Assembly (NCBI GenBank): GCA_025449845.1
Contig: JANWIP010000034.1
Location: 1 to 64,000 of the forward strand
Direction: 5' to 3'
From: Solirubrobacteraceae bacterium
GTDB taxonomy: Bacteria; Actinomycetota; Thermoleophilia; Solirubrobacterales; Solirubrobacteraceae
DNA: 64,000 bases
The notes beneath the pieces were generated by a model, which saw only the letters and a program-made list of their open reading frames with translations, did not search any database and had not been told where the DNA came from. The position numbers were made by a program, and so were the translations under genes. Shown here piece after piece: positions 1 to 64,000 of this stretch; the stretch's first letter is position 1, and the number at the start of each line of letters is the position of its first letter.

Positions 1-662
1 AGGCACTAGCCGAGGTAGGCCCCCGCAGAAAGCGCATGCCGCGGGAGCGACAGAGCATCACCCACAAGTTCTCGATCGGAGGACACGAGGGTTACATAAC
101 AGCCGGAATGTATGAGGACGGAAGCGTCGGGGAGATCTTCCTAACGGATATCGGAAAGGAGGGCTCGACATTGCGGGGAATGATGAACTCCTACGCAACC
201 GCAATCTCCATCGCCTTGCAGTACGGAGTCCCGCTCGAAACCCTGGTACAGAAGTTCAGCTACATGCGCTTCGAGCCCGAGGGCATCACAAACAACCCCG
301 AGATCCCCTTCGCGAAGTCGATGCCCGACTACATCATGCGCTGGCTAGCCAGCCGCTTCATGAGCACAGACGCCCAGGAGGAGCTAGGCATCCTCACCCC
401 CGAGGTAAGAGCCCGCAAGGCCGCCCAGGAGGCCTCCCAGTCAGTCATATCCTCCGACACAGCAGGCCCCGCCGAACCCACTGCCTCGGCAGCCGCAAGC
501 GCAGCCCCAACAAGCGCCCTGACAGACACCCCCCCCGTGGTCCCGGCCAAGCTCCAGGGTCTGGACCTGGGCCCGGCGTGCAGCCAGTGCGGAGGCATGA
601 TGCAGCGCACAGGCAGCTGCTACACCTGCTCAAGCTGCGGCAACAACACAGGCTGCGGCTGA
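1..662 (+). CDS. nrdJ: Vitamin B12-dependent (class II) ribonucleotide reductase, C-terminal part
   Basis: This is the last ~219 codons of adenosylcobalamin-dependent ribonucleotide reductase, which makes dNTPs in the cytosol. The frame is already open at base 3, so the gene starts outside the window; the ATG at 36 is internal. The text 'FSIGGHEGYITAGMYEDG' and 'KEGSTLRGMMNSYATAIS' matches the conserved end of the catalytic barrel, followed by an Ala/Pro-rich linker (about 130-170 residues from the ATG) and a C-terminal Cys tail (CSQCGG, CYTCSSCG) that in this family re-reduces the active-site disulfide. Identification is secure; only the 5' end is missing. Confidence 0.95.
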   Translation, partial: ALAEVGPRRKRMPRERQSITHKFSIGGHEGYITAGMYEDGSVGEIFLTDIGKEGSTLRGMMNSYATAISIALQYGVPLETLVQKFSYMRFEPEGITNNPEIPFAKSMPDYIMRWLASRFMSTDAQEELGILTPEVRARKAAQEASQSVISSDTAGPAEPTASAAASAAPTSALTDTPPVVPAKLQGLDLGPACSQCGGMMQRTGSCYTCSSCGNNTGCG

Positions 663-701
663 CGGCCTCTGGCTAGAAGTCCCTCCCGCGTCTACCTTTT
701 T

Positions 702-715
702 GGTAGAATTCTACC
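702..715 (+). promoter_or_regulatory. 14-bp perfect palindrome over the vapBC -10 box
   Basis: GGTAGAATTCTACC is a perfect inverted repeat that ends one base before the GTG start of the antitoxin. It contains TAGAAT (704-709), a good TANNNT -10 box placed 6 nt before the start codon, so the transcript would be leaderless. A further TCTACC half-site lies at 691-696. VapBC pairs usually repress themselves by binding such operators; that this is the operator is inference. Confidence 0.6.
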
Positions 716-988
716 GTGAGCCTGAATATCAAGGACGAAGAGGCTGTGCGCTTGGCCACCGAAGTGGCGACGCTGGCGGGAGAGAGCAAGACACGAGCGG
801 TCAAGGTGGCGCTGCAGGAGCGTCGTGAACGTTTGGCGCTCACCGCCACACCCGCGGCCCGCGGAGCTGGCCTGCGGCGATTCCTGGAGCGAGAGGCATG
901 GCCGCAGATACCGGCCGAGGCGCTCGGCCGCTCCATCTCGCGCGCTGAGCGCGAGGCGATTCTCGGTTACGGCGAGGGCGGCGTGTGA
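716..988 (+). CDS. vapB: VapB-type antitoxin
   Basis: This 90-residue protein begins MSLNIKDEEAVRLATEVA, the pattern of Rv0623-like VapB antitoxins: a short N-terminal DNA-binding segment, then a helical C-terminus expected to wrap the toxin. It would neutralise the adjoining VapC and repress the operon. The start is GTG, right after a palindrome with an embedded -10 box. Its stop overlaps the toxin start by 4 nt (GTGA), which indicates translational coupling. Family assignment rests on the N-terminal pattern and the linked PIN gene. Confidence 0.85.
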   Translation: MSLNIKDEEAVRLATEVATLAGESKTRAVKVALQERRERLALTATPAARGAGLRRFLEREAWPQIPAEALGRSISRAEREAILGYGEGGV

Positions 989-1374
989 TCCTCGACAGCT
1001 CTGCGGTGATCGCGGTGCTGCTGGCCGAGCCTGACCACGAGACCATTGTCGATCGGCTGGCCCAAGCGCCTCAGGTGGCAATCGGGGCGCCGACCCTCAC
1101 CGAGTGCGGGATAGTGCTGAGTGCGAGACTGGGAGCTCTGGGCCAGACTCTGTTGGGTCGCTTTGTACAGGAAGCCGCATTGACGATAATTCCCTTCGGC
1201 CCAGATCATTGGGTCGCTGCGGTCGATGCGTATCTTCGCTTTGGGAAGGGACGACATCCGGCAGCCCTCAACTTTGGCGACTGCATGTCTTACGCCACGG
1301 CCCAACTCGCCAATGCACCTTTGTTGTGCCTGGGCAATGACTTCATGCAGACCGACCTCAGGTTGGCCGACTGA
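985..1374 (+). CDS. vapC: VapC-type PIN-domain ribonuclease toxin
   Basis: This is a 129-residue PIN domain. The acidic residues expected to bind Mg are D4 (ILDSSA), E40 (TLTECG), D99 (FGDCMSYA) and D119 (GNDF). VapC toxins cleave RNA (often tRNA or rRNA) when freed from VapB. It is full length and starts with GTG inside the antitoxin stop codon. Convergent to the MFS gene, leaving only 6 bp between the stops. The target RNA cannot be read from sequence. Confidence 0.9.
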   Translation: MILDSSAVIAVLLAEPDHETIVDRLAQAPQVAIGAPTLTECGIVLSARLGALGQTLLGRFVQEAALTIIPFGPDHWVAAVDAYLRFGKGRHPAALNFGDCMSYATAQLANAPLLCLGNDFMQTDLRLAD

Positions 1375-1380
1375 CTACGC

Positions 1381-2835
1381 TCATGCGACCTCTGAGGCCG
1401 CATAGGCCCGCGACTCCGCCAGCGGCTCCTGCCCGGCGGCGACGAGCGCGCTGTGGCGCGAGCGCACACCGATGAGCCGGGCGCTGGCGATGGCTCCCAC
1501 GGCGGCGATGGCCGCGGCAAGGTAGAGGGCATTGTGCAGTCCATCGACGTAGGCGAAAGGCGAGCCGTGTCCGACGGCGGCGGCAGCGGGCACCAAGGCT
1601 CCGAAGACGGCGACGCCGAGCGCGATGCCGGCGTTGCGGAAGGTGTCGTTGACGCCGGCCGCGAGACCCCCGTGGCGCTCGGGAAGCGAGCTCAGCGCAA
1701 CGGAGCTGAGGGCGGGGTTGAAGAGGCCGGTGCCGATGCTGGCGAGCAGCTCGCCGGGCAGCACGAGCGTCCAGGATGAGGTGGCGGTGATGATCGTCAT
1801 CAGCGCCATGCCGCCGGCCACCAACGCGAGGCCGCCGGAGATCATGAGACCCGGGGAGGTGCGTTCCACAAGCGGCGCGGAGGCGCCTGAGATGACGAAC
1901 ATGAGCACGGTGCCCGGCAGGTAGACGAGACCGCTGCCGACGGCCGAGAGGTGCAGCACCTCCTGGAGATACAGCGTGAGGTAGAGGTAGATAGCGAAAA
2001 AGGAGGCGGAGATGGCAAAGGCCGCGATCTGCGCGCCGGTGAAGGCGGGACGGCGAAAGAAGCCCAGCGGCAGCATCGCCTTGGGTGAGCGCGCCTGGAT
2101 CGCAATGAACAGTGCCAACAGGGCGGTGCCGCCGATCAGCTCGGCAAGAATCACGGGACTGCCCCAGCCATCGATGTTGCCGCGCAGCAGCCCCAGCACG
2201 AGCAGGAAGAGGCTCGCGCAGAGCGTGGCCTGACCGGGCAAGTCAAGCGGCCGGGGATGGGGATCGCGCGACTCGGCAACCCACACGCGCGTGGCCAGCA
2301 GCGCGAACAGGCCGAGCGGCACGTTGATGTAGAAGACGGCGCGCCAGGAGATGCCGCTGGTGAGCAGCCCGCCGACGAGCGGGCCGATCGCGAAGGCGGC
2401 GCCGATCGTGGCACCGTAGGCAGCGAAGGCCTTGGCGCGGTCGCTGGCCTCGGAGAAAGTGGCGGAGATGAGCGCCAGCGAGGTGGCGAACATGAGCGCG
2501 GCGCCGATGCCCTGCACGGCGCGCGCGATGTCGAGCACGACGATCGTGCCCGAGAGTGCGCAGACGAGCGAGGAGGCCGTGAAGATGGCGATGCCCCAGG
2601 CAAAGACGAGGCGCCGGCCGAGGCGATCGGCGAGCGAGCCGGCGCTGAGCACGATCGTGGCCAAGGTGAGGGTGTAGGCGTCGATGATCCACTGCAGCCC
2701 CGTGAGGCTGGCGTTGAGATCGTGCGCGATATGCGAGAGGGCGGTGTTGATGACCGCGATGTCGAGCATCAGCATCGCGGTGGCCAGGCAGGCCACGGCG
2801 AGCGTTCCTCGTCTGCTTATACGCCCACCAGTCAT
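1381..2835 (-). CDS. MFS drug-efflux permease, DHA2 (EmrB/QacA) family
   Basis: This is a 484-residue integral membrane protein with the 14-helix layout of DHA2 proton-driven exporters. Motif A-like 'GSLADRLGRR' follows helix 2, motif C-like 'GAAFAIGPLVGG' lies in helix 5, and 'LDIAVINTALSHIA' marks helix 1. The start at 2835 is preferred over a further upstream in-frame ATG because the conserved N-terminus begins just after it and a GGGAG ribosome site precedes it; the upstream extension is low-complexity. It probably exports drugs or lipids across the inner membrane. Substrate unknown. Confidence 0.85.
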   Translation of the reverse strand: MTGGRISRRGTLAVACLATAMLMLDIAVINTALSHIAHDLNASLTGLQWIIDAYTLTLATIVLSAGSLADRLGRRLVFAWGIAIFTASSLVCALSGTIVVLDIARAVQGIGAALMFATSLALISATFSEASDRAKAFAAYGATIGAAFAIGPLVGGLLTSGISWRAVFYINVPLGLFALLATRVWVAESRDPHPRPLDLPGQATLCASLFLLVLGLLRGNIDGWGSPVILAELIGGTALLALFIAIQARSPKAMLPLGFFRRPAFTGAQIAAFAISASFFAIYLYLTLYLQEVLHLSAVGSGLVYLPGTVLMFVISGASAPLVERTSPGLMISGGLALVAGGMALMTIITATSSWTLVLPGELLASIGTGLFNPALSSVALSSLPERHGGLAAGVNDTFRNAGIALGVAVFGALVPAAAAVGHGSPFAYVDGLHNALYLAAAIAAVGAIASARLIGVRSRHSALVAAGQEPLAESRAYAASEVA

Positions 2836-2883
2836 TCCCGCGCTCCCTTCAGTAGGTCGTTCGAGGCCACTGACCCCCACTCT

Positions 2884-2919
2884 AGAAGGGCGCGCCTGAA
2901 AGAAGGGCGCGCCTGAAAG
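2884..2919. repeat. 17-bp tandem duplication
   Basis: AGAAGGGCGCGCCTGAA occurs twice head to tail (2884-2900 and 2901-2917) in the gap between the MFS and HU genes. The GGCGCGCC core is itself palindromic. It is one of several short tandem duplications in this window. Confidence 0.8.
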
Positions 2920-3016
2920 CCGCCGACCAGCCCCTGGGCAAAGCACGCTCGATGCGAAGGGGCCAGAGGCGTTGACCCGAAGCCGCATGGTGCCCGGAGC
3001 GCATGGTGACCCGGAG

Positions 3017-3042
3017 GTCACCGGCCCCCTTGGACCGGTGAC
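3017..3042 (-). terminator. Possible hup terminator hairpin
   Basis: GTCACCGG (3017-3024) pairs perfectly with CCGGTGAC (3035-3042) across a 10-nt loop, 20 bp beyond the HU stop codon. There is no U-tract, as is common in GC-rich actinobacteria, so function is uncertain. Confidence 0.4.
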
Positions 3043-3061
3043 TGCCAGGGGCCGGCGTGCT

Positions 3062-3337
3062 CTAGGAGTTCAGACGGCTCTTGAGCGCACTGGCCGCGGA
3101 GAACTTCGCAGCCTTGCTGGCGGCGATGTTGATCGTCTCGCCGGTGGCGGGGTTGCGTCCCTGCCGGGCGGAGCGATGGCTGACGCTGAACTTGCCGAAG
3201 CCGGCGAGTGCGACCTCGCCACCCGCGGCCAGCTCGTCGGAGACTGTCTCGATTGCGGCCTCAAGTGCCTGGCGTGCCTGGGTTGCGGGCAGCCCGGTGC
3301 GCTCAGCGACCTTGTCAGCCAGATCGTTCTTGGTCAT
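3062..3337 (-). CDS. hup: DNA-binding protein HU
   Basis: This 91-residue protein is a complete HU-family nucleoid protein. It opens MTKNDLADKVAERTG, has the 'GFGKFSVSHRSARQGRNPATGE' arm with the RNPxTG minor-groove intercalating tip, and ends with the usual helix. It dimerises, bends DNA and compacts the chromosome. It lacks the long Lys/Ala-rich tail seen in mycobacterial HupB. A good AAGGGAG ribosome site lies 5-6 nt before the ATG. Transcribed away from its neighbour genes as a single gene, as usual for HU. Confidence 0.95.
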   Translation of the reverse strand: MTKNDLADKVAERTGLPATQARQALEAAIETVSDELAAGGEVALAGFGKFSVSHRSARQGRNPATGETINIAASKAAKFSAASALKSRLNS

Positions 3338-3393
3338 TGCACTCCCTTCTCGGGTGTTATTCCTGCGGGCAGGCTAACGACTGGCGAGGACAA

Positions 3394-4389
3394 CTACACG
3401 GAAACCCTTGCTGGAGGCGCCATCTGACGCTCGGGAAGAGGTGCAATGCGGGGCCGTAGAAGACCCGCGGCACAGGTCGCCCACAGGCAGGCCAGCCAGC
3501 AGCCGCAGGCCAACCCCACGTGCACCCAGACGAGCTGAGTGGGCAGGTGGGTCTCGTACTGGTCGAGGCCCACGGCCCCCTGCAGCGCGATGAGCACGCA
3601 GAGCACGGTCAGCGAGCCGCGCAGCACGGGATCGTTGGAGCGCCGACGCGCAAGCCACCATACTCCCAGCGCCATCAGCCCGAAGGCCAGGCCGATCTCG
3701 CCGTGGCGGTGGATGACGAAGTCCATCGTGCCCTTGCCGTTGAAGTCCAGGCGATTGATGCGCTGCCCAGGCGAGCCCCCGGCGTGGGGGCCGGCGGCGG
3801 TGGCGGCGGTGCCGGCCAGGATCGTGATGCCGCCAAGCACGAGCAGCGCGCGCACGCTCCCCACGAGCAACCGATCGCCGCCCGCCGGGCGCTCATCCGC
3901 CTCATAGGTGGCCCGCCAGGCAAGCGCCGTGGCTGCGGCCAGGATGAGCATGGAAAGCGCGAAGTGGCTCATCACCCAGCCGTAGTCCAGCGCGCCGCGC
4001 ACGGTGAAGCCACCGAGTATCGCCTGGCCCACGACGCCTAGGGGCAGCAGCGCGCCGAGCCAGACGAGATCGCGACGGTAGGGGCGTCGGCGCAGTGCGA
4101 ACACCCAGGCGGCGATCGCGGCGAGCGAGACGGGCACGGTGATCATGCGGTTGGAGAACTCGATCACGGCGTGCGTGGTCAGCGGGGGATAGGCGTGGCC
4201 GTAGCAACGGGGCCAGTCGGGGCAGCCGAGGCCCGAGCCGGTGAGACGTACGGCGGCGCCGCTGAGCACGATCAGCGTGAGCGCGCCCAAGGCGACGTAG
4301 GCCACGAGCGCGTACTGCCGAGGGGTGACGGTGAAGTCGTTGGTGCGCTCACGCAAGCGCTCCAGGCGGGAGGGGGCAGGGATTGGCAT
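3394..4389 (-). CDS. ctaA: Heme A synthase, CtaA/COX15 family
   Basis: This 331-residue membrane protein has about eight hydrophobic segments in two similar four-helix halves. 'LTGSGLGCPDWPRCYG' carries the Cys pair of the first external loop; 'IEFSNRM' and 'HRHGEIGL' are the heme-ligand regions of the two halves, with further His residues in 'MSHFALSM' and 'VWVHVGLA'. The enzyme oxidises heme O to heme A for aa3-type cytochrome oxidase, implying aerobic respiration. The starting ATG follows an AGGGG site. No other cytochrome oxidase genes are in the window. Confidence 0.9.
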   Translation of the reverse strand: MPIPAPSRLERLRERTNDFTVTPRQYALVAYVALGALTLIVLSGAAVRLTGSGLGCPDWPRCYGHAYPPLTTHAVIEFSNRMITVPVSLAAIAAWVFALRRRPYRRDLVWLGALLPLGVVGQAILGGFTVRGALDYGWVMSHFALSMLILAAATALAWRATYEADERPAGGDRLLVGSVRALLVLGGITILAGTAATAAGPHAGGSPGQRINRLDFNGKGTMDFVIHRHGEIGLAFGLMALGVWWLARRRSNDPVLRGSLTVLCVLIALQGAVGLDQYETHLPTQLVWVHVGLACGCWLACLWATCAAGLLRPRIAPLPERQMAPPARVSV

Positions 4390-4469
4390 CGGCCCCTAAG
4401 TCTGCCAAGTCCGCTTGGCGATGGCGATAGCGGCGGCGATGCCGATGACGCGAGCGCGCTTTCCGCCCC

Positions 4470-5885
4470 TCAGTGGTGGTGGCGACGGTGGTGGGGCTTC
4501 TTTTCGCTCAAATGCACGATGGAGATGTGCGTGGTGGAGGTGTTTTCGAGCTTGTCGATGGCAACGAAGGTCAGCACATGGTGGCCCACCGAGATCTTGA
4601 TGGCCCCGAACCAGCGCATTTCGGCAACGGTGGAGGTCGGGTAGGTGTGGGTGTAGAAGTAGGGCACCCAGTTGCGCACAAGGTGTCCATCCCAGAAGAG
4701 CCGCACGCGGCGGATGCCCACGGGGTCCGAGGCGATCGCCCGGATGCGTAGCTTGCCCTTGTAGCGCTGGCCGTCAAGCGGCGCGGCCAGCGTGATCTTG
4801 GGACCGGCGAAGTTGCCGCAGGTGCCCGTCTGCTGGTCGCCGTGTTCGAGGTAGTCGTGCATCGCCGCGTAGGCCGGCTTGCGCGAGCCATTGGCGCGCA
4901 GCAGCCCCGAGGTCACGGCGCCCGAGTCACCAAGCGGGTACCAGAGGGCGACCTGCACATAGGGGTCTTCGGCCATGCAGTGATAGGCCTGCGTGAGGAA
5001 GCTGGCCTGCTGATCCTCGGAGACGCCCTCGGGCTTCTGACCGGCCCAGGCGCCTTCGGGGCAGGTGGCCGAGGTGGTGCGCCAGCTGGTCTCGGTCATC
5101 CAGATCGGCTTTTCATCGCCATTGGCGGCCTCGGTGGCGTGCACCTCGCGATAGGCCAGGAAGGAGTCCTGGTCCAGGCGCTTGTCGGGGTCGCGCAGGA
5201 AGGTTTCCGGCGAGGCGATGTTGCAGGCGGTGTCGGTGTGCACGCCAACGGCGTCGAAGTAGCCCTTGCCGCCGGCTTCATAGACGCCCTGCAGGAAGTT
5301 GTAGTCGTTACCCGTCAGCCCTCCCAGCACAACGGCGGCGCCGGGGTCGGCGGACTTCACAGCGGTGTAGGCGGACTGCAACAGACGCGTGTAGGCACCG
5401 GGGTCGGGCGCGCCGGCCCACCAGCGCGAGGCGTCCTCCTCGTTCCAGATCTCATAGGCCACCGGCTTGCCCGCCCAGCGCTGCGCGAGGGAGTGCAGCA
5501 GCGCGGCGTAGTCGGCGGGATTGGCAGGGGGTGCGTTGGCGGCCGTCGAGCCGCTCTCCCAGGAGGGTGCGCCGACGACGTCGAAGATCGCGTGGTCGCC
5601 CTTGGGCAAGGCGTTCAACAGGTGGTCGTATTCGGCGAGCCAATTCGGCGCCTGCTGCCCGCGGGCGGGTTCGATGTCTCCCCAAGGCACGAACACGCGC
5701 ACCCACTTGGCCCCCAGTGCGGTCGCCTGTTCGACGGCGGCGGGGCTGACGCTGTTGAGGTTCACGCCGGCTTCGGCGCCGATTGCCGCGGGGCCCAGTG
5801 CGGCGGTGCTCACCGTGCCACTCGCCAGGAAGGCGGCGGCGATAGCGAGACGCCTGGTGATGCTGCTTGAAACCCTGATCCTCAC
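4470..5885 (-). CDS. Secreted GH-A clan glycoside hydrolase (GH39/GH5-like)
   Basis: This is a 471-residue exported protein. An N-terminal signal peptide (about residues 1-37: RR, then a hydrophobic run) precedes a TIM-barrel glycosidase domain. The likely acid/base is E149 in 'YEIWNEED' and the nucleophile E265 in 'MTETSW', the two glutamates of clan GH-A. From about residue 355 a beta-rich Ig-like domain ('KITLAAPLDGQRYKGK ... DPVGIRRVRLFWDG') follows, and the protein ends in a His-rich tail (HHRRHHH). GTG start with AAGGGG ribosome site. Substrate unknown; cell-surface or environmental glycans are plausible. The exact GH family needs a profile search. Confidence 0.75.
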   Translation of the reverse strand: MRIRVSSSITRRLAIAAAFLASGTVSTAALGPAAIGAEAGVNLNSVSPAAVEQATALGAKWVRVFVPWGDIEPARGQQAPNWLAEYDHLLNALPKGDHAIFDVVGAPSWESGSTAANAPPANPADYAALLHSLAQRWAGKPVAYEIWNEEDASRWWAGAPDPGAYTRLLQSAYTAVKSADPGAAVVLGGLTGNDYNFLQGVYEAGGKGYFDAVGVHTDTACNIASPETFLRDPDKRLDQDSFLAYREVHATEAANGDEKPIWMTETSWRTTSATCPEGAWAGQKPEGVSEDQQASFLTQAYHCMAEDPYVQVALWYPLGDSGAVTSGLLRANGSRKPAYAAMHDYLEHGDQQTGTCGNFAGPKITLAAPLDGQRYKGKLRIRAIASDPVGIRRVRLFWDGHLVRNWVPYFYTHTYPTSTVAEMRWFGAIKISVGHHVLTFVAIDKLENTSTTHISIVHLSEKKPHHRRHHH

Positions 5886-5929
5886 GATGTCCCCTTCATC
5901 GACCTAAAGGGTGGCAGGCACGATCCATA

Positions 5930-6706
5930 ATGTCCTCAGTTGGCCATATGCACGACCACAGACTTCATCCTGGGTTTGACCAGCGGGCAGGGGTTCCGGA
6001 GGGAGTCGTGGATATCTGGCGGGTGGACCTGCGGGAGGTGGATGAGGAGCCATTGGGGCTCCTCTCAACCGCTGAGCGCGAGCGTGCGGCGAACATCGCC
6101 AACCCTGCTCGCCGCGCACTATGGATGCGCGGGCGAGGCGTGTTGCGGACGCTGCTGGGCAGCTATCGGGGGTTACCCGCGGGACAGCTCAAGTTCGTGT
6201 TCGGTGAGCACGGGAAGCCGGCGCTGGCCGAATCCGTCCTGCACTTCAACCTGTCCCACTCGGGGCCCCTGGCGCTGTATGCGTTCACGCACGGCGCGCA
6301 AGTGGGTGTCGATCTCGAGCAGGAGCGGGAGCGGGAGCGCGCGCGCGACGAGTCGGCGCTGGCGGAGCGGCTTTGGGGTGCCGATGTGGCTCAGCAGTTG
6401 CGTGCAATGAATGACGTGGCGCGGAAGCGAGAGTTTCTGCGCCTGTGGGTACGTCACGAGGCGGCGCTGAAGTGTCTCGGCGGGAGCGTGCTTGAACCGC
6501 CAGAGGTCGGCGGGCCAGACCCGTCCCTGGAGCCATGGATCGTCGAGCTGGACCTGGGCCCGCGAATGGCAGCCCTCAGCTCAGAGATGGCTGCTGCAGT
6601 GGCGGTCCGGGATGGGCCGAGAGAGCTGTGCTGCTGGGATTGGCCCCGCTCAGGGCCTAGCGGAAAGGCAACTCGCGGCGATCTCCGTGACCAGGGCGGC
6701 GGCTGA
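5930..6706 (+). CDS. 4'-phosphopantetheinyl transferase (Sfp type)
   Basis: This 258-residue protein (252 if ATG 5948 is used) has the Sfp-type motifs: 'FNLSHSG' (106-112), 'VGVDLEQ' with Mg ligands D128 and E130, and 'LWVRHEAALK' with E177 and K181. It moves the phosphopantetheine arm from CoA to carrier proteins of fatty acid, polyketide or peptide synthases. The usual WxxKE reads WVRHE here, a His for Lys, which is a mild deviation. No carrier protein or synthase gene lies nearby, so its partner is encoded elsewhere. Confidence 0.85.
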   Translation: MSSVGHMHDHRLHPGFDQRAGVPEGVVDIWRVDLREVDEEPLGLLSTAERERAANIANPARRALWMRGRGVLRTLLGSYRGLPAGQLKFVFGEHGKPALAESVLHFNLSHSGPLALYAFTHGAQVGVDLEQERERERARDESALAERLWGADVAQQLRAMNDVARKREFLRLWVRHEAALKCLGGSVLEPPEVGGPDPSLEPWIVELDLGPRMAALSSEMAAAVAVRDGPRELCCWDWPRSGPSGKATRGDLRDQGGG

Positions 6707-6755
6707 TCAGTCCGTAACTCGTCGGGACTCCTCGGCGACTTCGCCCCTAATCACA

Positions 6756-7655
6756 CTAACTCGTGACCTGGCGGCGAGCCAGGAGCAGGACCACGTCCGC
6801 GTGGCGTGGCCGGTCAAGTATCGGAGTTGCTGCCCAGAGCACAAGGAACATGATCACCGAGGAGACTGTGGGTCGTGAGACTGTGTGGACCCGTGCCCAT
6901 AGCCCTTCCCTGCGGATTGAGCTGAGCGGTCTTCGGCGGACGACCATGAACCCGTGCCGCTCGATCACGCGCTGCAGTGCGGCAGGAGTGAAGTAGTGGA
7001 TGTGTGGGCTCGGCAGGCCGTACTGCCAGAGACGGAGATACGGTCCACGAAACCTAACGCGCGCTAGTCCCGTAGCAATACGGTAGGCGAGGCCGGACGC
7101 ACTGGGGATGTTCACGCTGAGCAACCCTCCAGGGCGGAGGGTGTGGGCACAGGCGTCCAGTGCTGCGTCTACGTCAGGGATGTGCTCGAGAACATCGTTG
7201 AAGCTGATTACATCCGTGCGCTCGTCTTCGCTGAGAGCCGCCGGGAAATAGCCGGGTCGGACGTTGAGCCCTCGCGAACGGGCGTGATTGACCATCTCCA
7301 TCTCAGGCTCGATCCCTTCGGCACACATCCCACGGCGAGCCGCTGCTTCGACAAACCAGCCGTGTGCGCTTCCGACATCGAAGAGTCGCTTGCCCCCGAG
7401 TGGTATCTCCGCTGCTATCTCGTCGAGGATCTCGGCGTTGTTTTTATCCCGCAGCATCTTGAAGCCGGCGACGCGGCCTGACCGGTCGATTGGCTCGTGC
7501 AGCTCCGCCGAGTTGATCTCTGGCACCAGCAAGGAACGCCATGACCCGCATGCCGGGCACTCCGCCGACCACTCTGCGACGCGAACGCGGATCGGTGAGC
7601 TGCAGGCGATGCACGGCTGACCGTTCAGGTCAGGCAGAGAAGGGTCATGGTTCAT
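6756..7655 (-). CDS. SAM-dependent methyltransferase with N-terminal zinc ribbon
   Basis: This 299-residue protein has two parts. A small Cys4 ribbon (CIACSS ... CPACGS, about residues 14-40) comes first, then a class I methyltransferase domain: 'RLFDVGSAHGWFVEAA' binds SAM, 'NDVLEHI' is the acidic post-motif and 'LRPGGLLSVNIP' the strand 5 region. This ribbon-plus-methyltransferase layout is common in sugar and polysaccharide clusters. The ATG at 7655 is preferred over the TTG at 7664 because a TAGGCT -10 box (7664-7669) lies 8 nt upstream, suggesting a leaderless message. Acceptor unknown. Confidence 0.8.
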   Translation of the reverse strand: MNHDPSLPDLNGQPCIACSSPIRVRVAEWSAECPACGSWRSLLVPEINSAELHEPIDRSGRVAGFKMLRDKNNAEILDEIAAEIPLGGKRLFDVGSAHGWFVEAAARRGMCAEGIEPEMEMVNHARSRGLNVRPGYFPAALSEDERTDVISFNDVLEHIPDVDAALDACAHTLRPGGLLSVNIPSASGLAYRIATGLARVRFRGPYLRLWQYGLPSPHIHYFTPAALQRVIERHGFMVVRRRPLSSIRREGLWARVHTVSRPTVSSVIMFLVLWAATPILDRPRHADVVLLLARRQVTS

Positions 7656-7784
7656 GGCGCCCAAGCCTATCCCGAACAGAGGCAGGCAGATCGTCTTGGC
7701 TCTCCGCGGGGATCAAGGGCGCTGGCTGTGGGTCGCGGACGAATAAGGATATGTCGGCAGCGCCGTGCCCGCCGCGGCGGCTTT

Positions 7785-8354
7785 CTAGGCGGTGAAGCGG
7801 AAGGGTAGTTCGTCTGCGACGTCCGCCAGGCGAGGCGCGGTTGAGTCGCGCTGGGAGACCACCAGCTCCTCCAGCGGCAGCGGCCACTTGATCGCCACCT
7901 CGGGGTCATTCCAGGCGATGCCTCGCTCCACGGCGGGGTCATAGTAGGCGGTCTGCTTGTAGAGCACATCGGCCACGTCGCTCAGCACGCAGAAGCCGTG
8001 CGCGAAGCCGACGGGCACATACAGCTCGCGCAACCCCTTCTCATCGAGCTCAATGCCCTCCCACTCGCCGTAAGTGGGGGAGCCTTTGCGCAGATCCACC
8101 ACGACGTCCACGATCTTGCCGCGCGCGCAGCGCACGAGCTTAGCCACGCCGTCGCCGATGTGGAAGTGCATTCCGCGCACGACCCCGCGCGTGGAGCGCG
8201 AATGGTTGTCTTGGATGAAGGCGTCCTGTGCGGGTATGCCGGTGGTGGCATGCCATTCGTGGCGGTAGGTCTCCACGAAGAAGCCACGATCATCGGAGAA
8301 GGCTTTGGGCTCGATCAGGATCGGGCCTTCTAGGCGTGTGGGGAGCGTTTGCAC
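7785..8354 (-). CDS. rfbC: dTDP-4-dehydrorhamnose 3,5-epimerase
   Basis: This is a 189-residue cupin-fold epimerase acting on dTDP-4-dehydro-6-deoxyglucose in the dTDP-L-rhamnose pathway. 'DDRGFFVETY', 'RGVVRGMHFH' (catalytic H63), 'VDLRKGSPTYGEW' and 'YVPVGFAHGF' are the family hallmarks. GTG start with a TAGCCT -10 box (8363-8368) 8 nt upstream, so probably leaderless. rfbA, rfbB and rfbD are not in the window; the presence of a rhamnosyltransferase-like gene at 30127 fits a rhamnose-containing glycan. Confidence 0.93.
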   Translation of the reverse strand: MQTLPTRLEGPILIEPKAFSDDRGFFVETYRHEWHATTGIPAQDAFIQDNHSRSTRGVVRGMHFHIGDGVAKLVRCARGKIVDVVVDLRKGSPTYGEWEGIELDEKGLRELYVPVGFAHGFCVLSDVADVLYKQTAYYDPAVERGIAWNDPEVAIKWPLPLEELVVSQRDSTAPRLADVADELPFRFTA

Positions 8355-8375
8355 GCTGGGGAAGGCTACCCGTGC

Positions 8376-8822
8376 TCAATCGATGGTGCCCCGCGGGGCC
8401 ACCCAGACGCTGGGGAAGGAGAGTGAGGTGTGTTCAGAAATAGCGTCGTAATCGCGGTCGTAGTGCAGCACGCCTAATTCGGCGCTGGCGGCCACGGCGG
8501 CGATGAGCAGGTCTACTGGCTTGACGCGGTGGGAGGCGCCGGGGGTGGCGGCGAGCTCGGCTTGGGCGCTGACGGCAAGCGCGGCGGCTTCGGCGGTGAG
8601 CGGCGCGTGCAGCAGAGCTTCCAGCTCGGCGGAGATGGCGGCGAACTGCCCATCGTCGCGGGCGCTGTAGAGCATCTCAAGCAGGGTGGGGGGACAGGTC
8701 CACAGCTCGCCCTTGGTGAGCGCCGTATCGAAGCGTTTGCGCGCAACGCCCCCGAGGCGTCCATCGAGCGTTCTCGCCCAGGCCGAGCTGTCGATCAGCA
8801 GCGCTTGCCGGTAGCCCGTCAA
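8376..8822 (-). CDS. vapC: VapC-type PIN-domain toxin
   Basis: This 148-residue PIN protein has D11 (LLIDSSAW), E49 (TLLEML), D104 (VDLLIAA) and D122/D124 (HYDRDYD) as the predicted metal-binding acidic cluster. The 'VLHYDRDYDAI' ending is typical of Rv-type VapC toxins. It shares 4 nt with the upstream antitoxin gene (8819-8822), so the two are translationally coupled. Second of three VapBC pairs in the first 27 kb. Confidence 0.88.
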   Translation of the reverse strand: MTGYRQALLIDSSAWARTLDGRLGGVARKRFDTALTKGELWTCPPTLLEMLYSARDDGQFAAISAELEALLHAPLTAEAAALAVSAQAELAATPGASHRVKPVDLLIAAVAASAELGVLHYDRDYDAISEHTSLSFPSVWVAPRGTID

Positions 8823-9088
8823 TGAGTCCAGCCGTGCTCGCGCACCTCGTACGCGGCCTCAGCATCAAGGCCCTCGCCGGTGTGCAGCCGCTTAACTAGA
8901 TCGCGGCGCAGCTCGGCCCGGCGAGCCTCTTCATCGCGCTTCTCCTTGAGCTCCTGCAGTCGCACCTGTGCGCCGCGGATCACCAGATCGCCCAGGCGGA
9001 TGCGCTCGCCGCGGCTGCGTAGCTCATTCAGCGCCGCCTGCATTGGGGGCGTTTCGGTGATGGAGTGGCGAGGGTGGCTGGTGGGCAT
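8819..9088 (-). CDS. vapB: VapB-type antitoxin
   Basis: This 89-residue charged, helical protein precedes the VapC and overlaps it by 4 nt. 'LGDLVIRGAQVRLQELKEKRDEEARRAELRRDLVKRL' forms a long amphipathic helix, and the C-terminus (AAYEVREHGWTH) resembles the toxin-binding tail of VapB antitoxins. ATG 9088 is chosen over an upstream in-frame ATG because TACACT (9095-9100) sits 6 nt before it. I do not see a clear ribbon-helix-helix or AbrB fold, so the antitoxin role rests mainly on gene order. Confidence 0.6.
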   Translation of the reverse strand: MPTSHPRHSITETPPMQAALNELRSRGERIRLGDLVIRGAQVRLQELKEKRDEEARRAELRRDLVKRLHTGEGLDAEAAYEVREHGWTH

Positions 9089-9177
9089 GGCCGGAGTGTA
9101 GCACCGAGGTACTGCACTTACTGCGCCTGCAAGCGGGCTAGCAGGCATTTACTTTATGCACGCCAGTTGTCTCGCAG

Positions 9178-9213
9178 TTGACACCTAGACATGATCTGGT
9201 CTCATATGTATAA
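9178..9213 (+). promoter_or_regulatory. Possible sigma-A-type promoter before the GT-C gene
   Basis: TTGACA at 9178-9183 is a consensus -35 element; an AT-rich stretch (TCATATGTATAAC, 9202-9213) lies about 18 nt further on and could hold the -10. It points toward the membrane gene starting near 9318. Spacing is not ideal. Confidence 0.35.
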
Positions 9214-9317
9214 CAAACGCCGCGAGCAGTGGCGCTCGCTTCGTCGGGGCTCGCGAGGACACCGGCCAGGACGGATTCAGCCCATCGCGCGAGGAGGAGA
9301 ACGATCTTGGGGGGAGC

Positions 9318-10900
9318 TTGCAGCAGCAGCCGTCCGGCTCTCATAGCCCAAGCATCGAAATATGGCGAGGCGCAGTGCAGTTGACCGAACAGCCAACCAC
9401 GGTTGGATCGATCCCACGCAAGATCGTCCATTGCGCGTCGACGGAAGCGGCGACTGCAGCAGTCGGGTTCTTGCCCGTGATGGCCGGTTATATCTTTTAC
9501 GGCCGTTGGCTCGACCTTTTTCCGCAGATCGAGTTCAGTACCTGGATGTGGTCGAGCGTTGATCTCAAGTGGTACGTCGTCAGTGCTTTTACACACCAGG
9601 GAGCCTTCTCTCGGAGCAGCTCTTTTCTCGCTGACAGCGCCACCAAGGCAATTTGCGGGGTTTCCATCCACTGCATCAACGAGCCAGGATTCTGGGCGAT
9701 CCTCCTGGCGAGCTATCTGCTCTATTGGCTAATCGTTCGGCTCACAGGAAGCGTAATAGGTGCTGCGGTAGGTGCGACGCTGTGGTTGCTTTCGGTTCCT
9801 GTGTTGGACGCCTTCGCATGGCAGGCCACAATGGGTGACCGGCTGGTCACACTCTTTGGGCTGGCAACCGTTCACGCGGGGCTGTCGGCTATGCGGTGGG
9901 TCTCTCGTCGAGCAACGATTTTGCGGGTCGCAACCGCCAACGTCTTTGTCCTCGCCCCGGCTATCGTCGCTTATAACTCAAAGGAGATCTCTTGGCTTCT
10001 CTTGCCAAGTCTGATGCTTCTGGCGATCGCCCTCACTGACGACTGGCGGCTTGCTCCCATCATTCAACGAGGGAGTGTTCTCGTCGCGATTGCGGGCTAC
10101 GCTATCTTCCGGACAATCGACACATTCGTGCTGCTTGGGGAATCCTCAGGGTCGCAGAGTCTTGATTTCGGTGGTGTTCCCTTTCACAATGCGAAGCTCT
10201 ACATCGCCTATCTCACCAATCATTTGTACCTTGGCAAGGTGACGAAAGCGCTTCTGGGGATCACGCTGGCTGGCATGCTATTCGCGGTGTCTCGCTACAG
10301 GAGAGCAGGCCGAGAGATCAGGTCGCAGATCCAATTGATGATATGGGCGGCTCTGTCGCTCGCGGGAGGGCTGGTCATATGCCTCTTTACGCCCTCGCCA
10401 GGACCATATCTTCTGCTGCTTCCCTCGACTTTCCTATGGATCGCGCTTGTCGCACTGTGGCGCTCGATTCCGATAACGCACCGCGTTATCCGACCGCTTG
10501 CTGGACTGGGGATTATTGCAGCCCTCACAACAATTATGTTGTCTGCTTTGAGTGGCTCCTACTCCCTCTACGGGATGTGGTGTCATGGTCGCATAACTTC
10601 AGACGGTCCCTACCAATCATCGCCCGTGATGTGCCGGTCGGAGCCTCTGTCGACTTCGTGATCGGTGAAGCGCCCTTTGTTGCATATCGCTTCGTGGGTG
10701 AAAACGGACAGCGCTTCGTCGACCAGTTCATCTACCATCGGACCGCGTTTATGTCTACGGCTGAGGCGCGCATCAACAACGTGACGACACCGGCCACTTC
10801 GTTCTCCGGTTACTCGATCGTCTTCGGAAACGAACTAACCGTGACCAAGATCCTTTACGGTTCGCGGGTGATCTATCGTGCTCCTGCGACTCCGTCATGA
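9318..10900 (+). pseudogene. GT-C-like membrane glycosyltransferase, frameshifted
   Basis: The first frame (9318 to about 10580) encodes a polytopic membrane protein with some nine hydrophobic helices ending 'SGSYSLYGMW', like GT-C glycosyltransferases that use lipid-linked sugars. The expected extracytoplasmic tail continues in another frame: 'WSHNFRRSLPIIARDVPVGA' through 'YGSRVIYRAPATPS', ending at 10900. The switch falls at 10581-10588, where TGTCATGG looks like an 8-base insertion; removing it joins GMW directly to SHNFRR. The 5' start (TTG 9318) is uncertain. The gene is lower in GC than its neighbours. It may be inactive in this strain or the frame change may be a sequence error. Confidence 0.6.
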
Positions 10901-10943
10901 ACGAGATAATGTAAGGGATGACGGCCATAAATCGACTCCATGT

Positions 10944-12023
10944 TCAAAGGTCGTCCGAATCGATCCACATGAGGTGCCAATCCTTTTCGGTGGAGATACG
11001 CTCGATCGAAACCGCATCGTTCAAAGAGCGGAGGATCAGCTGGAAGGTGAAGGGGCTCTTGAGAAACCCGAAGCGAAGCAGACGGTATTCGCGCGCTCTG
11101 GGTCTTGACATCATCGTGACGATCGCCTCTACGCGATGGCGACGCGCCTCGCCTTCGACTTCGCGATAGAGCGTCGGCAAAGCGTTCTCGTCACCTTTCA
11201 AGACCATGACATCGAGCAGTGCGAATGAAGGCACATCGTTGAGGAGAGTCGCCCGCCCTACGGCAGCGGCGACCACTATGTCATTGCGATAGATCAAGAA
11301 CCCTTGGTACTGCGTCCCGGGTGCACTCAGGCGCCAGTCATAAAACTCGGGGCTCTTAACCAGATGATTTTGAACAGATGCGGACCAGCTTGCCAGGAAG
11401 GTTTCAAATGCCACTAAATGAAAAAGCTCGCGCGGTGTCCCTATTCTTCCGTGATATTCCCTTTTTGCGGTAGAGCTACGTATGACCAGTGCTCGACTGG
11501 CGCCTATTGCGACATTTGCGAGCGGCGCGAGCCAAGGTACGCCCTTGGACTTCAGTATCGCGTTCGCCTTCAGAGGCTTTAGATACATCGGCAGCTCGAA
11601 AGCCACCTGCCAGCCAACCCGCAGGTGGCCGCCCATCACCTCAGGCCGGATCGGGTAGCCCGTAAGGAAGTCCAGCTCCGTAGCTTGCATTCTGGTCAAA
11701 GCAAACCTGCCAAGCTCGGTGAACACACCTCTTCCCCGCGCCTCAGAATGAGTCATGACGTCGCAGACCATCCCGGCGAGCATCCTGCGCTCACCGATTT
11801 GGTAAGGATAGGGGAGGGCTGCGTAGTAGCCCAGCATTTTGCTTCCCTCGGTCGCCGAGTACTCGTAAGAGCGCGGAGAGAGTGGAGAGCCGTGGAACTT
11901 CCACTGATAATGGTCTACCGACGTGGCAGGCCCTGACTGGTGTTCGGGAAAGGCGTTCTCAAACAGCGCGCGCTGCTCGGACAACCCCTCCTGGTGCTCG
12001 AACTCGGCGAACTCGATGCTCAA
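10944..12023 (-). CDS. GNAT-family N-acetyltransferase
   Basis: This 359-residue protein contains a GNAT fold: 'YYAALPYPYQIGERRMLAGMVCDVMTHSEARGRGVFTELGRFAL' region (about 66-110) includes the acetyl-CoA loop ARGRGV. The C-terminal half resembles a second GNAT-like lobe ('QGFLIYRNDIVVAAAVGRA'). Double-GNAT proteins like this are frequent in lipopolysaccharide-type clusters, where they acylate sugars. It overlaps the upstream SDR gene by 4 nt, so both form one operon. Acceptor unknown. GC is lower than in the flanks. Confidence 0.7.
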   Translation of the reverse strand: MSIEFAEFEHQEGLSEQRALFENAFPEHQSGPATSVDHYQWKFHGSPLSPRSYEYSATEGSKMLGYYAALPYPYQIGERRMLAGMVCDVMTHSEARGRGVFTELGRFALTRMQATELDFLTGYPIRPEVMGGHLRVGWQVAFELPMYLKPLKANAILKSKGVPWLAPLANVAIGASRALVIRSSTAKREYHGRIGTPRELFHLVAFETFLASWSASVQNHLVKSPEFYDWRLSAPGTQYQGFLIYRNDIVVAAAVGRATLLNDVPSFALLDVMVLKGDENALPTLYREVEGEARRHRVEAIVTMMSRPRAREYRLLRFGFLKSPFTFQLILRSLNDAVSIERISTEKDWHLMWIDSDDL

Positions 12024-12772
12024 CCGTACATGCCTCCATTGATGTGAAGGACCTGCCCGGTGACGTACGCGCCGTCATTGCTCAAGAGATGCATGACCAT
12101 CCCTCCAATCTCGGCGGCGCTGCCAAAGCGGCCTGTGGGTATCTGCTGCCGAATGCCCTCACGGAGAGTGTCGGGCACGGTGTAGAGCATCCCGTAGTCG
12201 AAGTATCCGAGGGCCAGGGCATTGGCCGTGATGTGTCGCGTCGCCAACTCGCGGGCAATCGCCTTCGTGAAGCCGGCGACGCCGGCCTTTGCGGCACAGT
12301 AATGAGACGCACCCGCGACTCCGTCGAACGCCACCACGCTCGATATGTTGATGATCCTGCCGCCATCAGCCTCACGCATTCCCGGAATGAACTCCCGGCA
12401 AGCAAGGAACGTCGTGGTCAGATTGTTCGCAAGCACGTGCTGGAACTCTTCGAGCGAAAGCTTCCAGCTAAGGCCGTTGGAGGTCGAGCCCGCCAGGTTG
12501 ATAAGACCCCAGACAGGCCCAAAGGCGGCGCTGATGTTCTCACCGAGCGCGCGGACATCCTCTTCATTTGACAAGTCGGCTCGGAAGCAGTGCTTCTCAG
12601 GGTCCAATCCGTGTTGGCGAACTGCGGCAAACAGCTCCTCTGAAGTGCTGCGGTATTGCAGGGCCAAGCGAGTTACGCCGTTGGCGAGCAGATAGTCGGC
12701 GAGCGCCACGCCGATCCCACCACTGGCCCCGGTTAATACAACTGTTTTGTCGCCCATCTGGTCGATGTTCAT
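12020..12772 (-). CDS. Short-chain dehydrogenase/reductase, FabG-like
   Basis: This is a 250-residue classical SDR. 'TGASGGIG' (14-21) binds NAD(P), 'NLAGS' (92-96) stabilises the fold, and the catalytic set is N116/N117, S144/S145, Y158 and K162 (YCAAK). It ends 'YVTGQVLHINGGMYG', as FabG-type 3-oxoacyl-ACP reductases do. Its coupling to an acetyltransferase within the glycan region suggests a modifying role rather than housekeeping fatty acid synthesis. The -10 box TAGAGT (12779-12784) overlaps the stop codon of the GT2 gene lying upstream and is 6 nt from the ATG. Confidence 0.85.
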   Translation of the reverse strand: MNIDQMGDKTVVLTGASGGIGVALADYLLANGVTRLALQYRSTSEELFAAVRQHGLDPEKHCFRADLSNEEDVRALGENISAAFGPVWGLINLAGSTSNGLSWKLSLEEFQHVLANNLTTTFLACREFIPGMREADGGRIINISSVVAFDGVAGASHYCAAKAGVAGFTKAIARELATRHITANALALGYFDYGMLYTVPDTLREGIRQQIPTGRFGSAAEIGGMVMHLLSNDGAYVTGQVLHINGGMYG

Positions 12773-12781
12773 GCGAGCACT

Positions 12782-13525
12782 CTAGGGCGCGTGAGCGGTT
12801 GGGAGACGTAAGGGTGGGGTATTGCGGCGCTTGTGCTGCAGCTCGATCGCCGCCAGCAGACGCAGGACGTACCACACGCTTGCGAGCGAGCCGGCGCTTC
12901 CGTTGCCATGCGCCCTGGGCGCCATCGCGATCGGATGCTCGACGATCTTGGCGCCTGCGCAACCTGCCTCGATCAGAGCCTCAGCGGTGTCCCCAAGGTA
13001 CTCCACGGGGTAGTCAGCGGCGAAGCGGTCGAGCAGGGGGCGACGTATGGCGCGAAAGCCTGAGCTCGAGTCGAGAACCCGAACGCCGCTGACCTTCGCG
13101 ACCCTGGCCGAGAGGAGCTTCATGGCCAGGCGCCTGACACCGCGAACCGGATAGGGCTCGGCACCATGGGCAAAGCGGGAGCCGATCACCATGTCCGCCC
13201 CGGAGCTGCGCATGACATCGAGCAATACGCCCACCTGTCCAGGGTCGTGTTGGCCGTCGGCGTCGACCTGCACGACGGTGTCATAGCCATGCTGCAACGC
13301 CCAGCGAAACCCGCAGCGCAGTGCCCCTCCGACTCCCAGGTTCACGGGCAGGCGCAGCACATAGGCGCCTGCATCCAGGGCGCGCTCGGCAGTGCGGTCG
13401 ACCGAGCCATCGTCCACGACACAGACGTTGTACTGAAAGCTGCGTCCTGCCTGGACCACGCTGCTCACACTGCGCTCCTCGTTGAAGGCCGGCACCACGA
13501 GCAGCACGCGACCGACCGCGCTCAT
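12782..13525 (-). CDS. Family 2 glycosyltransferase (dolichyl-phosphate mannose synthase-like)
   Basis: This is a 247-residue GT-A enzyme. 'VVPAFNEERSV' opens the fold, 'VVDDGSVDRT' and 'VQVDADGQHDP' hold the nucleotide- and metal-binding aspartates, and 'SSSGFRAIRR' marks the acceptor side. DPM-like enzymes load a sugar onto polyprenyl phosphate for later use by GT-C enzymes outside the membrane. It has no C-terminal membrane helices; the co-transcribed DUF2304 protein may supply the anchor. ATG at 13525 is chosen because it overlaps the preceding stop by 4 nt and a longer N-terminal extension is low complexity. Confidence 0.88.
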   Translation of the reverse strand: MSAVGRVLLVVPAFNEERSVSSVVQAGRSFQYNVCVVDDGSVDRTAERALDAGAYVLRLPVNLGVGGALRCGFRWALQHGYDTVVQVDADGQHDPGQVGVLLDVMRSSGADMVIGSRFAHGAEPYPVRGVRRLAMKLLSARVAKVSGVRVLDSSSGFRAIRRPLLDRFAADYPVEYLGDTAEALIEAGCAGAKIVEHPIAMAPRAHGNGSAGSLASVWYVLRLLAAIELQHKRRNTPPLRLPTAHAP

Positions 13526-13917
13526 AGTCGCCAACCAGTCTCGCTGAGGGAGGTCTCGGTGACGTCGCGCAGGGACTCGCGCTCGAGTTCGCGCAGGCGC
13601 TGCTCGACCAGCGCGGCATGCTCGGTGAGATCTTGGATGGCTCGATGAAGCCCAGATAGAGAGATCGAAAGCTGCAGGCAGATCAGGCCCAGAAAAACGA
13701 TCAGCACGCCCAGCGAAAAGCCTGTGCGGGTGAAGCCCAGGTGGTGCACCTGCGATGCGGCGACGCTCAACAACGGCGTGCCGAGGAAACCGAGGACTGA
13801 GACCATCAACCATCCGAGGCCGTAACGAATGGAGAGCATTCGACGTCTCACCAAAATGACGGTCGAGACCATCAAGGCAGCCGCTCCGGCCATCACGATC
13901 ACGGCCTGGGCGCTCAT
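13522..13917 (-). CDS. DUF2304 small membrane protein
   Basis: This 131-residue protein has three predicted membrane helices (about 5-23, 30-52, 63-86) and a charged cytosolic coiled tail (HRAIQDLTEHAALVEQRLRELERES). It is the DUF2304 type that almost always sits next to DPM-like GT2 genes, where it may act as a membrane partner or flippase accessory. It overlaps both neighbours by 4 nt, so expression is tightly coupled. Molecular function is not established. Confidence 0.8.
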   Translation of the reverse strand: MSAQAVIVMAGAAALMVSTVILVRRRMLSIRYGLGWLMVSVLGFLGTPLLSVAASQVHHLGFTRTGFSLGVLIVFLGLICLQLSISLSGLHRAIQDLTEHAALVEQRLRELERESLRDVTETSLSETGWRL

Positions 13918-14909
13918 TGGGGGGCGGGCTCCAGGGCTGGGGCGACCCCGCTACGCGCGAGCATGAAGGCGCCGGGCAAGCTGGCGAGGAACAGCGCGGC
14001 GACTGACAACACGGATATGAGCGTGGCTTCGGTCGCTGCGATCGAGGCTCCGCTGAGCAGGACGACATAGGAGCCCTCACGAACGCCGAAGCCCCCGATC
14101 GATATCGGGATCAGAGTCACGACGGTCACGAGTGCAAGGACGACCGCGGCGGTAGCGAACGATAGATGCACATCGATCGCGCGTGCCAGCATCACGAGTT
14201 GCAGGGAGATCAGCGCCTGGAAGAGCAGGCTCAAAACCAGGAGCGCCAGCAGCATTGCCGGCTCGTGGGCATAGCTGTGCAGCAGCGAACGCGACTCCCG
14301 CGCCACCGACACAAATCGCTTTGGTATCAGGGCTCGCGCCAAACGCGAGCCGCGGAACACCGCCAGCGCGATCAGCAGTGAGCCGATGACGACAGCGGCG
14401 GTTACCCATGCCAGGAAGACCTGCGCTCCGTGCGGCACGACGGCGGGCTGAAAAGCGAATGCGATCCACGCGATCCCGAGCAGGCCGGCCAGGCCAGCGA
14501 CCCGGTCGACGACGATCGTGACTGCTACCCGCGTGAGCAACGGACCGCGGCGAACCACGAGCAGGGCACGCGTGACATCGCCACCGACGTTCGTCGGGAG
14601 GAAGGTATTCGAGAAGGTCGATACGGCGTAGATGCGAGCAAGCCGTCGCGCCCGGAGGTGCACCCCGGCTCCGCGTAGCAGCAGCCACCAGCGGTAAGCA
14701 CCGATCACCAATGCGATCAGTACGAGAGCGACGGCCGCGACGAAGTCGAGAGGATGGCCGTGGCGGAGCCGGACCGCCATCTGGCTCCAGTCAATCTGTG
14801 CCGCGACTATCCCCAGCAGAGCCAGTGTGACCACCACTCGAATGTGCTGGGACTCCGCCATCCATCGAGCCCGACGAACAAGCGCGCTGCGCTGAACTGC
14901 CGCTGACAT
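13914..14909 (-). CDS. Flippase-like / lysylphosphatidylglycerol synthase TM-domain protein
   Basis: This 331-residue protein has about eight hydrophobic helices. The text 'STFSNTFLPTNVGGDVTRALLV' and 'IPISIGGFGVREGSYV' are the two conserved re-entrant-like motifs of the LPG_synthase_TM (UPF0104) family. Members lacking the soluble domain occur in glycan operons and are suspected lipid or polyprenyl-sugar transporters. ATG 14909 shares one base with the deacetylase stop (TGATG) and is preferred to a longer start whose extra 51 residues are Arg/Pro-rich and not membrane-like. Confidence 0.8.
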   Translation of the reverse strand: MSAAVQRSALVRRARWMAESQHIRVVVTLALLGIVAAQIDWSQMAVRLRHGHPLDFVAAVALVLIALVIGAYRWWLLLRGAGVHLRARRLARIYAVSTFSNTFLPTNVGGDVTRALLVVRRGPLLTRVAVTIVVDRVAGLAGLLGIAWIAFAFQPAVVPHGAQVFLAWVTAAVVIGSLLIALAVFRGSRLARALIPKRFVSVARESRSLLHSYAHEPAMLLALLVLSLLFQALISLQLVMLARAIDVHLSFATAAVVLALVTVVTLIPISIGGFGVREGSYVVLLSGASIAATEATLISVLSVAALFLASLPGAFMLARSGVAPALEPAPQ

Positions 14910-15736
14910 CAGCTTGAGCCTATCGCCGGCAGATCGAGTGACGTGAGTTCCCGCGCGATCTCTCCGAGCGGTTGCCCAGCCCCACCGGCTGCAAGGACGG
15001 CTGCCTCCAGGCGGGGGAGAGTGGCGCCTCGACGGGTATGTACGATCCGGCTTGTCAGCCACCCGGCATGAGGCATCACGAAGAATCGCTCGTCGGGGTC
15101 GAGATCATAGGGATGCGAGTAGCTCCACGGAACGGCTGAGTCGTCCAGGCCACGGAGAAAGTATCGAGCAAGCGGCGAGGGCACATAGCGCAGATAGATA
15201 CCACCGAGGAACGGAATCAACACGCGGCCGATGCCTCCGACCGGACAGGGCAGCTCGAGCAGGCCGTTGCTCCAGCGACATGGTTGGCGAGGGGCGCCGG
15301 GCCAGCCGTGCAGCGGATTTGCGGCGGGCAAGACGCTCGATGAGTAGGCGAAGCCCGCGCTGTATATCTGCTCGACTGCCCACTCAGTGGCCGGGGTCAG
15401 CGAGAAGATGGGCGCACGGAACCCACGCACAGGAGCCTGGGCGACGTCCTCGAGCAACTCCCGGCCTTCGCGCAGTTCGGCCTGCAGCCGGGCGGGTCCA
15501 ACGTCCCCGAGCGCCACATGGCGCAGTCCGTGCAGCCCGATCTCATGACCGCCAGCGGCTACGCGCTGCACCAAGCGTGCATGACTGCGAGCGATCTCGC
15601 CTACGATGAACACCGTGGCGGTGATTCCCCGCTGCTCGAGAAAGTCCAGAAAGCGGTGGCTCATGGCCACGAAGCGCTCCTCCTGGGTTGGGGAGCTGCG
15701 GTGATCCTCCAGATCGAAGGTGACGGTCAAGGTCAT
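14909..15736 (-). CDS. Polysaccharide deacetylase (NodB homology)
   Basis: This 275-residue enzyme begins MTLTVTFDLEDH, whose Asp pair forms motif 1 of the NodB domain; 'GHEIGLHGLRH' supplies the two metal-binding His of motif 2, and 'GFRAPIFSL' is motif 3. It removes N-acetyl groups from sugars. The C-terminal 'FFVMPHAGWLTSR' resembles the DUF3473-like end of exopolysaccharide deacetylases. A TTG at 15769 would add 11 residues, but that TTGACA looks more like a -35 box. First gene of a four-gene operon that runs to 12782. Confidence 0.85.
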   Translation of the reverse strand: MTLTVTFDLEDHRSSPTQEERFVAMSHRFLDFLEQRGITATVFIVGEIARSHARLVQRVAAGGHEIGLHGLRHVALGDVGPARLQAELREGRELLEDVAQAPVRGFRAPIFSLTPATEWAVEQIYSAGFAYSSSVLPAANPLHGWPGAPRQPCRWSNGLLELPCPVGGIGRVLIPFLGGIYLRYVPSPLARYFLRGLDDSAVPWSYSHPYDLDPDERFFVMPHAGWLTSRIVHTRRGATLPRLEAAVLAAGGAGQPLGEIARELTSLDLPAIGSS

Positions 15737-15896
15737 AGGTAGGCGTGGCCACTCATTCCACGTTGTCAACTAACGGAGGTCATTGCCAGGGGTGCGTACG
15801 CTACCCTGCGCCGGTGCGTTCACCGGCGTCCGCTCTGCCCTCTTCCGCACCAGACCTTGAATCGCAGCTCGGTCCGCCGCGTTGTAGGCGACTGAA

Positions 15897-18470
15897 GTGA
15901 GCGTAAACGCACCACCGGTCGCACCCGAGACCCGCGTCGAAGCACGCGAGTCGCGGTCTGACTCGCACGGCACACAGGCTCGTTGGCTGGCCCTCATCTC
16001 TGCGCTCGTATGCCTGGCGCTACTGGTGGCGCAGATCGCTTCCGGTTGGCACATCCTGCACTCGAGCGGCTTCTACACCGCCCTGGTTGCACACAAATAC
16101 GTATGGGCAAATGCGCTGGCGGCGGTGCTCGTGGCGGTGCTCGCAATCGCAGCACCCGGGCGCTGGCGCTGGCTGGCCGTGCTCGGCCCGGGCGCCTACC
16201 TGCTGGCGATCCTGCTCGCCACAGCCATCCCCGGCGGGCAGGCGTTGGCACTGATCGTCGCGATCTTGACGATGACGGCCTTGTGGGATACGGGCGAGCG
16301 ACTACTGCGCAACCTCGGCGCGGATGCACTCGCGCGTATCGTGCCGGTCGCGTGGCTTGCCGGCATCGGACCATGGAGCATCGCGACGCTCGCCTTCGGG
16401 CGCATATCACTTGTGAAGTGGTGGACGGTGGGCATTGTCCTGGTGCTCGTCGGAGCGATCGGATCTGTGCGCCTCGGCGCACGCCTGTTGGCGCAACGTC
16501 GGTCGATCGCCGGCGAGCTGCAAGCATCTTCGGTGAGCCTTGCCAGCGCTGGCCTGATCCTGCTCACGTGCGGCTGGGCGGCGATCTACACGGCGGCCCC
16601 CGAGCTCCAGTACGACGCCTTGTACGGTAAGGCCTACCTGCCTGAACTGTGGGCTCGAACAGGTCACATCGGCCTGATCGTCCAGCACGTGCAGGATGCG
16701 GTCACTGGCTGGTTCCAGGTGCTGGCCACCAATGGTGACCTGTTCGGCGCGACCGCGATCGGGAGATACCTGCAGCTGATCGGCCTCATGTCCGCGGTGG
16801 CCGTGGTGTGGTGGTGGGGTCGGCGACACGGAGCGCTCGGACCACTGGCGGCCGTAGCGGTCGCAGTGACTCCTCACCTCTTCTGGCAGGCCAGCACCGC
16901 CGACGACGATCTGCTGCTCGCGCTCTGCGCCTTCGCCCTCTGCATCGCGGTTGTTGAATCTTTGCGCACCTACACGGGACGCGACGTGCGCGGCGTTGCC
17001 TTCGCGCTGGGGCTCATGGCCGGCTCGGGTCCCTCGCTGAAGCTGCACATGGTGCCGCTGTTCGCGTTTCTGCTCCTGGGCTGGGTGGCCGCCGGACGCG
17101 CCTCCAAATCGGTTCTGCGTCGATTTGGCTATGCCGCGATCGGAGCCGCGATTACCGGCCTGCCTCCACTGATACTCCGCTGGATAGACGCCGGAAACCC
17201 CGTCCTCCCTGCTTACAACAACATATTTCACAGTAAGTACTGGCCGCCGATCAACGAACAGGCCAATTTCCCCTTCTGGCAGCACCCGGGAACGTTCGGC
17301 CCGATCGACGCGATCTGGAAGGCTGTTGCCGAACCGACCCTGATGGCGGAGGTATCTCCTCCAGGAGCCTTTGGTGTGCTTGTTGGCGCGACTGTTCTGG
17401 CGGTGCTCCTGGGGTGGCTCGGCCGAGATCGCGCGCACGCCGCCCGCGTGGTCTGGATCGCCCTGCTCCCCGCGATCTTGTTGTGGTGGTTGAACTTCCG
17501 CTACCTGCGCTATCTCTTGCCGATCAGCCTCGTGTCGGTGGCGCTTGTATTGATGCTCACCTCGGGCGTGACCTTTGGAGCACGTGGTCGGCTGCTCGGT
17601 ATCGTGGCCGTCACGCTCGCCGTGATTGCGTCCTTTCCCGTGACGATCGCTCAATTTTGGAATGTCCCAACCCACAAGCCGCCGGTGTATGCGGCGATCG
17701 GTCGCTGGAAGGCATCGAGCTACGAGAATGCGGCGCTCCTCGAGCGTCCGGCGATCTTGGCTTACAACCGGCTGGCTCCTCACGATGCGCGGGCGATCAC
17801 CACCGCGTATGAGCGCGTATGGCTCAAGCCCGAACGAGACTTCTACAACATCCACTATGAAGTTATGCCGCTGATGAAGCTGAATGGGCCGACGCCCATC
17901 CCCACGACAGGCGATCAGGCGTTCGCGGATTTACGCAGGCTTGGGATCGAATGGGCGTTGGTCACCGACGTCGACCGGCTGCTGAACGAGCCCGGCTATC
18001 TCTCCCAAGTGCTCACTACGCATGGCAAGATTGAATTCGCTGAGCGTGGGTGGGACCTCTATCGGCTCGTCGCGCGACCCCCTCGGTCGACTCCCCTGTC
18101 CGCCTGCGATGCTGGCGGGAACGGAGTGCAAGCCTGCTGGGGTCTCGCGCGAACTAATGATCTGACGGTCAGCGTCACAAGAACCGTCCCCGTCTGCCCT
18201 GGAGAGACGCTGGCGGTAACCGTGAAGCAGGCAGCCGGCGGCAGCCCCTCCCCAGTGCTCGTCCAGTTCATCGGAGGCAGCGCCGAGAATGGGATACAGC
18301 CAGGTCAGACCGTTCCTGGCCTGCCCCAGCACATTTACGCGACTGCTCCACCTGGGGCCTCGAGCGCGGCGGTGACGATTAGCCCGCTTGCCGGGTCGAG
18401 CGTGACTGCGGCGTCGATCGGTAGATTCGGGCCGCCCTGCGCCGCCGCTCCTCGTGACGCACCCCGATAG
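15897..18470 (+). CDS. Large GT-C-type membrane glycosyltransferase
   Basis: This 857-residue protein has about 13-14 membrane helices through residue ~590 and an extracytoplasmic C-terminal domain ending in a beta-rich region (after about 720). The loop 'YTAAPELQYDALYGKAYLPELWARTG' after a helix carries the acidic residues typical of GT-C active sites, and 'TADDDLLLALCAFAL' is another conserved segment. Such enzymes add sugars from polyprenyl phosphate donors on the outer face of the membrane. Start is GTG. It diverges from the deacetylase operon across a 160-bp gap. Specific family (GT39/GT83-like) not resolved. Confidence 0.7.
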   Translation: MSVNAPPVAPETRVEARESRSDSHGTQARWLALISALVCLALLVAQIASGWHILHSSGFYTALVAHKYVWANALAAVLVAVLAIAAPGRWRWLAVLGPGAYLLAILLATAIPGGQALALIVAILTMTALWDTGERLLRNLGADALARIVPVAWLAGIGPWSIATLAFGRISLVKWWTVGIVLVLVGAIGSVRLGARLLAQRRSIAGELQASSVSLASAGLILLTCGWAAIYTAAPELQYDALYGKAYLPELWARTGHIGLIVQHVQDAVTGWFQVLATNGDLFGATAIGRYLQLIGLMSAVAVVWWWGRRHGALGPLAAVAVAVTPHLFWQASTADDDLLLALCAFALCIAVVESLRTYTGRDVRGVAFALGLMAGSGPSLKLHMVPLFAFLLLGWVAAGRASKSVLRRFGYAAIGAAITGLPPLILRWIDAGNPVLPAYNNIFHSKYWPPINEQANFPFWQHPGTFGPIDAIWKAVAEPTLMAEVSPPGAFGVLVGATVLAVLLGWLGRDRAHAARVVWIALLPAILLWWLNFRYLRYLLPISLVSVALVLMLTSGVTFGARGRLLGIVAVTLAVIASFPVTIAQFWNVPTHKPPVYAAIGRWKASSYENAALLERPAILAYNRLAPHDARAITTAYERVWLKPERDFYNIHYEVMPLMKLNGPTPIPTTGDQAFADLRRLGIEWALVTDVDRLLNEPGYLSQVLTTHGKIEFAERGWDLYRLVARPPRSTPLSACDAGGNGVQACWGLARTNDLTVSVTRTVPVCPGETLAVTVKQAAGGSPSPVLVQFIGGSAENGIQPGQTVPGLPQHIYATAPPGASSAAVTISPLAGSSVTAASIGRFGPPCAAAPRDAPR

Positions 18471-18522
18471 GCTGTCGCGGTGTCCTGTCTCAGCAGGGGT
18501 CGCTCAATAAGAAAGAGGTCAC

Positions 18523-19272
18523 GTGGCCATTAGCCTGCGACGCTCGATAGAGCGGCGCGAAGAGCGCACCGGTTGGCTGCGGCTGCCCAAGCGCGAGACA
18601 GCCGACCCTGTGGTCAAGCCCGCGCCATATCTGCCGATCTACGAACAGCTGCTTGCGCCGCTGCGGGATCAGAGCTTTACGCTGCTCGAGCTTGGCGTAT
18701 GGGGTGGCGATTCGCTGCAGATGTGGCGCGATGCCTTCCCCCGGGCGACGATCGTCGGGGTGGACTTGGGTCCGCCCGATTTGCAACTCGGACCCCGCGT
18801 GCACGTGCTCCGCGGCGACCAGTCCGACGCGGAGCTGATGCGTCGCCTGCGTGAGGAGTATGCCCCCGCGGGCTTCGAGGTGATCATTGACGATGCCTCT
18901 CACCTTGGAGTCACTACTGCTCGTTCGCTCCAGGCTCTTTACAGCGAGCATCTGCGCCCGGGCGGCCTGTACTGCATCGAGGATTGGGGAACCGGATACC
19001 TGCCCGATTGGCACGATGGAGGGCGGCTTGGCGAACCGGTGAGCATCGCTGGCCTTGATGGCACCACGGTATCCGCGCCGGTCGAGCAGGCTGGGCCGGC
19101 GCCGATGCCGAGCCACGACGTCGGCGCTGTGGGTGTTGTCAAGCGCTTGGTTGACCACGCCGCGAGCGGCACTCTGCGGCTTGGGCAGCCCGATCTGGTC
19201 GGCGAGGTGCTCGCGATCGAGTCGATGACCGTGTGGGACGGCATCGTGGCGTTGCGCAAGTCCCATGCCTAG
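18523..19272 (+). CDS. Class I SAM-dependent methyltransferase
   Basis: This 249-residue protein contains 'LLELGVWGGDSLQMW' (motif I), 'ATIVGVDLGPP' (motif II), 'EVIIDDASH' (post-II, with the acidic pair used for metal in MycE-like O-methyltransferases) and 'LRPGGLYCIEDW'. That pattern resembles sugar O-methyltransferases of the cephalosporin-hydroxylase/MycE group. GTG start with an AAAGAGG ribosome site. It follows the GT-C gene by 52 bp on the same strand and probably methylates a sugar of the exported glycan. Confidence 0.8.
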   Translation: MAISLRRSIERREERTGWLRLPKRETADPVVKPAPYLPIYEQLLAPLRDQSFTLLELGVWGGDSLQMWRDAFPRATIVGVDLGPPDLQLGPRVHVLRGDQSDAELMRRLREEYAPAGFEVIIDDASHLGVTTARSLQALYSEHLRPGGLYCIEDWGTGYLPDWHDGGRLGEPVSIAGLDGTTVSAPVEQAGPAPMPSHDVGAVGVVKRLVDHAASGTLRLGQPDLVGEVLAIESMTVWDGIVALRKSHA

Positions 19273-19273
19273 G

Positions 19274-19290
19274 GAGGCAGCTTCTGCCTC
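19274..19290 (+). terminator. Small perfect hairpin after the methyltransferase
   Basis: GAGGCAG and CTGCCTC pair perfectly around a CTT loop, starting 2 bp past the stop codon. No T-run follows. It may slow transcription or terminate weakly before the sulfotransferase gene. Confidence 0.35.
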
Positions 19291-19313
19291 TGAAGTAAAT
19301 AAAGTGCAGATAA

Positions 19314-20270
19314 ATGAGTGGCGCTCCCCAAGGCACCCATGGCCCCGTATGCCTGCTTGGCTTCGGGCGCAGCGGCACATCACTGACGATGCGCGTGCTG
19401 AACCTGCTAGGTGTAGAGATCGGCCCCGAAGAGGACCTGCTTCCCCCCGGCGAGGTCGACAACGCGCGTGGCTATTGGGAGCCGCGCTGGATGATGGAGC
19501 TCAACGAAGAGCTGCTCGAACGGTTGGGCACGACATGGTGGCACCCCTTTCCCGGCGCCCCTGGCTGGGAGCGCAGCCCTGACCTTGATGAGATCAAAGA
19601 GCGCGCCCAAGCCTTGCTGGCAGAGAAGTTCGGCTCAGCGCGGCTATGGGGTTGGAAGGAGCCCCGCACCACATTGACGCTGCCCTTCTGGCAGCAGCTC
19701 GTGCCCGATGCTCGCTATGTGATCTGCCTGCGCAACCCGGCAGATGCCATCTCCTCGATTCAGCGTCGTCCTGAGCCCAATCTGCCGATCGGCGAGTGGG
19801 GGGATCTGTGGCTTGAATACACCGCGCGTGCGCTCAAGGAGACCCAAGGATGTCCTCGGCTCGTGCTCTTCTACGAAGACTACTTCGATGCCGGTGCTGA
19901 GCAGGTCGCGCGTCTGGCGTCCTTTCTCGGCCTCGATCAGCCGACCGGAGAGGATCGTTATGCGGTGCAGGCTGAAGAGATCGCGCAGGACATGCGCCAT
20001 CACCGGACGTCGTCTTTGCAGCTGGCGGCCGCCTTGGGCATTGCGCCGGCGACACGAGCTCTGTTCCTGGCGCTGCGCGCCGCCGAGGATGCACGACGCG
20101 CTGATGCGGCGGGCCGTGATGAGATGCTCCCCGATGCGATCGCGCGCCTGGTTCCAGAGCTTTGGACCGAACGCCGCCTGCTGATTGAAGAACAGTCCGC
20201 TCAGGATGAGGAGCCGTTCGCTCAGGAGCAGTCGGTGGGCAGCCTTATCCGGCTTGACTCTCGAAATTGA
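19314..20270 (+). CDS. Sulfotransferase family protein
   Basis: This 318-residue enzyme has the PAPS-binding loop 'GFGRSGTS' (16-23), 'WGWKEPRTTLTL' with the acidic/basic pair common in bacterial sulfotransferases, and the 3'-phosphate site 'VICLRNPADAISS'. It would transfer sulfate from PAPS to a sugar or lipid hydroxyl. Position between a sugar methyltransferase and a WcbI-like gene suggests decoration of the surface glycan. Its 3' end overlaps the convergent WcbI-like gene by 26 bp. Confidence 0.85.
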   Translation: MSGAPQGTHGPVCLLGFGRSGTSLTMRVLNLLGVEIGPEEDLLPPGEVDNARGYWEPRWMMELNEELLERLGTTWWHPFPGAPGWERSPDLDEIKERAQALLAEKFGSARLWGWKEPRTTLTLPFWQQLVPDARYVICLRNPADAISSIQRRPEPNLPIGEWGDLWLEYTARALKETQGCPRLVLFYEDYFDAGAEQVARLASFLGLDQPTGEDRYAVQAEEIAQDMRHHRTSSLQLAAALGIAPATRALFLALRAAEDARRADAAGRDEMLPDAIARLVPELWTERRLLIEEQSAQDEEPFAQEQSVGSLIRLDSRN

Positions 20271-21120
20271 TCTCCACTAGCTCCGGGTGCTCGGCGTAAT
20301 AGTCGAAGAACAGCCCCACTGCCTGTGCGGGCGCATACTCCACCCCGCGGATCTTGAACGGCGTGCCGGCAGCGGTCAGCTCGGCACCAAAGCGCAGTTC
20401 CAAGGCCCGCACGTGGTTGGCATGAAGCGGATAGAACGTCGATCCCAGCGGCTCTCCGGGCAGGCCCTGTAGATCTATCGCGCCAGGCACCCCAATCAGC
20501 TCGGTGATCTGTTGAGCCATCACGCCGAGCAGCCGATTCGCCGGATGGTTCATGGTGAAGAACAGCAGCTCCTCCCGGAAGGTGGAGGCGATGAAGGAGG
20601 TCACCTGGACATCGCAGTCGCGACCGCGGAGATCTAGCTCGGCTGTTGCATTTGCCGCCCAGGCCGATGCATCGGAGGGACGCTCAGGGTCTTCCAATAG
20701 GCGACAGGCGCCGGACACGTCGATGCCTGAGCCGTACGCTTCAAGGATTGTGCGGTCGTGGTAGTCAAACGGGCCATCAACGACAGGCTGCCCCGCGTCA
20801 TCGCGCAGGTAAAAGAGATCGGGGAAATAGCCGGCCCAGTAGACGCTGGGCCAGCGCACCACGGTGGCGGAGCCGGCGATCCCCGCCAGCGTCTCGGTGC
20901 CGAGACCCAATCCGTCGCGATAGCCCTCATCCACTCGCTGCGGGATGACCACTGCGGCCTCGGCGACCGCCCGGTGCAGATCGGGCACCATTGTCTTGGG
21001 GATTTCGTGAACGGCGGGGAAGCGCACGAACTCGAATCGCTTCGTGAACTCCTGATTGGTGCTCAACGCCAACTCCAGGGCCGTTGCTTGGCAGTTTCCG
21101 ACGACAACGACTGGGTCCAT
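20245..21120 (-). CDS. WcbI-like polysaccharide biosynthesis putative acyltransferase
   Basis: This 291-residue protein begins MDPVVVVGNCQATAL, the GNCQ hallmark of the WcbI family, an SGNH-hydrolase-like fold found in capsule clusters and thought to acetylate or otherwise modify capsular sugars. 'YDHRTI'-like and 'PLHANHVRALELRFG' segments near the end may complete the site. ATG 21120 is chosen because GGGGAG lies 8 nt upstream and the GNCQ motif follows at once; the longer frame adds Arg-rich noise. Convergent with the sulfotransferase gene. Confidence 0.75.
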   Translation of the reverse strand: MDPVVVVGNCQATALELALSTNQEFTKRFEFVRFPAVHEIPKTMVPDLHRAVAEAAVVIPQRVDEGYRDGLGLGTETLAGIAGSATVVRWPSVYWAGYFPDLFYLRDDAGQPVVDGPFDYHDRTILEAYGSGIDVSGACRLLEDPERPSDASAWAANATAELDLRGRDCDVQVTSFIASTFREELLFFTMNHPANRLLGVMAQQITELIGVPGAIDLQGLPGEPLGSTFYPLHANHVRALELRFGAELTAAGTPFKIRGVEYAPAQAVGLFFDYYAEHPELVEINFESQAG

Positions 21121-21452
21121 CAGCGGCTCTCCCCGGCGTCGTGCAGGCCATGCCTGAAGGGATCCCAATAGGAGATGTGGGATCGCTGCCTGCTGGACAT
21201 TGCGGCGAGCATAGTGCCGACTGTCATATTCTGGACGGCGAAGCGCCGGAAGGGTCCGCACACGCCCGTGCAGCTCCTCGCGATCGATGCGATCACGAGC
21301 GCTGAAGCGATCTATCTGTGCCGGGGCGCCTCTGCCGGCGTGGGCATCGCTCGCAGTCGGGGGAAGTAGGCGTCACATAGTGGCTCGCACACGCTGCCGT
21401 AGTCGGTGCGTCTCGCATCTTCTGAAGTTCAGGACTCCGTCTGAGCAGGGAT
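21121..21452. other. Intergenic region without recognisable gene
   Basis: These 332 bases lie upstream of the WcbI-like gene and downstream of the small 49-codon frame. Short frames exist but none has a ribosome site, family motif or plausible composition. The promoter for the WcbI-like gene must be here; I could not single out a -10 box. Confidence 0.5.
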
Positions 21453-21602
21453 TTACTTGTGTCTAGCCTGTCCCAGGTTGCCCGATCCACCCTTCTTCTC
21501 CAAGTTGAAGATCGTCTTGGGGAGCTTAGGGACCGATCCGGGCGCGGGTGCGTTGTCGGGCTGGGGGGCCGACGGCGGAGTGCTTAGAGGACGATCTGCC
21601 AT
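21453..21602 (-). CDS. Possible 49-residue Pro-rich small protein
   Basis: This short frame starts 2 bp after the stop of the 161-residue membrane protein and encodes a Pro/Ala-rich N-terminus followed by 'LPKTIFNLEKKGGSGNLGQ'. There is no ribosome site of its own, so translation would depend on reinitiation after the upstream gene. Its composition is unlike random frames here, and the close spacing suggests a two-gene unit. I do not recognise a family; it could still be spurious. Confidence 0.35.
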   Translation of the reverse strand: MADRPLSTPPSAPQPDNAPAPGSVPKLPKTIFNLEKKGGSGNLGQARHK

Positions 21603-21604
21603 GA

Positions 21605-22090
21605 CTAGGAGGCTAGCGCAGCTGCAGCGGCAAGGCCAGTAGTCTCCACAACGAGTGCGGCGAGCGCCAGGCCCAGGAACCACATCAGTCGCCTGACGGC
21701 CTTCGTGTTCTCCTCCCGCTGCTCCTCGAATGCGTCCGCAAGAGCCAGATCGACCATGGGTTGCTCAAGGATCTCCTTCTCCCATAGCGCACGATAGGTG
21801 GCCGGCGCGTTGACGCTGAAGGCAAGCTCGTAGGGCCGCAGAAGCAGCACGACGAAGACGAGCAGGCTACCTGCTCCGAGCAGCCCTACGACTGTGGCGA
21901 GTGTCTCGGCGACACTGCTGGGATGTCCGCCATGGAAGACTGGATTGGCGAGCAGAGAAGCGATCACGGCGCCGGCGGCGAGGAGGGTTGACCCACGGCT
22001 GCGTACCTCGGCGACCTGGCGCTCTTGCTCAGCGAGGGCCTCCGACCCAAGTTGGTATATGCGCTCCTCAAAGCTGGCCATAGCGGCCAC
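21605..22090 (-). CDS. Three-helix membrane protein of unknown function
   Basis: This 161-residue protein has a soluble helical start (FEERIYQLGSEALAEQERQVAEVRSRG), two membrane helices close together (about 34-52 and 60-86), an amphipathic linker (EILEQPMVDLALADAFEEQREENTKAVRR) and a third helix near the end. This order of helix, two TM segments and cytosolic helix resembles SLATT-like membrane modules in general layout, but I cannot claim homology. A 49-codon frame follows it directly. It lies 49 bp beyond the end of the large glycosyltransferase gene on the same strand. Confidence 0.6.
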   Translation of the reverse strand: MAAMASFEERIYQLGSEALAEQERQVAEVRSRGSTLLAAGAVIASLLANPVFHGGHPSSVAETLATVVGLLGAGSLLVFVVLLLRPYELAFSVNAPATYRALWEKEILEQPMVDLALADAFEEQREENTKAVRRLMWFLGLALAALVVETTGLAAAAALAS

Positions 22091-22139
22091 AGCATCTCCG
22101 CTTTGTCGGACGGCTCAACCAGCCCGCTGGGCTGGCCTC

Positions 22140-25100
22140 CTAGCTACGGGTCGGCCGTGCGGGCTCGCCCGCGACTGTGGCGCCCTCCAGCAGCTTCCCG
22201 AGCCGCTCGGAGATCACCTGAGTCGAGCAGTGCGCAAGGATCAGCTCCTGGCCAGTGCGAGAAAGGCTGCGCCAGAGCTCATCGTCGCGGCAGACCCGGA
22301 TCGTCTCGGCAGCCAGCTGATGCGGATCATCGGCGATCAGCATGCACTCCTCCTCGTGGCCGTCGAGCCCCTCGGCGCCGATCGGCGTGGTGACGACAGG
22401 CAGCCCGACTGAGAGCGCCTGGGTGATCTTGCCCTTCATGCCGGCGCCGTAGCGCAGCGGGGCGAGCATCAGCCGTGCGCCATCGAGCAGCGGCTGCAGG
22501 TCCTCCACCCAGCCGGTGACGTCGACCCGCGAGGAGGCCAGCGTCTGGACCTCGGGGGGCGGATGAGAGCCAACGATCGTGACCCGCACGTCGCCCAGCT
22601 GGCGCCAGACCTCGGGCATGACCTCCTTGACGAGGCTGATGGCGGCGTCGATGTTGGGGGGGTGCTGAAAGCCGCCGACGAAGAGAATGCCGGAGCGGTC
22701 CTCGGGGGGGGGCACGAAAGGCTCGACATCATGCACGGTCGGCACTACGAGCACGCTGGCGTCGGGGACGTCGCGCTGCACCTGCTCGCGCTCTGCATCA
22801 CTTACGACGAGTGTGGTGTCCGAGGCTCGGATCATCGCCAACTCCAGCTGGCGCAGCGCGTGCGCCCTCGGCCCGAGCGCCTCGGCGTGGCCGTTGCCGG
22901 TGGCGAAGGCGCTCGTCGGGGAAGCGCCGATGGCGCCGCGTCGCGCCTCGCGCAGCCAGTGGAGGTCCACGGTGTCATAGGCGACCTTCGCCGCAGGAGC
23001 GTACTCGCGGATGCTGTCGAGCCAGCGGCTGGCGACGTGCGGGCGGGAGAGGATCGCCATGTTCAGGCGGGGGCCGATCGTGGCCAGCTCGGCGTTGACG
23101 TCGAGCTGGCCGTAGAGCACCTCGACCCCCATCTGCTGGAGCATCCTCGTATAGGGCTGGGTGGCCGCGAAGTTGTCGGGCATGAAGGTGACGCGCGCGT
23201 CCAGCCCGATCAGCGCGCGCATGATGTTGAGCATGCGCAACGACCCGGCGTCGCGATCCCAGGTCGGAACCAGGTGGTCGACCACCAGCACATGCGGCCC
23301 ACGATGACGGTTGGCCGCTACACGCAGGTTGGTGGGGGCGGAGCGCAGGTGCTCGGACTCGAGCTGCTGGCGCCAGCGGGCAACGAACTTAGGGCGGTTA
23401 CTCTCCTGGTGGCGCTTGTGCCCCGACTCGGCGTCGTTGCCGGCGGTGGCGCCCTCGTGGTGGATCACGACGGCCTCGGGCTCATAAAGCACGCGCTGCC
23501 CGTGCTCGCGGGCCTGGAAGCAGAGGTCGGCGTCCTCGTAGTACATCGGCAGGTAACGCTCATCGAAGCCTCCAAGCTCGCGCCACAACTCGGCCTTGAC
23601 CATCAGCGCGGCGGCGGAGCCGTAGTCGGTCTCGCGGCGGTATTCGTATTGAAAGCCCGTGGGCTCGTCCCCGCGCCCGTAATTGGCGCCGGTGCCATCA
23701 CGCCAGATGATCGCGCCGGCCTCGTTGAGGCTGCCGTCGGGGTAGAGGAACTTGGGCGTCACCACGCCGATGTCCTCGGCGGACTCGGCGCAGGCGAGCA
23801 TCGCCCGCAGCCAGCCGCGCGTCACTTCGGTGTCGTTGTTGAAGAGCACCAGCCAACGTCCGCGTGCGACGCTCGCGCCGCGGTTCATGCTGCGCAGGTA
23901 GCCAAGGTTCTGCTCGTTGCGCACGATCTTCGCCCCCTGCACGCATTCGAGCAGATGCTTGGTGTCCTCGTCGGCCTCGTCGTCGACGAGGATCACCTCG
24001 TAGCTCGCGTGGGCGGTGTGCTCGCGGATCGAGCGCAGGCAGGCATGTGTCAGCTCGGCGTGGGCGTAGAGCGGGATGATCAGCGAGACCTTGGGGTCCT
24101 CGTACTCGGGCAGCGAGATCGTCTCGAAGGCTGGGCCATCCGCCGCCTGCGCATCTGCCGCGGCGCGCTCTCCTGCTGACTCGGCCTGGGGCCGTTTGAT
24201 CAGCACGCGCCCCGCCAGTCTCAGCGACATGCGCAGCATGCGCGCGAACAACGAACGCTCGCCGATAGCGCCATATAGGCGCGCGCTGGCTCGCTGGAAG
24301 GCCTGCCAGGTCACGGACTCCTCGGTGCGCCGGTTCAGCTGCCTCGCCGCTGCAAGGTCCTCGGCGAGCGAAGCCATCTCCGCGCGCAGCTCTTCCTTGC
24401 GCCGCTGCTCCTGGGTGATGTCCTCCTGGCCGCGCTCGATGTCACGGTCGCGCTGTGAGAGCTCGGCTTGAAGCCGTGTTCTCTCCTCGTGCAGCAGCCG
24501 GTCCTGCCGCGCCTGTTCGCGCTCCAGCGCGAGCGCCAGTTCCTTGCCGGTCCCCAGCGCGACGTCTCGTTCGTTGGCGACTTTCACGGTCTCGCCTGTC
24601 GCGTCGGCAGTCTCGCGTTCCTTCGCGCGCACCAGCGCAAGGTCGCAGTCGGCGAGCGTCGATGTTCCCGCCAACTCGGGCAGCTGCGCCTTCGATGCCA
24701 TGGCCACGACATAGAGCGCGGAAGGGTCGCCCGCGACGTGCCATTCATCGCCGGCGCGCTCGATGTAGAAGTCGGCCAGCTCCGAGTCGGTCAGCTCCGG
24801 CCACTCGGCTGGGGCGGCGCTGTCGCTCCGCTCCGTGCCCTTGCCCGTCTCCGCGCTTGCGCCCTCGTGCGCGCCCATGACCTCGCCGAGCGCGTGCAGG
24901 TGCGAGCCCGTGATCGTCCGCTGCCCCCAGGCGCCGACATGGGGGAAGTGCTCGCCGAGCAGCTCCATGAACTCCTCCAGCGCCAGCTCCCGCTCATGGA
25001 AGGGGTTGTGCTGGTGGCTGGCCTCGCTGTAGAGGCGCCGATCGGGGGTGGAGATCACGAGGATGCCCTCGTCGCCCAGCACGCGCGCGACCTCGGCCAG

Positions 25101-25484
25101 CACCTGCTGCTGCTGCTGCACGTGCTCGATGATCTCGAAGGCGACCACCGCCCCGAAGGATCCATCGGCAAACGCGGACAGGTCGAGCGCGGTGCCCTTG
25201 TGGAACTCGATGTCCGCGCTGGCGTAGTTGAGGCGGCTGTGCTCGACCGTGCGCTCGTCTACGTCGATGCCGACGACGTGGGTGGCCGAATCGGCGAGGA
25301 TGGCGGCGCCGAAGCCCTCGCCGCTGCCCAGATCGAGCACTCTGCGGCCCGCCACCAGGCGCGCTGCCCAGAGGTAGCGGTGGAAGTGCTCGTAGACGAC
25401 CTGGATGTCCGGCGACCAGGGCACGCAGCGCTCGCCGGTCCACTCGATCAGGCGCGGCGCTCCGGCACGTCGTCGAAAACTCAC
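22140..25484 (-). CDS. Trifunctional methyltransferase-GT2-GT4 fusion
   Basis: This 1114-residue protein carries, in order: a class I methyltransferase (about 1-215; 'VLDLGSGEGFGAAIL', 'EIIEHV'); a charged coiled coil (about 280-390, rich in E, R, Q); a GT2 domain (about 455-730; 'SLIIPLYAHAELTHACLRSI', 'VILVDDEADEDT', 'VLFNNDTEV', 'YYEDADLCFQARE'); and a GT4/GT-B domain (about 760-1095; 'ILFVGGFQHPPNIDAA', 'PLRYGAGMKGKITQALSVGLPVV'). It could extend and methylate or cap one glycan chain, the coiled coil perhaps acting as a molecular spacer. GTG 25484 is chosen because TACAAT (25492-25497) ends 7 nt before it; a longer start would run into the divergent gene. Confidence 0.85.
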   Translation of the reverse strand: MSFRRRAGAPRLIEWTGERCVPWSPDIQVVYEHFHRYLWAARLVAGRRVLDLGSGEGFGAAILADSATHVVGIDVDERTVEHSRLNYASADIEFHKGTALDLSAFADGSFGAVVAFEIIEHVQQQQQVLAEVARVLGDEGILVISTPDRRLYSEASHQHNPFHERELALEEFMELLGEHFPHVGAWGQRTITGSHLHALGEVMGAHEGASAETGKGTERSDSAAPAEWPELTDSELADFYIERAGDEWHVAGDPSALYVVAMASKAQLPELAGTSTLADCDLALVRAKERETADATGETVKVANERDVALGTGKELALALEREQARQDRLLHEERTRLQAELSQRDRDIERGQEDITQEQRRKEELRAEMASLAEDLAAARQLNRRTEESVTWQAFQRASARLYGAIGERSLFARMLRMSLRLAGRVLIKRPQAESAGERAAADAQAADGPAFETISLPEYEDPKVSLIIPLYAHAELTHACLRSIREHTAHASYEVILVDDEADEDTKHLLECVQGAKIVRNEQNLGYLRSMNRGASVARGRWLVLFNNDTEVTRGWLRAMLACAESAEDIGVVTPKFLYPDGSLNEAGAIIWRDGTGANYGRGDEPTGFQYEYRRETDYGSAAALMVKAELWRELGGFDERYLPMYYEDADLCFQAREHGQRVLYEPEAVVIHHEGATAGNDAESGHKRHQESNRPKFVARWRQQLESEHLRSAPTNLRVAANRHRGPHVLVVDHLVPTWDRDAGSLRMLNIMRALIGLDARVTFMPDNFAATQPYTRMLQQMGVEVLYGQLDVNAELATIGPRLNMAILSRPHVASRWLDSIREYAPAAKVAYDTVDLHWLREARRGAIGASPTSAFATGNGHAEALGPRAHALRQLELAMIRASDTTLVVSDAEREQVQRDVPDASVLVVPTVHDVEPFVPPPEDRSGILFVGGFQHPPNIDAAISLVKEVMPEVWRQLGDVRVTIVGSHPPPEVQTLASSRVDVTGWVEDLQPLLDGARLMLAPLRYGAGMKGKITQALSVGLPVVTTPIGAEGLDGHEEECMLIADDPHQLAAETIRVCRDDELWRSLSRTGQELILAHCSTQVISERLGKLLEGATVAGEPARPTRS

Positions 25485-25491
25485 GCCCGCG

Positions 25492-25501
25492 ATTGTAGGG
25501 T
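25492..25501. promoter_or_regulatory. Overlapping divergent leaderless promoters
   Basis: In the 25 bp between two GTG starts, TACAAT on the minus strand (25492-25497) lies 7 nt before the fusion gene and TAGGGT on the plus strand (25496-25501) lies 8 nt before the methyltransferase gene. The two -10 boxes share two base pairs, so polymerases would compete. Based on sequence only. Confidence 0.5.
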
Positions 25502-25509
25502 TCCCTTCG

Positions 25510-26559
25510 GTGAGCAGCCCGGACCCACAGCCCAATGCGCCACAAGCAGGAGCGTCACAGGTCGACGCGGCTCAGGCCGACGTGGCGCCCGCTGCACAGC
25601 TCGATGCAGGGCGCTTTGCGCGTGAGCTCGCACCGGGATCGCTGGCTTCTGAGCAGGCGCGGGCCACGCGGCTGCTGCGCGAGCGCCTTGATGAGGAGGA
25701 TGTCGCGGAGATCGAGCAACTGATCCGGGATATCCCCGGCGCTTGGGAGCACTATGGCGGCGCGCAGGGCGATGGCGCCAAGCGCCACGTGCTGTTGGCC
25801 TTCGGCCTGTGGTTTGGAGCCAAGGGTCTGGCCGCAAAGACCGGCCTGCAGAGCTACCGCCCGCCCGAGGATGTCCACGCGATGGCGCGTGGCCCGCTCG
25901 CGGCAGCCGGCGGTCTTTATGAGGCGGACTTGATCGCCGATGCGCTCGCGGGTGCGGGCGTGGAGATGACAAGCATCGGCAGCGCGCTGGACTTCGGCTG
26001 CTCCTCCGGGCGCGTGGTGTCGACGCTCGCCGCGGCCTATCCCGACATTCGCTGGCATGGCTGCGACCCCAACGCCCCCGCGATCGCCTGGGCCACGCAG
26101 AACCTCCCGCGTATCGAGTTCTTCGTCAACGGCGATGACCCTCCGCTGCCCCTCATTGAGGGCAGCATCGACTTTGCTTATGCCATCTCGATCTGGTCGC
26201 ACTTCGCCCCCGAGCTGGGCCTGCGGTGGTTTGAGGAGATGCACCGTCTGCTGCGCCCCGGCGGTCACCTCCTGTTGACCACTCACGGCCTGACCTCCGT
26301 CGCCCACTACGCCCTGCTCAACCTGCGCACCCCCGAGCAGTCCCAGGAGATCGCCGACGCTCTCTACAGCAAAGGCTTCTGGTACGCCCCCGAGTTCGGC
26401 GAGGAGGGCGATTGGGGCGTCGTGAACCCCCACTGGGGCACCGCCTTCCTCACCCCCGAGTGGCTGCTGACGCAGCTATGCCCGCGCTGGCGCGTCCTGG
26501 AATTCGCTCCTGGCCGCAACCAGGACAACCAGGACGTCTACGTCCTCCAGCGCGTCTGA
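25510..26559 (+). CDS. SAM-dependent methyltransferase
   Basis: This 349-residue protein has a helical N-terminal region (about 1-150; 'LRERLDEEDVAEIEQLIRDIPGAWEHYG') and a class I methyltransferase domain: 'SALDFGCSSGRVVSTLA' (motif I), 'WHGCDPNAPAIAWA' (motif II), 'FAYAISIWSHF' and 'LLRPGGHLLLTTHG'. The acceptor is unknown; location beside the GT fusion suggests a glycan role. GTG 25510 is preferred to an earlier ATG at 25405, which lies within the divergent gene; a TAGGGT box is 8 nt upstream. Confidence 0.8.
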   Translation: MSSPDPQPNAPQAGASQVDAAQADVAPAAQLDAGRFARELAPGSLASEQARATRLLRERLDEEDVAEIEQLIRDIPGAWEHYGGAQGDGAKRHVLLAFGLWFGAKGLAAKTGLQSYRPPEDVHAMARGPLAAAGGLYEADLIADALAGAGVEMTSIGSALDFGCSSGRVVSTLAAAYPDIRWHGCDPNAPAIAWATQNLPRIEFFVNGDDPPLPLIEGSIDFAYAISIWSHFAPELGLRWFEEMHRLLRPGGHLLLTTHGLTSVAHYALLNLRTPEQSQEIADALYSKGFWYAPEFGEEGDWGVVNPHWGTAFLTPEWLLTQLCPRWRVLEFAPGRNQDNQDVYVLQRV

Positions 26560-26584
26560 GAGCCGCCCCGCAGATGTGTCGGCC

Positions 26585-27004
26585 TCAAGCAACGCTTCCG
26601 CGCGGCAGGACCCACTGAACGGGTTGATGCGTGATCTGCGCGATCCGGTCGTAGTCCGCGTCGTAGTGCAGCACCGTCAGGCCGGCCTCCTCCGCGCAGG
26701 CGGCCACGATCAGATCGGGAAGTGGGACTGCGCGATGCTGCGAGCGCGTCGCCAGTATGCCCTGCACCTCAAGTGCGCGATCCAGGATCTCTTCGGTGAC
26801 CGCTGCTCGCGGGAGCGCCGGCAACACGGCTGCGAGTCTCGCATAGACAGAAGGGCTGGAAGCGCTGTAGAGCAGCTCAAGATCGACGATGCCACACGTC
26901 GCGATCTGTCCGGCCAGTAGCAGCGGCTCGATGACTGCTCGAACCTCGGGACGTGTCTCCTGGCGCGTCAGCGCGCTTTTGTCAGCCAGGTACGTGGGCG
27001 CCAT
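26585..27004 (-). CDS. vapC: VapC-type PIN-domain toxin
   Basis: This 139-residue PIN protein has D8 (YLADKSAL), E43 (VDLELLYSA), D97 (PDLIVAA) and D115/D117/D119 (HYDADYD) as predicted metal ligands. 'LTVLHYDADYDRIA' matches the VapC ending also seen at 8376, to which it looks related. Six bp separate it from the upstream antitoxin gene. Third VapBC pair in the window. Confidence 0.9.
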   Translation of the reverse strand: MAPTYLADKSALTRQETRPEVRAVIEPLLLAGQIATCGIVDLELLYSASSPSVYARLAAVLPALPRAAVTEEILDRALEVQGILATRSQHRAVPLPDLIVAACAEEAGLTVLHYDADYDRIAQITHQPVQWVLPRGSVA

Positions 27005-27010
27005 GCGCGA

Positions 27011-27232
27011 TCAGCGCCATGCTCCGGCCATCGCCGCGCTGTCATCCAACTCCAGCGCCCCCGGCTCGAACAGGAGATCTACCAGTCGCTGACGCTGCTC
27101 CAGTTTGATGACCTCGTCCAACGCGGCATCCACCGTATCGGTGAGCGATTTCGTTCTGAGTATGTCCCGAGCTGCATCTACCTTCGTGAAATCGACCTCG
27201 AAGGAAGTCTTACGTCTCGCCGTTGTCGCCAT
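27011..27232 (-). CDS. vapB: VapB-type ribbon-helix-helix antitoxin
   Basis: This 73-residue protein reads MATTARRKTSFEVDFTKVD then 'SLTDTVDAALDEVIKLEQRQRLVDLL', the beta strand plus two helices of DUF2191-type RHH antitoxins; the C-terminal 'ALELDDSAAMAGAWR' is the usual toxin-binding tail. It represses the operon and blocks the adjoining PIN toxin. TATCCT (27239-27244) lies 6 nt before the ATG, so the message is probably leaderless; a GTATAC palindrome just upstream may be part of the operator. Confidence 0.85.
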   Translation of the reverse strand: MATTARRKTSFEVDFTKVDAARDILRTKSLTDTVDAALDEVIKLEQRQRLVDLLFEPGALELDDSAAMAGAWR

Positions 27233-27285
27233 GCCTAGAGGATAGCGTATACATCGAATTAAGATAGGGTGAGACTATATATTTG

Positions 27286-27546
27286 CTATCTGTGTGCCTT
27301 CGATAGAGCGGGCATCTCATGCGTTTGGCTACGCGGGTCATCCAGAGTTAGGTTGACGCCAAGGGCTGCGGCCACTCGTAAGGTCTCCGCGAGGCGGGCT
27401 GTTGTCTTGCCACGCTCCAATTCGCTGATAAATCGGATGCCCACTCCTGCGGTCAGAGCAACGTCCTCCAGACGTAGATTCCTTGCCTTGCGTGCTTGTC
27501 GCAAGGCCGAGCCCAGGTCGGAGGTTGTGTGGATGGCCTCAAGCAT
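27286..27546 (-). CDS. XRE-family repressor (HipB/Y4mF-like), orphan
   Basis: This 86-residue protein holds a complete XRE helix-turn-helix: 'DLGSALRQARKARNLRLEDVALTAGVGIRFISELERGK' then 'ARLAETLRVAAALGVNLTL', as in HipB-type antitoxins. No HipA kinase gene is adjacent; the next gene on the strand is a VapB 53 bp on. ATG 27546 is proposed because a candidate operator lies immediately in front of it; a TTG at 27573 would add 9 residues. It probably represses itself through the two sites at 27548-27613. Confidence 0.75.
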   Translation of the reverse strand: MLEAIHTTSDLGSALRQARKARNLRLEDVALTAGVGIRFISELERGKTTARLAETLRVAAALGVNLTLDDPRSQTHEMPALSKAHR

Positions 27547-27547
27547 C

Positions 27548-27613
27548 TTTACCGATCGGGACAATTCTGTCAAAAAGAGGGCCTAAGGTCGATAATTTTC
27601 CCGATCGGTAAAA
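27548..27613 (-). promoter_or_regulatory. Two palindromic operator copies before the XRE gene
   Basis: TTTTCCCGATCGGTAAAA (27596-27613) is an imperfect 18-bp palindrome around CCGATCGG. A second copy of its core (TTTACCGATCGGGAC, 27548-27562) lies just ahead of the ATG. The centres are 49 bp apart, close to five helical turns, which fits cooperative binding by a dimeric repressor on one DNA face. Confidence 0.65.
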
Positions 27614-27682
27614 TCTATGTCGGCACGCCTGGGCGGCTGGTGATGGGCGTCTGCGATCACGATTGCTAGCGTTCACCTGCCC

Positions 27683-28930
27683 TTGTCCACGACCGCCCTA
27701 CGCCCCGAAGCCGAGCCCATGACCGCCCAGCCGGGCAGCGCTGTCGCGGTGTCGCTCGAGAACGTGAGCAAGACCTTCCGCCTGCCCCACCAGCAGTACT
27801 CGACCCTGAAGGAGCGCGCACTGCACCCGTTTCGCTCCACCGAGTACGACGAGCTGCACGCCGTGAAAGACATCTCGCTGGAGATCGCGGAGGGGGAGTT
27901 CTTCGGGATCGTGGGCCGCAACGGCAGCGGCAAGAGCACGCTGCTGAAGTGCATAGCCGGCATCTATGGCGTGGACCAAGGACGCATTTCAATCGCCGGC
28001 CGTCTGTCCCCGTTCATCGAGCTGGGCGTCGGCTTCAACATGGATCTGACGGCGCGGGACAACGTGGTGATCAACGCGATCATGCTGGGGATCTCGCGGC
28101 GAGAGGCCAAAGCCCGCTTCGATCATGTGATCGATTTCGCGGAATTGGACGAGTTTGTGGATCTCAAGCTGAAGAACTACTCCTCGGGCATGCTCGTGCG
28201 CCTAGCATTCGCAACAGCGATCCAGGTCGACGCGGAGATCCTGCTGATCGACGAGGTGCTGGCGGTAGGCGATGCGGCCTTCCAGCAGAAGTGCTTCGAG
28301 GAGTTCTTCCGGCTCAAGCGCGAAGGCAAGACGATCGTGTTCGTCTCCCACGATATGTACTCCGTCGAGCGCTTCTGCCACCGCGCGATGCTGATGGAGC
28401 GCGGCAATATGGTGCAGATCGGCGACCCCCGCGAGATCGGCCGCGCCTACCACAAGCTCAACTTCGGTCAGCTGCCACACGAGGCGCCGGCAGCCGAGAG
28501 CGCGGCCTCAGGCACGATGATTGCCGACGCGTGGTTCGCGGCCGCGGACGGCGAGCGGGTGACAAGCTGCAGCCAGGAGGACGCGCTGAGCATGTGCTTT
28601 GAGGTGCGCTTCGCGGAGGACCTAACGAACCCCGTGTTCGCCGCGACTCTACGCACCGAGCTGGGTCATACGATCATCGTGGCGCGCACCGATCAGCATG
28701 GCGGCGCAAGCGGCTCCTTCAAGGCAGGCGAGACGGTGACCGCGAAGTTTGCGATCCCCAACTGGCTGACGCCGAGCCGCTATCTGCTGACGCCTTCGGT
28801 GGCCCGCGAGGGCACCGGCGAGAACGCGCTGGCGCTGGTCGAGGACATGGCCTCGATCATGGTGCACGGTTCAAGCGTCAGCGGCGGCATCCTGGAGTTG
28901 CCGGTCGATGTGAGGATCGAGCGGGCATGA
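27683..28930 (+). CDS. wzt: Polysaccharide ABC exporter, ATP-binding subunit with Wzt C-terminal domain
   Basis: This 415-residue protein has Walker A 'GRNGSGKS' (78-85), signature 'NYSSGM', Walker B 'ILLIDEVLAVGD' and H-loop 'VFVSHD', as in TagH/KpsT/Wzt exporters. After about residue 260 comes a beta-sandwich like Wzt_C, which in O-antigen exporters binds the glycan's capped end. It powers export of a finished lipid-linked polysaccharide. The start shown is TTG; ATG 27719 would shorten it by 12. A TAGCGT box lies 10 nt before the TTG. The stop overlaps the permease start by 4 nt. Confidence 0.92.
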   Translation: MSTTALRPEAEPMTAQPGSAVAVSLENVSKTFRLPHQQYSTLKERALHPFRSTEYDELHAVKDISLEIAEGEFFGIVGRNGSGKSTLLKCIAGIYGVDQGRISIAGRLSPFIELGVGFNMDLTARDNVVINAIMLGISRREAKARFDHVIDFAELDEFVDLKLKNYSSGMLVRLAFATAIQVDAEILLIDEVLAVGDAAFQQKCFEEFFRLKREGKTIVFVSHDMYSVERFCHRAMLMERGNMVQIGDPREIGRAYHKLNFGQLPHEAPAAESAASGTMIADAWFAAADGERVTSCSQEDALSMCFEVRFAEDLTNPVFAATLRTELGHTIIVARTDQHGGASGSFKAGETVTAKFAIPNWLTPSRYLLTPSVAREGTGENALALVEDMASIMVHGSSVSGGILELPVDVRIERA

Positions 28931-29823
28931 GCGTCAGCGAGGGGGCGCGCCTGCCGATCCCGCGGCGCTCGCCGGTGACCCACCGCGTCCATGGGCCCTC
29001 CGCGATGGGCGACGATCTGCGGCGCTTCTGGTCGCTGACCTTCACCCTGGCACGCACCGAATTCAAGCTGCGCTTCTACGGCTCGGTGCTTGGCTATGTG
29101 TGGACGCTGGTGCGGCCGTTGCTCTTTTTCGGTGTGCTCTATGTGTTCTTCACGCAGATCGGCCATGTGAATGATGGGTCGAAGCCTGGGGAAAAGTTCT
29201 ATGGCTCGCAGTTGCTGGCGTCGATCGTGCTCTTCCAGTTCTTCGCCGAAGCCACCACGGGCGCGGTGCGCAGCGTGGTCGACCGCGAGAACCTGGTGCG
29301 CAAGATCCATTTCCCGCGCCTGGTGATCCCGCTGTCGGTGGTGCTGCTGGCGCTATTCAATCTGGCGCTCAACCTGGTGGTGGTGCTGGTCTTCGCCCTG
29401 GCCGAAGGCGTCGCGCCGATGCTGAGCTGGCTGGAGCTGCCGCTGATAGTCGGCGCGCTGATCGTGTGCGCGACCGGTGTGGCGATGCTGCTCTCGGCGA
29501 TGTTTGTGCACTTCCGCGACGTGCAGCCGATCTGGGAAGTGATCCAGCAGATCCTCTTTTACGCCTCGCCGGTGATCATCTCGATCGAAACTGTCATCAA
29601 GAAGCTGAGCCCCACGATGTTGCACATCTACATGCTCAACCCGCTGGCGGTTATCTTTCAGCAGTTCCGCCACGCGATGATCAATAACGCGTCGCCCAGC
29701 GCCGGTCAGGTGCTGGGAAGCTGGGCAGCACTGGGGGGAGCGTTGGCGCTCGTCGTGGCGATCTTCGTCATCGGCTTCATGGTGTTCAATCGCGCGGCAG
29801 CGCGCATAGCGGAGAATCTCTGA
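28927..29823 (+). CDS. wzm: Polysaccharide ABC exporter, permease subunit
   Basis: This 298-residue protein is an ABC-2 type permease. A cytosolic N-terminus is followed by six membrane helices beginning 'GSVLGYVWTLVRPLLFFGVLYVFF'; 'VRKIHFPRLVIPLSVVL' is the conserved coupling segment of Wzm/TagG proteins and 'LFYASPVIIS' is also family-typical. It forms the membrane channel with the Wzt protein. The genes overlap by ATGA. Confidence 0.92.
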   Translation: MSVSEGARLPIPRRSPVTHRVHGPSAMGDDLRRFWSLTFTLARTEFKLRFYGSVLGYVWTLVRPLLFFGVLYVFFTQIGHVNDGSKPGEKFYGSQLLASIVLFQFFAEATTGAVRSVVDRENLVRKIHFPRLVIPLSVVLLALFNLALNLVVVLVFALAEGVAPMLSWLELPLIVGALIVCATGVAMLLSAMFVHFRDVQPIWEVIQQILFYASPVIISIETVIKKLSPTMLHIYMLNPLAVIFQQFRHAMINNASPSAGQVLGSWAALGGALALVVAIFVIGFMVFNRAAARIAENL

Positions 29824-29824
29824 G

Positions 29825-30130
29825 ATGGACCCCACACAGCAAGCCACGGGCATGAGCAACGGACAGTCCTCCACCGAGACCGAGGCCGAGAACGAGCGCC
29901 TGCGCGCGCGCATTGCGGCGCTGGAGGAGGAGCTGGTGGAGACGCAGGCGCGCGCCAACGCGGCCGTGGCCAAGTGGCAGGAGCGCGTCTACTGGCTTGA
30001 CCGCTGGCACCTGGACCTCAATGCGCTGATGCGCCGCCCCGGCGCGAGCGAGTTCCGCGCGGGCCTGCGCGCCTTTCGTGCAGTGGGTCGCGCATTCACG
30101 CGAGCCAAGCGGAGCCTGAAGCGATCGTGA
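29825..30130 (+). CDS. Small coiled-coil protein of the exporter operon
   Basis: This 101-residue protein consists of a leucine-heptad coiled coil (about 21-50; 'ENERLRARIAALEEELVETQ') and a basic helical end ('VYWLDRWHLDLNAL', 'FRAGLRAFRAVGRAF'). It starts 1 bp after the permease stop and overlaps the glycosyltransferase by 4 nt, so it is made together with both. A scaffold linking exporter and polymerising glycosyltransferase is conceivable, but no family function is known to me. Confidence 0.7.
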   Translation: MDPTQQATGMSNGQSSTETEAENERLRARIAALEEELVETQARANAAVAKWQERVYWLDRWHLDLNALMRRPGASEFRAGLRAFRAVGRAFTRAKRSLKRS

Positions 30131-32322
30131 CGGATCAGGCCGGGCCTGAGAGGGCCATGGATCAGGTCGGGCCTGAGGGGAGCGCAATGGACCTAGGGGA
30201 CGCGACGAGCGCAGGTGTCAGCGCGGTGATCCCCGTGAAGGACGGGGAGCGCTACCTGGAGGAGCTGCTGGACGCGCTCGCCCAGCAGGGCGTCGCCGAG
30301 ATCCTCGTGATCGACTCGGGCTCAAGCGACCGCTCGCGCGAGATCGCCCGCTCCGCCGGCGTGGAGCTGCTTGAGATCGAGCCGAGCGAGTTCGGCCACG
30401 GCGCTACGCGCAACCTCGGCGCGCAGCGCACCTCAGGCGAGCTGATCTGCTTTCTCACGCAGGACGCCACCCCGCAGCCGGGCTGGCTCGACGCCTATCG
30501 CCACGCATTCACGCTCGACCCGCGCGTAGGCGCCGCCTATGGCCCGCACCTGCCGCGCACGGACACCTCGCCGATGATCGCGCGTGAGCTCGATGAGTTC
30601 TTCACGAGCTTCTCCCCGGACGGCCAGCCGGTGGTGCAGGGGGCCGGCGACCCCAGCTTCCTCTCAAATGTCAACGCCTGCTACGCCCGCGCCTGCTGGG
30701 AGGAGATCGGCTTTCGTGAGCTGCCTTACTCCGAGGACCAGGCGTTCGGCGCCGACCTCTTAGCGGCGGGCTGGGTGAAGGTCTATAGCCCGCAGGCAGG
30801 CGTGCTGCACGCACACGACTACGGCCCGCTGGAGTTCATGCGGCGCTACTTCGATGAGTACCGCGGCCTGCACGAGAGCACCGGCCATGTGGAGCCTTTC
30901 GGGGGCCTGGCGACCGCCGGCTATGTGCGCCGGCAGGTGGCAGGCGACCGGCGCTGGATGGCCGAGCAGGGCCTGCCCGCCTCCGAGCGCGCGCGCTGGA
31001 CGGCGCGTGCCGTGGCTCATCACGGCGGACGGCGCGTGTTCTCGGCGCTGGGCTCGCGCGCGCAGAGCGTGCCCGCGCCGCTGCGTCGGCGCCTGTCGCT
31101 TGAGGGGCGCGATGACGCCCCGCTGCCGGCCCCCTCCCTGCCGGCCCCCGCCCATATCCCCCCCAAGCGCGACCACGACGACTACCAGGAGGTCGCGCGA
31201 GTATGGCGCGAGGGGGCCGCCCCGCTGCTGGACCCCGTGCCGGGCATGGCCGAGCGTGAGCGGCTGCGTATCGCGATGGTCATCCCCTCCTTTCGCCGCG
31301 GTAGCGGCGGGCACGGCACGCTGATGCAGATCCTGACGCGCCTGGAGGCGCGCGGGCATGTGTGCAGCGTGTGGCTGCACGACTTCACCGGCCAGCACCT
31401 GGCCGAGTGGCCGGCGGTGGTGAGAGCCGATATCAACGAGTTCTTCGTGCCCATGCAGGGGCCTGTCTACAAGGACTTCGCCGAGTGGCAGGGCGCGGAC
31501 GTGGTGATCGCGACCGGCTGGCAGACGGTGCATCCGACGCTGATGCTGGACCAGTGCCGCTCGCGCGTCTACCTCGTAAACGACCACGAGCCCGACTTCT
31601 ACCCGGCCTCGACGGAGCGCTCGTTGGCAGAGGACACCTACCGCCACGACCTGCACTGCATCGCGGCGAGCCCGTGGCTGCGCGATCTGCTGATCGACCG
31701 CTACGACACCACCGCGGATGCCTTCCAGCTGGGCGTGGACCACGCCATCTACACCCCGATGCAGGCCGTGCCGCGCGAGCGCGACACGGTCGTCTACTAC
31801 GCCCGCCACGCCACACCGCGCCGCGCGGTGCCGATCGGCCTGATGGCACTCTCGGAGCTACACCGCCGCCGCCCGGACACGCGCATCGTGCTATTCGGAG
31901 ACCCGGGCGTGCTTGAGAGCCCTTTCCCGTATGAGCATCACGGCGTGCTCTCGCCACAGCAGCTGGCGCGCCTCTATAACGAGGCGACGGTCGGCCTGTG
32001 CCTGTCACTGACGAACTTCTCGCTGATGCCCAAGGAGATGCTTGCCTGTGGCCTGCCCTGCGTGGAGCTCGCGGGCGTCTCGGCGGAGTCGATCTTCGGG
32101 AGCAGCGGCGCGCTTGAGCTGGCCCAGCTTGAACCGAATGCGATCGCCGATGCGATGGAGCGGCTGCTGGAGGACGAGGCTCTGTGGCAGCAGCGCTCCC
32201 AGGCAGGTATCGAGTTCGTCGCCTCGCACACCTGGGATCACGCCACAGACGAGGTCGAAGCGGGCCTGCGTCACGCGCTGCGTGAGCGCGAAGCGACTAT
32301 TGCGGGCGTTTCAGGAGCATGA
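30127..32322 (+). CDS. Two-domain glycosyltransferase (GT2 plus WsaF-like GT4)
   Basis: This 731-residue protein joins a GT2 domain (about 30-310; 'SAVIPVKDGERYLEELLDAL', 'ILVIDSGSSDRSREIA', 'CFLTQDATPQPGW', 'YSEDQAFGADLL') like rhamnosyltransferases, to a GT-B domain (about 375-720; 'IAMVIPSFRRGSGGHGTLM', 'VYYARHATPRRAVPIGLMAL', 'LTNFSLMPKEMLACGLPCVEL') resembling WsaF, a beta-rhamnosyltransferase. With the RfbC gene in the region this fits polymerisation of a rhamnose-rich chain before ABC export. GTG start overlapping the coiled-coil gene by 4 nt; last gene of the wzt-wzm operon. Confidence 0.85.
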   Translation: MTDQAGPERAMDQVGPEGSAMDLGDATSAGVSAVIPVKDGERYLEELLDALAQQGVAEILVIDSGSSDRSREIARSAGVELLEIEPSEFGHGATRNLGAQRTSGELICFLTQDATPQPGWLDAYRHAFTLDPRVGAAYGPHLPRTDTSPMIARELDEFFTSFSPDGQPVVQGAGDPSFLSNVNACYARACWEEIGFRELPYSEDQAFGADLLAAGWVKVYSPQAGVLHAHDYGPLEFMRRYFDEYRGLHESTGHVEPFGGLATAGYVRRQVAGDRRWMAEQGLPASERARWTARAVAHHGGRRVFSALGSRAQSVPAPLRRRLSLEGRDDAPLPAPSLPAPAHIPPKRDHDDYQEVARVWREGAAPLLDPVPGMAERERLRIAMVIPSFRRGSGGHGTLMQILTRLEARGHVCSVWLHDFTGQHLAEWPAVVRADINEFFVPMQGPVYKDFAEWQGADVVIATGWQTVHPTLMLDQCRSRVYLVNDHEPDFYPASTERSLAEDTYRHDLHCIAASPWLRDLLIDRYDTTADAFQLGVDHAIYTPMQAVPRERDTVVYYARHATPRRAVPIGLMALSELHRRRPDTRIVLFGDPGVLESPFPYEHHGVLSPQQLARLYNEATVGLCLSLTNFSLMPKEMLACGLPCVELAGVSAESIFGSSGALELAQLEPNAIADAMERLLEDEALWQQRSQAGIEFVASHTWDHATDEVEAGLRHALREREATIAGVSGA

Positions 32323-32357
32323 TGGAATATGATGGAATGATAGATTCAATCCATCAT
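32319..32357 (+). terminator. Inverted repeats after the glycan exporter operon
   Basis: ATGATGGA occurs at 32319-32326 (across the stop) and 32329-32336, and its complement TCCATCAT at 32350-32357, allowing two alternative stem-loops. A second small hairpin (GGTC/GACC, 32366-32377) follows. Likely the end of the four-gene transcript. Confidence 0.45.
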
Positions 32358-32425
32358 TGACAGGTTGGTCTTCCGACCTGGATACAAAGATCACCGTCCC
32401 GGACCCTGCGGACCCGCGGCGTAGC

Positions 32426-32459
32426 TAGGGCGCCCATCCGAGTAGGGCGCCCATCCGAG
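32426..32459. repeat. 17-bp perfect tandem duplication
   Basis: TAGGGCGCCCATCCGAG is present twice without spacer, containing a GGGCGCCC palindrome. It lies at the boundary between the GC-rich glycan operon and the lower-GC three-gene cassette. Same unit length as the duplication at 2884. Confidence 0.85.
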
Positions 32460-32469
32460 GAATATCTGA

Positions 32470-33234
32470 TCAGTCTCGGTCATACTCAGAGAGTATGGGT
32501 CCTACGTGCTCTCGCAGTTCCTCCTCAACCTCATCCGAAGTCCAAGCCAGAGCTTCTCTACGGCTCTGCCCATTAGGGCGCGCTGAACCTTGAATGACTT
32601 CGCCGCGCTCATCCTCGTGCGACTGCCCGCTGAATGGTTCGTTAAGCCAGTCTTGGAAGCCGTCCTCGGTCCCTTGCCCTCTTGTCCAGATCTCCCAAAG
32701 ATCTGTCTCGCGAGTAAGCCTCTGTGCCTCGGTGCTGAAATGGGCTGGGATCTTAGGGAAACGGATAGCGTTCATCGCTAGTCGATGGAACAGCGCCTCC
32801 AGCCCGTCTTGGCTTAGACAAGCGACACGATGGCCCTCAAGGGCTTCCGCTGGGACGGGGCACATTTCGCTCAGCTTCGCCACGTAGTTAGTCCCAAGCC
32901 TGAGGTCTGGAAGCGGGAAAAGCTCATAGTAGCCGCTGTCCCACGGGGACTCAAAGCCCGCAGGGCATCTGACCACGGGTGCCAGCGTAAGGGTGGGATG
33001 CAAGCGATGAGTCTGTTGGGAGCGAGAAGCACAAGGATGCGTAACGATCATGCCAAGCGCCTTTGGTCCTGACCTATTTTGTGCAAGCCATTGATCCTTA
33101 TGCTTCGGATGTCGTACCGATGGGCCTGCTAAAGGAATGTCAAGGAAAACATCCCCTTGGCTGATTGGCCGCACGTCGCCAGCATGAGGATTATCCTCGC
33201 GATAGCAATACGGCTGTAGTGGGAAGTAGCTCAT
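32470..33234 (-). CDS. Hypothetical protein, third gene of the TIGR04255 cassette
   Basis: This 254-residue soluble protein is not one I recognise. It has an N-terminal segment 'ISQGDVFLDIPLAGPSV' and 'ALGMIVTHPCASRSQQTH', loosely like a group of proteins with a 'QGDV ... VVTxxCD' pattern; here Asp after Cys is absent. The C-terminus is highly acidic and polar ('SDEVEEELREHVGPILSEYDRD'). No membrane helix or signal peptide. It begins 2 bp after the stop of the HTH-containing gene, so it is translated from the same message. GC and codon use are lower and more AT-tolerant than in the flanking glycan genes. Confidence 0.7.
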   Translation of the reverse strand: MSYFPLQPYCYREDNPHAGDVRPISQGDVFLDIPLAGPSVRHPKHKDQWLAQNRSGPKALGMIVTHPCASRSQQTHRLHPTLTLAPVVRCPAGFESPWDSGYYELFPLPDLRLGTNYVAKLSEMCPVPAEALEGHRVACLSQDGLEALFHRLAMNAIRFPKIPAHFSTEAQRLTRETDLWEIWTRGQGTEDGFQDWLNEPFSGQSHEDERGEVIQGSARPNGQSRREALAWTSDEVEEELREHVGPILSEYDRD

Positions 33235-33236
33235 CT

Positions 33237-34115
33237 TTAACCATCATCGTCGGCAACCTCAAGCTCCCATTGATCGTCGTCATCAAACACAAGCTGCCCG
33301 TGATCGACCGCTTCGCTAACCGAGCGTAGATGCTTGTCATCATAGGCGGCATCGCTCCCAATAGCTGCCGCTAGGTAAGCAACCTCGTCAAGCCGCCCCT
33401 GCTCAAGCATCTCATAGGGCGTTTGCCCCGTAGCTGTTGCATAATTGAGGAGCCAATCCCTAGTTTGCATTCCATGCCTAACCACATCTTCTAGCAGGCG
33501 AAGAAGTAGCCCAAGGCGGCGTCGGTTGCCTACCCGAGGGTTAGTCAGCGCACCGGTACGCCACCGCCAGAAAGTCTCACGCTCAACCTTAAAAAGCTTG
33601 CCGAGGCGTGCATCGTCAAGTTCGGAAAGTCTCGATATGTGTGAAGCGATTGCGGCCGTAGAAGCATCGGCAGCGAGAGGTCGAACCCGGGTAACATCCT
33701 TGATCGCGGATCCCTGCCGGAGCAGGTTCTTGTCATAGGCGGTTGGCCACTCCGCGGGTTCATCAATGTACTGACTGAGTATCGGATTTAGATAGCGATT
33801 TCCACTCTCAACCCAATCTGTCCATCGTAGGGCGTCTGCCTCAGTGCCAACCTTGTTGAAGATGATGTTCTGATCACGGCGGGTGAAGTGAGCCCCCAAC
33901 CAGTCCTTACCGTATCGCCTGGCGAGCGGGATGTCACGATTCAATAGAAGGAGATCAGGGAGGATATAAGAAGAAGCTAAGGTCGGGACAATATCAAGCC
34001 GAGTCCCGTCGTTATGGAGGAGGACGACCATCCCAGCGCGGTGGTCGACAAGCCTGCCCGGAAGGTGCTCTGCATAGCTATCGACGAGTCCCTTAGTGCT
34101 CTCGACGAAACTCAT
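33237..34115 (-). CDS. Protein with HTH and MbcA/ParS-like C-terminal region
   Basis: This 292-residue protein has an N-terminal half (1-155) I do not recognise ('LLHNDGTRLDIVPTLASSYILPDLLLL') and a C-terminal half that resembles Xre/MbcA/ParS antitoxins: a helix-turn-helix 'LDDARLGKLFKVERETFWRWRTGAL' then 'RDWLLNYATATGQTPYEMLEQGRLDEVAYLAA', matching the W-L ... G-x-TP-x-x-x-L ... G toxin-binding pattern. It could be a DNA-binding antitoxin or regulator of the cassette. It ends in an acidic tail. The start overlaps the upstream gene by 23 nt. Confidence 0.65.
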   Translation of the reverse strand: MSFVESTKGLVDSYAEHLPGRLVDHRAGMVVLLHNDGTRLDIVPTLASSYILPDLLLLNRDIPLARRYGKDWLGAHFTRRDQNIIFNKVGTEADALRWTDWVESGNRYLNPILSQYIDEPAEWPTAYDKNLLRQGSAIKDVTRVRPLAADASTAAIASHISRLSELDDARLGKLFKVERETFWRWRTGALTNPRVGNRRRLGLLLRLLEDVVRHGMQTRDWLLNYATATGQTPYEMLEQGRLDEVAYLAAAIGSDAAYDDKHLRSVSEAVDHGQLVFDDDDQWELEVADDDG

Positions 34116-34866
34116 CGGTGGCCTCCTTTGTAACGCACCAACGGAAAAAATTGTAGATCAGCTCATGAAAGGAATCAAAGCGCTCCGCAACGCTGTCGAC
34201 CGAGACATCGTCATGCGGCTGCTCGTTAAAATAGTCAAAGTCGAGGAGATAGCCCATCTTGGCATCCGGCCCCAAGGGCAGCATGCCGTGCTTAAACACG
34301 AGCACGCCGTCTTCTCGTCTGAAGCGAAGCTCGCTTACCGACTGGGCGACGCTCTGACCAAAGACGCCAGCTAGAGGTCCTAAAAGGTCCTTGTTGACCA
34401 GTTTGGCCCATTCCGCAGGCGAGCGATCACCCTCAAGATGATCGACATACCGGAGCCCTTGACGAACAACTTGGCTAGGAGCAAAGTGATCCAGAGTGGC
34501 TCCCCAGACCAGCCGGAAGCGCTTGACGAACTCATCGTAGCTCGTATAGCTCTCGCCAACGTCTGCCTCAAGGGTCAGGACATCGGGGGTCAGCAGAACG
34601 CTCCAGGACGCGTCACTCGTCGAGAAACGATATGCCCGGGAGGACGACGCGCTCTGTGGTCCGTCAGGACCGACTGTGAAGCTCATCTGCTGCTCCTGAG
34701 CAAAGGTCGGGAACTCAGCACGGATCGCGTCTTGAAGAGGACCAAGGGAGGCAAGATCGGCTATTCGCAGTACTGGCGGAAAGCGAATCTGGCCGAGCAT
34801 GGCCTTCAAGGGGGGTCTCGCAAAGACCTCATGCTCTACCGCAGGGATGTTAGGCCCATATTCCAT
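34093..34866 (-). CDS. TIGR04255-like sporadically distributed protein
   Basis: This 257-residue protein has the TIGR04255 layout: 'PPLKAMLGQIRFPPVLRIADL' near the N-terminus, 'YRFSTSDASWSVLLTPDVLTLEA', 'YTSYDEFVKRFRLVWGATLDHF' and 'RQGLRYVDHLEG'. The family is patchily spread, often beside toxin-antitoxin or phage-defence genes, and has no proven activity. The ATG at 34866 follows TATGGT (34874-34879) by 7 nt, so transcription probably starts here, making this the first gene of a three-gene operon. Confidence 0.75.
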   Translation of the reverse strand: MEYGPNIPAVEHEVFARPPLKAMLGQIRFPPVLRIADLASLGPLQDAIRAEFPTFAQEQQMSFTVGPDGPQSASSSRAYRFSTSDASWSVLLTPDVLTLEADVGESYTSYDEFVKRFRLVWGATLDHFAPSQVVRQGLRYVDHLEGDRSPAEWAKLVNKDLLGPLAGVFGQSVAQSVSELRFRREDGVLVFKHGMLPLGPDAKMGYLLDFDYFNEQPHDDVSVDSVAERFDSFHELIYNFFRWCVTKEATDEFRREH

Positions 34867-35104
34867 AGATCACACCATAGATCACAGACGTTATCGGCAC
34901 ATAAGTCTTCATCTTCAATCCTGACGCCGTGTTAGCCGGAGGTCGTAACCTTGACTGGCACGAGGTCCTAAAGATTGTGCTGGAGCATACGGATAGATCC
35001 CGATGGGCTCTTGGCAGCGACCGCGGTCGCATCGCTCCGCGGCGACCTACGTCCGAGCCTGGGGCTCGATCGACCGCTTGATGCAGTGTTGGGCACGTGC
35101 AGCC

Positions 35105-36727
35105 TCAGCCGTAGTAGCGCGAGATGGTGAGCGTCTCGGCGAACAACCCGTGGGCCATGGCGAGCACGACGAGCAGCGCGCCGAGCAGAGGCGCCCAGCG
35201 CCGCGGCAGCGCATTCGCGGCAAGCACGATAAAGAGCCCATAGAAGACAAGCAGCGGGAAGATGTAGCGGGCCTGCTCAAAAGGCACGCCGTTGACCAAG
35301 CGATAGCGAATGCCCGCGTAACCAATGGCCCCCAGCAGACCCAAGGCCATGACGCCAAAGCAGGCAAACATCGGCAGCGATGGACGCAGCACCCCCCGCA
35401 GCCGCACCACCCCCACCAGCGCCAGCACGGCCAGCGCGGCGAAGAGGTACTTGGCGAACGTATAGACCCAAAGCGGGAAGGTGTAGTCAAGCCAGCCGAA
35501 ATGCCCGATGGAGCCGTCAAGCCAGGTGCCGGTAAGCGCCGAGCCGGCGGGGAAGTAGGCGTGGTGCATGAAGGGCAGCCGCGGCAGATAAAGCTCCCAG
35601 GTGTAGTCGAGCGTTTCGCGCAGCGTCACGGCATGCCCCCCCGGGGCGGTGGGGTTGACAGAGGCCACCTCAAGCCCGCCCCCCGTGAGCCCGCCGCGAT
35701 GCCAGACGTGCACGTTCATGACCGCATACACGGCGACGGGAATCAAGATAATCGCCGCGGCCGCCAGCAGCGGACGCAGCGCCTGCCCGACACCCCGCCA
35801 CCGCGCTCGCCCAACCCCCCGCGCCTGCCCAACCCCCCGCGCCTGCCCGACACCCGGCGTCTCCCCAACGCCGGGCCGCCGCGCCTCGCGCCAGCCGAGC
35901 AGCGCCAGCGCCAAGGCGATCCCGGGTAGGAAGGCGATGAAGGTGAGCTTGCCCAGCACGCCAGCCACAACGGCGAGGCCGATGAGGACGCCGCGGCGCA
36001 GCGTGAGCCCGTGGCGCCAGGCGCGCAGCAGCATGAAGAAGGTGGCGGCAGAGGCGAAGAACAACAGGTTGTCACCCTGCACGCCGGCGGCGATGAAGCA
36101 GAAGGTGGGCTGAAAGGCGACGACAAGCGCGCCGACGGTCCAGGCCCAAGGCGCGCGCGGCAGGAGCTCGCGCAGGAAGAGGAACACCAAGAGCACGGTG
36201 CAGGCCGCGAGCAGCGCCGAGAGCAGTCGCATCATCTCCAGGCGAAAGAGGATGTTGTGCGAAGGCGAGAGCCAGTAAGGCACAGCCTCAAGCGCGTAGT
36301 AGAGCGGCGGCTGGTTGGTGATGGAGGTCGACCCGCCGGTCCCGACGGGACTGGGATGCTGCGCCAGCGCTTCGTGCAGACCCTGGTTTTCGGCACTCGT
36401 GAAGATGCCCCGCATCTGCGCGCGGCCGATGGTGTCGCCGAAGAAGAGCCCGGCGATCGCGGAGTACTCCTCGGGGGAGTACTGCAAGGTGTTCTGCTCC
36501 GGCGGCAGCTTGCCGGTCTCGGCCACGTACTGGGCGTAGGCGAAATGCGAGATCTCATCGGGCACCTGGAAAGGCGGCACGACCACCGTCCAGATGGCGC
36601 AGTTGACGAGCGCGATCAGAAAGCAGGCCCAGCCGGCGCGCGGAACGCGTCGCAGCTGAGACAGGGCGCCTCGCGTGAGACGCCGCGCATTCGACTGTGA
36701 CGCGGAGGAGCTGGCGAGCGCGTTCAC
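35105..36727 (-). CDS. DUF2142-family membrane protein (GT-C-like)
   Basis: This 540-residue protein has about 11 membrane helices. 'VVPPFQVPDEISHFAYAQYVAETGKLP' after helix 1 is the DUF2142 signature, with the PDE motif placed like the catalytic Asp of GT-C enzymes; 'TNQPPLYYAL' follows in the same external loop. Likely role: a polyprenyl-linked sugar transferase. A cytosolic loop (residues ~285-315) is expanded by tandem GVGQAR-like repeats, see 35781. It is last in a three-gene chain with 4-nt overlaps. Confidence 0.8.
   Translation of the reverse strand: MNALASSSASQSNARRLTRGALSQLRRVPRAGWACFLIALVNCAIWTVVVPPFQVPDEISHFAYAQYVAETGKLPPEQNTLQYSPEEYSAIAGLFFGDTIGRAQMRGIFTSAENQGLHEALAQHPSPVGTGGSTSITNQPPLYYALEAVPYWLSPSHNILFRLEMMRLLSALLAACTVLLVFLFLRELLPRAPWAWTVGALVVAFQPTFCFIAAGVQGDNLLFFASAATFFMLLRAWRHGLTLRRGVLIGLAVVAGVLGKLTFIAFLPGIALALALLGWREARRPGVGETPGVGQARGVGQARGVGRARWRGVGQALRPLLAAAAIILIPVAVYAVMNVHVWHRGGLTGGGLEVASVNPTAPGGHAVTLRETLDYTWELYLPRLPFMHHAYFPAGSALTGTWLDGSIGHFGWLDYTFPLWVYTFAKYLFAALAVLALVGVVRLRGVLRPSLPMFACFGVMALGLLGAIGYAGIRYRLVNGVPFEQARYIFPLLVFYGLFIVLAANALPRRWAPLLGALLVVLAMAHGLFAETLTISRYYG
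35781..35870 (-). repeat. 18-bp coding repeat in the DUF2142 gene
   Basis: Imperfect units of about 18 bp around GCGCCTGCCCAACCCCCC repeat four to five times and encode GVGQAR-type hexapeptides in a predicted cytosolic loop. Unit length is a multiple of three, so copy changes keep the frame. Confidence 0.8.
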
Positions 36728-37380
36728 GCCCTGGCCTCCCGCCGCAGCTCATGCAGCAGTAGACGGATGGCCGCGATCCAGACGCCGAGCAGCATGAGCG
36801 CGAGCACGGGCAGCGTCCAGTCCCCGAACACGTAGGCCTTGCCGAGCCCGAAGCGATGGTCAAGCGAGGGCAGCAGCTGCCACCACGATTCGTTGCCGCT
36901 GCGCAGATACAGGACGCTGACGCGCCCCCCCTGCTGCTTGCCGTTGACGAGCTCGGTGGCGGCAGCGATGGGACTGCCCTCGCCACCGAAGACGACGGTG
37001 GAGTGCCCACCGACGTGCAAACAGAAGCTGTTCGCTTCACCAGAGGCCACGCGATGGATGGGAATGATGATGGGCCCCTCCTTGCCCCCGGCGGCGAGCG
37101 AGCCCGTGGCCACCGTGCCGGAAGGTCCACCAAAGCTAAGGCCCAGAGCGGGCACAGGCCGTCCGTAGGTGCCGATCAGCAGCTGCGCGCGCGCAGCATC
37201 GACGGGCAGGGGCACGATCGGCTGGCAGACGTTGCCACCGCCAGGCACGGTGGCCGCAAAAGACACGGGGCTTACGTGGTCACTGCCGGTACCGCGAGGC
37301 GCGCTGCCGGACATATCCAGCACAAGCACCGCGAGCACGAGCAGCAGCGCGAGGCCGAGAACGAGGCGGCCGGCTGTCAA
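36724..37380 (-). CDS. Membrane-anchored hypothetical protein with two flanking helices
   Basis: This 218-residue protein has an N-terminal helix (about 4-21), an extracytoplasmic beta-rich domain ('CQPIVPLPVDAARAQLLIGT', 'GPIIIPIHRV', 'CLHVGGHSTVVFGG') with two Cys that may form a disulfide, and a C-terminal helix (about 190-208). This layout is found beside DUF2142 proteins in actinobacteria, where it may sense or present glycans; function is not established. It overlaps both neighbours by 4 nt. Confidence 0.7.
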   Translation of the reverse strand: MTAGRLVLGLALLLVLAVLVLDMSGSAPRGTGSDHVSPVSFAATVPGGGNVCQPIVPLPVDAARAQLLIGTYGRPVPALGLSFGGPSGTVATGSLAAGGKEGPIIIPIHRVASGEANSFCLHVGGHSTVVFGGEGSPIAAATELVNGKQQGGRVSVLYLRSGNESWWQLLPSLDHRFGLGKAYVFGDWTLPVLALMLLGVWIAAIRLLLHELRREARA

Positions 37381-38552
37381 CCGCGGCGCAGTCCGAGGAT
37401 CGAGAGCAGGAAGGAAGAGAAGAAGATTTGGATGCCGACGATCATCAAGGAGGCACCGATGATCGCCATGCGTTCATCAGAGAGCGAACCAAACCCGTGC
37501 GAGATCCAGGTGGCAAGGATGACGCCGCCCATGACGGCCCCCACCAACATGAAGGCCCCGCCCAGCAGCAGTCCATGCTCCAGGCGCAGCCGCGCACGCA
37601 TGCGGTCAAACCAAGGATCGCGCTCGCCCATGAAATAGGTGCCGTAGGCATGCGCGCAGAGCCCGAGCCCGACAACCTGGGTGCCGACGATCATCAAGAG
37701 CGCGCTGCCGATCAAGGCATGGATCCCCCAGGTGCGCCCAAACAGATCAAGGCCGGAGCCGATCAGCAGGGTGAACAAGGTCCCCACCCCAGCAAGCACG
37801 GCGCCGGGCAAGATGAAGAGATGCGTAGGCGAGTGCACCAAAAGAAAGCGCAGGTGCCGCCAACCGTCGCGGAAGCTGGAGAGCTTGCTCTCGCCCCCGC
37901 GCGGGTGATATTCGATCGGAAACTCGGCGATGCGCAGGTTCTCCTTGGAGGCGCGAATAACCATCTCGGAGGCGAACTCCATGCCGGTAGTGCGCAGATC
38001 GAGGCGCTCAAGCGCCTCGCGGCGCACGGCGCGCATGCCGCAGTGCGCGTCGTTGATGCCGGTGCGGAACAAAAAATTAAGCAGCCCCGTGAGCAGAGGA
38101 TTACCGACGTAGCGGTGCAGCCAAGGCATGGCACCAGGCTGGATGTTGTCCATGCGATCGCCAATCGCCATCTCGGCGCCCGCTTCCAGCGCGGCGACAA
38201 AACGAGGGATGTCATCGAAGTCGTAGGTCAGATCGGCGTCGGCCATGACGATGTAGCGCCCGCGCGAGGCGGCAAAGCCCGCGAGGTAGGCGCTGCCGTA
38301 GCCGCGCCGCGTCTCAAGCACAACGCGAGCACCGGCGGCCTGCGCAAGCGCGGCGGAGTCATCGCTGGAGCCGTTGTCGGCGACGACGACCTCGCCAACG
38401 ACCTCCATGCGCTCAAGCACGCGGCGCGCGGCGAGCACGCACTGCTCGATGTTCGCGGCCTCGTTGAGACAGGGGATGACGACGGAGACAAGCGTCTCAA
38501 CCCGCTCGTCATGAGCGAGGACTGGGGTCCGTGTCTGCTGAAAGGTGCTCAT
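37377..38552 (-). CDS. Family 2 glycosyltransferase with C-terminal membrane helices
   Basis: This 391-residue protein has a DPM1/DPG-synthase-like GT2 domain ('SVVIPCLNEAANIEQCVLAA', 'VVADNGSSDDSAALA', 'VMADADLTYDF', 'DAHCGMRAVRREAL') followed by four hydrophobic helices (about 255-385). Such enzymes load hexoses onto polyprenyl phosphate. ATG 38552 is preferred because the GT2 fold begins about 20 residues later; the frame stays open for 445 codons upstream but that part is Arg/Pro-rich noise antisense to the next gene. First gene of the chain ending at 35105. Confidence 0.88.
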   Translation of the reverse strand: MSTFQQTRTPVLAHDERVETLVSVVIPCLNEAANIEQCVLAARRVLERMEVVGEVVVADNGSSDDSAALAQAAGARVVLETRRGYGSAYLAGFAASRGRYIVMADADLTYDFDDIPRFVAALEAGAEMAIGDRMDNIQPGAMPWLHRYVGNPLLTGLLNFLFRTGINDAHCGMRAVRREALERLDLRTTGMEFASEMVIRASKENLRIAEFPIEYHPRGGESKLSSFRDGWRHLRFLLVHSPTHLFILPGAVLAGVGTLFTLLIGSGLDLFGRTWGIHALIGSALLMIVGTQVVGLGLCAHAYGTYFMGERDPWFDRMRARLRLEHGLLLGGAFMLVGAVMGGVILATWISHGFGSLSDERMAIIGASLMIVGIQIFFSSFLLSILGLRRG

Positions 38553-38683
38553 ATCTCCGGCCGAAGGCGCCCGCGTAGGGGGAGAAGACGCCCAGGCAAA
38601 CCCATATAACCCGCCACAAGGGGAAAAGTGGCGCGCTTGCGCCCAGGATCCTACCGCACAGGTCCCGATACCCTGAGGCGCGC

Positions 38684-39880
38684 ATGCGTATCTGCATCGT
38701 CTACGACTGCCTGTACCCGCACACGGTAGGCGGCGCGGAGCGCTGGTACCGCGAGCTGGCGCAGCGCTTGGCAGAGGACGGCCACGAGGTGACGTACGTG
38801 ACGATGCGCCAGTGGCAGCGCGGCGAGCGCGCCCAGATCGACCCACGCGTACGCGTCGTGACGGCAGCCCCGCGCATGGCCCTGTACACGCGCGAGGGCC
38901 GCCGCCGCATCCTGCCCCCACTGGTGTTCGGCCTCGGCGTGCTGGCCCACCTACTGCGCGCGCGGCGGAGCTATGAGGTGGTACACACCTGCTCGTTCCC
39001 CTACTTTCCGCTGCTGGCCGCGGCGGCGGTCCGCCCGCTGGGGCGCTATGGGTTGGTGGTGGACTGGTTCGAGGTGTGGTCGCGCAGCTACTGGCGCGAC
39101 TACCTCGGCGGCCTACAGGGCTGGATCGGCGCGCTGGTGCAGCGCTTGTGTGTGCGTGTGCCCCAGCGCGCGTTCTGCTTCTCAGAGCTGCACCTGAGAC
39201 GTCTGGAGGAGGAAGGATTGGTTGGGCCGCGTGCTGTGTTGCGAGGGCTGAGCGTGGGCTCCCAGGCGCACAGCGCGATTGCGGCCGAGCAGCTCGTTGT
39301 GTTTGCGGGAAGACTGATTCCCGAGAAGCGGACGCTGCTCGGGGTTGCGGCAGTGGCGCTGGCGACCCCACGCGTGCCGGGCCTGCGCGCAGTCTTCTAC
39401 GGCGATGGCCCCGAGCGCGAGGCACTGCAGCGGGCGATCGTGGAGCACGGCCTGAGCGAGACAGTGCAGGCCCCCGGCTTCGCCGAATCAGAGCTGCTGG
39501 AGCAGGACATGCGCAGAGCGCTGTGCGTGCTGCTGCCCTCGCGCCGGGAGGGCTACGGCCTGGTGGTGGTAGAGGCATCGGCCCACGCGACGCCGGCGGT
39601 GGTAGTGGCAGGCGAGGACAACGCGGCGGTAGAGCTGGTGGAGGATGGAGTGAACGGAGTGATAGCCGTAGACGATGCCCCCGAGACGGTGGCGCAGGCG
39701 ATCGTGCGCGTGCACGAGCTGGGAATGGCGTTGCGCGAGAGCACGGCGCAGTGGTACGCCCAGCACGCGCAGGAACTCTCACTTGAGTCCTCGCTAGCGG
39801 CGGTGCTGGCGAGCTATCGCGGCGGCGGCGCGCAACCCCAGGGCACAGGCGCCCTGGGCAAGCCAAATGCGCGGGCATAA
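38684..39880 (+). CDS. Family 4 glycosyltransferase
   Basis: This 398-residue GT-B enzyme opens MRICIVYDCLYPHTVGGAERWYRELA, a glycine-rich loop common to GT4 proteins. The C-terminal lobe has 'LVVFAGRLIPEKR', 'VFYGDGPERE' and 'LLPSRREGYGLVVVEASAHATPAVV', with the E-x7-E sugar-nucleotide site. TACCCT (38669-38674) lies 9 nt before the ATG. Its last 67 bp overlap the 3' end of the next, oppositely oriented GT4 gene. Confidence 0.9.
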   Translation: MRICIVYDCLYPHTVGGAERWYRELAQRLAEDGHEVTYVTMRQWQRGERAQIDPRVRVVTAAPRMALYTREGRRRILPPLVFGLGVLAHLLRARRSYEVVHTCSFPYFPLLAAAAVRPLGRYGLVVDWFEVWSRSYWRDYLGGLQGWIGALVQRLCVRVPQRAFCFSELHLRRLEEEGLVGPRAVLRGLSVGSQAHSAIAAEQLVVFAGRLIPEKRTLLGVAAVALATPRVPGLRAVFYGDGPEREALQRAIVEHGLSETVQAPGFAESELLEQDMRRALCVLLPSRREGYGLVVVEASAHATPAVVVAGEDNAAVELVEDGVNGVIAVDDAPETVAQAIVRVHELGMALRESTAQWYAQHAQELSLESSLAAVLASYRGGGAQPQGTGALGKPNARA

Positions 39881-40983
39881 CTGTCAAGCGTGCCGCGCGC
39901 GGTGGCCTGCCAGGTGAACTGCTTGACCCGCTCGCTGCCGCGAGCGATCAGGTCCCCACGCAGCGCCCGATCGCTGAGCAGCCGCTCGATCGCGGCACTG
40001 ACCTCGGCCTGGTCGTGAGGATCGAACAGCAGCGCAGCGTCGCCCACGACCTCGGGCAGCGAGGAGGCGTTACTGCAAGCAACCGGCACCCCGCGATCCA
40101 TGGCCTCCAGCACGGGCAGCCCAAACCCCTCGTATAACGAAGGGAACAGAAAAGCCTTCACCAGCGACCACAACCCCTCCAAATCCTCCTCTGAAATCCA
40201 CTCCAGAAAACGCACATCGGCGGTGAGCCCCTGCGCGGTGACCTGCTCGCGCAGCTCGCGCTCGTGCTCGGTGGGATAACCGGGCAGCACGAGGATCGGC
40301 CGGCGCGCGGGGTCGATGCCAGCAAGCGCCCCGATGAGCATCGCCAGGTTCTTGTGCGGCCGCTTAGCAGAGAGGCTAAGGATCACATCGCGCTCGCCGA
40401 GCTCCAGGCGCTGGCGCACCTGCGCCTCGGGCGCCGGGGCAAGGCGCCGAGGCGTGCCAAGACCGAGCGGCACGACATCGATCTTGGCGGCATTGGCGCC
40501 GAGCATCTGCACGAGATCCTGCTGGGTGCTGTGTGCATCAACCATCACGCGATGAGCGCTCCTGACGGCGCCGGGCACGAGCAGGCGCATGCCCCGATCG
40601 CGCAGCCCCGCATGGGTCTCAGGGAAGCGAGCGTAGATGATGTCGTGCACGGTGACGACGCGCCGGTAAGGCCCCCAGACGGGCGCGATGCTGGCGAGCG
40701 AGTGCAGCAGCTGCACGTTGTGGCGTCGGGCCAGCGGCGGCAGCAAGACCTGGTCGCCGAGCACCCACTGCGGGCGGCTGGCGGCTTTGATGGGCACGGT
40801 GACGGCGGGCATGATCTCCCCCCAAGGCCCGTCCTTGGCCGCCGCGGCCTCGCGGTTGATGAACGCCGTGAACCGCACACCGGGGGCGGCCTTGAGCAAT
40901 TCGGGCAGCAGCTCGCGCGCGACGACCTCCATGCCGCCGGTCTCGCCGGGCACGAGGTAGATGAGGTTCAGGCCGACGTGCAT
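39814..40983 (-). CDS. Family 4 glycosyltransferase
   Basis: This 389-residue GT-B protein starts [26 protein letters not shown]. '[19 protein letters not shown]', '[15 protein letters not shown]' and '[27 protein letters not shown]' form the donor site of GT4 mannosyl/glucosyl transferases. ATG 40983 is chosen: a palindromic TAGCCT box lies 10 nt upstream, and an apparent longer frame runs into the divergent gene. Converges on and overlaps the GT4 gene at 38684. Confidence 0.9.
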
Positions 40984-40993
40984 GAGGTCGTTG

Positions 40994-41003
40994 AGGCTAG
41001 CCT
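40994..41003. promoter_or_regulatory. Palindromic -10 element shared by two divergent GT4 genes
   Basis: AGGCTAGCCT reads the same on both strands and gives TAGCCT in each direction: 6 nt before the GTG at 41010 and 10 nt before the ATG at 40983. The whole divergent gap is only 26 bp, so both genes likely start transcription at or near their start codons and compete for the same site. Confidence 0.5.
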
Positions 41004-41009
41004 GTTGTT

Positions 41010-42266
41010 GTGGATATCCCCACTTCGCCAACAGCCACAGGCATCCCCCCCGCCAGCGCCCCGGAAGGGCGAATACCTGCGAGGCGGTCACTCTGCATCG
41101 GCATTGACGCGCGCGCTGCCGCGGAGGTTCCCGCCGGGCGGGGGAGAGTGGTGCGCGAGATGTTGCGCGCGTTGTCGAAGCTCGATGATCCTCATCGCTA
41201 CATCCTCTACGCACGTGAGATCTGGGGGAAGGGGGAGCTTGACAAGCGTTTTCAATGGCGCCTGATGGAAACGGGAGACCCGTGGTGGCATCGGCGCGCC
41301 GCACGCGAGGCGAACGAAGACTGCGATGTGTTCTTGTCGAGCAACTCGTATCTGACGAGCCGCTTCCTGCGCATCCCGAGCGTGGCGATCGTGCACGATC
41401 TGACGACCTTCGAGCCGGCGATGCAGGCCAAACGCACCTCGCGCGCGATCGAGCGATTGACCCTGGGCATGGCGGTGCGCCGCTCGGCAAAGTTGCTGGC
41501 GGTGTCGCAGGCCACGGCGGAGGCACTGATCGGGCGCTTCCCAGGTGCGGCCTCGCGCACGGTGGTGGCGCCGCTAGGCGTGGCGAGCGAGCTGACCGCA
41601 GCGGGCAATGGCGCCAACGGTGCGGCGCCCGCGGGCTACGGCGCCCGGCTCGACCCGACGGAGGCCGCCGCGCTTCCTCCCCCAGGCTTCGTGCTGGCAG
41701 TGGGCACCCTGGAGCCCCGCAAAAACCTGCCGCGCTTGGTAGAGGCGTACACGGCGATGCCCGAAGAGCTTCAATCGCGCCACCCGCTGGTGGTCGTGGG
41801 AGCCCTAGGCTGGGAGACGAACGGCACGCTGCGAGCGCTGGAGTCCCTAGGCGAGCGCTGCACGATGCTCGGCTACGTCTCAGACGCGGCGCTGGCGGAG
41901 CTATATCGCTGCTGCGCAGTCTTCTGCTACCCCTCGCTAGGAGAGGGCTTCGGCCTGCCGGTGCTGGAGGCGATGGCGGCAGGCGCGGTGGTGCTGACAT
42001 CAGACGTGTCCTCGCTGCCGGAGGTCGGCGGCGAGGCGGTGGCCTACGCGAACCCCACCGAGGTGCCGGCCATCAGCGCCCAACTGCAACGCCTGCTGGG
42101 CGATGAAGCGCTGCGCGCGGAGCTCTCCAGACGCGCCCGCGCCCGCGCGGGGGAGTTCTCGTGGGAGAGCTTCGCGGAGACCGTGCTGGCGGTGCTGGAG
42201 GAGGCCGCGGGAGTAGCCGAGGGCGCGGGGCGCACCGCCTCACCTGTTCCGGCAGCGCGCGTCTGA
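41010..42266 (+). CDS. Family 4 glycosyltransferase
   Basis: This 418-residue GT-B enzyme has 'CIGIDARAAAEVPAGRGRVVREML' near the start, 'VAIVHDLTTFEPAMQAKR', 'VLAVGTLEPRKNLPRLVEAY' and '[26 protein letters not shown]', as in mannosyltransferases of WbaZ/MtfB type. Start GTG with about 26 residues before the fold; ends in an Ala/Val-rich tail. It closes the second glycan block. Donor sugar cannot be deduced. Confidence 0.9.
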   Translation: MDIPTSPTATGIPPASAPEGRIPARRSLCIGIDARAAAEVPAGRGRVVREMLRALSKLDDPHRYILYAREIWGKGELDKRFQWRLMETGDPWWHRRAAREANEDCDVFLSSNSYLTSRFLRIPSVAIVHDLTTFEPAMQAKRTSRAIERLTLGMAVRRSAKLLAVSQATAEALIGRFPGAASRTVVAPLGVASELTAAGNGANGAAPAGYGARLDPTEAAALPPPGFVLAVGTLEPRKNLPRLVEAYTAMPEELQSRHPLVVVGALGWETNGTLRALESLGERCTMLGYVSDAALAELYRCCAVFCYPSLGEGFGLPVLEAMAAGAVVLTSDVSSLPEVGGEAVAYANPTEVPAISAQLQRLLGDEALRAELSRRARARAGEFSWESFAETVLAVLEEAAGVAEGAGRTASPVPAARV

Positions 42267-42395
42267 GCTACCCCAGCAAAGCTCCGGTCAAGTGCTCCGG
42301 GCGGTCCTCTGCGCGGCTCTGGGACAAGACTCCTTCATACGCGATTCATACTCCGCGCCGCCTGAATTCCAGCCCAGGGGCTCAATTGTCCCGCG

Positions 42396-42776
42396 ATGAG
42401 CCGAATCATGATCAGCGAGCCACACCCGGGCGTACGCCTGATGCTCAAACGGATGGTCGCGCGTCTGGGCCACGAGCCGGTGACAGCCGAACCGCGGCCA
42501 ACCCCGGCACAGCTGCGTAGCGCGGACGTGTTGCTGCTTGAGCCACGGGTCCCATCCGGCGTAAGCCTGGCACGCACTGCACGCGCGGCCAACCCCGGGG
42601 TGGCGATCGTCTGCGCTGGCATTGCGGCCCCTTTGGTGGAGCTGTCCCAACTAGAACCGAATCTGGCCGCGATCGTCGGGCGGCCGCTGGGGATCGAGCA
42701 ACTTGACGGTGCGATCCGGCGTGCTCTCGTACACGGCAATAGCCTGAGCTACCCCTTGAAGGTCGAAGCGCCGTAG
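42396..42776 (+). CDS. Degenerate response-regulator receiver domain protein
   Basis: This 126-residue protein has the size and pattern of a lone CheY-like receiver ('IMISEPHPGVRLMLKRMVARLGHE', 'ADVLLLEPRVPSG', 'IVCAGI', 'VGRPLGIEQLDGAIRRAL'). However the phospho-acceptor Asp is replaced in 'LLLEP' and the conserved Lys of the KP motif reads GRP, so normal phosphorylation is unlikely. It has no output domain and no adjacent kinase. Its 3' end overlaps the convergent hydratase gene by 28 bp. It may act through protein binding. Confidence 0.6.
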   Translation: MSRIMISEPHPGVRLMLKRMVARLGHEPVTAEPRPTPAQLRSADVLLLEPRVPSGVSLARTARAANPGVAIVCAGIAAPLVELSQLEPNLAAIVGRPLGIEQLDGAIRRALVHGNSLSYPLKVEAP

Positions 42777-43681
42777 TCCCCGAACGGCTCGTCGCGCTCG
42801 CGCACGGCCTCGCGGAAGCCGGCCTGCATGGCGCGCTGCTGGAAGGCATAGCCCTCGGCGGTGTGCCGCGTGATGCCGTCGAGCAGCGTGCCGAGCACCT
42901 GCGTGGTGTGCAGCCCCTGCGCGTAGAGGGACTGGTTGACAAGCAGCTTCATCATGCGCAACTGATTAATGGGCACCTGCGCGATGCGCTCCAACAGGAT
43001 CTCGGTGCGCTCCTGGAGCTGCTCCGCCGGCGGCGCCTCGATCGCCAGCCCCCACTCAAGCGCCTCGCTGCCGGAGAGGCTGTCGCCGGTGAAGAGCAGC
43101 CGCTTGGCGCGCTGCGCACCGAGTCGCTGCATCCACATCGAAGTGGTCGGTGACCCCCAGACGCGGGCGGGGGGATAGCCGATCTTGGCGTCCGCGGCGA
43201 TCACCAGCAGGTCCGAGCAGAGCGCCATGTCGGTGCCCCCAGCAACACAGAACCCATGCACCTTGCACACCACAGGCTTGCCGCAGTGAAACAGCGACAT
43301 GAAAGCACGGACGTTGCGGCTCATCATGGCGTAGTCCACCATCGCATCCCAGGTGCCCGCGGGATTGTGGTTGGCGGCCATCACGAGCGGATCGAGCGGC
43401 GAACCGGGTGGCGGCGCGGTTGGTGGCGAGTCGTCCGCCTGCTCGCCCATCGCGCCCTGCCCCTCGGCGCTCTCGACCAGGTCATAGCCCCCGCAGAACC
43501 CCTTGCCATTACCCGCCAGCGCGATCACGTGCACGGCGGGATCGAGGTCGGCCTGCTCGACGCACTGCTCCAGCTCGCCCACCAGCCCCCGCGTGATCCC
43601 GTTCCCCCGCTCGGGGCGGTTGAGCGTGATGCGGGCGATGCGATCGGTGACCTCGTAGGTCATGGTCCGCGGGGTGCTCAT
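42749..43681 (-). CDS. Enoyl-CoA hydratase/isomerase (crotonase) family
   Basis: This 310-residue protein has the crotonase fold: 'RIARITLNRPERGNGI', oxyanion-hole segment 'VIALAGNGKGFCGGYDL', and 'KPVVCKVHGFCVAGGTDMALCSDLLV'. A longer insert (about 73-115, with APPPGSPLDP) follows the first motif, and the usual catalytic Glu pair is not evident, so the reaction (hydration, isomerisation or C-C cleavage) is uncertain. Single gene; probably in acyl-CoA or aromatic degradation. Confidence 0.82.
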   Translation of the reverse strand: MSTPRTMTYEVTDRIARITLNRPERGNGITRGLVGELEQCVEQADLDPAVHVIALAGNGKGFCGGYDLVESAEGQGAMGEQADDSPPTAPPPGSPLDPLVMAANHNPAGTWDAMVDYAMMSRNVRAFMSLFHCGKPVVCKVHGFCVAGGTDMALCSDLLVIAADAKIGYPPARVWGSPTTSMWMQRLGAQRAKRLLFTGDSLSGSEALEWGLAIEAPPAEQLQERTEILLERIAQVPINQLRMMKLLVNQSLYAQGLHTTQVLGTLLDGITRHTAEGYAFQQRAMQAGFREAVRERDEPFGDYGASTFKG

Positions 43682-43774
43682 GCGAGGAAGTCTCCCATGC
43701 CTATCGCGCGAGGCGGTCTATCGAGTTGGTATGGAAGGTGTGGGCTCAGCGGGTATTCGTGGTACATCTTTCTT

Positions 43775-44038
43775 ATGACCTACATAGAGCAACAGGTCGC
43801 GGCGGAAGGCCGAGGTCGCTTAGTGCTGCTTTCGAGGGTGCGCGCCAAGCTTGGGCTGAAGCCGGTAAGCCGGAGGCTGTTGAGCGCCAGGAAGGGTGGA
43901 TCGCTGCGCATGGGTCGCTACCAAACGGTGGCTGAACGAAACCGTGGCCTGCTCGCAGGTCTCCCGACAGCGGGCGAGTCGACGGTTGATGAACTCTTTG
44001 AGCGCCGCAGCGAAGCGGCACGCGAGGATTGCGAATAA
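43775..44038 (+). CDS. Possible small hypothetical protein
   Basis: This 87-codon frame gives a basic N-terminal part ('RGRLVLLSRVRAKLGLKPVSRRLLSARKGG') and an acidic end ('STVDELFERRSEAAREDCE'), the polarity seen in some antitoxins, but no toxin follows and there is no clear ribosome site. It may be a remnant or a chance frame. Nothing else convincing lies between 43682 and 44089. Confidence 0.3.
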   Translation: MTYIEQQVAAEGRGRLVLLSRVRAKLGLKPVSRRLLSARKGGSLRMGRYQTVAERNRGLLAGLPTAGESTVDELFERRSEAAREDCE

Positions 44039-44089
44039 AGCACCGCGTGCGGGTTGATATTCGGCGCCGGCGCACCTGCGCCAGATCCG

Positions 44090-44917
44090 CTAGATCCAGC
44101 TGGCGCGTTCGAGCGCTTGCCAGCCGAGATCACGTTCGCTCTCGGCTCGGTCGGCGGCGACTCCGCCGCGCAGGCCGAACAGGCGCTTGGCGTGCAGCAG
44201 GTAGACGACTACGGCCAAGTTGATGAGGAGGGCAAGGATCTTGAAAGGGGTGGGGTGGTTGGCGATCTCGTAGACCTCGAGCGGCAGCAGTGAGGTGGTG
44301 ACGAGGAACGTCAGGTACTCCGCCCAGCGCTGCTGATACCACAGGCCGACTGCCTCGATCCCCTCGATCGCGCCATAGGCCAGCAGCACGGCCCCGAGCA
44401 GGTGAAGATGCGAGGAGGAGGTGGTGAATGCGCTGTAAAGCTCGTGCGAGAGGCCGTGGGTGGCGTGCGACTGTTCGGCTGCCACGCCTCCCTGGAGGTC
44501 CGCCATGACCTTGTAGAAGGTGTCACGCAGCGCGGCGCGGTCGGTCGCGAAGACCAGCACGAGAACGCCCAGGCCGGCGAGCGCGAGGAAGTGGAAAGCC
44601 CGGTCGATGGCGATCAGACGCAGGACGATCTTGTCCCGCAGCGGCTTGCCCCGCAGCGGCAACTCGATCTCACCGCGCTCCGCGGGGTAGGGCTGCGCGG
44701 GGTGCTCGGGCTGGGGCAGCGCCAGCCAGCTGTCACAGCGCAGGCAGCGGTGCAGGCGTGTGCCGTCCGCGTTCTCGCGGGCGAGGATCGCGTCCTGCGG
44801 TCGCAGCTCAGCCGCGTCGACGCCCTTGAGGGCGTGGCCCAGCAGGCCACAGACCAGCAGCTCCCAGTGCACGTGCCAGCGCCGGGGCGGCTGTGAGCCC
44901 GGAGGATGCTCGGCCAT
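44090..44917 (-). CDS. DUF2127 membrane protein
   Basis: This 275-residue protein has a soluble N-terminal part with a CxxC ('LHRCLRCDSW', about 57-64) and a C-terminal DUF2127 region of four helices: 'IDRAFHFLALAGLGVLVLVF', 'HLHLLGAVLLAYGAIEGIEAVGLWYQQRWAEYLTFLVTTSLLPLEVYEI'-region and 'LALLINLAVVVYLLHAKR'. The family has no assigned function. TACGGT (44926-44931) lies 8 nt before the ATG. Confidence 0.82.
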   Translation of the reverse strand: MAEHPPGSQPPRRWHVHWELLVCGLLGHALKGVDAAELRPQDAILARENADGTRLHRCLRCDSWLALPQPEHPAQPYPAERGEIELPLRGKPLRDKIVLRLIAIDRAFHFLALAGLGVLVLVFATDRAALRDTFYKVMADLQGGVAAEQSHATHGLSHELYSAFTTSSSHLHLLGAVLLAYGAIEGIEAVGLWYQQRWAEYLTFLVTTSLLPLEVYEIANHPTPFKILALLINLAVVVYLLHAKRLFGLRGGVAADRAESERDLGWQALERASWI

Positions 44918-44935
44918 GGTGTGAAACCGTATCCG

Positions 44936-45475
44936 TCACCGCGGCCAGTCGCTGGCAAGCATCGAATAGACGACGTGATCGAGGTAGCGATCGCCGAGGC
45001 GCATCGTCTGTCGCAATGTGCCCTCTTGCTTGAACCCGAGACGTTCGGGAATTGCGCGGCTGCGGAGGTTCTCGACGGCGGCGCGGATCTCGACGCGGTT
45101 GAGCTGCCAGCCTCTCAGTGCGTGGTCGATCAGGGCGCTGACGGCCTCGGTCACGAGTCCTTGGCCCTGAGCGGACTCGGCGAGCCAATACCCAAGACTG
45201 GTTGCGCGATTCACCCAGTCGACGCTGTGAAAGCCGAGCACGCCAACGATCCGCTGCTGGTCGGTGAGGGCGAGCTGAAAACCGTTGTTGCCAGCCAGCT
45301 GCTCGCGCGTGGCAAGTATGAAAGCGAGCGTCTGCTCCGCTGTCTGCTCCTGCGCCCAAGGCATCCAGCGAGCGAGGTACGCACGGTTGGCGTCGATCAG
45401 CGCGTGGAGCTCTTTGGCATCGGACTCTTCGAGCAGCCGCAGACGATGACTGCCGGAGATTTCGAATCGCGGCAC
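44936..45475 (-). CDS. GNAT acetyltransferase, RimJ/RimL family
   Basis: This 179-residue protein reads VPRFEISGSHRLRLLEES, then 'GVLGFHSVDWVNRATSLGYWLAESAQGQGLVTEAV' with the acetyl-CoA loop AQGQGL, and 'NRVEIRAAVENLRSRAIPERLGF', the RimJ/RimL signature for N-terminal or small-molecule acetylation. GTG 45475 is chosen because TATTGT (45482-45487) ends 6 nt before it; the longer frame reads into the divergent cupin gene. Confidence 0.88.
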   Translation of the reverse strand: MPRFEISGSHRLRLLEESDAKELHALIDANRAYLARWMPWAQEQTAEQTLAFILATREQLAGNNGFQLALTDQQRIVGVLGFHSVDWVNRATSLGYWLAESAQGQGLVTEAVSALIDHALRGWQLNRVEIRAAVENLRSRAIPERLGFKQEGTLRQTMRLGDRYLDHVVYSMLASDWPR

Positions 45476-45570
45476 CAGTCGACAATATCTATGCAGCCTG
45501 GGTTTCCTCGCCGGCCTGCTTGTGGATGTGCGGTTGGGTCCGAGTGAGTTAGAGGTGTATCGTCGCGCTG

Positions 45571-45924
45571 GTGATAGTGAGCGAGTCGTTTGTCGTCGCG
45601 GACTGGACGGACCCAGGCACGCACCCGGGCCGACCGATCGCCGGCTTGCATGTGCACCGCTCCGATGACGAGGCATGGATCGTGCTGGAGGGCCGGCTGG
45701 GGTTTCGCATTGGCGAGGAGGAGCGCGAGGTCATGGCCGGTGAGTCGCTGCTGGTAGAGCGCGGCACGCCGCACTCCTATTGGAACCCCGCGCCGGAGCC
45801 CGCCCACTACCTGCTGGTGATGACCCCGCGAATCCATCAGTTGATCGAGGCACTGCACGCTGGCGACCGCGACGATTTCGCTCAGATCTTTGAGGAGTAC
45901 GACTCCGAGCTGCTCGGCCAATGA
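45571..45924 (+). CDS. Cupin-domain protein
   Basis: This 117-residue single-domain cupin has motif 1 'GLHVHRSDDEAWIVLEG' (HxHx6E-type metal site) and motif 2 'VERGTPHSYWN'. It probably binds a divalent metal and a small ligand. GTG start with TATCGT (45558-45563) 7 nt upstream. The stop overlaps the monooxygenase start by 4 nt, so the two work together or share regulation. Confidence 0.82.
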   Translation: MIVSESFVVADWTDPGTHPGRPIAGLHVHRSDDEAWIVLEGRLGFRIGEEEREVMAGESLLVERGTPHSYWNPAPEPAHYLLVMTPRIHQLIEALHAGDRDDFAQIFEEYDSELLGQ

Positions 45925-47579
45925 GCGCGCCGATGAAGGAGAGCGACTTGAGCGAGGGAACCCCAAGCAAGGGAGCCCCAAGCAAGGGAGCCCCAAGCAA
46001 GGGAGCCCCAAGCAAGGGAGCCCCAAGCAAGGGAGCCCCAAGCGAGGGAGCCCCAAGCGAGGGAGCCCCAAGCGAGGTGGGCGTCCCGAGGCAGGCGAGC
46101 GCCTCGGGCGCGGTGAGGCACGCACGGGTGGCGATTATCGGCTCGGGCCTGTCGGGCCTGGGCACGGCGATCGCGTTGAGCAAGGCGGGAATCCACGACG
46201 TGGTGCTGCTGGAGAAGGAGAGCGCACTGGGGGGAACCTGGCGCGATAACACCTATCCAGGCTGCGCCTGCGACGTGCCGGCGCAGCTGTACTCATTCGC
46301 GTTCGCACCCAAGGCGGATTGGAGTCGCGCCTATGCGGGTCAGGAGGAGATCCGCGCCTATGTGGAGGAGACATCCGCGCGCTTTGGCGTGACCGAGCGG
46401 GTGTGCACCGGCGCCGAGGTGGAAGAGGCACGGTGGAACGATGACGAGCAGCGCTGGGAGCTAAGCACGAGTGCTGGACCGTTCCACGCGCAGGTGCTGG
46501 TATCCGCGACGGGCCCGTGGAACGAACCAGTGATACCGGACCTGCCGGGCGCGGAGCGCTTTGCGGGCGCCATGTTCCATTCGGCACGCTGGGAGCACGA
46601 GCATGATCTGCGCGGCCGGCGCGTGGCGGTGATTGGCACAGGCGCCTCGGCGGTGCAGTTCGTGCCCGAGATCCAGCCGCGGGTGGCGCAGCTGCATGTC
46701 TTCCAGCGCACGGCGCACTGGGTGCTGCCCAAGCCCGACCGCGCGATCTCGGCGCTGGAGAGGAGATTTCTGGGGCGCGTGCCGGCGCTACGCCGCGCGC
46801 TGCGCGCTGCGATGTATTACGCGTTTGAGCTGGTGGGGGTGGGTACGCGCCACGTGGGCGCGATGAGGCAGGTCGAGCGCCTGGGGCGTCTGCATCTGCG
46901 CCGAGCGGTAGCCGATGAGCAGCTGCGCCGCGCGCTGACGCCCAGCTTCACGCTGGGCTGCAAGCGAATGCTGCTCTCAAACGAGTGGTATCCGGCGCTG
47001 GGCGCTGCGAACGTGGAGCTGCTGAATACGGCGGTGAAAGAGATACGCGAGCACTCGGTCGTGGGCGCCGATGGCAGCGAGCGGGAGGTGGACACGATCA
47101 TCTTCGGCACGGGCTTTCGCATGACGGACTTGCCGATTGCGCAGCGCACCTTCGGCCGCGAAGGACGCAGTCTTGCCGAGGTCTGGCGGGGCAGCCCGCG
47201 CGCGTACCTGGGTACGACGGTGGCGGGGTTCCCAAACTTCTTCATGATGCTGGGACCGAACTGCGGCAACGGCCACGGCTCGGCGATCACCTTGATCGAA
47301 GCCCAGGCGCGCTATGTGGTCGATACGGTCCGCGCGATGGGCGAGCAGGGTCTCGGCAGCGTGGAGGTGCGAGCGGACGTGCAGGAGACGTTCAACGAGC
47401 AGGTGCAGCAGGCGCTCACGAGCACGGTGTGGAATGCGGGCGGTTGCAGCAGCTACTACATGGACGCGAACGGGCACAACGCGGCGATCTTCCCGTGGAG
47501 CACGATCGAGTACCGCCGTCGCACGCAGCGCTTTGAGTCGCGCGATTACCGCGTGCGGGCAGCGGTGGAAAAGAACTAG
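45921..47579 (+). CDS. Flavin monooxygenase, Baeyer-Villiger type
   Basis: This 552-residue protein contains a FAD site 'VAIIGSGLSGLGTAIAL', 'GGTWRDNTYPGCACDVPAQLYSF', the class B fingerprint FxGxxxHxxxW ('FAGAMFHSARW', with E rather than P/D after W) and an NADPH site 'VAVIGTGASAVQ'. It would insert oxygen next to a ketone or oxidise heteroatoms. The first ~50 residues are a disordered extension made of eight GAPSK/E pentapeptides before the FAD domain, an unusual addition. Coupled to the cupin gene by ATGA. Confidence 0.88.
   Translation: MSAPMKESDLSEGTPSKGAPSKGAPSKGAPSKGAPSKGAPSEGAPSEGAPSEVGVPRQASASGAVRHARVAIIGSGLSGLGTAIALSKAGIHDVVLLEKESALGGTWRDNTYPGCACDVPAQLYSFAFAPKADWSRAYAGQEEIRAYVEETSARFGVTERVCTGAEVEEARWNDDEQRWELSTSAGPFHAQVLVSATGPWNEPVIPDLPGAERFAGAMFHSARWEHEHDLRGRRVAVIGTGASAVQFVPEIQPRVAQLHVFQRTAHWVLPKPDRAISALERRFLGRVPALRRALRAAMYYAFELVGVGTRHVGAMRQVERLGRLHLRRAVADEQLRRALTPSFTLGCKRMLLSNEWYPALGAANVELLNTAVKEIREHSVVGADGSEREVDTIIFGTGFRMTDLPIAQRTFGREGRSLAEVWRGSPRAYLGTTVAGFPNFFMMLGPNCGNGHGSAITLIEAQARYVVDTVRAMGEQGLGSVEVRADVQETFNEQVQQALTSTVWNAGGCSSYYMDANGHNAAIFPWSTIEYRRRTQRFESRDYRVRAAVEKN
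45956..46075 (+). repeat. 15-bp coding minisatellite in the monooxygenase N-terminus
   Basis: Eight units of GGGAGCCCCAAGCAA (first unit GGGAACC..., last three with GCGA) run without spacer and encode GTPSK once, GAPSK four times and GAPSE three times. The tract lies upstream of the FAD-binding fold, so copy number can vary without harming the enzyme. Confidence 0.95.
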
Positions 47580-47597
47580 CAGTAAGGGTGAAAAGGA

Positions 47598-49130
47598 CTA
47601 GTGGTAAGGGAAGGCGGCCTGGACGGCCTGGACGTCAAGGCCGGTGGAGGCGGCGGGGCCATCGGGTGTGAGCTCGATCTCATAGTGACCGGGCTGTGGC
47701 GGCTGCTCGGGAAGACGGCCGGCGGCGAGCGCGCGCAGCAGCGGTAGCGGTTCGATCTGAAAGGTGACGATGCGGGCCTGCTCGTCGGTGAGGGTCGCGG
47801 CGATGGCCTGCTCAAAGCAGAGCACTTCGGCGAGGTGCGGGACGGCGAGGTCGAGGCTCTGCAGATGCGCGGCGAAGGCTTCGGCTTCAAGCGAGGCATA
47901 CATCTGAGGCGGCGCGGCTGACCAGTAGCTGCGCAAGATGGTCCGGAATGCGTCGGTGCCGAGCGCGAGCATGAGCAGGCGCGATGTCAGGCGTAAGACG
48001 CCCACGATCATGGAGGCGCGAAATTCGTGTATGAGCCCCTCGATGACGCGGACGCCGCGATCCGCGGCCAGCTCCGCCGCACTCTCATCGGAAGGCTTGC
48101 GTCCGATGACGAGCTCGCCGAGAGCGCGCTCCCAGGCGGGCGGCGGAAGCTTGTCGGGCGACTCGACATACGCCAGCCGGACTGGGGGGCTGGGGCTAGG
48201 ACTGCTGCTGCGACTACTACTACTACGAGATGATGGCTGCTCGATCGGCGATGGCAGCGATTCGCGCAGAGCCCAAAGCTGATGCAGGCGTTCGATCTGC
48301 GCACGAACGAGCTCCAGCCCGACGCGAGGGACAAACGAAGGGAAGATCTCGAAGACGATGGCGGCAAGGTTGGGGAGCCGCGGCACGAGCGCCTCGCAGA
48401 TCGCAAAGAGCGGATCGGGAATGGCGCCGGAGTGGGCGTCGAGCCAGAAGCCGTCAAGCTCCATGCCGCCAGCGAGATGGACCTCCCACACCCGCTCAAG
48501 CGGTATTTCATCGAGAAACTGATCGACCGGCTGGCGTCCGTTAAGCGCGTTGGTGAATATGTTGTGCATGTCGAGCAGCAGGCCGCAGTCGGCGCGCTGC
48601 ACCACCTCGGCGACAAAGGCGCCATCGGGCAGCTCGTCAGCGCGCGGACGTAGATAGTTGACTCCTGTCTCGACGGCGACAGGAACGCCGAGTCCCTGCT
48701 GGAGCGTGGCGATCGAGGTAGTGACGGCGGCGATCCCCGCCGCTGTCTGGCGCGGGGGCAGGAAGAAGCCGGTGGCGAACTCCGGCGTCTGGTTGTAGCT
48801 GAGATGGTCGCTCGCCCAAGGTGAGTGGAACCTCTGAATCATGTCGGCGAGCAGTCGCAGCTGCTCGGGGTCGGGCGCAACGGCGCCGCCGACGGGGGTG
48901 CCGACGCTGTGGATCAGCTTGCGACCCGGAAGGCACGAGAGGTGCGCGAGCACATCGTCGCGCACGCGGAAGTGCGGCGGCCCAGCGGGCATCCTGACCC
49001 ACAGCGTCTGAGGCTCGATCTCGACCAGATCGAACAGCTCGGGGCTTGCGTGCAGCAACTCCTCGATGGCCGTGGAATAGGTGATTCCCACCCCGAGCGC
49101 CGCTGGGCCGCCCGCAATGCCGCCGCTCAA
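47598..49130 (-). CDS. DUF692 multinuclear iron oxidase (MNIO) fused to a DUF2063-like domain
   Basis: This 510-residue protein has an N-terminal DUF692 barrel (about 8-285), the fold of MbnB/TglH/BufB peptide-modifying oxidases. The expected metal ligands are present: H74, H109 (SDHLSYN), E154 (VETGVNY), D187 and H189-N190 (LDMHN), H218 (VHLAG), D231/H233 (LDAHSG), E261. A Ser/Pro linker (about 292-318) leads to a helical C-terminal domain (about 320-505) that resembles DUF2063/HvfC partner proteins ('MYASLEAEAFAAHLQSLDLAVPHLAEVLCFEQAI'). In other bacteria these two are separate and act together on Cys-containing RiPP precursors. TTG start at 49130; the exact start is uncertain because of a 30-bp repeat. 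Downstream of the Cys-rich gene in the same operon. Confidence 0.82.
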   Translation of the reverse strand: MSGGIAGGPAALGVGITYSTAIEELLHASPELFDLVEIEPQTLWVRMPAGPPHFRVRDDVLAHLSCLPGRKLIHSVGTPVGGAVAPDPEQLRLLADMIQRFHSPWASDHLSYNQTPEFATGFFLPPRQTAAGIAAVTTSIATLQQGLGVPVAVETGVNYLRPRADELPDGAFVAEVVQRADCGLLLDMHNIFTNALNGRQPVDQFLDEIPLERVWEVHLAGGMELDGFWLDAHSGAIPDPLFAICEALVPRLPNLAAIVFEIFPSFVPRVGLELVRAQIERLHQLWALRESLPSPIEQPSSRSSSSRSSSPSPSPPVRLAYVESPDKLPPPAWERALGELVIGRKPSDESAAELAADRGVRVIEGLIHEFRASMIVGVLRLTSRLLMLALGTDAFRTILRSYWSAAPPQMYASLEAEAFAAHLQSLDLAVPHLAEVLCFEQAIAATLTDEQARIVTFQIEPLPLLRALAAGRLPEQPPQPGHYEIELTPDGPAASTGLDVQAVQAAFPYH

Positions 49131-49166
49131 AACGCTGCCGCCCGCAATGCCGCCGTCCGAAACTCT
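49107..49166 (-). repeat. 30-bp tandem duplication between the Cys-rich and MNIO genes
   Basis: GCCGCCCGCAATGCCGCC starts both 30-bp units (49107-49136 and 49137-49166), which differ at four or so positions. The first unit encodes the MNIO N-terminus, the second is the intergenic spacer, so the MNIO start codon was probably affected by the duplication. Confidence 0.85.
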
Positions 49167-49596
49167 AGACCCCCATCTGCTTGTCGATCGCCTTCTGGCT
49201 GATGGCGATCATTTCGACCTCGTCGCGGAAGACGATGTCAAATCCAGAGCAGCAAGAGGCGCAGCCGACCCGCTCGGCCGCAATGGCGACGGCCTGCTGT
49301 AGGGACTGAATGTCGTGGGTGACGCTCTTGGGCACAAATACGTCGACTCTGTCGCCGAGGGCGAGATTGCCCGCCGACGGTGAGCCGGCACGCGCCTCCT
49401 GGCTCTCACTGACAATGAATTCACTCTCGATATGCACATGCAGAGGGTTGCATCCAGATGCGCACCCAGGGTGACCCATGTTCTCGGCCAGCTCAGCCAG
49501 GGCTCCCTGAATGCTTCCGAGGTCATTTGCCATCTTTGCCGGCAGCCTGAGGCGCACCGGCCTCTCGTGCAGTCGTAGCTTGGCGGATGTGCTCAT
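49165..49596 (-). CDS. Cys-rich duplicated small protein, candidate MNIO substrate
   Basis: This 143-residue protein has two similar halves (about 14-63 and 83-132). Each runs beta strand, helix ('LGSIQGALAELAENMG' / 'DIQSLQQAVAIAAERVG'), a Cys motif (GCASGC 44-49; GCASCC 111-116) and a hydrophobic strand. Five Cys in all. There is no signal peptide or membrane helix. A strong GGAAGGAG ribosome site precedes ATG 49596. It lies directly upstream of the MNIO gene on the same strand, so it is either the peptide the oxidase modifies or a metal-binding partner. I do not recognise a named family. Confidence 0.7.
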   Translation of the reverse strand: MSTSAKLRLHERPVRLRLPAKMANDLGSIQGALAELAENMGHPGCASGCNPLHVHIESEFIVSESQEARAGSPSAGNLALGDRVDVFVPKSVTHDIQSLQQAVAIAAERVGCASCCSGFDIVFRDEVEMIAISQKAIDKQMGV

Positions 49597-49652
49597 CTCA
49601 CTCCTTCCGTAGATGTCCATTCCTCGCAGCAGTTCTGACTATTGCAGAGTTA

Positions 49653-49780
49653 GGCTGGCAAGGCAAGCAATGCCTTTCGCCCAAGGCTGGCAAGGCAAGC
49701 AATGCCTTTCGCCCAAGGCTGGCAAGGCAAGCAATGCCTTTCGCCCAAGGCTGGCAAGGCAAGCAATGCCTTTCGCCCAA
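49653..49780. repeat. Four perfect 32-bp tandem repeats with internal hairpin
   Basis: The unit starts GGCTGGCAAGGCAAGCAATG and ends CCTTTCGCCCAA; copies lie at 49653, 49685, 49717 and 49749 with no spacers. Each can fold AAGGCA-AGCAA-TGCCTT, a 6-bp stem with 5-nt loop. The array sits between the DNA-glycosylase-like gene and the promoter side of the Cys-rich/MNIO operon. It is not a CRISPR array (no spacers). It may terminate transcription or regulate the operon. Confidence 0.95.
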
Positions 49781-49807
49781 AGTGAGTGGCGAGATGCAGG
49801 CAGCCGG

Positions 49808-50845
49808 TCAGGTGGTGAGGTAACGCACAACGTCCTCGCCGTCTGTGGCCAGCGCGGCGCCGTCCTTGCGGGCGATGCGTCCGAAAGGCTCAAGCTGGAC
49901 CGCTCCGCCGGGCATGCTCCAGGTGGCAACCGCGCGGCCCCGCACGAGCGCAAAAGGCCGGAAGAGCCCGTTGACGGTGACAATCGTGCGGTGCGAGCCG
50001 AGGATCGCCTCGCGCGAGCGCCAACCGAGCAGGAGAGGGTCGAAGGCGCCGAGGAGGCGCGGCGGCGGCAGTTCTGCTGCGGGCTTGTGTGTGGGCGCGG
50101 CCCGTGCCGACGCGGCCAGTTCGAGGAGCCCATCGGGGCGCTGGGCAAGCGCAGGTGCGATGGCGCCGAGTCCTGCGCGTACGTCACGCAGCGGCAGTCC
50201 GGACCACTTGGCGAGGTCGCGCTCGTCGGCGGGGGCGTGCCCCCACAGATAGCGGCGAACCAGCTCGGCGAGCGCCCGCTGGCGATCGATGGGCTTGGAG
50301 TCTCCCAGCCAGTCATGCACGAGCACGAAGGCGTGATGAGCGTCGACCATCGGCCCCCGCACGATCAGGCCGCGCAGCGAGGCGAGCATCAAGAGATGCA
50401 CGAGCGCCTGTCCCTCGGTACGCACGCCCGCGGCCGCGATGCGCTCGCGCAGCTGCTGTCGCGTGAGCGGGCCCCGATCGGCCAAAGAGCGCTCGATGAC
50501 CGTCACGGCGCGCTCGGCGGCGGCTGGTGTGACCCCCTCCTGCGTGAGCCTGCGGGCGTTGGCCGTCAACAGGCCGGGTGCTGTCAAAGCATGCAGCCAG
50601 CGATAGTCCTCGCTGCGTACCAGGTGCAGAGTGCCGCGGTTGAGCCAGCTGATGAGCAGCGTGCGCTGCTCGCTGAGCTCGCGGTCGACATCACTCACCG
50701 ATAGTCCGCTGCTGCGTGCGCGGATGGCCAGCCGCGCGCCGCGCGGATCCTGGCCCTGAACAGCCAGCAGCCGCTCGACGACGGCGAGGGGATCGCGGGC
50801 GGGCTCCCCGGCGAGTAGCTGCGCGGTAAGACGCTCGGCGATCAT
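49808..50845 (-). CDS. Winged-helix protein of the HTH_42 / AlkZ-like family
   Basis: This 345-residue protein has three winged-helix-like parts of the HTH_42 family. 'RLLAVQGQDPRGARLAIRAR' matches the QxQ motif near the N-terminus of AlkZ-type DNA glycosylases, which unhook crosslinked bases; here it reads QGQ. 'GTLHLVRSEDYRWLHAL' and 'LLGAFDPLLLGWRSRE' are also typical. ATG 50845 is chosen because TAGCCT (50851-50856) is 5 nt upstream. Glycosylase activity is inferred from family only. Confidence 0.8.
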   Translation of the reverse strand: MIAERLTAQLLAGEPARDPLAVVERLLAVQGQDPRGARLAIRARSSGLSVSDVDRELSEQRTLLISWLNRGTLHLVRSEDYRWLHALTAPGLLTANARRLTQEGVTPAAAERAVTVIERSLADRGPLTRQQLRERIAAAGVRTEGQALVHLLMLASLRGLIVRGPMVDAHHAFVLVHDWLGDSKPIDRQRALAELVRRYLWGHAPADERDLAKWSGLPLRDVRAGLGAIAPALAQRPDGLLELAASARAAPTHKPAAELPPPRLLGAFDPLLLGWRSREAILGSHRTIVTVNGLFRPFALVRGRAVATWSMPGGAVQLEPFGRIARKDGAALATDGEDVVRYLTT

Positions 50846-50904
50846 TGACGAGGCTAGTATGGCGAGCGCTGCTGCCACGGCAATTGCCAGCTAGCCTGTA
50901 GGGG

Positions 50905-51297
50905 ATGGCCGAGCGCTTGGCGATTACCTGGGTGTTCAACACGATCGCGCTGTTCGTAGCGACCTGGCTGCTCTCAGGTCTGAGCTATGGCAACGACTGG
51001 TGGGCGCTGCTTGTGGCGGGGCTGGTCTTCACGCTCGTGAATATGTTCTTGAAGCCAGTATTGGCGGTGCTGTCGATCCCGTTCATCATCGTCACCTTCG
51101 GGATCTTCTACTTCCTGATCAACGTGCTGATGCTCTACCTGACGGACTGGCTGGTGTCGCAGTTCACCATCGAGACCTTCTGGTGGGCGGCGCTGGCGGC
51201 GATCATTGTCAGCGTAGTCAACGGCATTCTGCACATGTTCTTCGGGCGCCCGGGCGCTCCCGAGGCGCCCAGCGAAGTCACGATCGCTCGCTTCTGA
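50905..51297 (+). CDS. YvlD/PF04020-type four-helix membrane protein
   Basis: This 130-residue protein has four membrane helices; 'FTLVNMFLKPVLAVLSIPFIIVTFGIFYFLINVLMLYLTDWL' region carries the N-x6-P ... TxGxxxxxxN signature of the YvlD family (sometimes called phage holin family 4). It is of unknown, envelope-related function; there is no phage context. TAGCCT (50892-50897) lies 7 nt before the ATG, facing the divergent -10 of the HTH_42 gene. Confidence 0.85.
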   Translation: MAERLAITWVFNTIALFVATWLLSGLSYGNDWWALLVAGLVFTLVNMFLKPVLAVLSIPFIIVTFGIFYFLINVLMLYLTDWLVSQFTIETFWWAALAAIIVSVVNGILHMFFGRPGAPEAPSEVTIARF

Positions 51298-51329
51298 GCG
51301 GCCTGGATCAGTCCAGCCCGAGCTAGCCC

Positions 51330-52589
51330 ATGCGTGTCTTTCAGACTCTGCTGGCGTTCAGCGGCAATGCGCCGCCGCAGCTGGCGTTGACGCGCCGGCT
51401 GGTGGAGCGGGGCCACGAGGTGAAGGTGCTGGCGCACCGCGCGGCGCGCGAGCGGATTGAGGCGACCGGCGCCGAGTTTGTCGAGTTCAAGCGGGCCCAG
51501 CCGGAGATGGACATGACGCGGCGCGAGAGCGATCCGCTGCGCGATTGGGAGGCACGGACGAGGTTTGGCGCGGGCCAGCGGGTGCGCAAGAACCTGCTTG
51601 TGGGTCTGCTGCTGGACACGAGCCGCGAATGTGCCGAGCTGCTGAAGTGCTGGCCGGCGGAGGTGGTGGTGCTCGATTGGATGCTGCCGGGCGCGGCCGT
51701 GGCAGCGGAGGGAGCCGGGGTGCCAGCGGTGGCGCTGGTGCACTGTCCGTTTCCGTTGCCAATCGAGGGCGCGCCGCTGTTGGGCAACGGCCTGCGGCCG
51801 ATGGGTGGTTGGCTGGGCGCTGTGCGCGACGGTGTGGCAAGGCGCGTCTATAGACGCGTGTTCGCGGCAGGCGTGCCGGCGCTGAACGAGGCGCGGGCGG
51901 AGCAGGGGCTGAGACCTGTGGGTGATTGGGATGCCCAGTTGCTGGGCGTGGAGGCGATCTACGTCATGACGGCGCCCGAGCTCGACTTCTCAAGCGAAGG
52001 CAAGCTGCCGCCCAACGTGCACTACGTAGGCCCGGCGTTCGAGCCGTTTGCGGGTGAGTGGAGATCGCCCTGGCCCGAGAGCAATGCCGACCCGTTGGTG
52101 CTGATCAGCTTTAGCACGAGCTATATGAACCAGCGAGCGCCGGTGCAGCGCGTGCTCGACGCCGTTGCGGCCCTACCGGTGCGAGCGCTGCTGACGAGCG
52201 GTCCGGCGCTCGACAGCGCGACACTGCGCATTCCCGCGAACGCGCGCACAGTGACGTTCCTGCCACACCGCCTGGTGCTGCCCGATGCGGCGCTAATGAT
52301 CACGCACGCGGGCTGGCAGACGGTCAATGCGGCGCTGGCGGATGGGGTGCCGCTGCTGTGCGTCCCCGGCGGGCGCGATCAGCCGGACAACGCCGTGCGC
52401 GTCGTGCGAGCTGGCGCTGGAATGCGAGTGCGCGGCAGCGCCTCGCCGCGCAAGCTGCGCAAGGCGATTGTGGCGGCGCTCAAAGACCCATCGCTGAGGC
52501 GTGGCGCAGGCGTGATGGCCAAGGCCCTGGCGCGCAGTGATGGGGCGGATGAGATGGCACAGAGGATCGAGCGTCTCGGTGCGGCTTGA
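51330..52589 (+). CDS. Family 1 (UGT/MGT-like) glycosyltransferase
   Basis: This 419-residue GT-B protein begins MRVFQTLLAFSGNAPPQLALTRRLVERGHEVKVLAH and has a C-terminal 'VTFLPHRLVLPDAALMITHAGWQTVNAALADGVPLLCVPGGRDQPDNAVRV' region, the PSPG-like UDP-sugar site with HAGxxT. Such enzymes glycosylate small lipophilic molecules, for example macrolides, sterols or carotenoids. The residue after HAG is W, a minor change. It follows the YvlD gene by 32 bp and may be co-transcribed. Confidence 0.88.
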   Translation: MRVFQTLLAFSGNAPPQLALTRRLVERGHEVKVLAHRAARERIEATGAEFVEFKRAQPEMDMTRRESDPLRDWEARTRFGAGQRVRKNLLVGLLLDTSRECAELLKCWPAEVVVLDWMLPGAAVAAEGAGVPAVALVHCPFPLPIEGAPLLGNGLRPMGGWLGAVRDGVARRVYRRVFAAGVPALNEARAEQGLRPVGDWDAQLLGVEAIYVMTAPELDFSSEGKLPPNVHYVGPAFEPFAGEWRSPWPESNADPLVLISFSTSYMNQRAPVQRVLDAVAALPVRALLTSGPALDSATLRIPANARTVTFLPHRLVLPDAALMITHAGWQTVNAALADGVPLLCVPGGRDQPDNAVRVVRAGAGMRVRGSASPRKLRKAIVAALKDPSLRRGAGVMAKALARSDGADEMAQRIERLGAA

Positions 52590-52603
52590 GTTTCTCACTG
52601 ACG

Positions 52604-52762
52604 CTCCTGTTCCTCGACTCCTGTGCCTCGCTAAGGCTCCTATGCCTTGCTCACGCTCGTATACCCGCTAAGGCTCCTATACCCGCTCACGCTCCTATAC
52701 CTCGCGGAGGCTCCTATACCTCGCTAACGCTCCTATTCCTCACTGATACTCCTCATTCCTCG
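52604..52762 (+). repeat. Degenerate 18-20 bp tandem repeats
   Basis: About eight diverged copies of GCTCCTATACCTCGCTAAC fill most of the gap between the glycosyltransferase and the secreted lectin-like gene. There is no coding capacity in them. The pattern resembles old, decaying minisatellite DNA. Confidence 0.8.
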
Positions 52763-52836
52763 CCATCGCGTTGCACTCTTCTTGCCATTGTCAGCATGGC
52801 TCTTGTGCGTATTTATTCCCTGCTAGGCTTGCGCGC

Positions 52837-53562
52837 ATGTTGAACTATCTCAAGCGCCACCACATCGGCATCCTCGCCCTGTTCATTGCACTGGGCGGCA
52901 CCTCCTACGCGGCGACTCAGCTGTCATCCAACAGCGTCGGCACCACCCAGATTCGTGATGGCGCGGTTACCGCCGGGAAGGTTCACAACGGAGCTATCAC
53001 ACCCGACAAGCTCTCGCCGGCGCTCAAGGCGCTGCTGCGAAAGAAGACGACAGAAGCGCAAGTCGCGTGGAGGTCCCCGAGCCTGCTGGCACAGATCAAG
53101 TCTGCCGGGCAGACGGTGAGCAGTCAGAAGATCGTCACGGTCCCCGCCAACGCGCCTTGGGTTGTGACTGGTTTGTCAATCGCTCCCGGAGAGCACCTGT
53201 GGACTGACACGCGCAGCGACGGCAAATGGAGCGGTAATCCTAGGTACTTCCCTTACTCCGACGCGAATGGCCTGTCCGTTTATCCGGGTGGCTATCGGGT
53301 CGACGCAAAGGCCGCTGTTCTGTCGTTGATCGGCTTCATCGGCAGCTCTCCGCCCAAACCGCGAGAAATGTCCATAGGCGTCTCGGCGCCCAATGGGGGA
53401 AGCGGCGGGCTGACTGACCCAGGATTTGTCGAGCTCGGCAATACGCTGGTCAATTTCGCACCCAATACGTCGGGCGCGATTTGGCTGCGGAACAACGACA
53501 ACACCAATTCCATTTCAGACACTGGGCGACAGATAGTCAAAGTTCTCGTGACCTCTGGGTAG
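52837..53562 (+). CDS. Secreted protein with PA-IL-like (galactophilic lectin) C-terminal domain
   Basis: This 241-residue protein has a short N-terminal hydrophobic segment (HIGILALFIALGGTSYAA), typical of a Thermoleophilia family in which it is followed by turns such as 'TTQIRDGAVTAGKVHNGAITPDKLS'. Residues ~100-241 resemble the PA-IL lectin fold: 'LSIAPGEHLWTDTRSDGKWSG' and 'FAPNTSGAIWLRNNDNTNS' line up with its Ca/galactose loops. It could bind surface glycans outside the cell. TAGGCT (52824-52829) is 7 nt before the ATG. The lectin assignment is by eye and moderate. Confidence 0.6.
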   Translation: MLNYLKRHHIGILALFIALGGTSYAATQLSSNSVGTTQIRDGAVTAGKVHNGAITPDKLSPALKALLRKKTTEAQVAWRSPSLLAQIKSAGQTVSSQKIVTVPANAPWVVTGLSIAPGEHLWTDTRSDGKWSGNPRYFPYSDANGLSVYPGGYRVDAKAAVLSLIGFIGSSPPKPREMSIGVSAPNGGSGGLTDPGFVELGNTLVNFAPNTSGAIWLRNNDNTNSISDTGRQIVKVLVTSG

Positions 53563-53977
53563 CGGCGCTTCGCGGGGCGAGACCCTGGCAACAAGCGACA
53601 GGTGCGCGGTGACCCTTGCTAGCGAGGTCTCGTGGTGAGCCCCCGGGCTAGCAGCCGGCCGCAGGCAAGCGTCGTCGAGGTTTCAGGTCTGGTGGGCCCG
53701 GGACGGCCGCGAGCGCGACCGTCCTGGCTGCCGATCGTGGTGGCGGTGGCTCGGCGAGTGGGCATTTGCCGGCTCGTATCGGGGCCTTGACTTCGATATC
53801 CTGCAAGTTACAATTGTTTCGCTCATTGGTGGGCGACAACAGGGCCAGACCGACCGGGCACGACATAGGCATCCTCGTTTGCTCGGCCTTTGGGCTTGCC
53901 GGGAAGTCGCTCAGTGATGGGCATGCAATCGAATTGTGATCCCGGCGACAGGCCGGGTGAAAGGAGCATGGATAGAA
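53563..53977. other. Intergenic region with a 5' UTR hairpin
   Basis: These 415 bases hold no convincing gene on either strand. Near the right end CCCGGC (53941-53946) pairs with GCCGGG (53952-53957), just before an AAAGGAG ribosome site (53960-53966) serving the next gene. Base composition becomes AT-richer towards the right. Confidence 0.5.
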
Positions 53978-54667
53978 ATGGTTAGAACAAGGGCTGCCCT
54001 GTTGGGCACGCTTGCTCTCCTCTTGGTCAGCGGTGTCACAACGTCGACAGCGTCGGCGGGAGGACCGTACTGGCATGTAGGTGGAGCAAGACTTGGACAA
54101 GGCGTAGCGAAGCAAATAACGCTTCAGGTCAAAGGAGCGTTTGTCATCGACTCCGCCAGTCCTGTGCTGGCGACCGAATGTGCGAGTGCTGTCTCGGAAG
54201 GCGCAACTATCGAAGGCCAAGGTCAAAGTCAAGGCCAAGACAAAGGGCGATTCAAGTTGACAAAATGTATGGCCATCACTGAAAATGGACTATGTACGGT
54301 CGAAGAACCCATAACTACAAGTCAACTTAAATCTCATTTGGTGACGTTTAGAGGCGGACAAAAAAAATACGCAGACCTATTTGAACCTCAGCAAGGAGTC
54401 TCCATCTTGGCGATAAAAATCATCGCCTGTGGGACACTTACAGGCATATATAAAGTGGACGGCTCGGTAGCTGCCGAATTTTTACCGGCAGAAGTGGAAA
54501 ATCAAGAAGGCCTGTTTAATTTTCCTCTGATACCTATCAACGAAGTCTTCCTCGAACAACAAACAAAGAAACCTGAACTGAAGATTGGAATAAAGAAAGC
54601 GGAAATTATCGCTGCCTTCGGTGCCAGACTCGCAACCAACGAAAGATTTGGGGTTTTCGGGACGTAG
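53978..54667 (+). CDS. Secreted hypothetical protein of low GC
   Basis: This 229-residue protein has a signal peptide (MVRTRAALLGTLALLLVSG ... ASA) and a mature part with Cys residues at 'LATECASA', 'LTKCMAI', 'NGLCTVEE' and 'IIACGTL' that may pair as disulfides. The text 'ECASAVSEGATIEGQGQSQGQDKGRFKLTKC' is like a family of secreted proteins that is amplified in Solirubrobacterales; function unknown. The gene is clearly lower in GC and uses A/T-ending codons unlike its neighbours, suggesting transfer or unusual selection. ATG 53978 is preferred, giving a clean signal peptide. Confidence 0.7.
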   Translation: MVRTRAALLGTLALLLVSGVTTSTASAGGPYWHVGGARLGQGVAKQITLQVKGAFVIDSASPVLATECASAVSEGATIEGQGQSQGQDKGRFKLTKCMAITENGLCTVEEPITTSQLKSHLVTFRGGQKKYADLFEPQQGVSILAIKIIACGTLTGIYKVDGSVAAEFLPAEVENQEGLFNFPLIPINEVFLEQQTKKPELKIGIKKAEIIAAFGARLATNERFGVFGT

Positions 54668-54768
54668 AGGCTTCGACGGCGATTTGAGGTCGGGGGGCCG
54701 CTATTTGTGTGGTCTCCCGACCGCTGCCGTCGATGCCGGTCGGCAGGAGTCCGAGCGCCTTGCGAGCT

Positions 54769-55509
54769 TCAGGGGCTATCGTGGAGCCTAGAGGCGGCGG
54801 TGTCCGCGGAGGAGGCGGTGACCGTCGGACGGCTGGGGGCCGCGGGTGAGCTGCGAGAATCGTGCCCTTCCGAGCTGTGCCACTGAGGCACCCCCAGTGT
54901 GATCATGCGCAGCTGACGCCGGGCGGTGGTGACGATCTCAGCCTCAGCGGAAGGGTCCTGGGGCGGGGCGTCGAGAATCGCCTCGGCGGTGGAGACCATC
55001 GCGTTGACGATCAGCCCCGCGAGCAGCTGCAGATCCTCGGTGCCCCAGCGGTCGAGGTAGGGGAAGCGCGCGAGGTCCGTGGCGAGGTCGCTGGCGAACA
55101 GGCGGATCTCGCCGCGGATGGCGTGACGCAGGACGGCGACTCCACCGAAGCGCTCGCGGGCGATGAAGCGGAAGTGGCTGTCGTGCTCGTGCACGTAGCC
55201 GACAAGGATCTGCACCGAGTTGTGGATGATGTGCTCGTAGGTGCGCGGATCGGCGCGGGCGGCGCGGATCATCGCGCGCAGCGTGCGGAAGGACTCGTCG
55301 ATCAGGACCAGGCCGAGCTCGTCCATGTCCTCGAAGTGGCGATAGAAGGCGGTGGGGACGATGCCGGCGGCGCGGGTGACCTGCCGCAGGCTCAGGCTTG
55401 AGAAGCTCTGCTGCTCGAGCAGCAGCAGCGCGGCGTCGAGCAGCGCCTGGCGTGTGCGCTGCTTGCGCTCCTGGCGCGTAGCGCCGCTCCCTGGAGTACG
55501 GCTGTTCAC
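54769..55509 (-). CDS. TetR-family regulator of the desaturase module
   Basis: This 246-residue protein has an N-terminal TetR helix-turn-helix ('RQALLDAALLLLEQQSFSSLSLRQVTRAAGIVPTAFYRHFEDMDELGLVL') and a C-terminal ligand-binding domain, as in DesT/FasR-like fatty-acid regulators. It is divergent from the ferredoxin reductase and desaturase genes and probably represses them in response to acyl-CoA, by analogy with DesT. Start GTG 55509; a longer frame would cover the operator region. The C-terminal 30 residues are Ser/Pro-rich. Confidence 0.82.
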   Translation of the reverse strand: MNSRTPGSGATRQERKQRTRQALLDAALLLLEQQSFSSLSLRQVTRAAGIVPTAFYRHFEDMDELGLVLIDESFRTLRAMIRAARADPRTYEHIIHNSVQILVGYVHEHDSHFRFIARERFGGVAVLRHAIRGEIRLFASDLATDLARFPYLDRWGTEDLQLLAGLIVNAMVSTAEAILDAPPQDPSAEAEIVTTARRQLRMITLGVPQWHSSEGHDSRSSPAAPSRPTVTASSADTAASRLHDSP

Positions 55510-55530
55510 GGTGTAAGTGTGACGAGGATC

Positions 55531-55601
55531 ACAGATGTATCTGTTACCTGGTGCGATTAGCAGTGTACTGGGTAGGGTAGTCTGTGAACAGTCGTACACT
55601 G
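55531..55601. promoter_or_regulatory. Inverted repeats in the TetR/reductase divergent region
   Basis: ACAGAT-GT-ATCTGT (55531-55544) is an inverted repeat between the two divergent starts. A second pair, CAGTGTAC (55561-55568) and GTACACTG (55594-55601), is perfect but 25 bp apart. Either could be the TetR operator; the first has typical TetR geometry. Confidence 0.5.
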
Positions 55602-55622
55602 ACTGAGAGGGAGTCCTGAACC

Positions 55623-56879
55623 TTGTCTACCACCACTTCCCCAAGCCCCCCCGCCGATCCCCGTCCTGCCTCGCGGCCTCGCCTTGCCTCCCAGCCTCGC
55701 CTTGCCTCCCAGCCTCGCCTTGCATCCCAGCCTCGCCTCGCCTCGCCTCGTCTCGGCCGGCGGCTGCTGCACTCAGGTCTGCTGGAAGCGCTGACCTATC
55801 CGCATGGCGTGGACCGCTATGTGGAGCTGGTGCGCCCCCTGCTCGTCAAGCGAGAGGTGCGGGCGGAGGTGACGACGATGCGCCAGCAGACGGACAAGAG
55901 TGTGACGTTGACGCTGCGCCCAAACAAGAACTGGCAGGGCCTGCGTGCGGGCCAGTTCGTGAACCTGAGCGTGGAGATCGAAGGCGTGCGCGAGACGCGT
56001 CCCTACTCGCCGGCGGGCTCAGAGCATGCGGCCGGCCATGCGCTGGAGCTGACGATCTCGACCCATCCGGAGGGCAAGGTCTCCCGTTACCTGCGCGAGC
56101 GAGCGCGGCCAGGCATGATCGTGGGCCTGAGCGAGGCACAGGGCGAGTTCGTGCTGCCGGCGCAGCGAGCGCAGCGCGTGCTGCTGATCAGCGGAGGCAG
56201 CGGGGTGACGCCGGTGATGGCGATGCTGAGGACGCTGTGCGAGGAGGGCCATGCAGGTGAGATCGGCTTTCTCAACTACGCTCGCTCGCCGGAGCTGGCG
56301 CTGTACGACGCCGAGCTGAATGCGCTGGCGGAAGGCCACAAAAACTTGCACGTGGCTCGCGGCTTCACGCGCGCAAGCGCAGGCGCGGGCTCGCCGGGAG
56401 ACCCGCGACTAGGAGACTCGAGACTGAAGGGCCGCTTCGACCGTGAGCATGCGCGCGCAGTGATGTCCGAATATGGAGAGGCAGCAACCTTTGTATGCGG
56501 GCCGCCGGCGCTGATCGAGGCGGTGCGCGCGGTCTGGAGAGAGGATGGCCTGCAGGAACCCACGGTGGAGACATTCACCCCTCCCGCGCCGCACTTCAAC
56601 GCGCTGCAGTTCGACAAAGAGCAGGCCACAGGCATGGTGAGCTTTGCCGCGAGCGGACGCGAGGCGGCCAACAGCGGCCTGCCGCTGTTGGAGCAGGCCG
56701 AGGACGCGGGGCTCACGCCGGAGCATGGATGCAGGATGGGCATCTGCAACACGTGCAGCTGCCGCAAGCGCTCGGGCACCGTGCGCAATGTCATCACGGG
56801 CGAGTACTCAAGCGCAGGAGACGAGCAGATCCGCATCTGCGTCTCAGTACCCGTCGGCGATGTGGCGCTCGAATTGTGA
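55623..56879 (+). CDS. Ferredoxin reductase with C-terminal 2Fe-2S domain (desaturase electron donor)
   Basis: This 418-residue protein has a FAD domain ('RAGQFVNLSVEIEGVRETRPYSPAGS'), an NAD(P) domain ('VLLISGGSGVTPVMAMLRTL', 'TFVCGPPALIEA') and a plant-type 2Fe-2S domain ('HGCRMGICNTCSC' plus a distal C in 'IRICVSV'). It passes electrons from NAD(P)H to the desaturase encoded next, like the Rv3230c-DesA3 pair. The first 45 residues are a Pro/Arg/Ser extension built from RLASQP repeats. TTG start with a GAGAGGGAG ribosome site. Confidence 0.9.
   Translation: MSTTTSPSPPADPRPASRPRLASQPRLASQPRLASQPRLASPRLGRRLLHSGLLEALTYPHGVDRYVELVRPLLVKREVRAEVTTMRQQTDKSVTLTLRPNKNWQGLRAGQFVNLSVEIEGVRETRPYSPAGSEHAAGHALELTISTHPEGKVSRYLRERARPGMIVGLSEAQGEFVLPAQRAQRVLLISGGSGVTPVMAMLRTLCEEGHAGEIGFLNYARSPELALYDAELNALAEGHKNLHVARGFTRASAGAGSPGDPRLGDSRLKGRFDREHARAVMSEYGEAATFVCGPPALIEAVRAVWREDGLQEPTVETFTPPAPHFNALQFDKEQATGMVSFAASGREAANSGLPLLEQAEDAGLTPEHGCRMGICNTCSCRKRSGTVRNVITGEYSSAGDEQIRICVSVPVGDVALEL
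55675..55752 (+). repeat. 18-bp coding repeat in the reductase N-terminus
   Basis: Four near-identical units around CCTCGCCTTGCCTCCCAG encode RLASQP, then a shortened unit. The tract precedes the FAD domain, so it adds a disordered tail. Confidence 0.9.
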
Positions 56880-56992
56880 GCTTCGCTTCCCTGGGGAAGC
56901 AGCCGGGCGCAGGCAAACCAACAACCCACCCATCAAAAAAACTCCACCAAGACCCCCAAATTTTGCAATCTCATCTCGATAAGGAGCTGGTG

Positions 56993-58138
56993 ATGTCCAA
57001 GACCGCCCCGAACCTCACACCTGAGCAGCTGGAGTCCTTCGGCGAAGAACTCGACGCCCTTTGCGCACGCGTAACGGCCGATCTGGGCCAGCGCGACGCC
57101 GATTACATCAACAAGGTGATCCGCGCCCAGCGGGGCCTTGAGGTGGCGGGCCGCGCATTGCTGTTCGTCAGCTTCCTGCCCCCGGCGTGGCTGGCTGGCA
57201 CGGCGGCGTTGTCGGTGTCGAAGATTTTGGACAACATGGAGATCGGCCACAACGTGATGCACGGTCAGTACGACTGGATGAATGACGCGCGCCTGAACGG
57301 CAAGACGTTCGAGTGGGACACCGCGTGCCCCGCCGATCAGTGGCGTCATTCACACAACTACATGCACCACACCTACACCAACATCGTGGGAAAGGACCGC
57401 GATATCGGTTATGGAATCCTGCGCATGTCGGAGGATGAGCGCTGGCGCCCGTACTACCTGGGCAACCCGCTATATGCGGCGCTGCTGGCGATCTTCTTCC
57501 AGTACGGCGTGGCGCTGCACGACCTGGAAACGGAGCAGATCGCGGCGGGCAAGGCGAGCTTGCGCGACAAGCGCGGCATGATGAAGGACATCTGGGGCAA
57601 GGTGCGTGGCCAGACGCTGAAGGACTACGTGCTGTTCCCCTTGCTCTCAGGCCCATCCTTCCCGCTCGTGCTGGCAGGCAATGCCACGGCCAATCTGGCG
57701 CGCAACCTGTGGTCGTTCACGATCATCTTCTGCGGGCACTTCCCCGACGGAACGCATGAGTTCACCGAGGAGGAAGCCGAAAATGAGACGCGCGGAGAGT
57801 GGTACTACCGCCAGTTGCTGGGCTCGGCCAATCTGACGGGCGGCAAGCTGTTCCACGTTATGGCGGGCAATCTGAGCTACCAGATAGAGCACCACCTGTT
57901 CCCGGGCATTCCCGCCCACCGCTACACGGAAATCTCAAAGGAGGTGCGCGAGATCACCGAGCGTTACGGCATCCCTTACAACACAGGCCCGCTGCACAAG
58001 CAGTTCGGCAGCGTTGTGCGTAAGATCGTGAAGCTGGCGATCCCGCCGCTCCCCGGCCGGGGCAGCGGGCCGGATGCGGCCAAGCCGCCCGCGGGGCGTG
58101 AGCGCGCTGAGGAGCGTCAGCTCCTGGCAACGGCATAA
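56993..58138 (+). CDS. Membrane fatty-acid desaturase
   Basis: This 381-residue protein has the three His boxes of membrane di-iron desaturases: HNVMH (86-90), HSHNYMHH (119-126) and QIEHH in 'YQIEHHLFPGIPAHRY'. It places a double bond in an acyl chain at the membrane, with electrons from the reductase encoded upstream. Similar to the DesA3/linoleoyl-CoA desaturase group. A good AAGGAG site lies before ATG 56993. The gap from the reductase is 113 bp; both probably answer to the divergent TetR gene. Confidence 0.92.
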   Translation: MSKTAPNLTPEQLESFGEELDALCARVTADLGQRDADYINKVIRAQRGLEVAGRALLFVSFLPPAWLAGTAALSVSKILDNMEIGHNVMHGQYDWMNDARLNGKTFEWDTACPADQWRHSHNYMHHTYTNIVGKDRDIGYGILRMSEDERWRPYYLGNPLYAALLAIFFQYGVALHDLETEQIAAGKASLRDKRGMMKDIWGKVRGQTLKDYVLFPLLSGPSFPLVLAGNATANLARNLWSFTIIFCGHFPDGTHEFTEEEAENETRGEWYYRQLLGSANLTGGKLFHVMAGNLSYQIEHHLFPGIPAHRYTEISKEVREITERYGIPYNTGPLHKQFGSVVRKIVKLAIPPLPGRGSGPDAAKPPAGRERAEERQLLATA

Positions 58139-58145
58139 CCCCAAG

Positions 58146-58382
58146 ATGAACGACCCCCTGGACAAACTGGAGACGCGCAAGGACACCGTCCAGGTGGCGG
58201 TCGAGTCGGGCGCCACGCACGTGGGAGGCATCGTGAACATCGTCACGGGCGCGGTGCGCGACATCGCCCGCGAGGTGGGCGAGTGGGCGACGGACATGTT
58301 CGAGATCCGCGACGCCGCCCGCCGCGCGCGCAAGGACGACGATGTCCGTGGCGAGCCTACGGATTTGGATATGCGCCCTTAG
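58146..58382 (+). CDS. Small hypothetical protein after the desaturase
   Basis: This 78-residue protein starts 7 bp after the desaturase stop. It has an amphipathic middle ('GGIVNIVTGAVRDIAREVGEWATDMFEIRDAARRA') and a charged end, without signal peptide or clear TM helix. Probably translated from the desaturase message; a membrane-surface accessory is plausible but unproven. Confidence 0.6.
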   Translation: MNDPLDKLETRKDTVQVAVESGATHVGGIVNIVTGAVRDIAREVGEWATDMFEIRDAARRARKDDDVRGEPTDLDMRP

Positions 58383-58413
58383 CGCCTTAGCGCCTTAGCG
58401 CCTTAGCGCCCTG
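58374..58413. repeat. 8-bp tandem repeat
   Basis: AGCGCCTT repeats about four to five times with slight variation directly across and after the small protein's stop codon. Slippage here would change the C-terminus of the protein. Confidence 0.85.
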
Positions 58414-58417
58414 GCGA

Positions 58418-58675
58418 CTACGCGCGGCGCGCGGGAACGATCGCGATGAGACCGTCCGCCGTGCCCTTGGCGTTGCAGGGCTTGAAGGACCGCGCATGGC
58501 GAGTGGGGCGGAAAGAGCGCACCTGAGGGCCGCGGGCGTCGTTGCGGAAGGCGATCCCGCGGACCGTGCGGCGCGCGCTTGCCCGCGCGAGGATCGCATC
58601 GGCCACGGCCTCTGGATCGACGGCATATTGCGAGTCGAGGAGGAGCTGTCGGAGTAGCTGTATCTGTCGCTGCAT
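58418..58675 (-). CDS. FlgM-like small protein
   Basis: This 85-residue protein begins MQRQIQLLRQLLLDSQYAVDPEAVADAILARASARR. The 'Y.VD.EAVADAILAR' part is like the C-terminal sigma-binding helix of FlgM-type anti-sigma-28 factors. The second half is Arg-rich. GAAGGTG lies about 7 nt before the ATG. There are no flagellar genes nearby, but an STAS-like protein and an ECF sigma factor gene follow, so a regulatory role is possible. Family call is tentative. Confidence 0.5.
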   Translation of the reverse strand: MQRQIQLLRQLLLDSQYAVDPEAVADAILARASARRTVRGIAFRNDARGPQVRSFRPTRHARSFKPCNAKGTADGLIAIVPARRA

Positions 58676-58795
58676 CGGGTTGCACCTTCTGCATCGGCAG
58701 CGTTCGAGCGGACCCCAGGCCGTGCCGCCGTAGTCGAACAAGTGTTGAATCGGGCCCAGGCGGCGATGGCAGACCGATGAATTCCGGGCCACGAG

Positions 58796-58817
58796 TCGGT
58801 CTTCACATGAAGACCGA
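58796..58817 (+). promoter_or_regulatory. 22-bp near-perfect palindrome at the STAS-like start
   Basis: TCGGTCTTCA-CA-TGAAGACCGA has 10-bp arms and ends on the A of the ATG start codon of the next gene. A half-site AGACCGATGA also occurs at 58771-58780. This looks like a repressor operator controlling the STAS-like gene and perhaps the divergent FlgM-like gene. Confidence 0.6.
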
Positions 58818-59020
58818 TGGCGGAGGAGACCAGGCCGATAGTGCTGTGTGACGTGGCGGGCGTGGCGGCCGACGTGGTCACGGTCGGCGCACTGGCGCAG
58901 CTGGCACTAGCAGCAGGACGCGCGGGACATCAGCTGTGTCTATGCGGAGCCTCGGAGGAGCTGTGCGCGCTGGTGGAGCTGATGGGCCTGGCCGAGGTGC
59001 TGCTCCTTCGAGAGGCCTAG
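58817..59020 (+). CDS. Small STAS-like (anti-anti-sigma-type) protein
   Basis: This 67-residue protein reads VLCDVAGVAADVVTVGALAQLALAAGRAGHQLCLCGASEELCALVELMGLAEVLL, the second half of an STAS domain (the helix after the phosphorylation loop and the final strand/helix). It lacks the N-terminal strands and the usual DSxG serine loop, so it is a minimal or truncated form. It adjoins an ECF sigma factor gene and may bind a regulator. Confidence 0.6.
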   Translation: MAEETRPIVLCDVAGVAADVVTVGALAQLALAAGRAGHQLCLCGASEELCALVELMGLAEVLLLREA

Positions 59021-59053
59021 GCGTTTCAAACCGCGCCCCTGCGTCCAATGACG

Positions 59054-60034
59054 CTAGGCCGCAAGCCGCGCGGGCAGGCCAAAGAGGGGGAAGAGGGTGT
59101 CGGTGGCGAGGAAGAAGGTGAACTCGACGATGCGCCCGTTGACGATCTCGAGCACCTGCAGCGCCCAGGGGTCATAGCCCGAGCCGCTCTCGCTTGGTTT
59201 GTACTGACCGAAGGCTGGCGAGCCGTTGGCGGCGACGGTGGGGATCACACGCGAGCCGCGGCAGGCAGCGCCGGGACCCACCCACCAGCCAAGGATGTCC
59301 TCACGACCGCTGAGCCACAGCTCGTAAGGCGGCATCGACTGCGTGGCGTCCTCGTGGATGAGGTCGGTTAGCGCGTCCATGTCGTAGCGCTGGAAGGCGT
59401 CGAGATAGCGGGCAAGCAAATCGTGATCGTGCTCGCTGAGCACGCCACGGCCGGCGTCGGCGATGTCGGCCTCATCCAGCGTGGCCCGCGCGCGCTGCAG
59501 GGCACTGTTGACCGCGGCGACGCTGGTGTCGAGCAGCTCGGCAACCTCGGCGGCCTTCCAGTGCAAGACCTCGCAGAGGATCAGCACGGCGCGCTGGCGC
59601 GGAGGCAGATGCTGGAGCGTGGCTACGAAGGCGAGCCGGATGGTCTCGCGCGACTCAGCTACAGCCGCAGGGTCGTCCTCGATGAGGATCTGCCTATCGG
59701 GTACAGGCTCAATCCAGGTCACCTCTGGCAGGATCTCGCCGATGGGACCGATCGCCGAGCGCGCTGCACCAAGATCCATGGGGCGCGCGCGGCGCTCTTT
59801 GCTCTTGAGCATGTCGAGGCAGACATTGGTGGCGATGCGATAGAGCCAAGCGCGCATCGAGGCGCGGCCCTCGAAACGCTCCCGCGCCCGCCAGGCGCGC
59901 AGCAGCGTGTCCTGCACGGCATCTTCGGCCTCAAACGGCGAGCCGAGCATGCGGTAGCAGTAGGCGGTCAGCTCGCGGCGATGGCGCTCGAGGTCACCGA
60001 AGGCCGAGGGAGCGGCAAGCAAGGAACCCTCCAT
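59054..60034 (-). CDS. ECF sigma factor with C-terminal SnoaL-like domain (TIGR02960 type)
   Basis: This 326-residue protein has region 2 ('ELTAYCYRMLGSPFEAEDAVQDTLLRAWRARERFEG'), region 4 ('LQHLPPRQRAVLILCEVLHWKAAEVAELLDTSVAAVNSALQRAR') and a C-terminal SnoaL-like domain (about 205-326; 'YLDAFQRYDMDALTDLIHEDATQSMPPYELWLSGREDI'), as in SigG/SigX5-type factors. These need no separate anti-sigma factor; the SnoaL part is thought to regulate activity. ATG 60034 is chosen because TAGGAT (60042-60047) lies 7 nt upstream. It may drive the adjacent DHFR-like and VOC genes. Confidence 0.88.
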   Translation of the reverse strand: MEGSLLAAPSAFGDLERHRRELTAYCYRMLGSPFEAEDAVQDTLLRAWRARERFEGRASMRAWLYRIATNVCLDMLKSKERRARPMDLGAARSAIGPIGEILPEVTWIEPVPDRQILIEDDPAAVAESRETIRLAFVATLQHLPPRQRAVLILCEVLHWKAAEVAELLDTSVAAVNSALQRARATLDEADIADAGRGVLSEHDHDLLARYLDAFQRYDMDALTDLIHEDATQSMPPYELWLSGREDILGWWVGPGAACRGSRVIPTVAANGSPAFGQYKPSESGSGYDPWALQVLEIVNGRIVEFTFFLATDTLFPLFGLPARLAA

Positions 60035-60116
60035 GCGACCCATCCTAGGAGGTGCGCGATGAGTTTTGCCGTGAGGACAGTCTTAGTGGGAGAAACCAAC
60101 GAAGCGGAGGCCGAAG

Positions 60117-60719
60117 ATGGGAAAGGTCGTTGTCACGGAGTTCATAAGCTTGGACGGTGTGATCGAGGCGCCGGGCGGCGGCGAGGACTATGAGCACGCC
60201 GGCTGGTCGTTCGAATTCAAGCGTGGCGAGGAGGGCGATGAGTTCAAGTTCGACGAGCTGATGGCCGCCGAGGTGCAGCTGCTGGGACGGGTCACCTACC
60301 AGGGCTTTGCGAAGGCGTGGCCGTCGATGGGCGCGGACAGGTTCGGCGAGAAGATGAATGCGATGCCCAAGTACGTGGTCTCCACTACGCTTGGTGCGCA
60401 GGACGCCGACTGGAACAACTCGACGGTGATCGGCGGTGACATGGCTAGCGAAGTCGCGCAGCTCAAGCAGCAGGTTTCAGGCGACATTCTGGTCGCCGGC
60501 AGCGCCAAGCTCGTGCAGTCCTTGACCGAGCATGGGCTCGTGGATGAGTACCGGCTGATGGTCTTCCCGGTCGTGCTCGGCAGCGGCAAGCGTCTGTTTG
60601 GCGAGGGAGCCCCGCGCACGAAGCTGCGGCTGGTGGACTCCAAGCCGGTGGGACCGGACGGCGTCTTCATCCTGACCTATGGGCCCGCGGAGATCGCCGG
60701 CAGTGATCTCGCCGCGTGA
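60117..60719 (+). CDS. RibD C-terminal/DHFR-fold family protein
   Basis: This 200-residue protein has the dihydrofolate-reductase-like fold: 'VVTEFISLDGVIEAPGG', 'LLGRVTYQGFAKAWP', 'GDILVAGSAKLVQSLTEHGLVDEYRLMVFPVVLGSGKRLFGEG'. Members of this YyaP/RibD_C group are widespread oxidoreductase-like proteins often paired with ECF sigma factors of this type. It lies 83 bp from the divergent sigma gene. Substrate unknown. Confidence 0.88.
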   Translation: MGKVVVTEFISLDGVIEAPGGGEDYEHAGWSFEFKRGEEGDEFKFDELMAAEVQLLGRVTYQGFAKAWPSMGADRFGEKMNAMPKYVVSTTLGAQDADWNNSTVIGGDMASEVAQLKQQVSGDILVAGSAKLVQSLTEHGLVDEYRLMVFPVVLGSGKRLFGEGAPRTKLRLVDSKPVGPDGVFILTYGPAEIAGSDLAA

Positions 60720-60803
60720 GCGATGGTGCGGCGTGACTGACCTATGGGCCTGCGGAGACAGCCGCCAGCGATCGCGCGGCGTGAGCAATGGCGCGGCGTG
60801 ACC
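60674..60803 (+). repeat. 65-bp degenerate duplication of the DHFR-like 3' end
   Basis: The last 46 bp of the gene plus 19 bp of trailer (60674-60738) recur at 60739-60803 with about 80% identity, starting GACCTATGGGCC; a third partial copy begins at 60800. The duplicated stop region is non-coding. Confidence 0.75.
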
Positions 60804-60880
60804 GATGAGTCTCACCGCGCGTAGCCGTCTTGACAAGAGAACCCCAAGAGCAACCCCCCACAAAGAAGAGGAGCAGGAAG

Positions 60881-61276
60881 ATGAGTGAGACAGCAGCCAA
60901 GATCAGCGTCAGCCAGGTAGGCACGGTGATGGTCCCGGTGAAGAGCCAGGATCAGGCACTGGAGTTCTACGTGGGCAAGCTAGGATTTGAGAAGCGTGCC
61001 GATATCCCCTTCGGCCACGGCGATCGCTGGGTGGAAGTCGCGCCGGCGGGCGGCGCAACAACCCTCGCGCTGGTCCTTCCCCGCGAGGGAGAAGCCACTG
61101 GGATCAATACCCGGGTGGCCTTTACGAGCGAGGACCTCGATGCCGACCACGCCAGCCTGCTGGCCCAGGGAGTCGACGCGGACGAGGAGGTCATGCGCAT
61201 GGGAGACCCCGTGCCACCGATGTTCTTCTTCAACGACCCCGAGGGCAACAGGTTCCTGATGGTGCAGCGCGGCTGA
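60881..61276 (+). CDS. Glyoxalase/VOC-family protein
   Basis: This 131-residue protein has a single VOC domain: 'VMVPVKSQDQALEFYVGKLGFEKRADIP', 'RWVEVAPAGGATTLALVLP' and 'MFFFNDPEGNRFLMVQR', the last carrying the usual NDPxGN loop and C-terminal strand. These proteins bind metal and act as lyases, dioxygenases or resistance proteins. A GAGCAGGAAG ribosome region precedes ATG 60881. Follows the DHFR-like gene by 161 bp and may belong to the same sigma regulon. Confidence 0.88.
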   Translation: MSETAAKISVSQVGTVMVPVKSQDQALEFYVGKLGFEKRADIPFGHGDRWVEVAPAGGATTLALVLPREGEATGINTRVAFTSEDLDADHASLLAQGVDADEEVMRMGDPVPPMFFFNDPEGNRFLMVQRG

Positions 61277-61355
61277 CCCACGCCGCGGCTGACCAACGTC
61301 CTGGGTTGCGGCTGCCGCGGCGAGAGGTCGTCGCGGCAGCCTGCCGAGGAGGCGG

Positions 61356-61625
61356 CTAAGCCGCGAAACGCTGTTCGCTGCGCGCTCGCCGCTTGGCCGC
61401 CTCAACCTCTCGGTCCTTCGGTGGCGCCGCGGTAACGAGCTCGCCCAGCAGATGGACCGAGACCGCGGTCACCTCATCGACGGCACGCTCGAAAGCCTCA
61501 GCATTGGCCTGTGAAGGCTGCGTGAAGCCGCTGATCTTCCGCACGTACTGCAGAGCTGCGCTGCGCACCTCGTCCTCTGTCGCCGAGGGCTCGAAGTTGT
61601 AGAGCGTCTTGATGTTTCTGCACAT
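61356..61625 (-). CDS. DUF2277 protein
   Basis: This 89-residue protein opens MCRNIKTLYNFEPSATEDEVRSAALQYVRKISGFTQPSQANAEAF, the full DUF2277 signature, and ends with a basic helix. The family is common in actinobacteria and has no known function. TAACCT (61632-61637) lies 6 nt before the ATG, suggesting a leaderless message. Confidence 0.92.
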   Translation of the reverse strand: MCRNIKTLYNFEPSATEDEVRSAALQYVRKISGFTQPSQANAEAFERAVDEVTAVSVHLLGELVTAAPPKDREVEAAKRRARSEQRFAA

Positions 61626-62236
61626 GCTTGAAGGTTAGCTGCTGCGCAGCCCCACACCGCTATCGGGTGGCGACGGACTTCCTCGGGTTCTTCTTCGGTG
61701 CAATTGTCGGTACCGCTATCGGGTGGGACTCGCTTGCCAGTGGTATGGGCGGCCTCGTGGTCGCTGAGGGTGCGCTTGAGCTCTGGGCGGGCTCGCGGGA
61801 AAGGTCGTGAGGGTCGACGGCCTTCAAGGCTGATGAGCTTAGGCGCGCCTTCGAGTGGTGATCGCAGCGCCGTTGAGCGTCGCTGCGATCAGCCGGGTCG
61901 CCGGGCCACGCCGAAGATGTTGAGCGATTGGAGTGACTCGGTCTGACGGACCAGTAACTCGGGACTATCCACTACAGCACCCCTTGTGCGCAGCGATGAG
62001 TTGTCAGTCTGTTGTGACCGGCTCGCGCAAACTCAATGGCGATTCCTTGGGCCCACGATGAGAGTTGTGCGCGAGATGCCAATCCGTATTCGTGGTGGCC
62101 TGGCCGCCGGGTGAGGACGACCGATCCAGGTCCGATACTGAGGACTGGAACATCGATCAGGATCGGACCTTTTGTGGCCGTCGGTGACACTCGGCCCTGT
62201 GCATTGCGTCCCAGTGCGCCTGCTTGAGGTGAGCCG
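61626..62236. other. Intergenic region, no convincing gene
   Basis: These 611 bases separate DUF2277 from the Argonaute operon. A 60-codon plus-strand frame (61628-61810) encodes a Gly-rich helix, and a 72-codon minus-strand frame (61972-62190) lies downstream of the Argonaute gene; neither has a ribosome site or family match I recognise. A 14-bp sequence, CCGCTATCGGGTGG, occurs twice around 61660 and 61712. Confidence 0.5.
62128..62170 (-). terminator. Inverted repeat downstream of the Argonaute gene
   Basis: AGGTCCGAT (62128-62136) and ATCGGACCT (62162-62170) are perfectly complementary, 66-109 bp past the Argonaute stop, with TTT following on the plus strand. It could end the operon transcript; the 25-nt loop makes this uncertain. 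Confidence 0.4.
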
Positions 62237-63675
62237 CTACATGTGGAACGCGTACCGCGCGCCGACAGTGCCCTCGTCCGGGACGTGGCGCAGGATGGTG
62301 CCTATGCTGCGGGCGGCGCGCATCGTGATCGGCTCGCGTCCGTCAAGACGGCTGTTGTTCCAGTTGAGCTTGGTCAGCGCGAGGATCTCGCGGGCGTGCT
62401 GCTCGGCAGACTGCTCGGATTGCTGGAGCGCGATCCCGAGGGGCTGCGGAACATACGGCCCTGGGTAGAGCTCGTAGAACGGGACGCTGCCCGATGTGTA
62501 GAGCACCTGGTGACGACCGTCCAAGACGATATGCGTGCCGCGCAGTGGGGCGTGCTTCCGCGCTGAGACGCGTGTACGCGAGGGTCCGAGCGCGACGAGC
62601 TCGAGATCAGTGATCCGCTCGGTGTTGGCTGCGCGCTGTAGACCCTCGATCTCCTCGGTCCGGAACTGGGAACTCTTGTGGATCACGACTCGGGCTGGGA
62701 GGTTGTGGTGCGCTGAGCGATAGCGCTTGAGCGCGTCGAGGAGCAGCTTCTCCGCGTCAGCCGCCCCGAGATAGGGGCGCCGGTCCCCCTTCGAGAGCTT
62801 GGCTGGGCCGCCGCGCACGATGATGCCCTCTCCGCGCTCGTCGAAAACCTGGGCGATGCTAGTGGCGAGGTCCCCCGAGTTCTCGAAATAGAAGGAGATC
62901 CCGATGAAGCAGCTGTCCAGCGCATGCGGATCGCGGACAAGTGACCACGGGAACCCGCCAGCCTTGTAATAGAGCGCGGTGTGCAGGTTCCACGCCTTCG
63001 TCGCCTCGTCTTGCTGTGTGCGAGGCTTGCCGGTCGCAGTGGTCTGCTTGCTGGCCAGCCGATGGTCGTAGGTGGCGGGCAGCACGAACTGCAGCGGCAC
63101 GCCCACGCCCATTGCGGCCGCCTTGAGCACGTCGTGCAGTTCGGAGGGCCCGAAATTTGCTCGATCGTTATCTCGGTCGTCCTCGCTCTGTGCGTCCGTC
63201 TTGATTAGCTCGAGAAGATCGAGCGGCGGGCACAGCAGGATCGCGCGCGCAAGGCCGTGTTCGCCGATCGCCTTGATCTCCTCAAGCAGCAACTCGACAG
63301 CAGCGCGGAGGCGAGCGTCGCGGGTGCTGTGCGATGCGAGGTTGCGGATCTCCCGGGCCGCGACGCTGCGCTGCGGTCTGGAGTCGAAGGTCAGCTCGGA
63401 TTCGAGCCCGACCTCGGCGGTGAACCCGGGGAACGGCGGGAAGAAGTTGGAGGTGCGCTTGTCGGCTGGAGGGTTGATCGGCTTTCGGCATCGGCGCAGC
63501 CAGCGCAGGACGCCCTCGATGGTCTCCTGTGTCCCGACGACTCCAATCGGGATCGTTGACGGCGCCGCCTCTGCAGCCTCGTCCGCTGGCCCGAAGTCGA
63601 GCAGCCCGAAGCGGGGTCGACATGCGCGCCGCGGCCGAATTGCATCTTGGGCTCCTCAAGCAGCCGAGCGATCAT
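62237..63675 (-). pseudogene. Short prokaryotic Argonaute (MID-PIWI), one-base frameshift near its start
   Basis: Read with one extra C near 63613-63616, this encodes about 479 residues, the size of short pAgos. The N-terminus 'MIARLLEEPKMQFGRGAHVDP' lies in one frame and continues as 'RFGLLDFGPADE' in the next. The MID part includes 'IGVVGTQETIEGVLRWLRRC' and 'FFPPFPGF'; the PIWI part includes 'ALYYKAGGFPWSLVRDP', 'CFIGISFYFENSGDLATSIAQVF', 'RVVIHKSSQFRTEEIEG' and 'LTKLNWNNSRLDGREPITMRAA'. The first catalytic Asp is Ser (GIS), so slicing is not expected; such proteins use a guide to sense nucleic acid and trigger a partner effector. The start overlaps the APAZ gene by 20 nt. Either a sequencing error, a true mutation, or -1 slippage explains the frame change. 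Confidence 0.85.
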
Positions 63676-64000
63676 CAATTTCATCCTCATCCTCATCCTC
63701 GTCCTCATTGACATCGTCGTCGGCTTCGTCGAGCTCGTCCTCACCAGTGTCGAGCCGGACCTGTACCAGCTCGCTGAAGCCGAGTAGTTGGTGGTCAGGG
63801 TCCGGCGTGAGCCCGCCGAGGTCGACGCCACCCCGAAGCAGTCGGGCTAGGGTGTCGACGTTTCGGCGAAAGTCACTGGGGCGCTCGATCCGCTTGATCC
63901 CCGAGCGATGCGAGGCGGCGTAAAAGTCGGGCTCGTGGCCGTCGCGCGTGAAGTGGTAGCTCGGCGTCAGCTCGAGATACCACTGCTCGTCGTAGCGCAC
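63656..64000 (-). CDS. APAZ-domain effector protein, C-terminal part
   Basis: This partial gene (115 codons seen, running off the right edge) ends with the C-terminal part of an APAZ domain: 'EQWYLELTPSYHFTRDGHEPDFYAASHRSGIKRIER' and 'LLGFSELVQVRLDTG', then a strongly acidic Asp/Glu tail. APAZ proteins bind short pAgos and carry an N-terminal toxic effector such as TIR, SIR2 or a nuclease; that part lies beyond base 64000. It overlaps the Argonaute start by 20 nt, so both are one operon. This is an abortive-type defence system in known cases. Confidence 0.8.
   Translation of the reverse strand: MRYDEQWYLELTPSYHFTRDGHEPDFYAASHRSGIKRIERPSDFRRNVDTLARLLRGGVDLGGLTPDPDHQLLGFSELVQVRLDTGEDELDEADDDVNEDEDEDEDEIDDRSAA

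Follow-up and report, generated by a model that had tools for sequence, protein, structure and literature searches.

A cysteine protein with two copies of one domain, encoded next to an MNIO-partner fusion protein in a Solirubrobacteraceae bacterium: a candidate two-gene modification module

The stretch of 64,000 nucleotides analysed here (the window), from contig JANWIP010000034.1 of a Solirubrobacteraceae bacterium, carries a pair of genes on its minus strand. The first encodes a cysteine-containing protein of 143 residues, P0003 (49165..49596), the presumed substrate, and the second, downstream, encodes the 510-residue P0001 (47598..49130, TTG start uncertain), an MNIO fused to a partner domain as seen from its ORF, a Pfam match and a predicted model. 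The sequence GGAAGGAG is read directly 5' of the ATG of the P0003 gene at 49596. Both ORFs have conserved counterparts in other genomes and so are not chance reading frames. According to Pfam, the pair is flanked by genes for a flavin monooxygenase (45921-47579, plus strand) and an AlkZ-like glycosylase (49808-50878, minus strand), neither of which recalls RiPP genes. Three sets of repeats are also found in the region: upstream of the Cys gene, a 32-bp unit in four perfect tandem copies (49652-49780), each with an AAGGCA-agcaa-TGCCTT hairpin; an imperfect 15-bp repeat of 3.5 copies between the two genes (49107-49159), spanning the uncertain MNIO start; and a 15-bp repeat of 8.5 copies (45951-46077) coding for a KGAPS-type N-terminal tail of the flavin monooxygenase.

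An earlier description of this DNA, hereafter the sequence-only reading, depicted the 143-residue protein as signal-less and as containing a GCAS(G/C)C motif twice. The N-terminus of P0003, MSTSAKLRLHERPVRLRLP, shows no hydrophobic stretch when read by eye, so that no Sec signal peptide is seen, in agreement with the first of these points, and the protein is probably cytosolic. As for the second, the internal duplication is real, both copies being recovered in the own genome by a family profile (E 8.8e-15 and 1.5e-10), but the motif had been placed out of register. According to the alignments of the family, H42-C45-S47-G48 of copy 1 corresponds to C112-C115-S117-G118 of copy 2, within the stretches H42-P-G-C45-A-S47-G48-C49 (residues 42-49; 49450..49473, minus strand) and C112-A-S-C115-C116-S117-G118 (residues 112-118; 49243..49263, minus strand), both delimited from sequence and alignments. 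The homologous cysteines of the two copies are C45 and C115, among the five of the protein (45, 49, 112, 115 and 116). The motif of the family reads [C/H]xxCx[S/T]G and lies within a domain of about 45 residues, present in one or two copies per Cys protein. A chance motif is ruled out, as the two copies are homologous and the gene pair is conserved. P0003 has no Pfam match at E up to 1, and its only two NCBIfam matches (E 0.09) are far below cut-off; its AF2 model (pLDDT 49.8) was too poor for a structure search.

Regarding P0001, the MNIO TIM barrel occupies residues about 12-291 (48258..49097, minus strand) according to Pfam, alignment and the predicted model. PF05114 matches residues 14-256 with E 7.1e-42 and 143.9 bits (the cut-off being 25), and P0001 is the sole PF05114 match of its genome. 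The barrel carries nine iron ligands of the TglH type, which are identical in all 66 rows of an MNIO alignment (A6) made of P0001, P0005, P0006 and 63 of the related loci described below. Left out of A6 were L018 and L072, whose genes are those of P0005 and P0006; L026 and L059, which by eye are near-copies; L042, an open frame for which the script found no start codon; and L081, L083, L087 and L089. The rows of L077, L078 and L080 stop short of the partner-domain tail. As the sequence-only reading had noticed, a Ser/Pro-rich linker follows the barrel: low pLDDT and the alignment place a disordered segment at residues about 292-328 (48147..48257, minus strand), longer in P0001 than in P0005 or P0006.

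The C-terminal region, residues about 329-510 (47601..48146, minus strand), is taken to be a DUF2063-like partner domain of the PME type, an assignment made through relatives and profiles and not from P0001 taken alone. In the predicted model, helices span residues 330-449 and are followed by two strands (453-459 and 480-487) and a helix, in the place where a partner of the DUF2063 type would have its RRE-type fold, while the structure comparison in effect covered only barrel residues 10-292. Pfam gives no PF09836 match on P0001 itself. Among 47 family members picked for diversity (alignment A9), DUF2063 is matched by nine at E up to 1, with 6.5e-5 as the best value, and in 17 genomes a single fused copy of the P0001 type, from Massilia, matches PF09836, over positions 2-83 of 83 (E 5.8e-4; 22.9 bits, below the cut-off of 27.2). 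A profile comparison (hhalign) of the partner region of the family with six PME1 proteins yielded 91% and E 1.1e-6 over 85 columns, against 0.1% for the Cys family, a weak control as this family is not an unrelated helical domain. Besides, the Massilia locus L160 encodes an unfused MNIO and, after it, a stand-alone protein with a score of 27.5 bits to the partner-domain profile of the family, where none of 300 shuffles exceeded 5.3. The proposal that oxidase and a DUF2063-like partner form one protein is thereby upheld, the profile comparison having returned the DUF2063 type and not an unrelated fold. A PDB sequence search with the partner domain gave a best E of 0.74, which is not credible.

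A signal-less Cys protein gene followed by an MNIO with a C-terminal helical domain in one ORF, as initially observed, is thus present at the locus, and the same arrangement recurs widely. A scan of genome contigs with three MNIOs, with selection by two MNIO peptide patterns, gave 72 distinct loci; in two of them (L087 and L089) the contig ends after the start of the MNIO, and in two others (L081 and L083) the MNIO is spread over two or more frames. With a profile made from five repeats, 94 Cys domains were detected in 75 ORFs, and a Cys domain was placed directly upstream of the MNIO in 71 of the 72 loci, with distances of -6 to 78 nt between the stop of the Cys gene and the first matched MNIO residue. 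The exception is L081, a cyanobacterial MAG locus in which the MNIO is frame-broken; its short upstream ORF (3594-3857) is unrelated and has no such domain, but contains SCPACSSG. Since the 72 loci, like a set of 24 whole genomes in which 31 of 31 Cys-domain matches fall at the MNIO locus, were found through the MNIO, the linkage was also approached from the other side, with the Cys profile alone in 396 genomes of the phylum and 195 genomes of the Massilia family. Three and seven genomes were positive, respectively, and all ten have the domain beside an MNIO, no orphan being seen. Three of these (the own genome, G122 and G327) were already known and two (G637 and G638) belong to the 24, and others of the seven Massilia positives resemble genomes already in the 72 loci, so that few of the ten are new cases. 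In the genomes searched, the Cys family is therefore found only beside MNIO genes and not widely without them, which is the co-occurrence that the sequence-only reading had proposed to check.

The loci are spread over Pseudomonadota, Bacteroidota, Balneolota, Actinomycetota, Acidobacteriota and Chloroflexota, and one archaeal MAG (Nitrososphaerota), which suggests a common role inside the cell. Cultured environmental strains are represented among them, as by Parasphingopyxis marina (L064, with one copy of the domain) and Marivita (L043, with two). Other than the Cys protein, no neighbour family occurs in more than seven of the 72 loci (up to 4 kb; genes of at least 110 aa, clustered and not all annotated), and the families that do recur come mostly from one genus. 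In a scan of 49 single-copy Cys proteins, no Pfam match was better than E 0.013 and no NCBIfam match better than E 0.0095; for lack of a convincing match, the substrate side of these loci is invisible to routine annotation. Carriage on plasmids was considered and rejected: the plasmid search gave no match for P0004 or for the Cys protein of L064, the 354 matches of P0001 to plasmid records never exceed 80% of its length, and one viral scan with a single protein gave none.

Around the host, the gene pair is rare. The Cys protein was found in the own genome and G122 only, out of 201 genomes (own included), and P0003 by itself gave no match in a scan of genome contigs. P0001 is matched in six of the 232 genomes of the order, the only full-length match besides the own genome being in G122 (65%, residues 8-510). 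Another search of the 396 phylum genomes returned the own genome, G122, G327 and a chance match in G505, which was rejected as it lies opposite a longer ORF and contains two stops. In G327, the Cys protein is a single-copy form of 69 residues whose stop codon can overlap a GTG start of the MNIO. The absence of the pair from 199 of the 201 genomes could be read as the sign of a decaying remnant devoid of present function in this genome. We regard this as highly improbable, given that both ORFs are open and all iron ligands kept, that the GC content of the pair (0.652) equals that of the window (0.651), and that G122 has both genes in the same order between different flanks, with identities of 64-65% for the MNIO and 36-38% for the Cys protein.

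The conservation pattern of the Cys domain points to its second motif cysteine. This residue and the motif serine are identical in 49 of 49 rows of an alignment of single-copy proteins (A7), which comprises 56 single-copy ORFs minus L020, L024, L033, L059 and the extra copies of L038, L052 and L087. As five of these seven ORFs lack the second cysteine, it is present in 51 of the 56, and it is invariant in both copies of the 20 two-copy proteins aligned. Because of this retention, C45 and C115 would be the likeliest targets in P0003. The first motif position is more variable: among the 94 domain matches, 69 read CxxCxSG, 16 HxxCx[ST]G and nine otherwise. Such an exchange of Cys and His is known from metal sites, and it favours another view, in which the Cys protein would be a regulatory or metallochaperone subunit, delivering for instance iron through a [C/H]xxC site, with the real substrate encoded elsewhere. 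L024, which has no motif cysteine and stands beside an MNIO with all nine ligands, would fit this view as well. Nevertheless, it accounts poorly for the constancy of the second Cys and Ser in A7, no other recurring gene family offers itself as a substrate, and in the gene orders of Table 2 of PMC12452194 the gene of the putative precursor precedes the MNIO. We hence consider the subunit view rather unlikely and the Cys protein to be very probably the substrate of the MNIO.

Which residue of that substrate is modified can also be debated, for the motif serine is as constant as the cysteine in A7 and there are reports of MNIOs with Asp, Asn, Phe and homocitrulline as targets (PMC12452194, PMC12636437, PMC13174530). 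A target next to the cysteine, such as the conserved Ser/Thr, the Asp or an aromatic residue, nonetheless appears improbable to us; the Asp that follows SGx, for one, is kept in just 29 of the 49 rows. Several loci deviate from the motif. In the Massilia locus L033, a Trp replaces the second cysteine (L129 has the same sequence), L076 has a Met at the first position, and extra domain copies without the motif cysteines lie beside a normal gene in the Mucilaginibacter-type loci L038 (3280-3543), L052 (5495-5713) and L087 (3327-3545). The existence of Cys-less or decayed relatives beside MNIOs with all nine ligands implies that the target is not always a cysteine, or that some loci are decaying.

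The architecture of the Cys protein agrees with the phylogeny of the enzyme. In the MNIO tree, loci whose substrate has two copies group almost as a single clade (18 rows, SH-aLRT 96), which covers several phyla and includes one single-copy member, L020; the copy-number label changes twice on this tree, against 15.3 times in shuffles. In the same line, the Cys-domain and MNIO distances correlate over 63 loci (r 0.58 and 0.56, with none of 2000 permutations as high). This agreement is one of co-inheritance and no proof of catalysis, as plain co-inheritance would give the same pattern.

Compared with described systems, P0003 comes closest to adjamnio-IV, presented by Antoine et al. 2025 (PMC12452194, Table 2) as ten proteins of 119-146 aa with 5-6 Cys and a CxxCC, in the order adjamnio-IV - MNIO with no partner gene after. 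Going by this description and not by sequence comparison, P0003 is alike in length (143 aa), cysteine number (five), CxxCC and gene order. Since it fits in every listed respect, its substrate class is probably already in print as a putative precursor, and the idea of a new system in the sequence-only reading does not hold in that form, P0003 and P0001 belonging to a wide family and not forming an isolated system. Among 19 two-copy proteins, the traits of adjamnio-IV are found in 19 (5-6 Cys), 15 (CxxCC) and 13 (119-146 aa, with starts chosen by script). The description of adjamnio-IV in the parts of PMC12452194 at hand says nothing of an internal repeat, of single-copy relatives or of a fused partner domain; relative to those parts, the partner fusion, the single-copy relatives and the phylum spread are not described there. 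The fusions named in that paper are bufferin chimaeras, DUF2063-RRE, MNIO-nitroreductase and, in its discussion, MovX with a winged helix, and no MNIO fused to a DUF2063-like partner appeared among the literature matches listed, from open-licence papers. A literature search by motif strings listed only unrelated matches, all through ACCSG.

With the bufferins and captophorins (PMC12452194, PMC12668002), as these sources present them, the pair shares an MNIO adjoining a Cys protein and a DUF2063-type partner (PME-type 1). Unlike bufferins, P0003 as read from its sequence has neither a signal peptide nor EGKCG, and the partner of P0001 is part of the same protein and itself gives no PF09836 match; P0001 scores 120.9 bits against the BufB equivalog NF050167, below the cut-off of 310. 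TglHI, the 3-thiaglutamate enzyme, is similar in its barrel, nine iron ligands and use of a partner protein, but TglI is a separate protein and the substrate cysteine of TglA is added at the C-terminus by TglB (PMC10880893). PflD (PMC12636437) and MovX (according to PMC12452194) are, like P0001, MNIOs fused to a second domain, which in their case is a nitroreductase or a winged helix and not DUF2063-like. Finally, P0003 differs from a classical RiPP precursor in that its motif lies inside a domain, twice, and no C-terminal target segment follows a leader.

Built on the genes, domains, iron ligands, linkage and accord between substrate architecture and enzyme tree that are observed directly, the reading that we favour, with some confidence, is that of a self-contained two-gene modification module, in which an MNIO with a built-in partner would act on the loop of the Cys protein. 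The upstream gene would supply a small cytosolic protein with two domain copies, each presenting a [C/H]xxCx[S/T]G loop, and the downstream gene the MNIO with its partner included; the C-terminal domain would grip the substrate domain, and the loop cysteine would be oxidised at the iron site in the barrel. If bufferins are a guide, the product might carry a Cys-derived thiooxazole or similar group, a chemistry that we hold to be quite possible though short of likely, and would act as a cytosolic metal-binding protein that is neither cleaved nor exported. Thiooxazoles are reported to bring a mass loss of about 4 Da and a band near 302-305 nm (PMC12668002, PMC12452194). Because no recurring metal, redox or stress gene was seen near the 72 loci, such a metal-binding and perhaps copper-buffering role is drawn from analogy and put forward tentatively. 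With similar caution, the family might represent a cross-phylum class of small cytosolic proteins bearing a permanent oxidase-made, Cys-derived group in a folded domain, installed by a single fused enzyme; such proteins would serve uncleaved, where they are made, for metal buffering or as redox cofactor proteins, and not as secreted peptides. With one substrate gene and one enzyme gene holding the partner inside, the pair may form a complete MNIO system of great simplicity; it should consequently be easy to reconstitute and suited to studies of how partner domains bring a cysteine to the iron site.

A few further observations concern the related loci. In L028, two single-copy Cys genes (3409-3666 and 3735-3980) stand in tandem ahead of one MNIO. 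A LNPQPLPP stretch, for which no publication was found, is present at the N-termini of the Cys proteins of L053, L068, L071, L078, L080 and L084, and between the copies in L021 and P0004. In the Massilia locus L160, a precursor-like ORF (967-1413) with GGCNCGLTGFDISF precedes the unfused MNIO and the stand-alone partner, and may be adjamnio-1; homology of the Cys domain to this short precursor was considered on account of a shared TGFDI end but finds no support, the comparison scoring 6.8 bits where the best shuffle reached 7.9. Separately from the fusion of the P0001 type, an MNIO and a full DUF2063-type partner (MNIO-PME1) share one ORF in the Massilia loci L134 (271-2247) and L135 (559-2238), whose operons include a Cys precursor with a signal peptide and which we read as bufferin-like, and several further Massilia MNIOs are found within open frames of comparable length.
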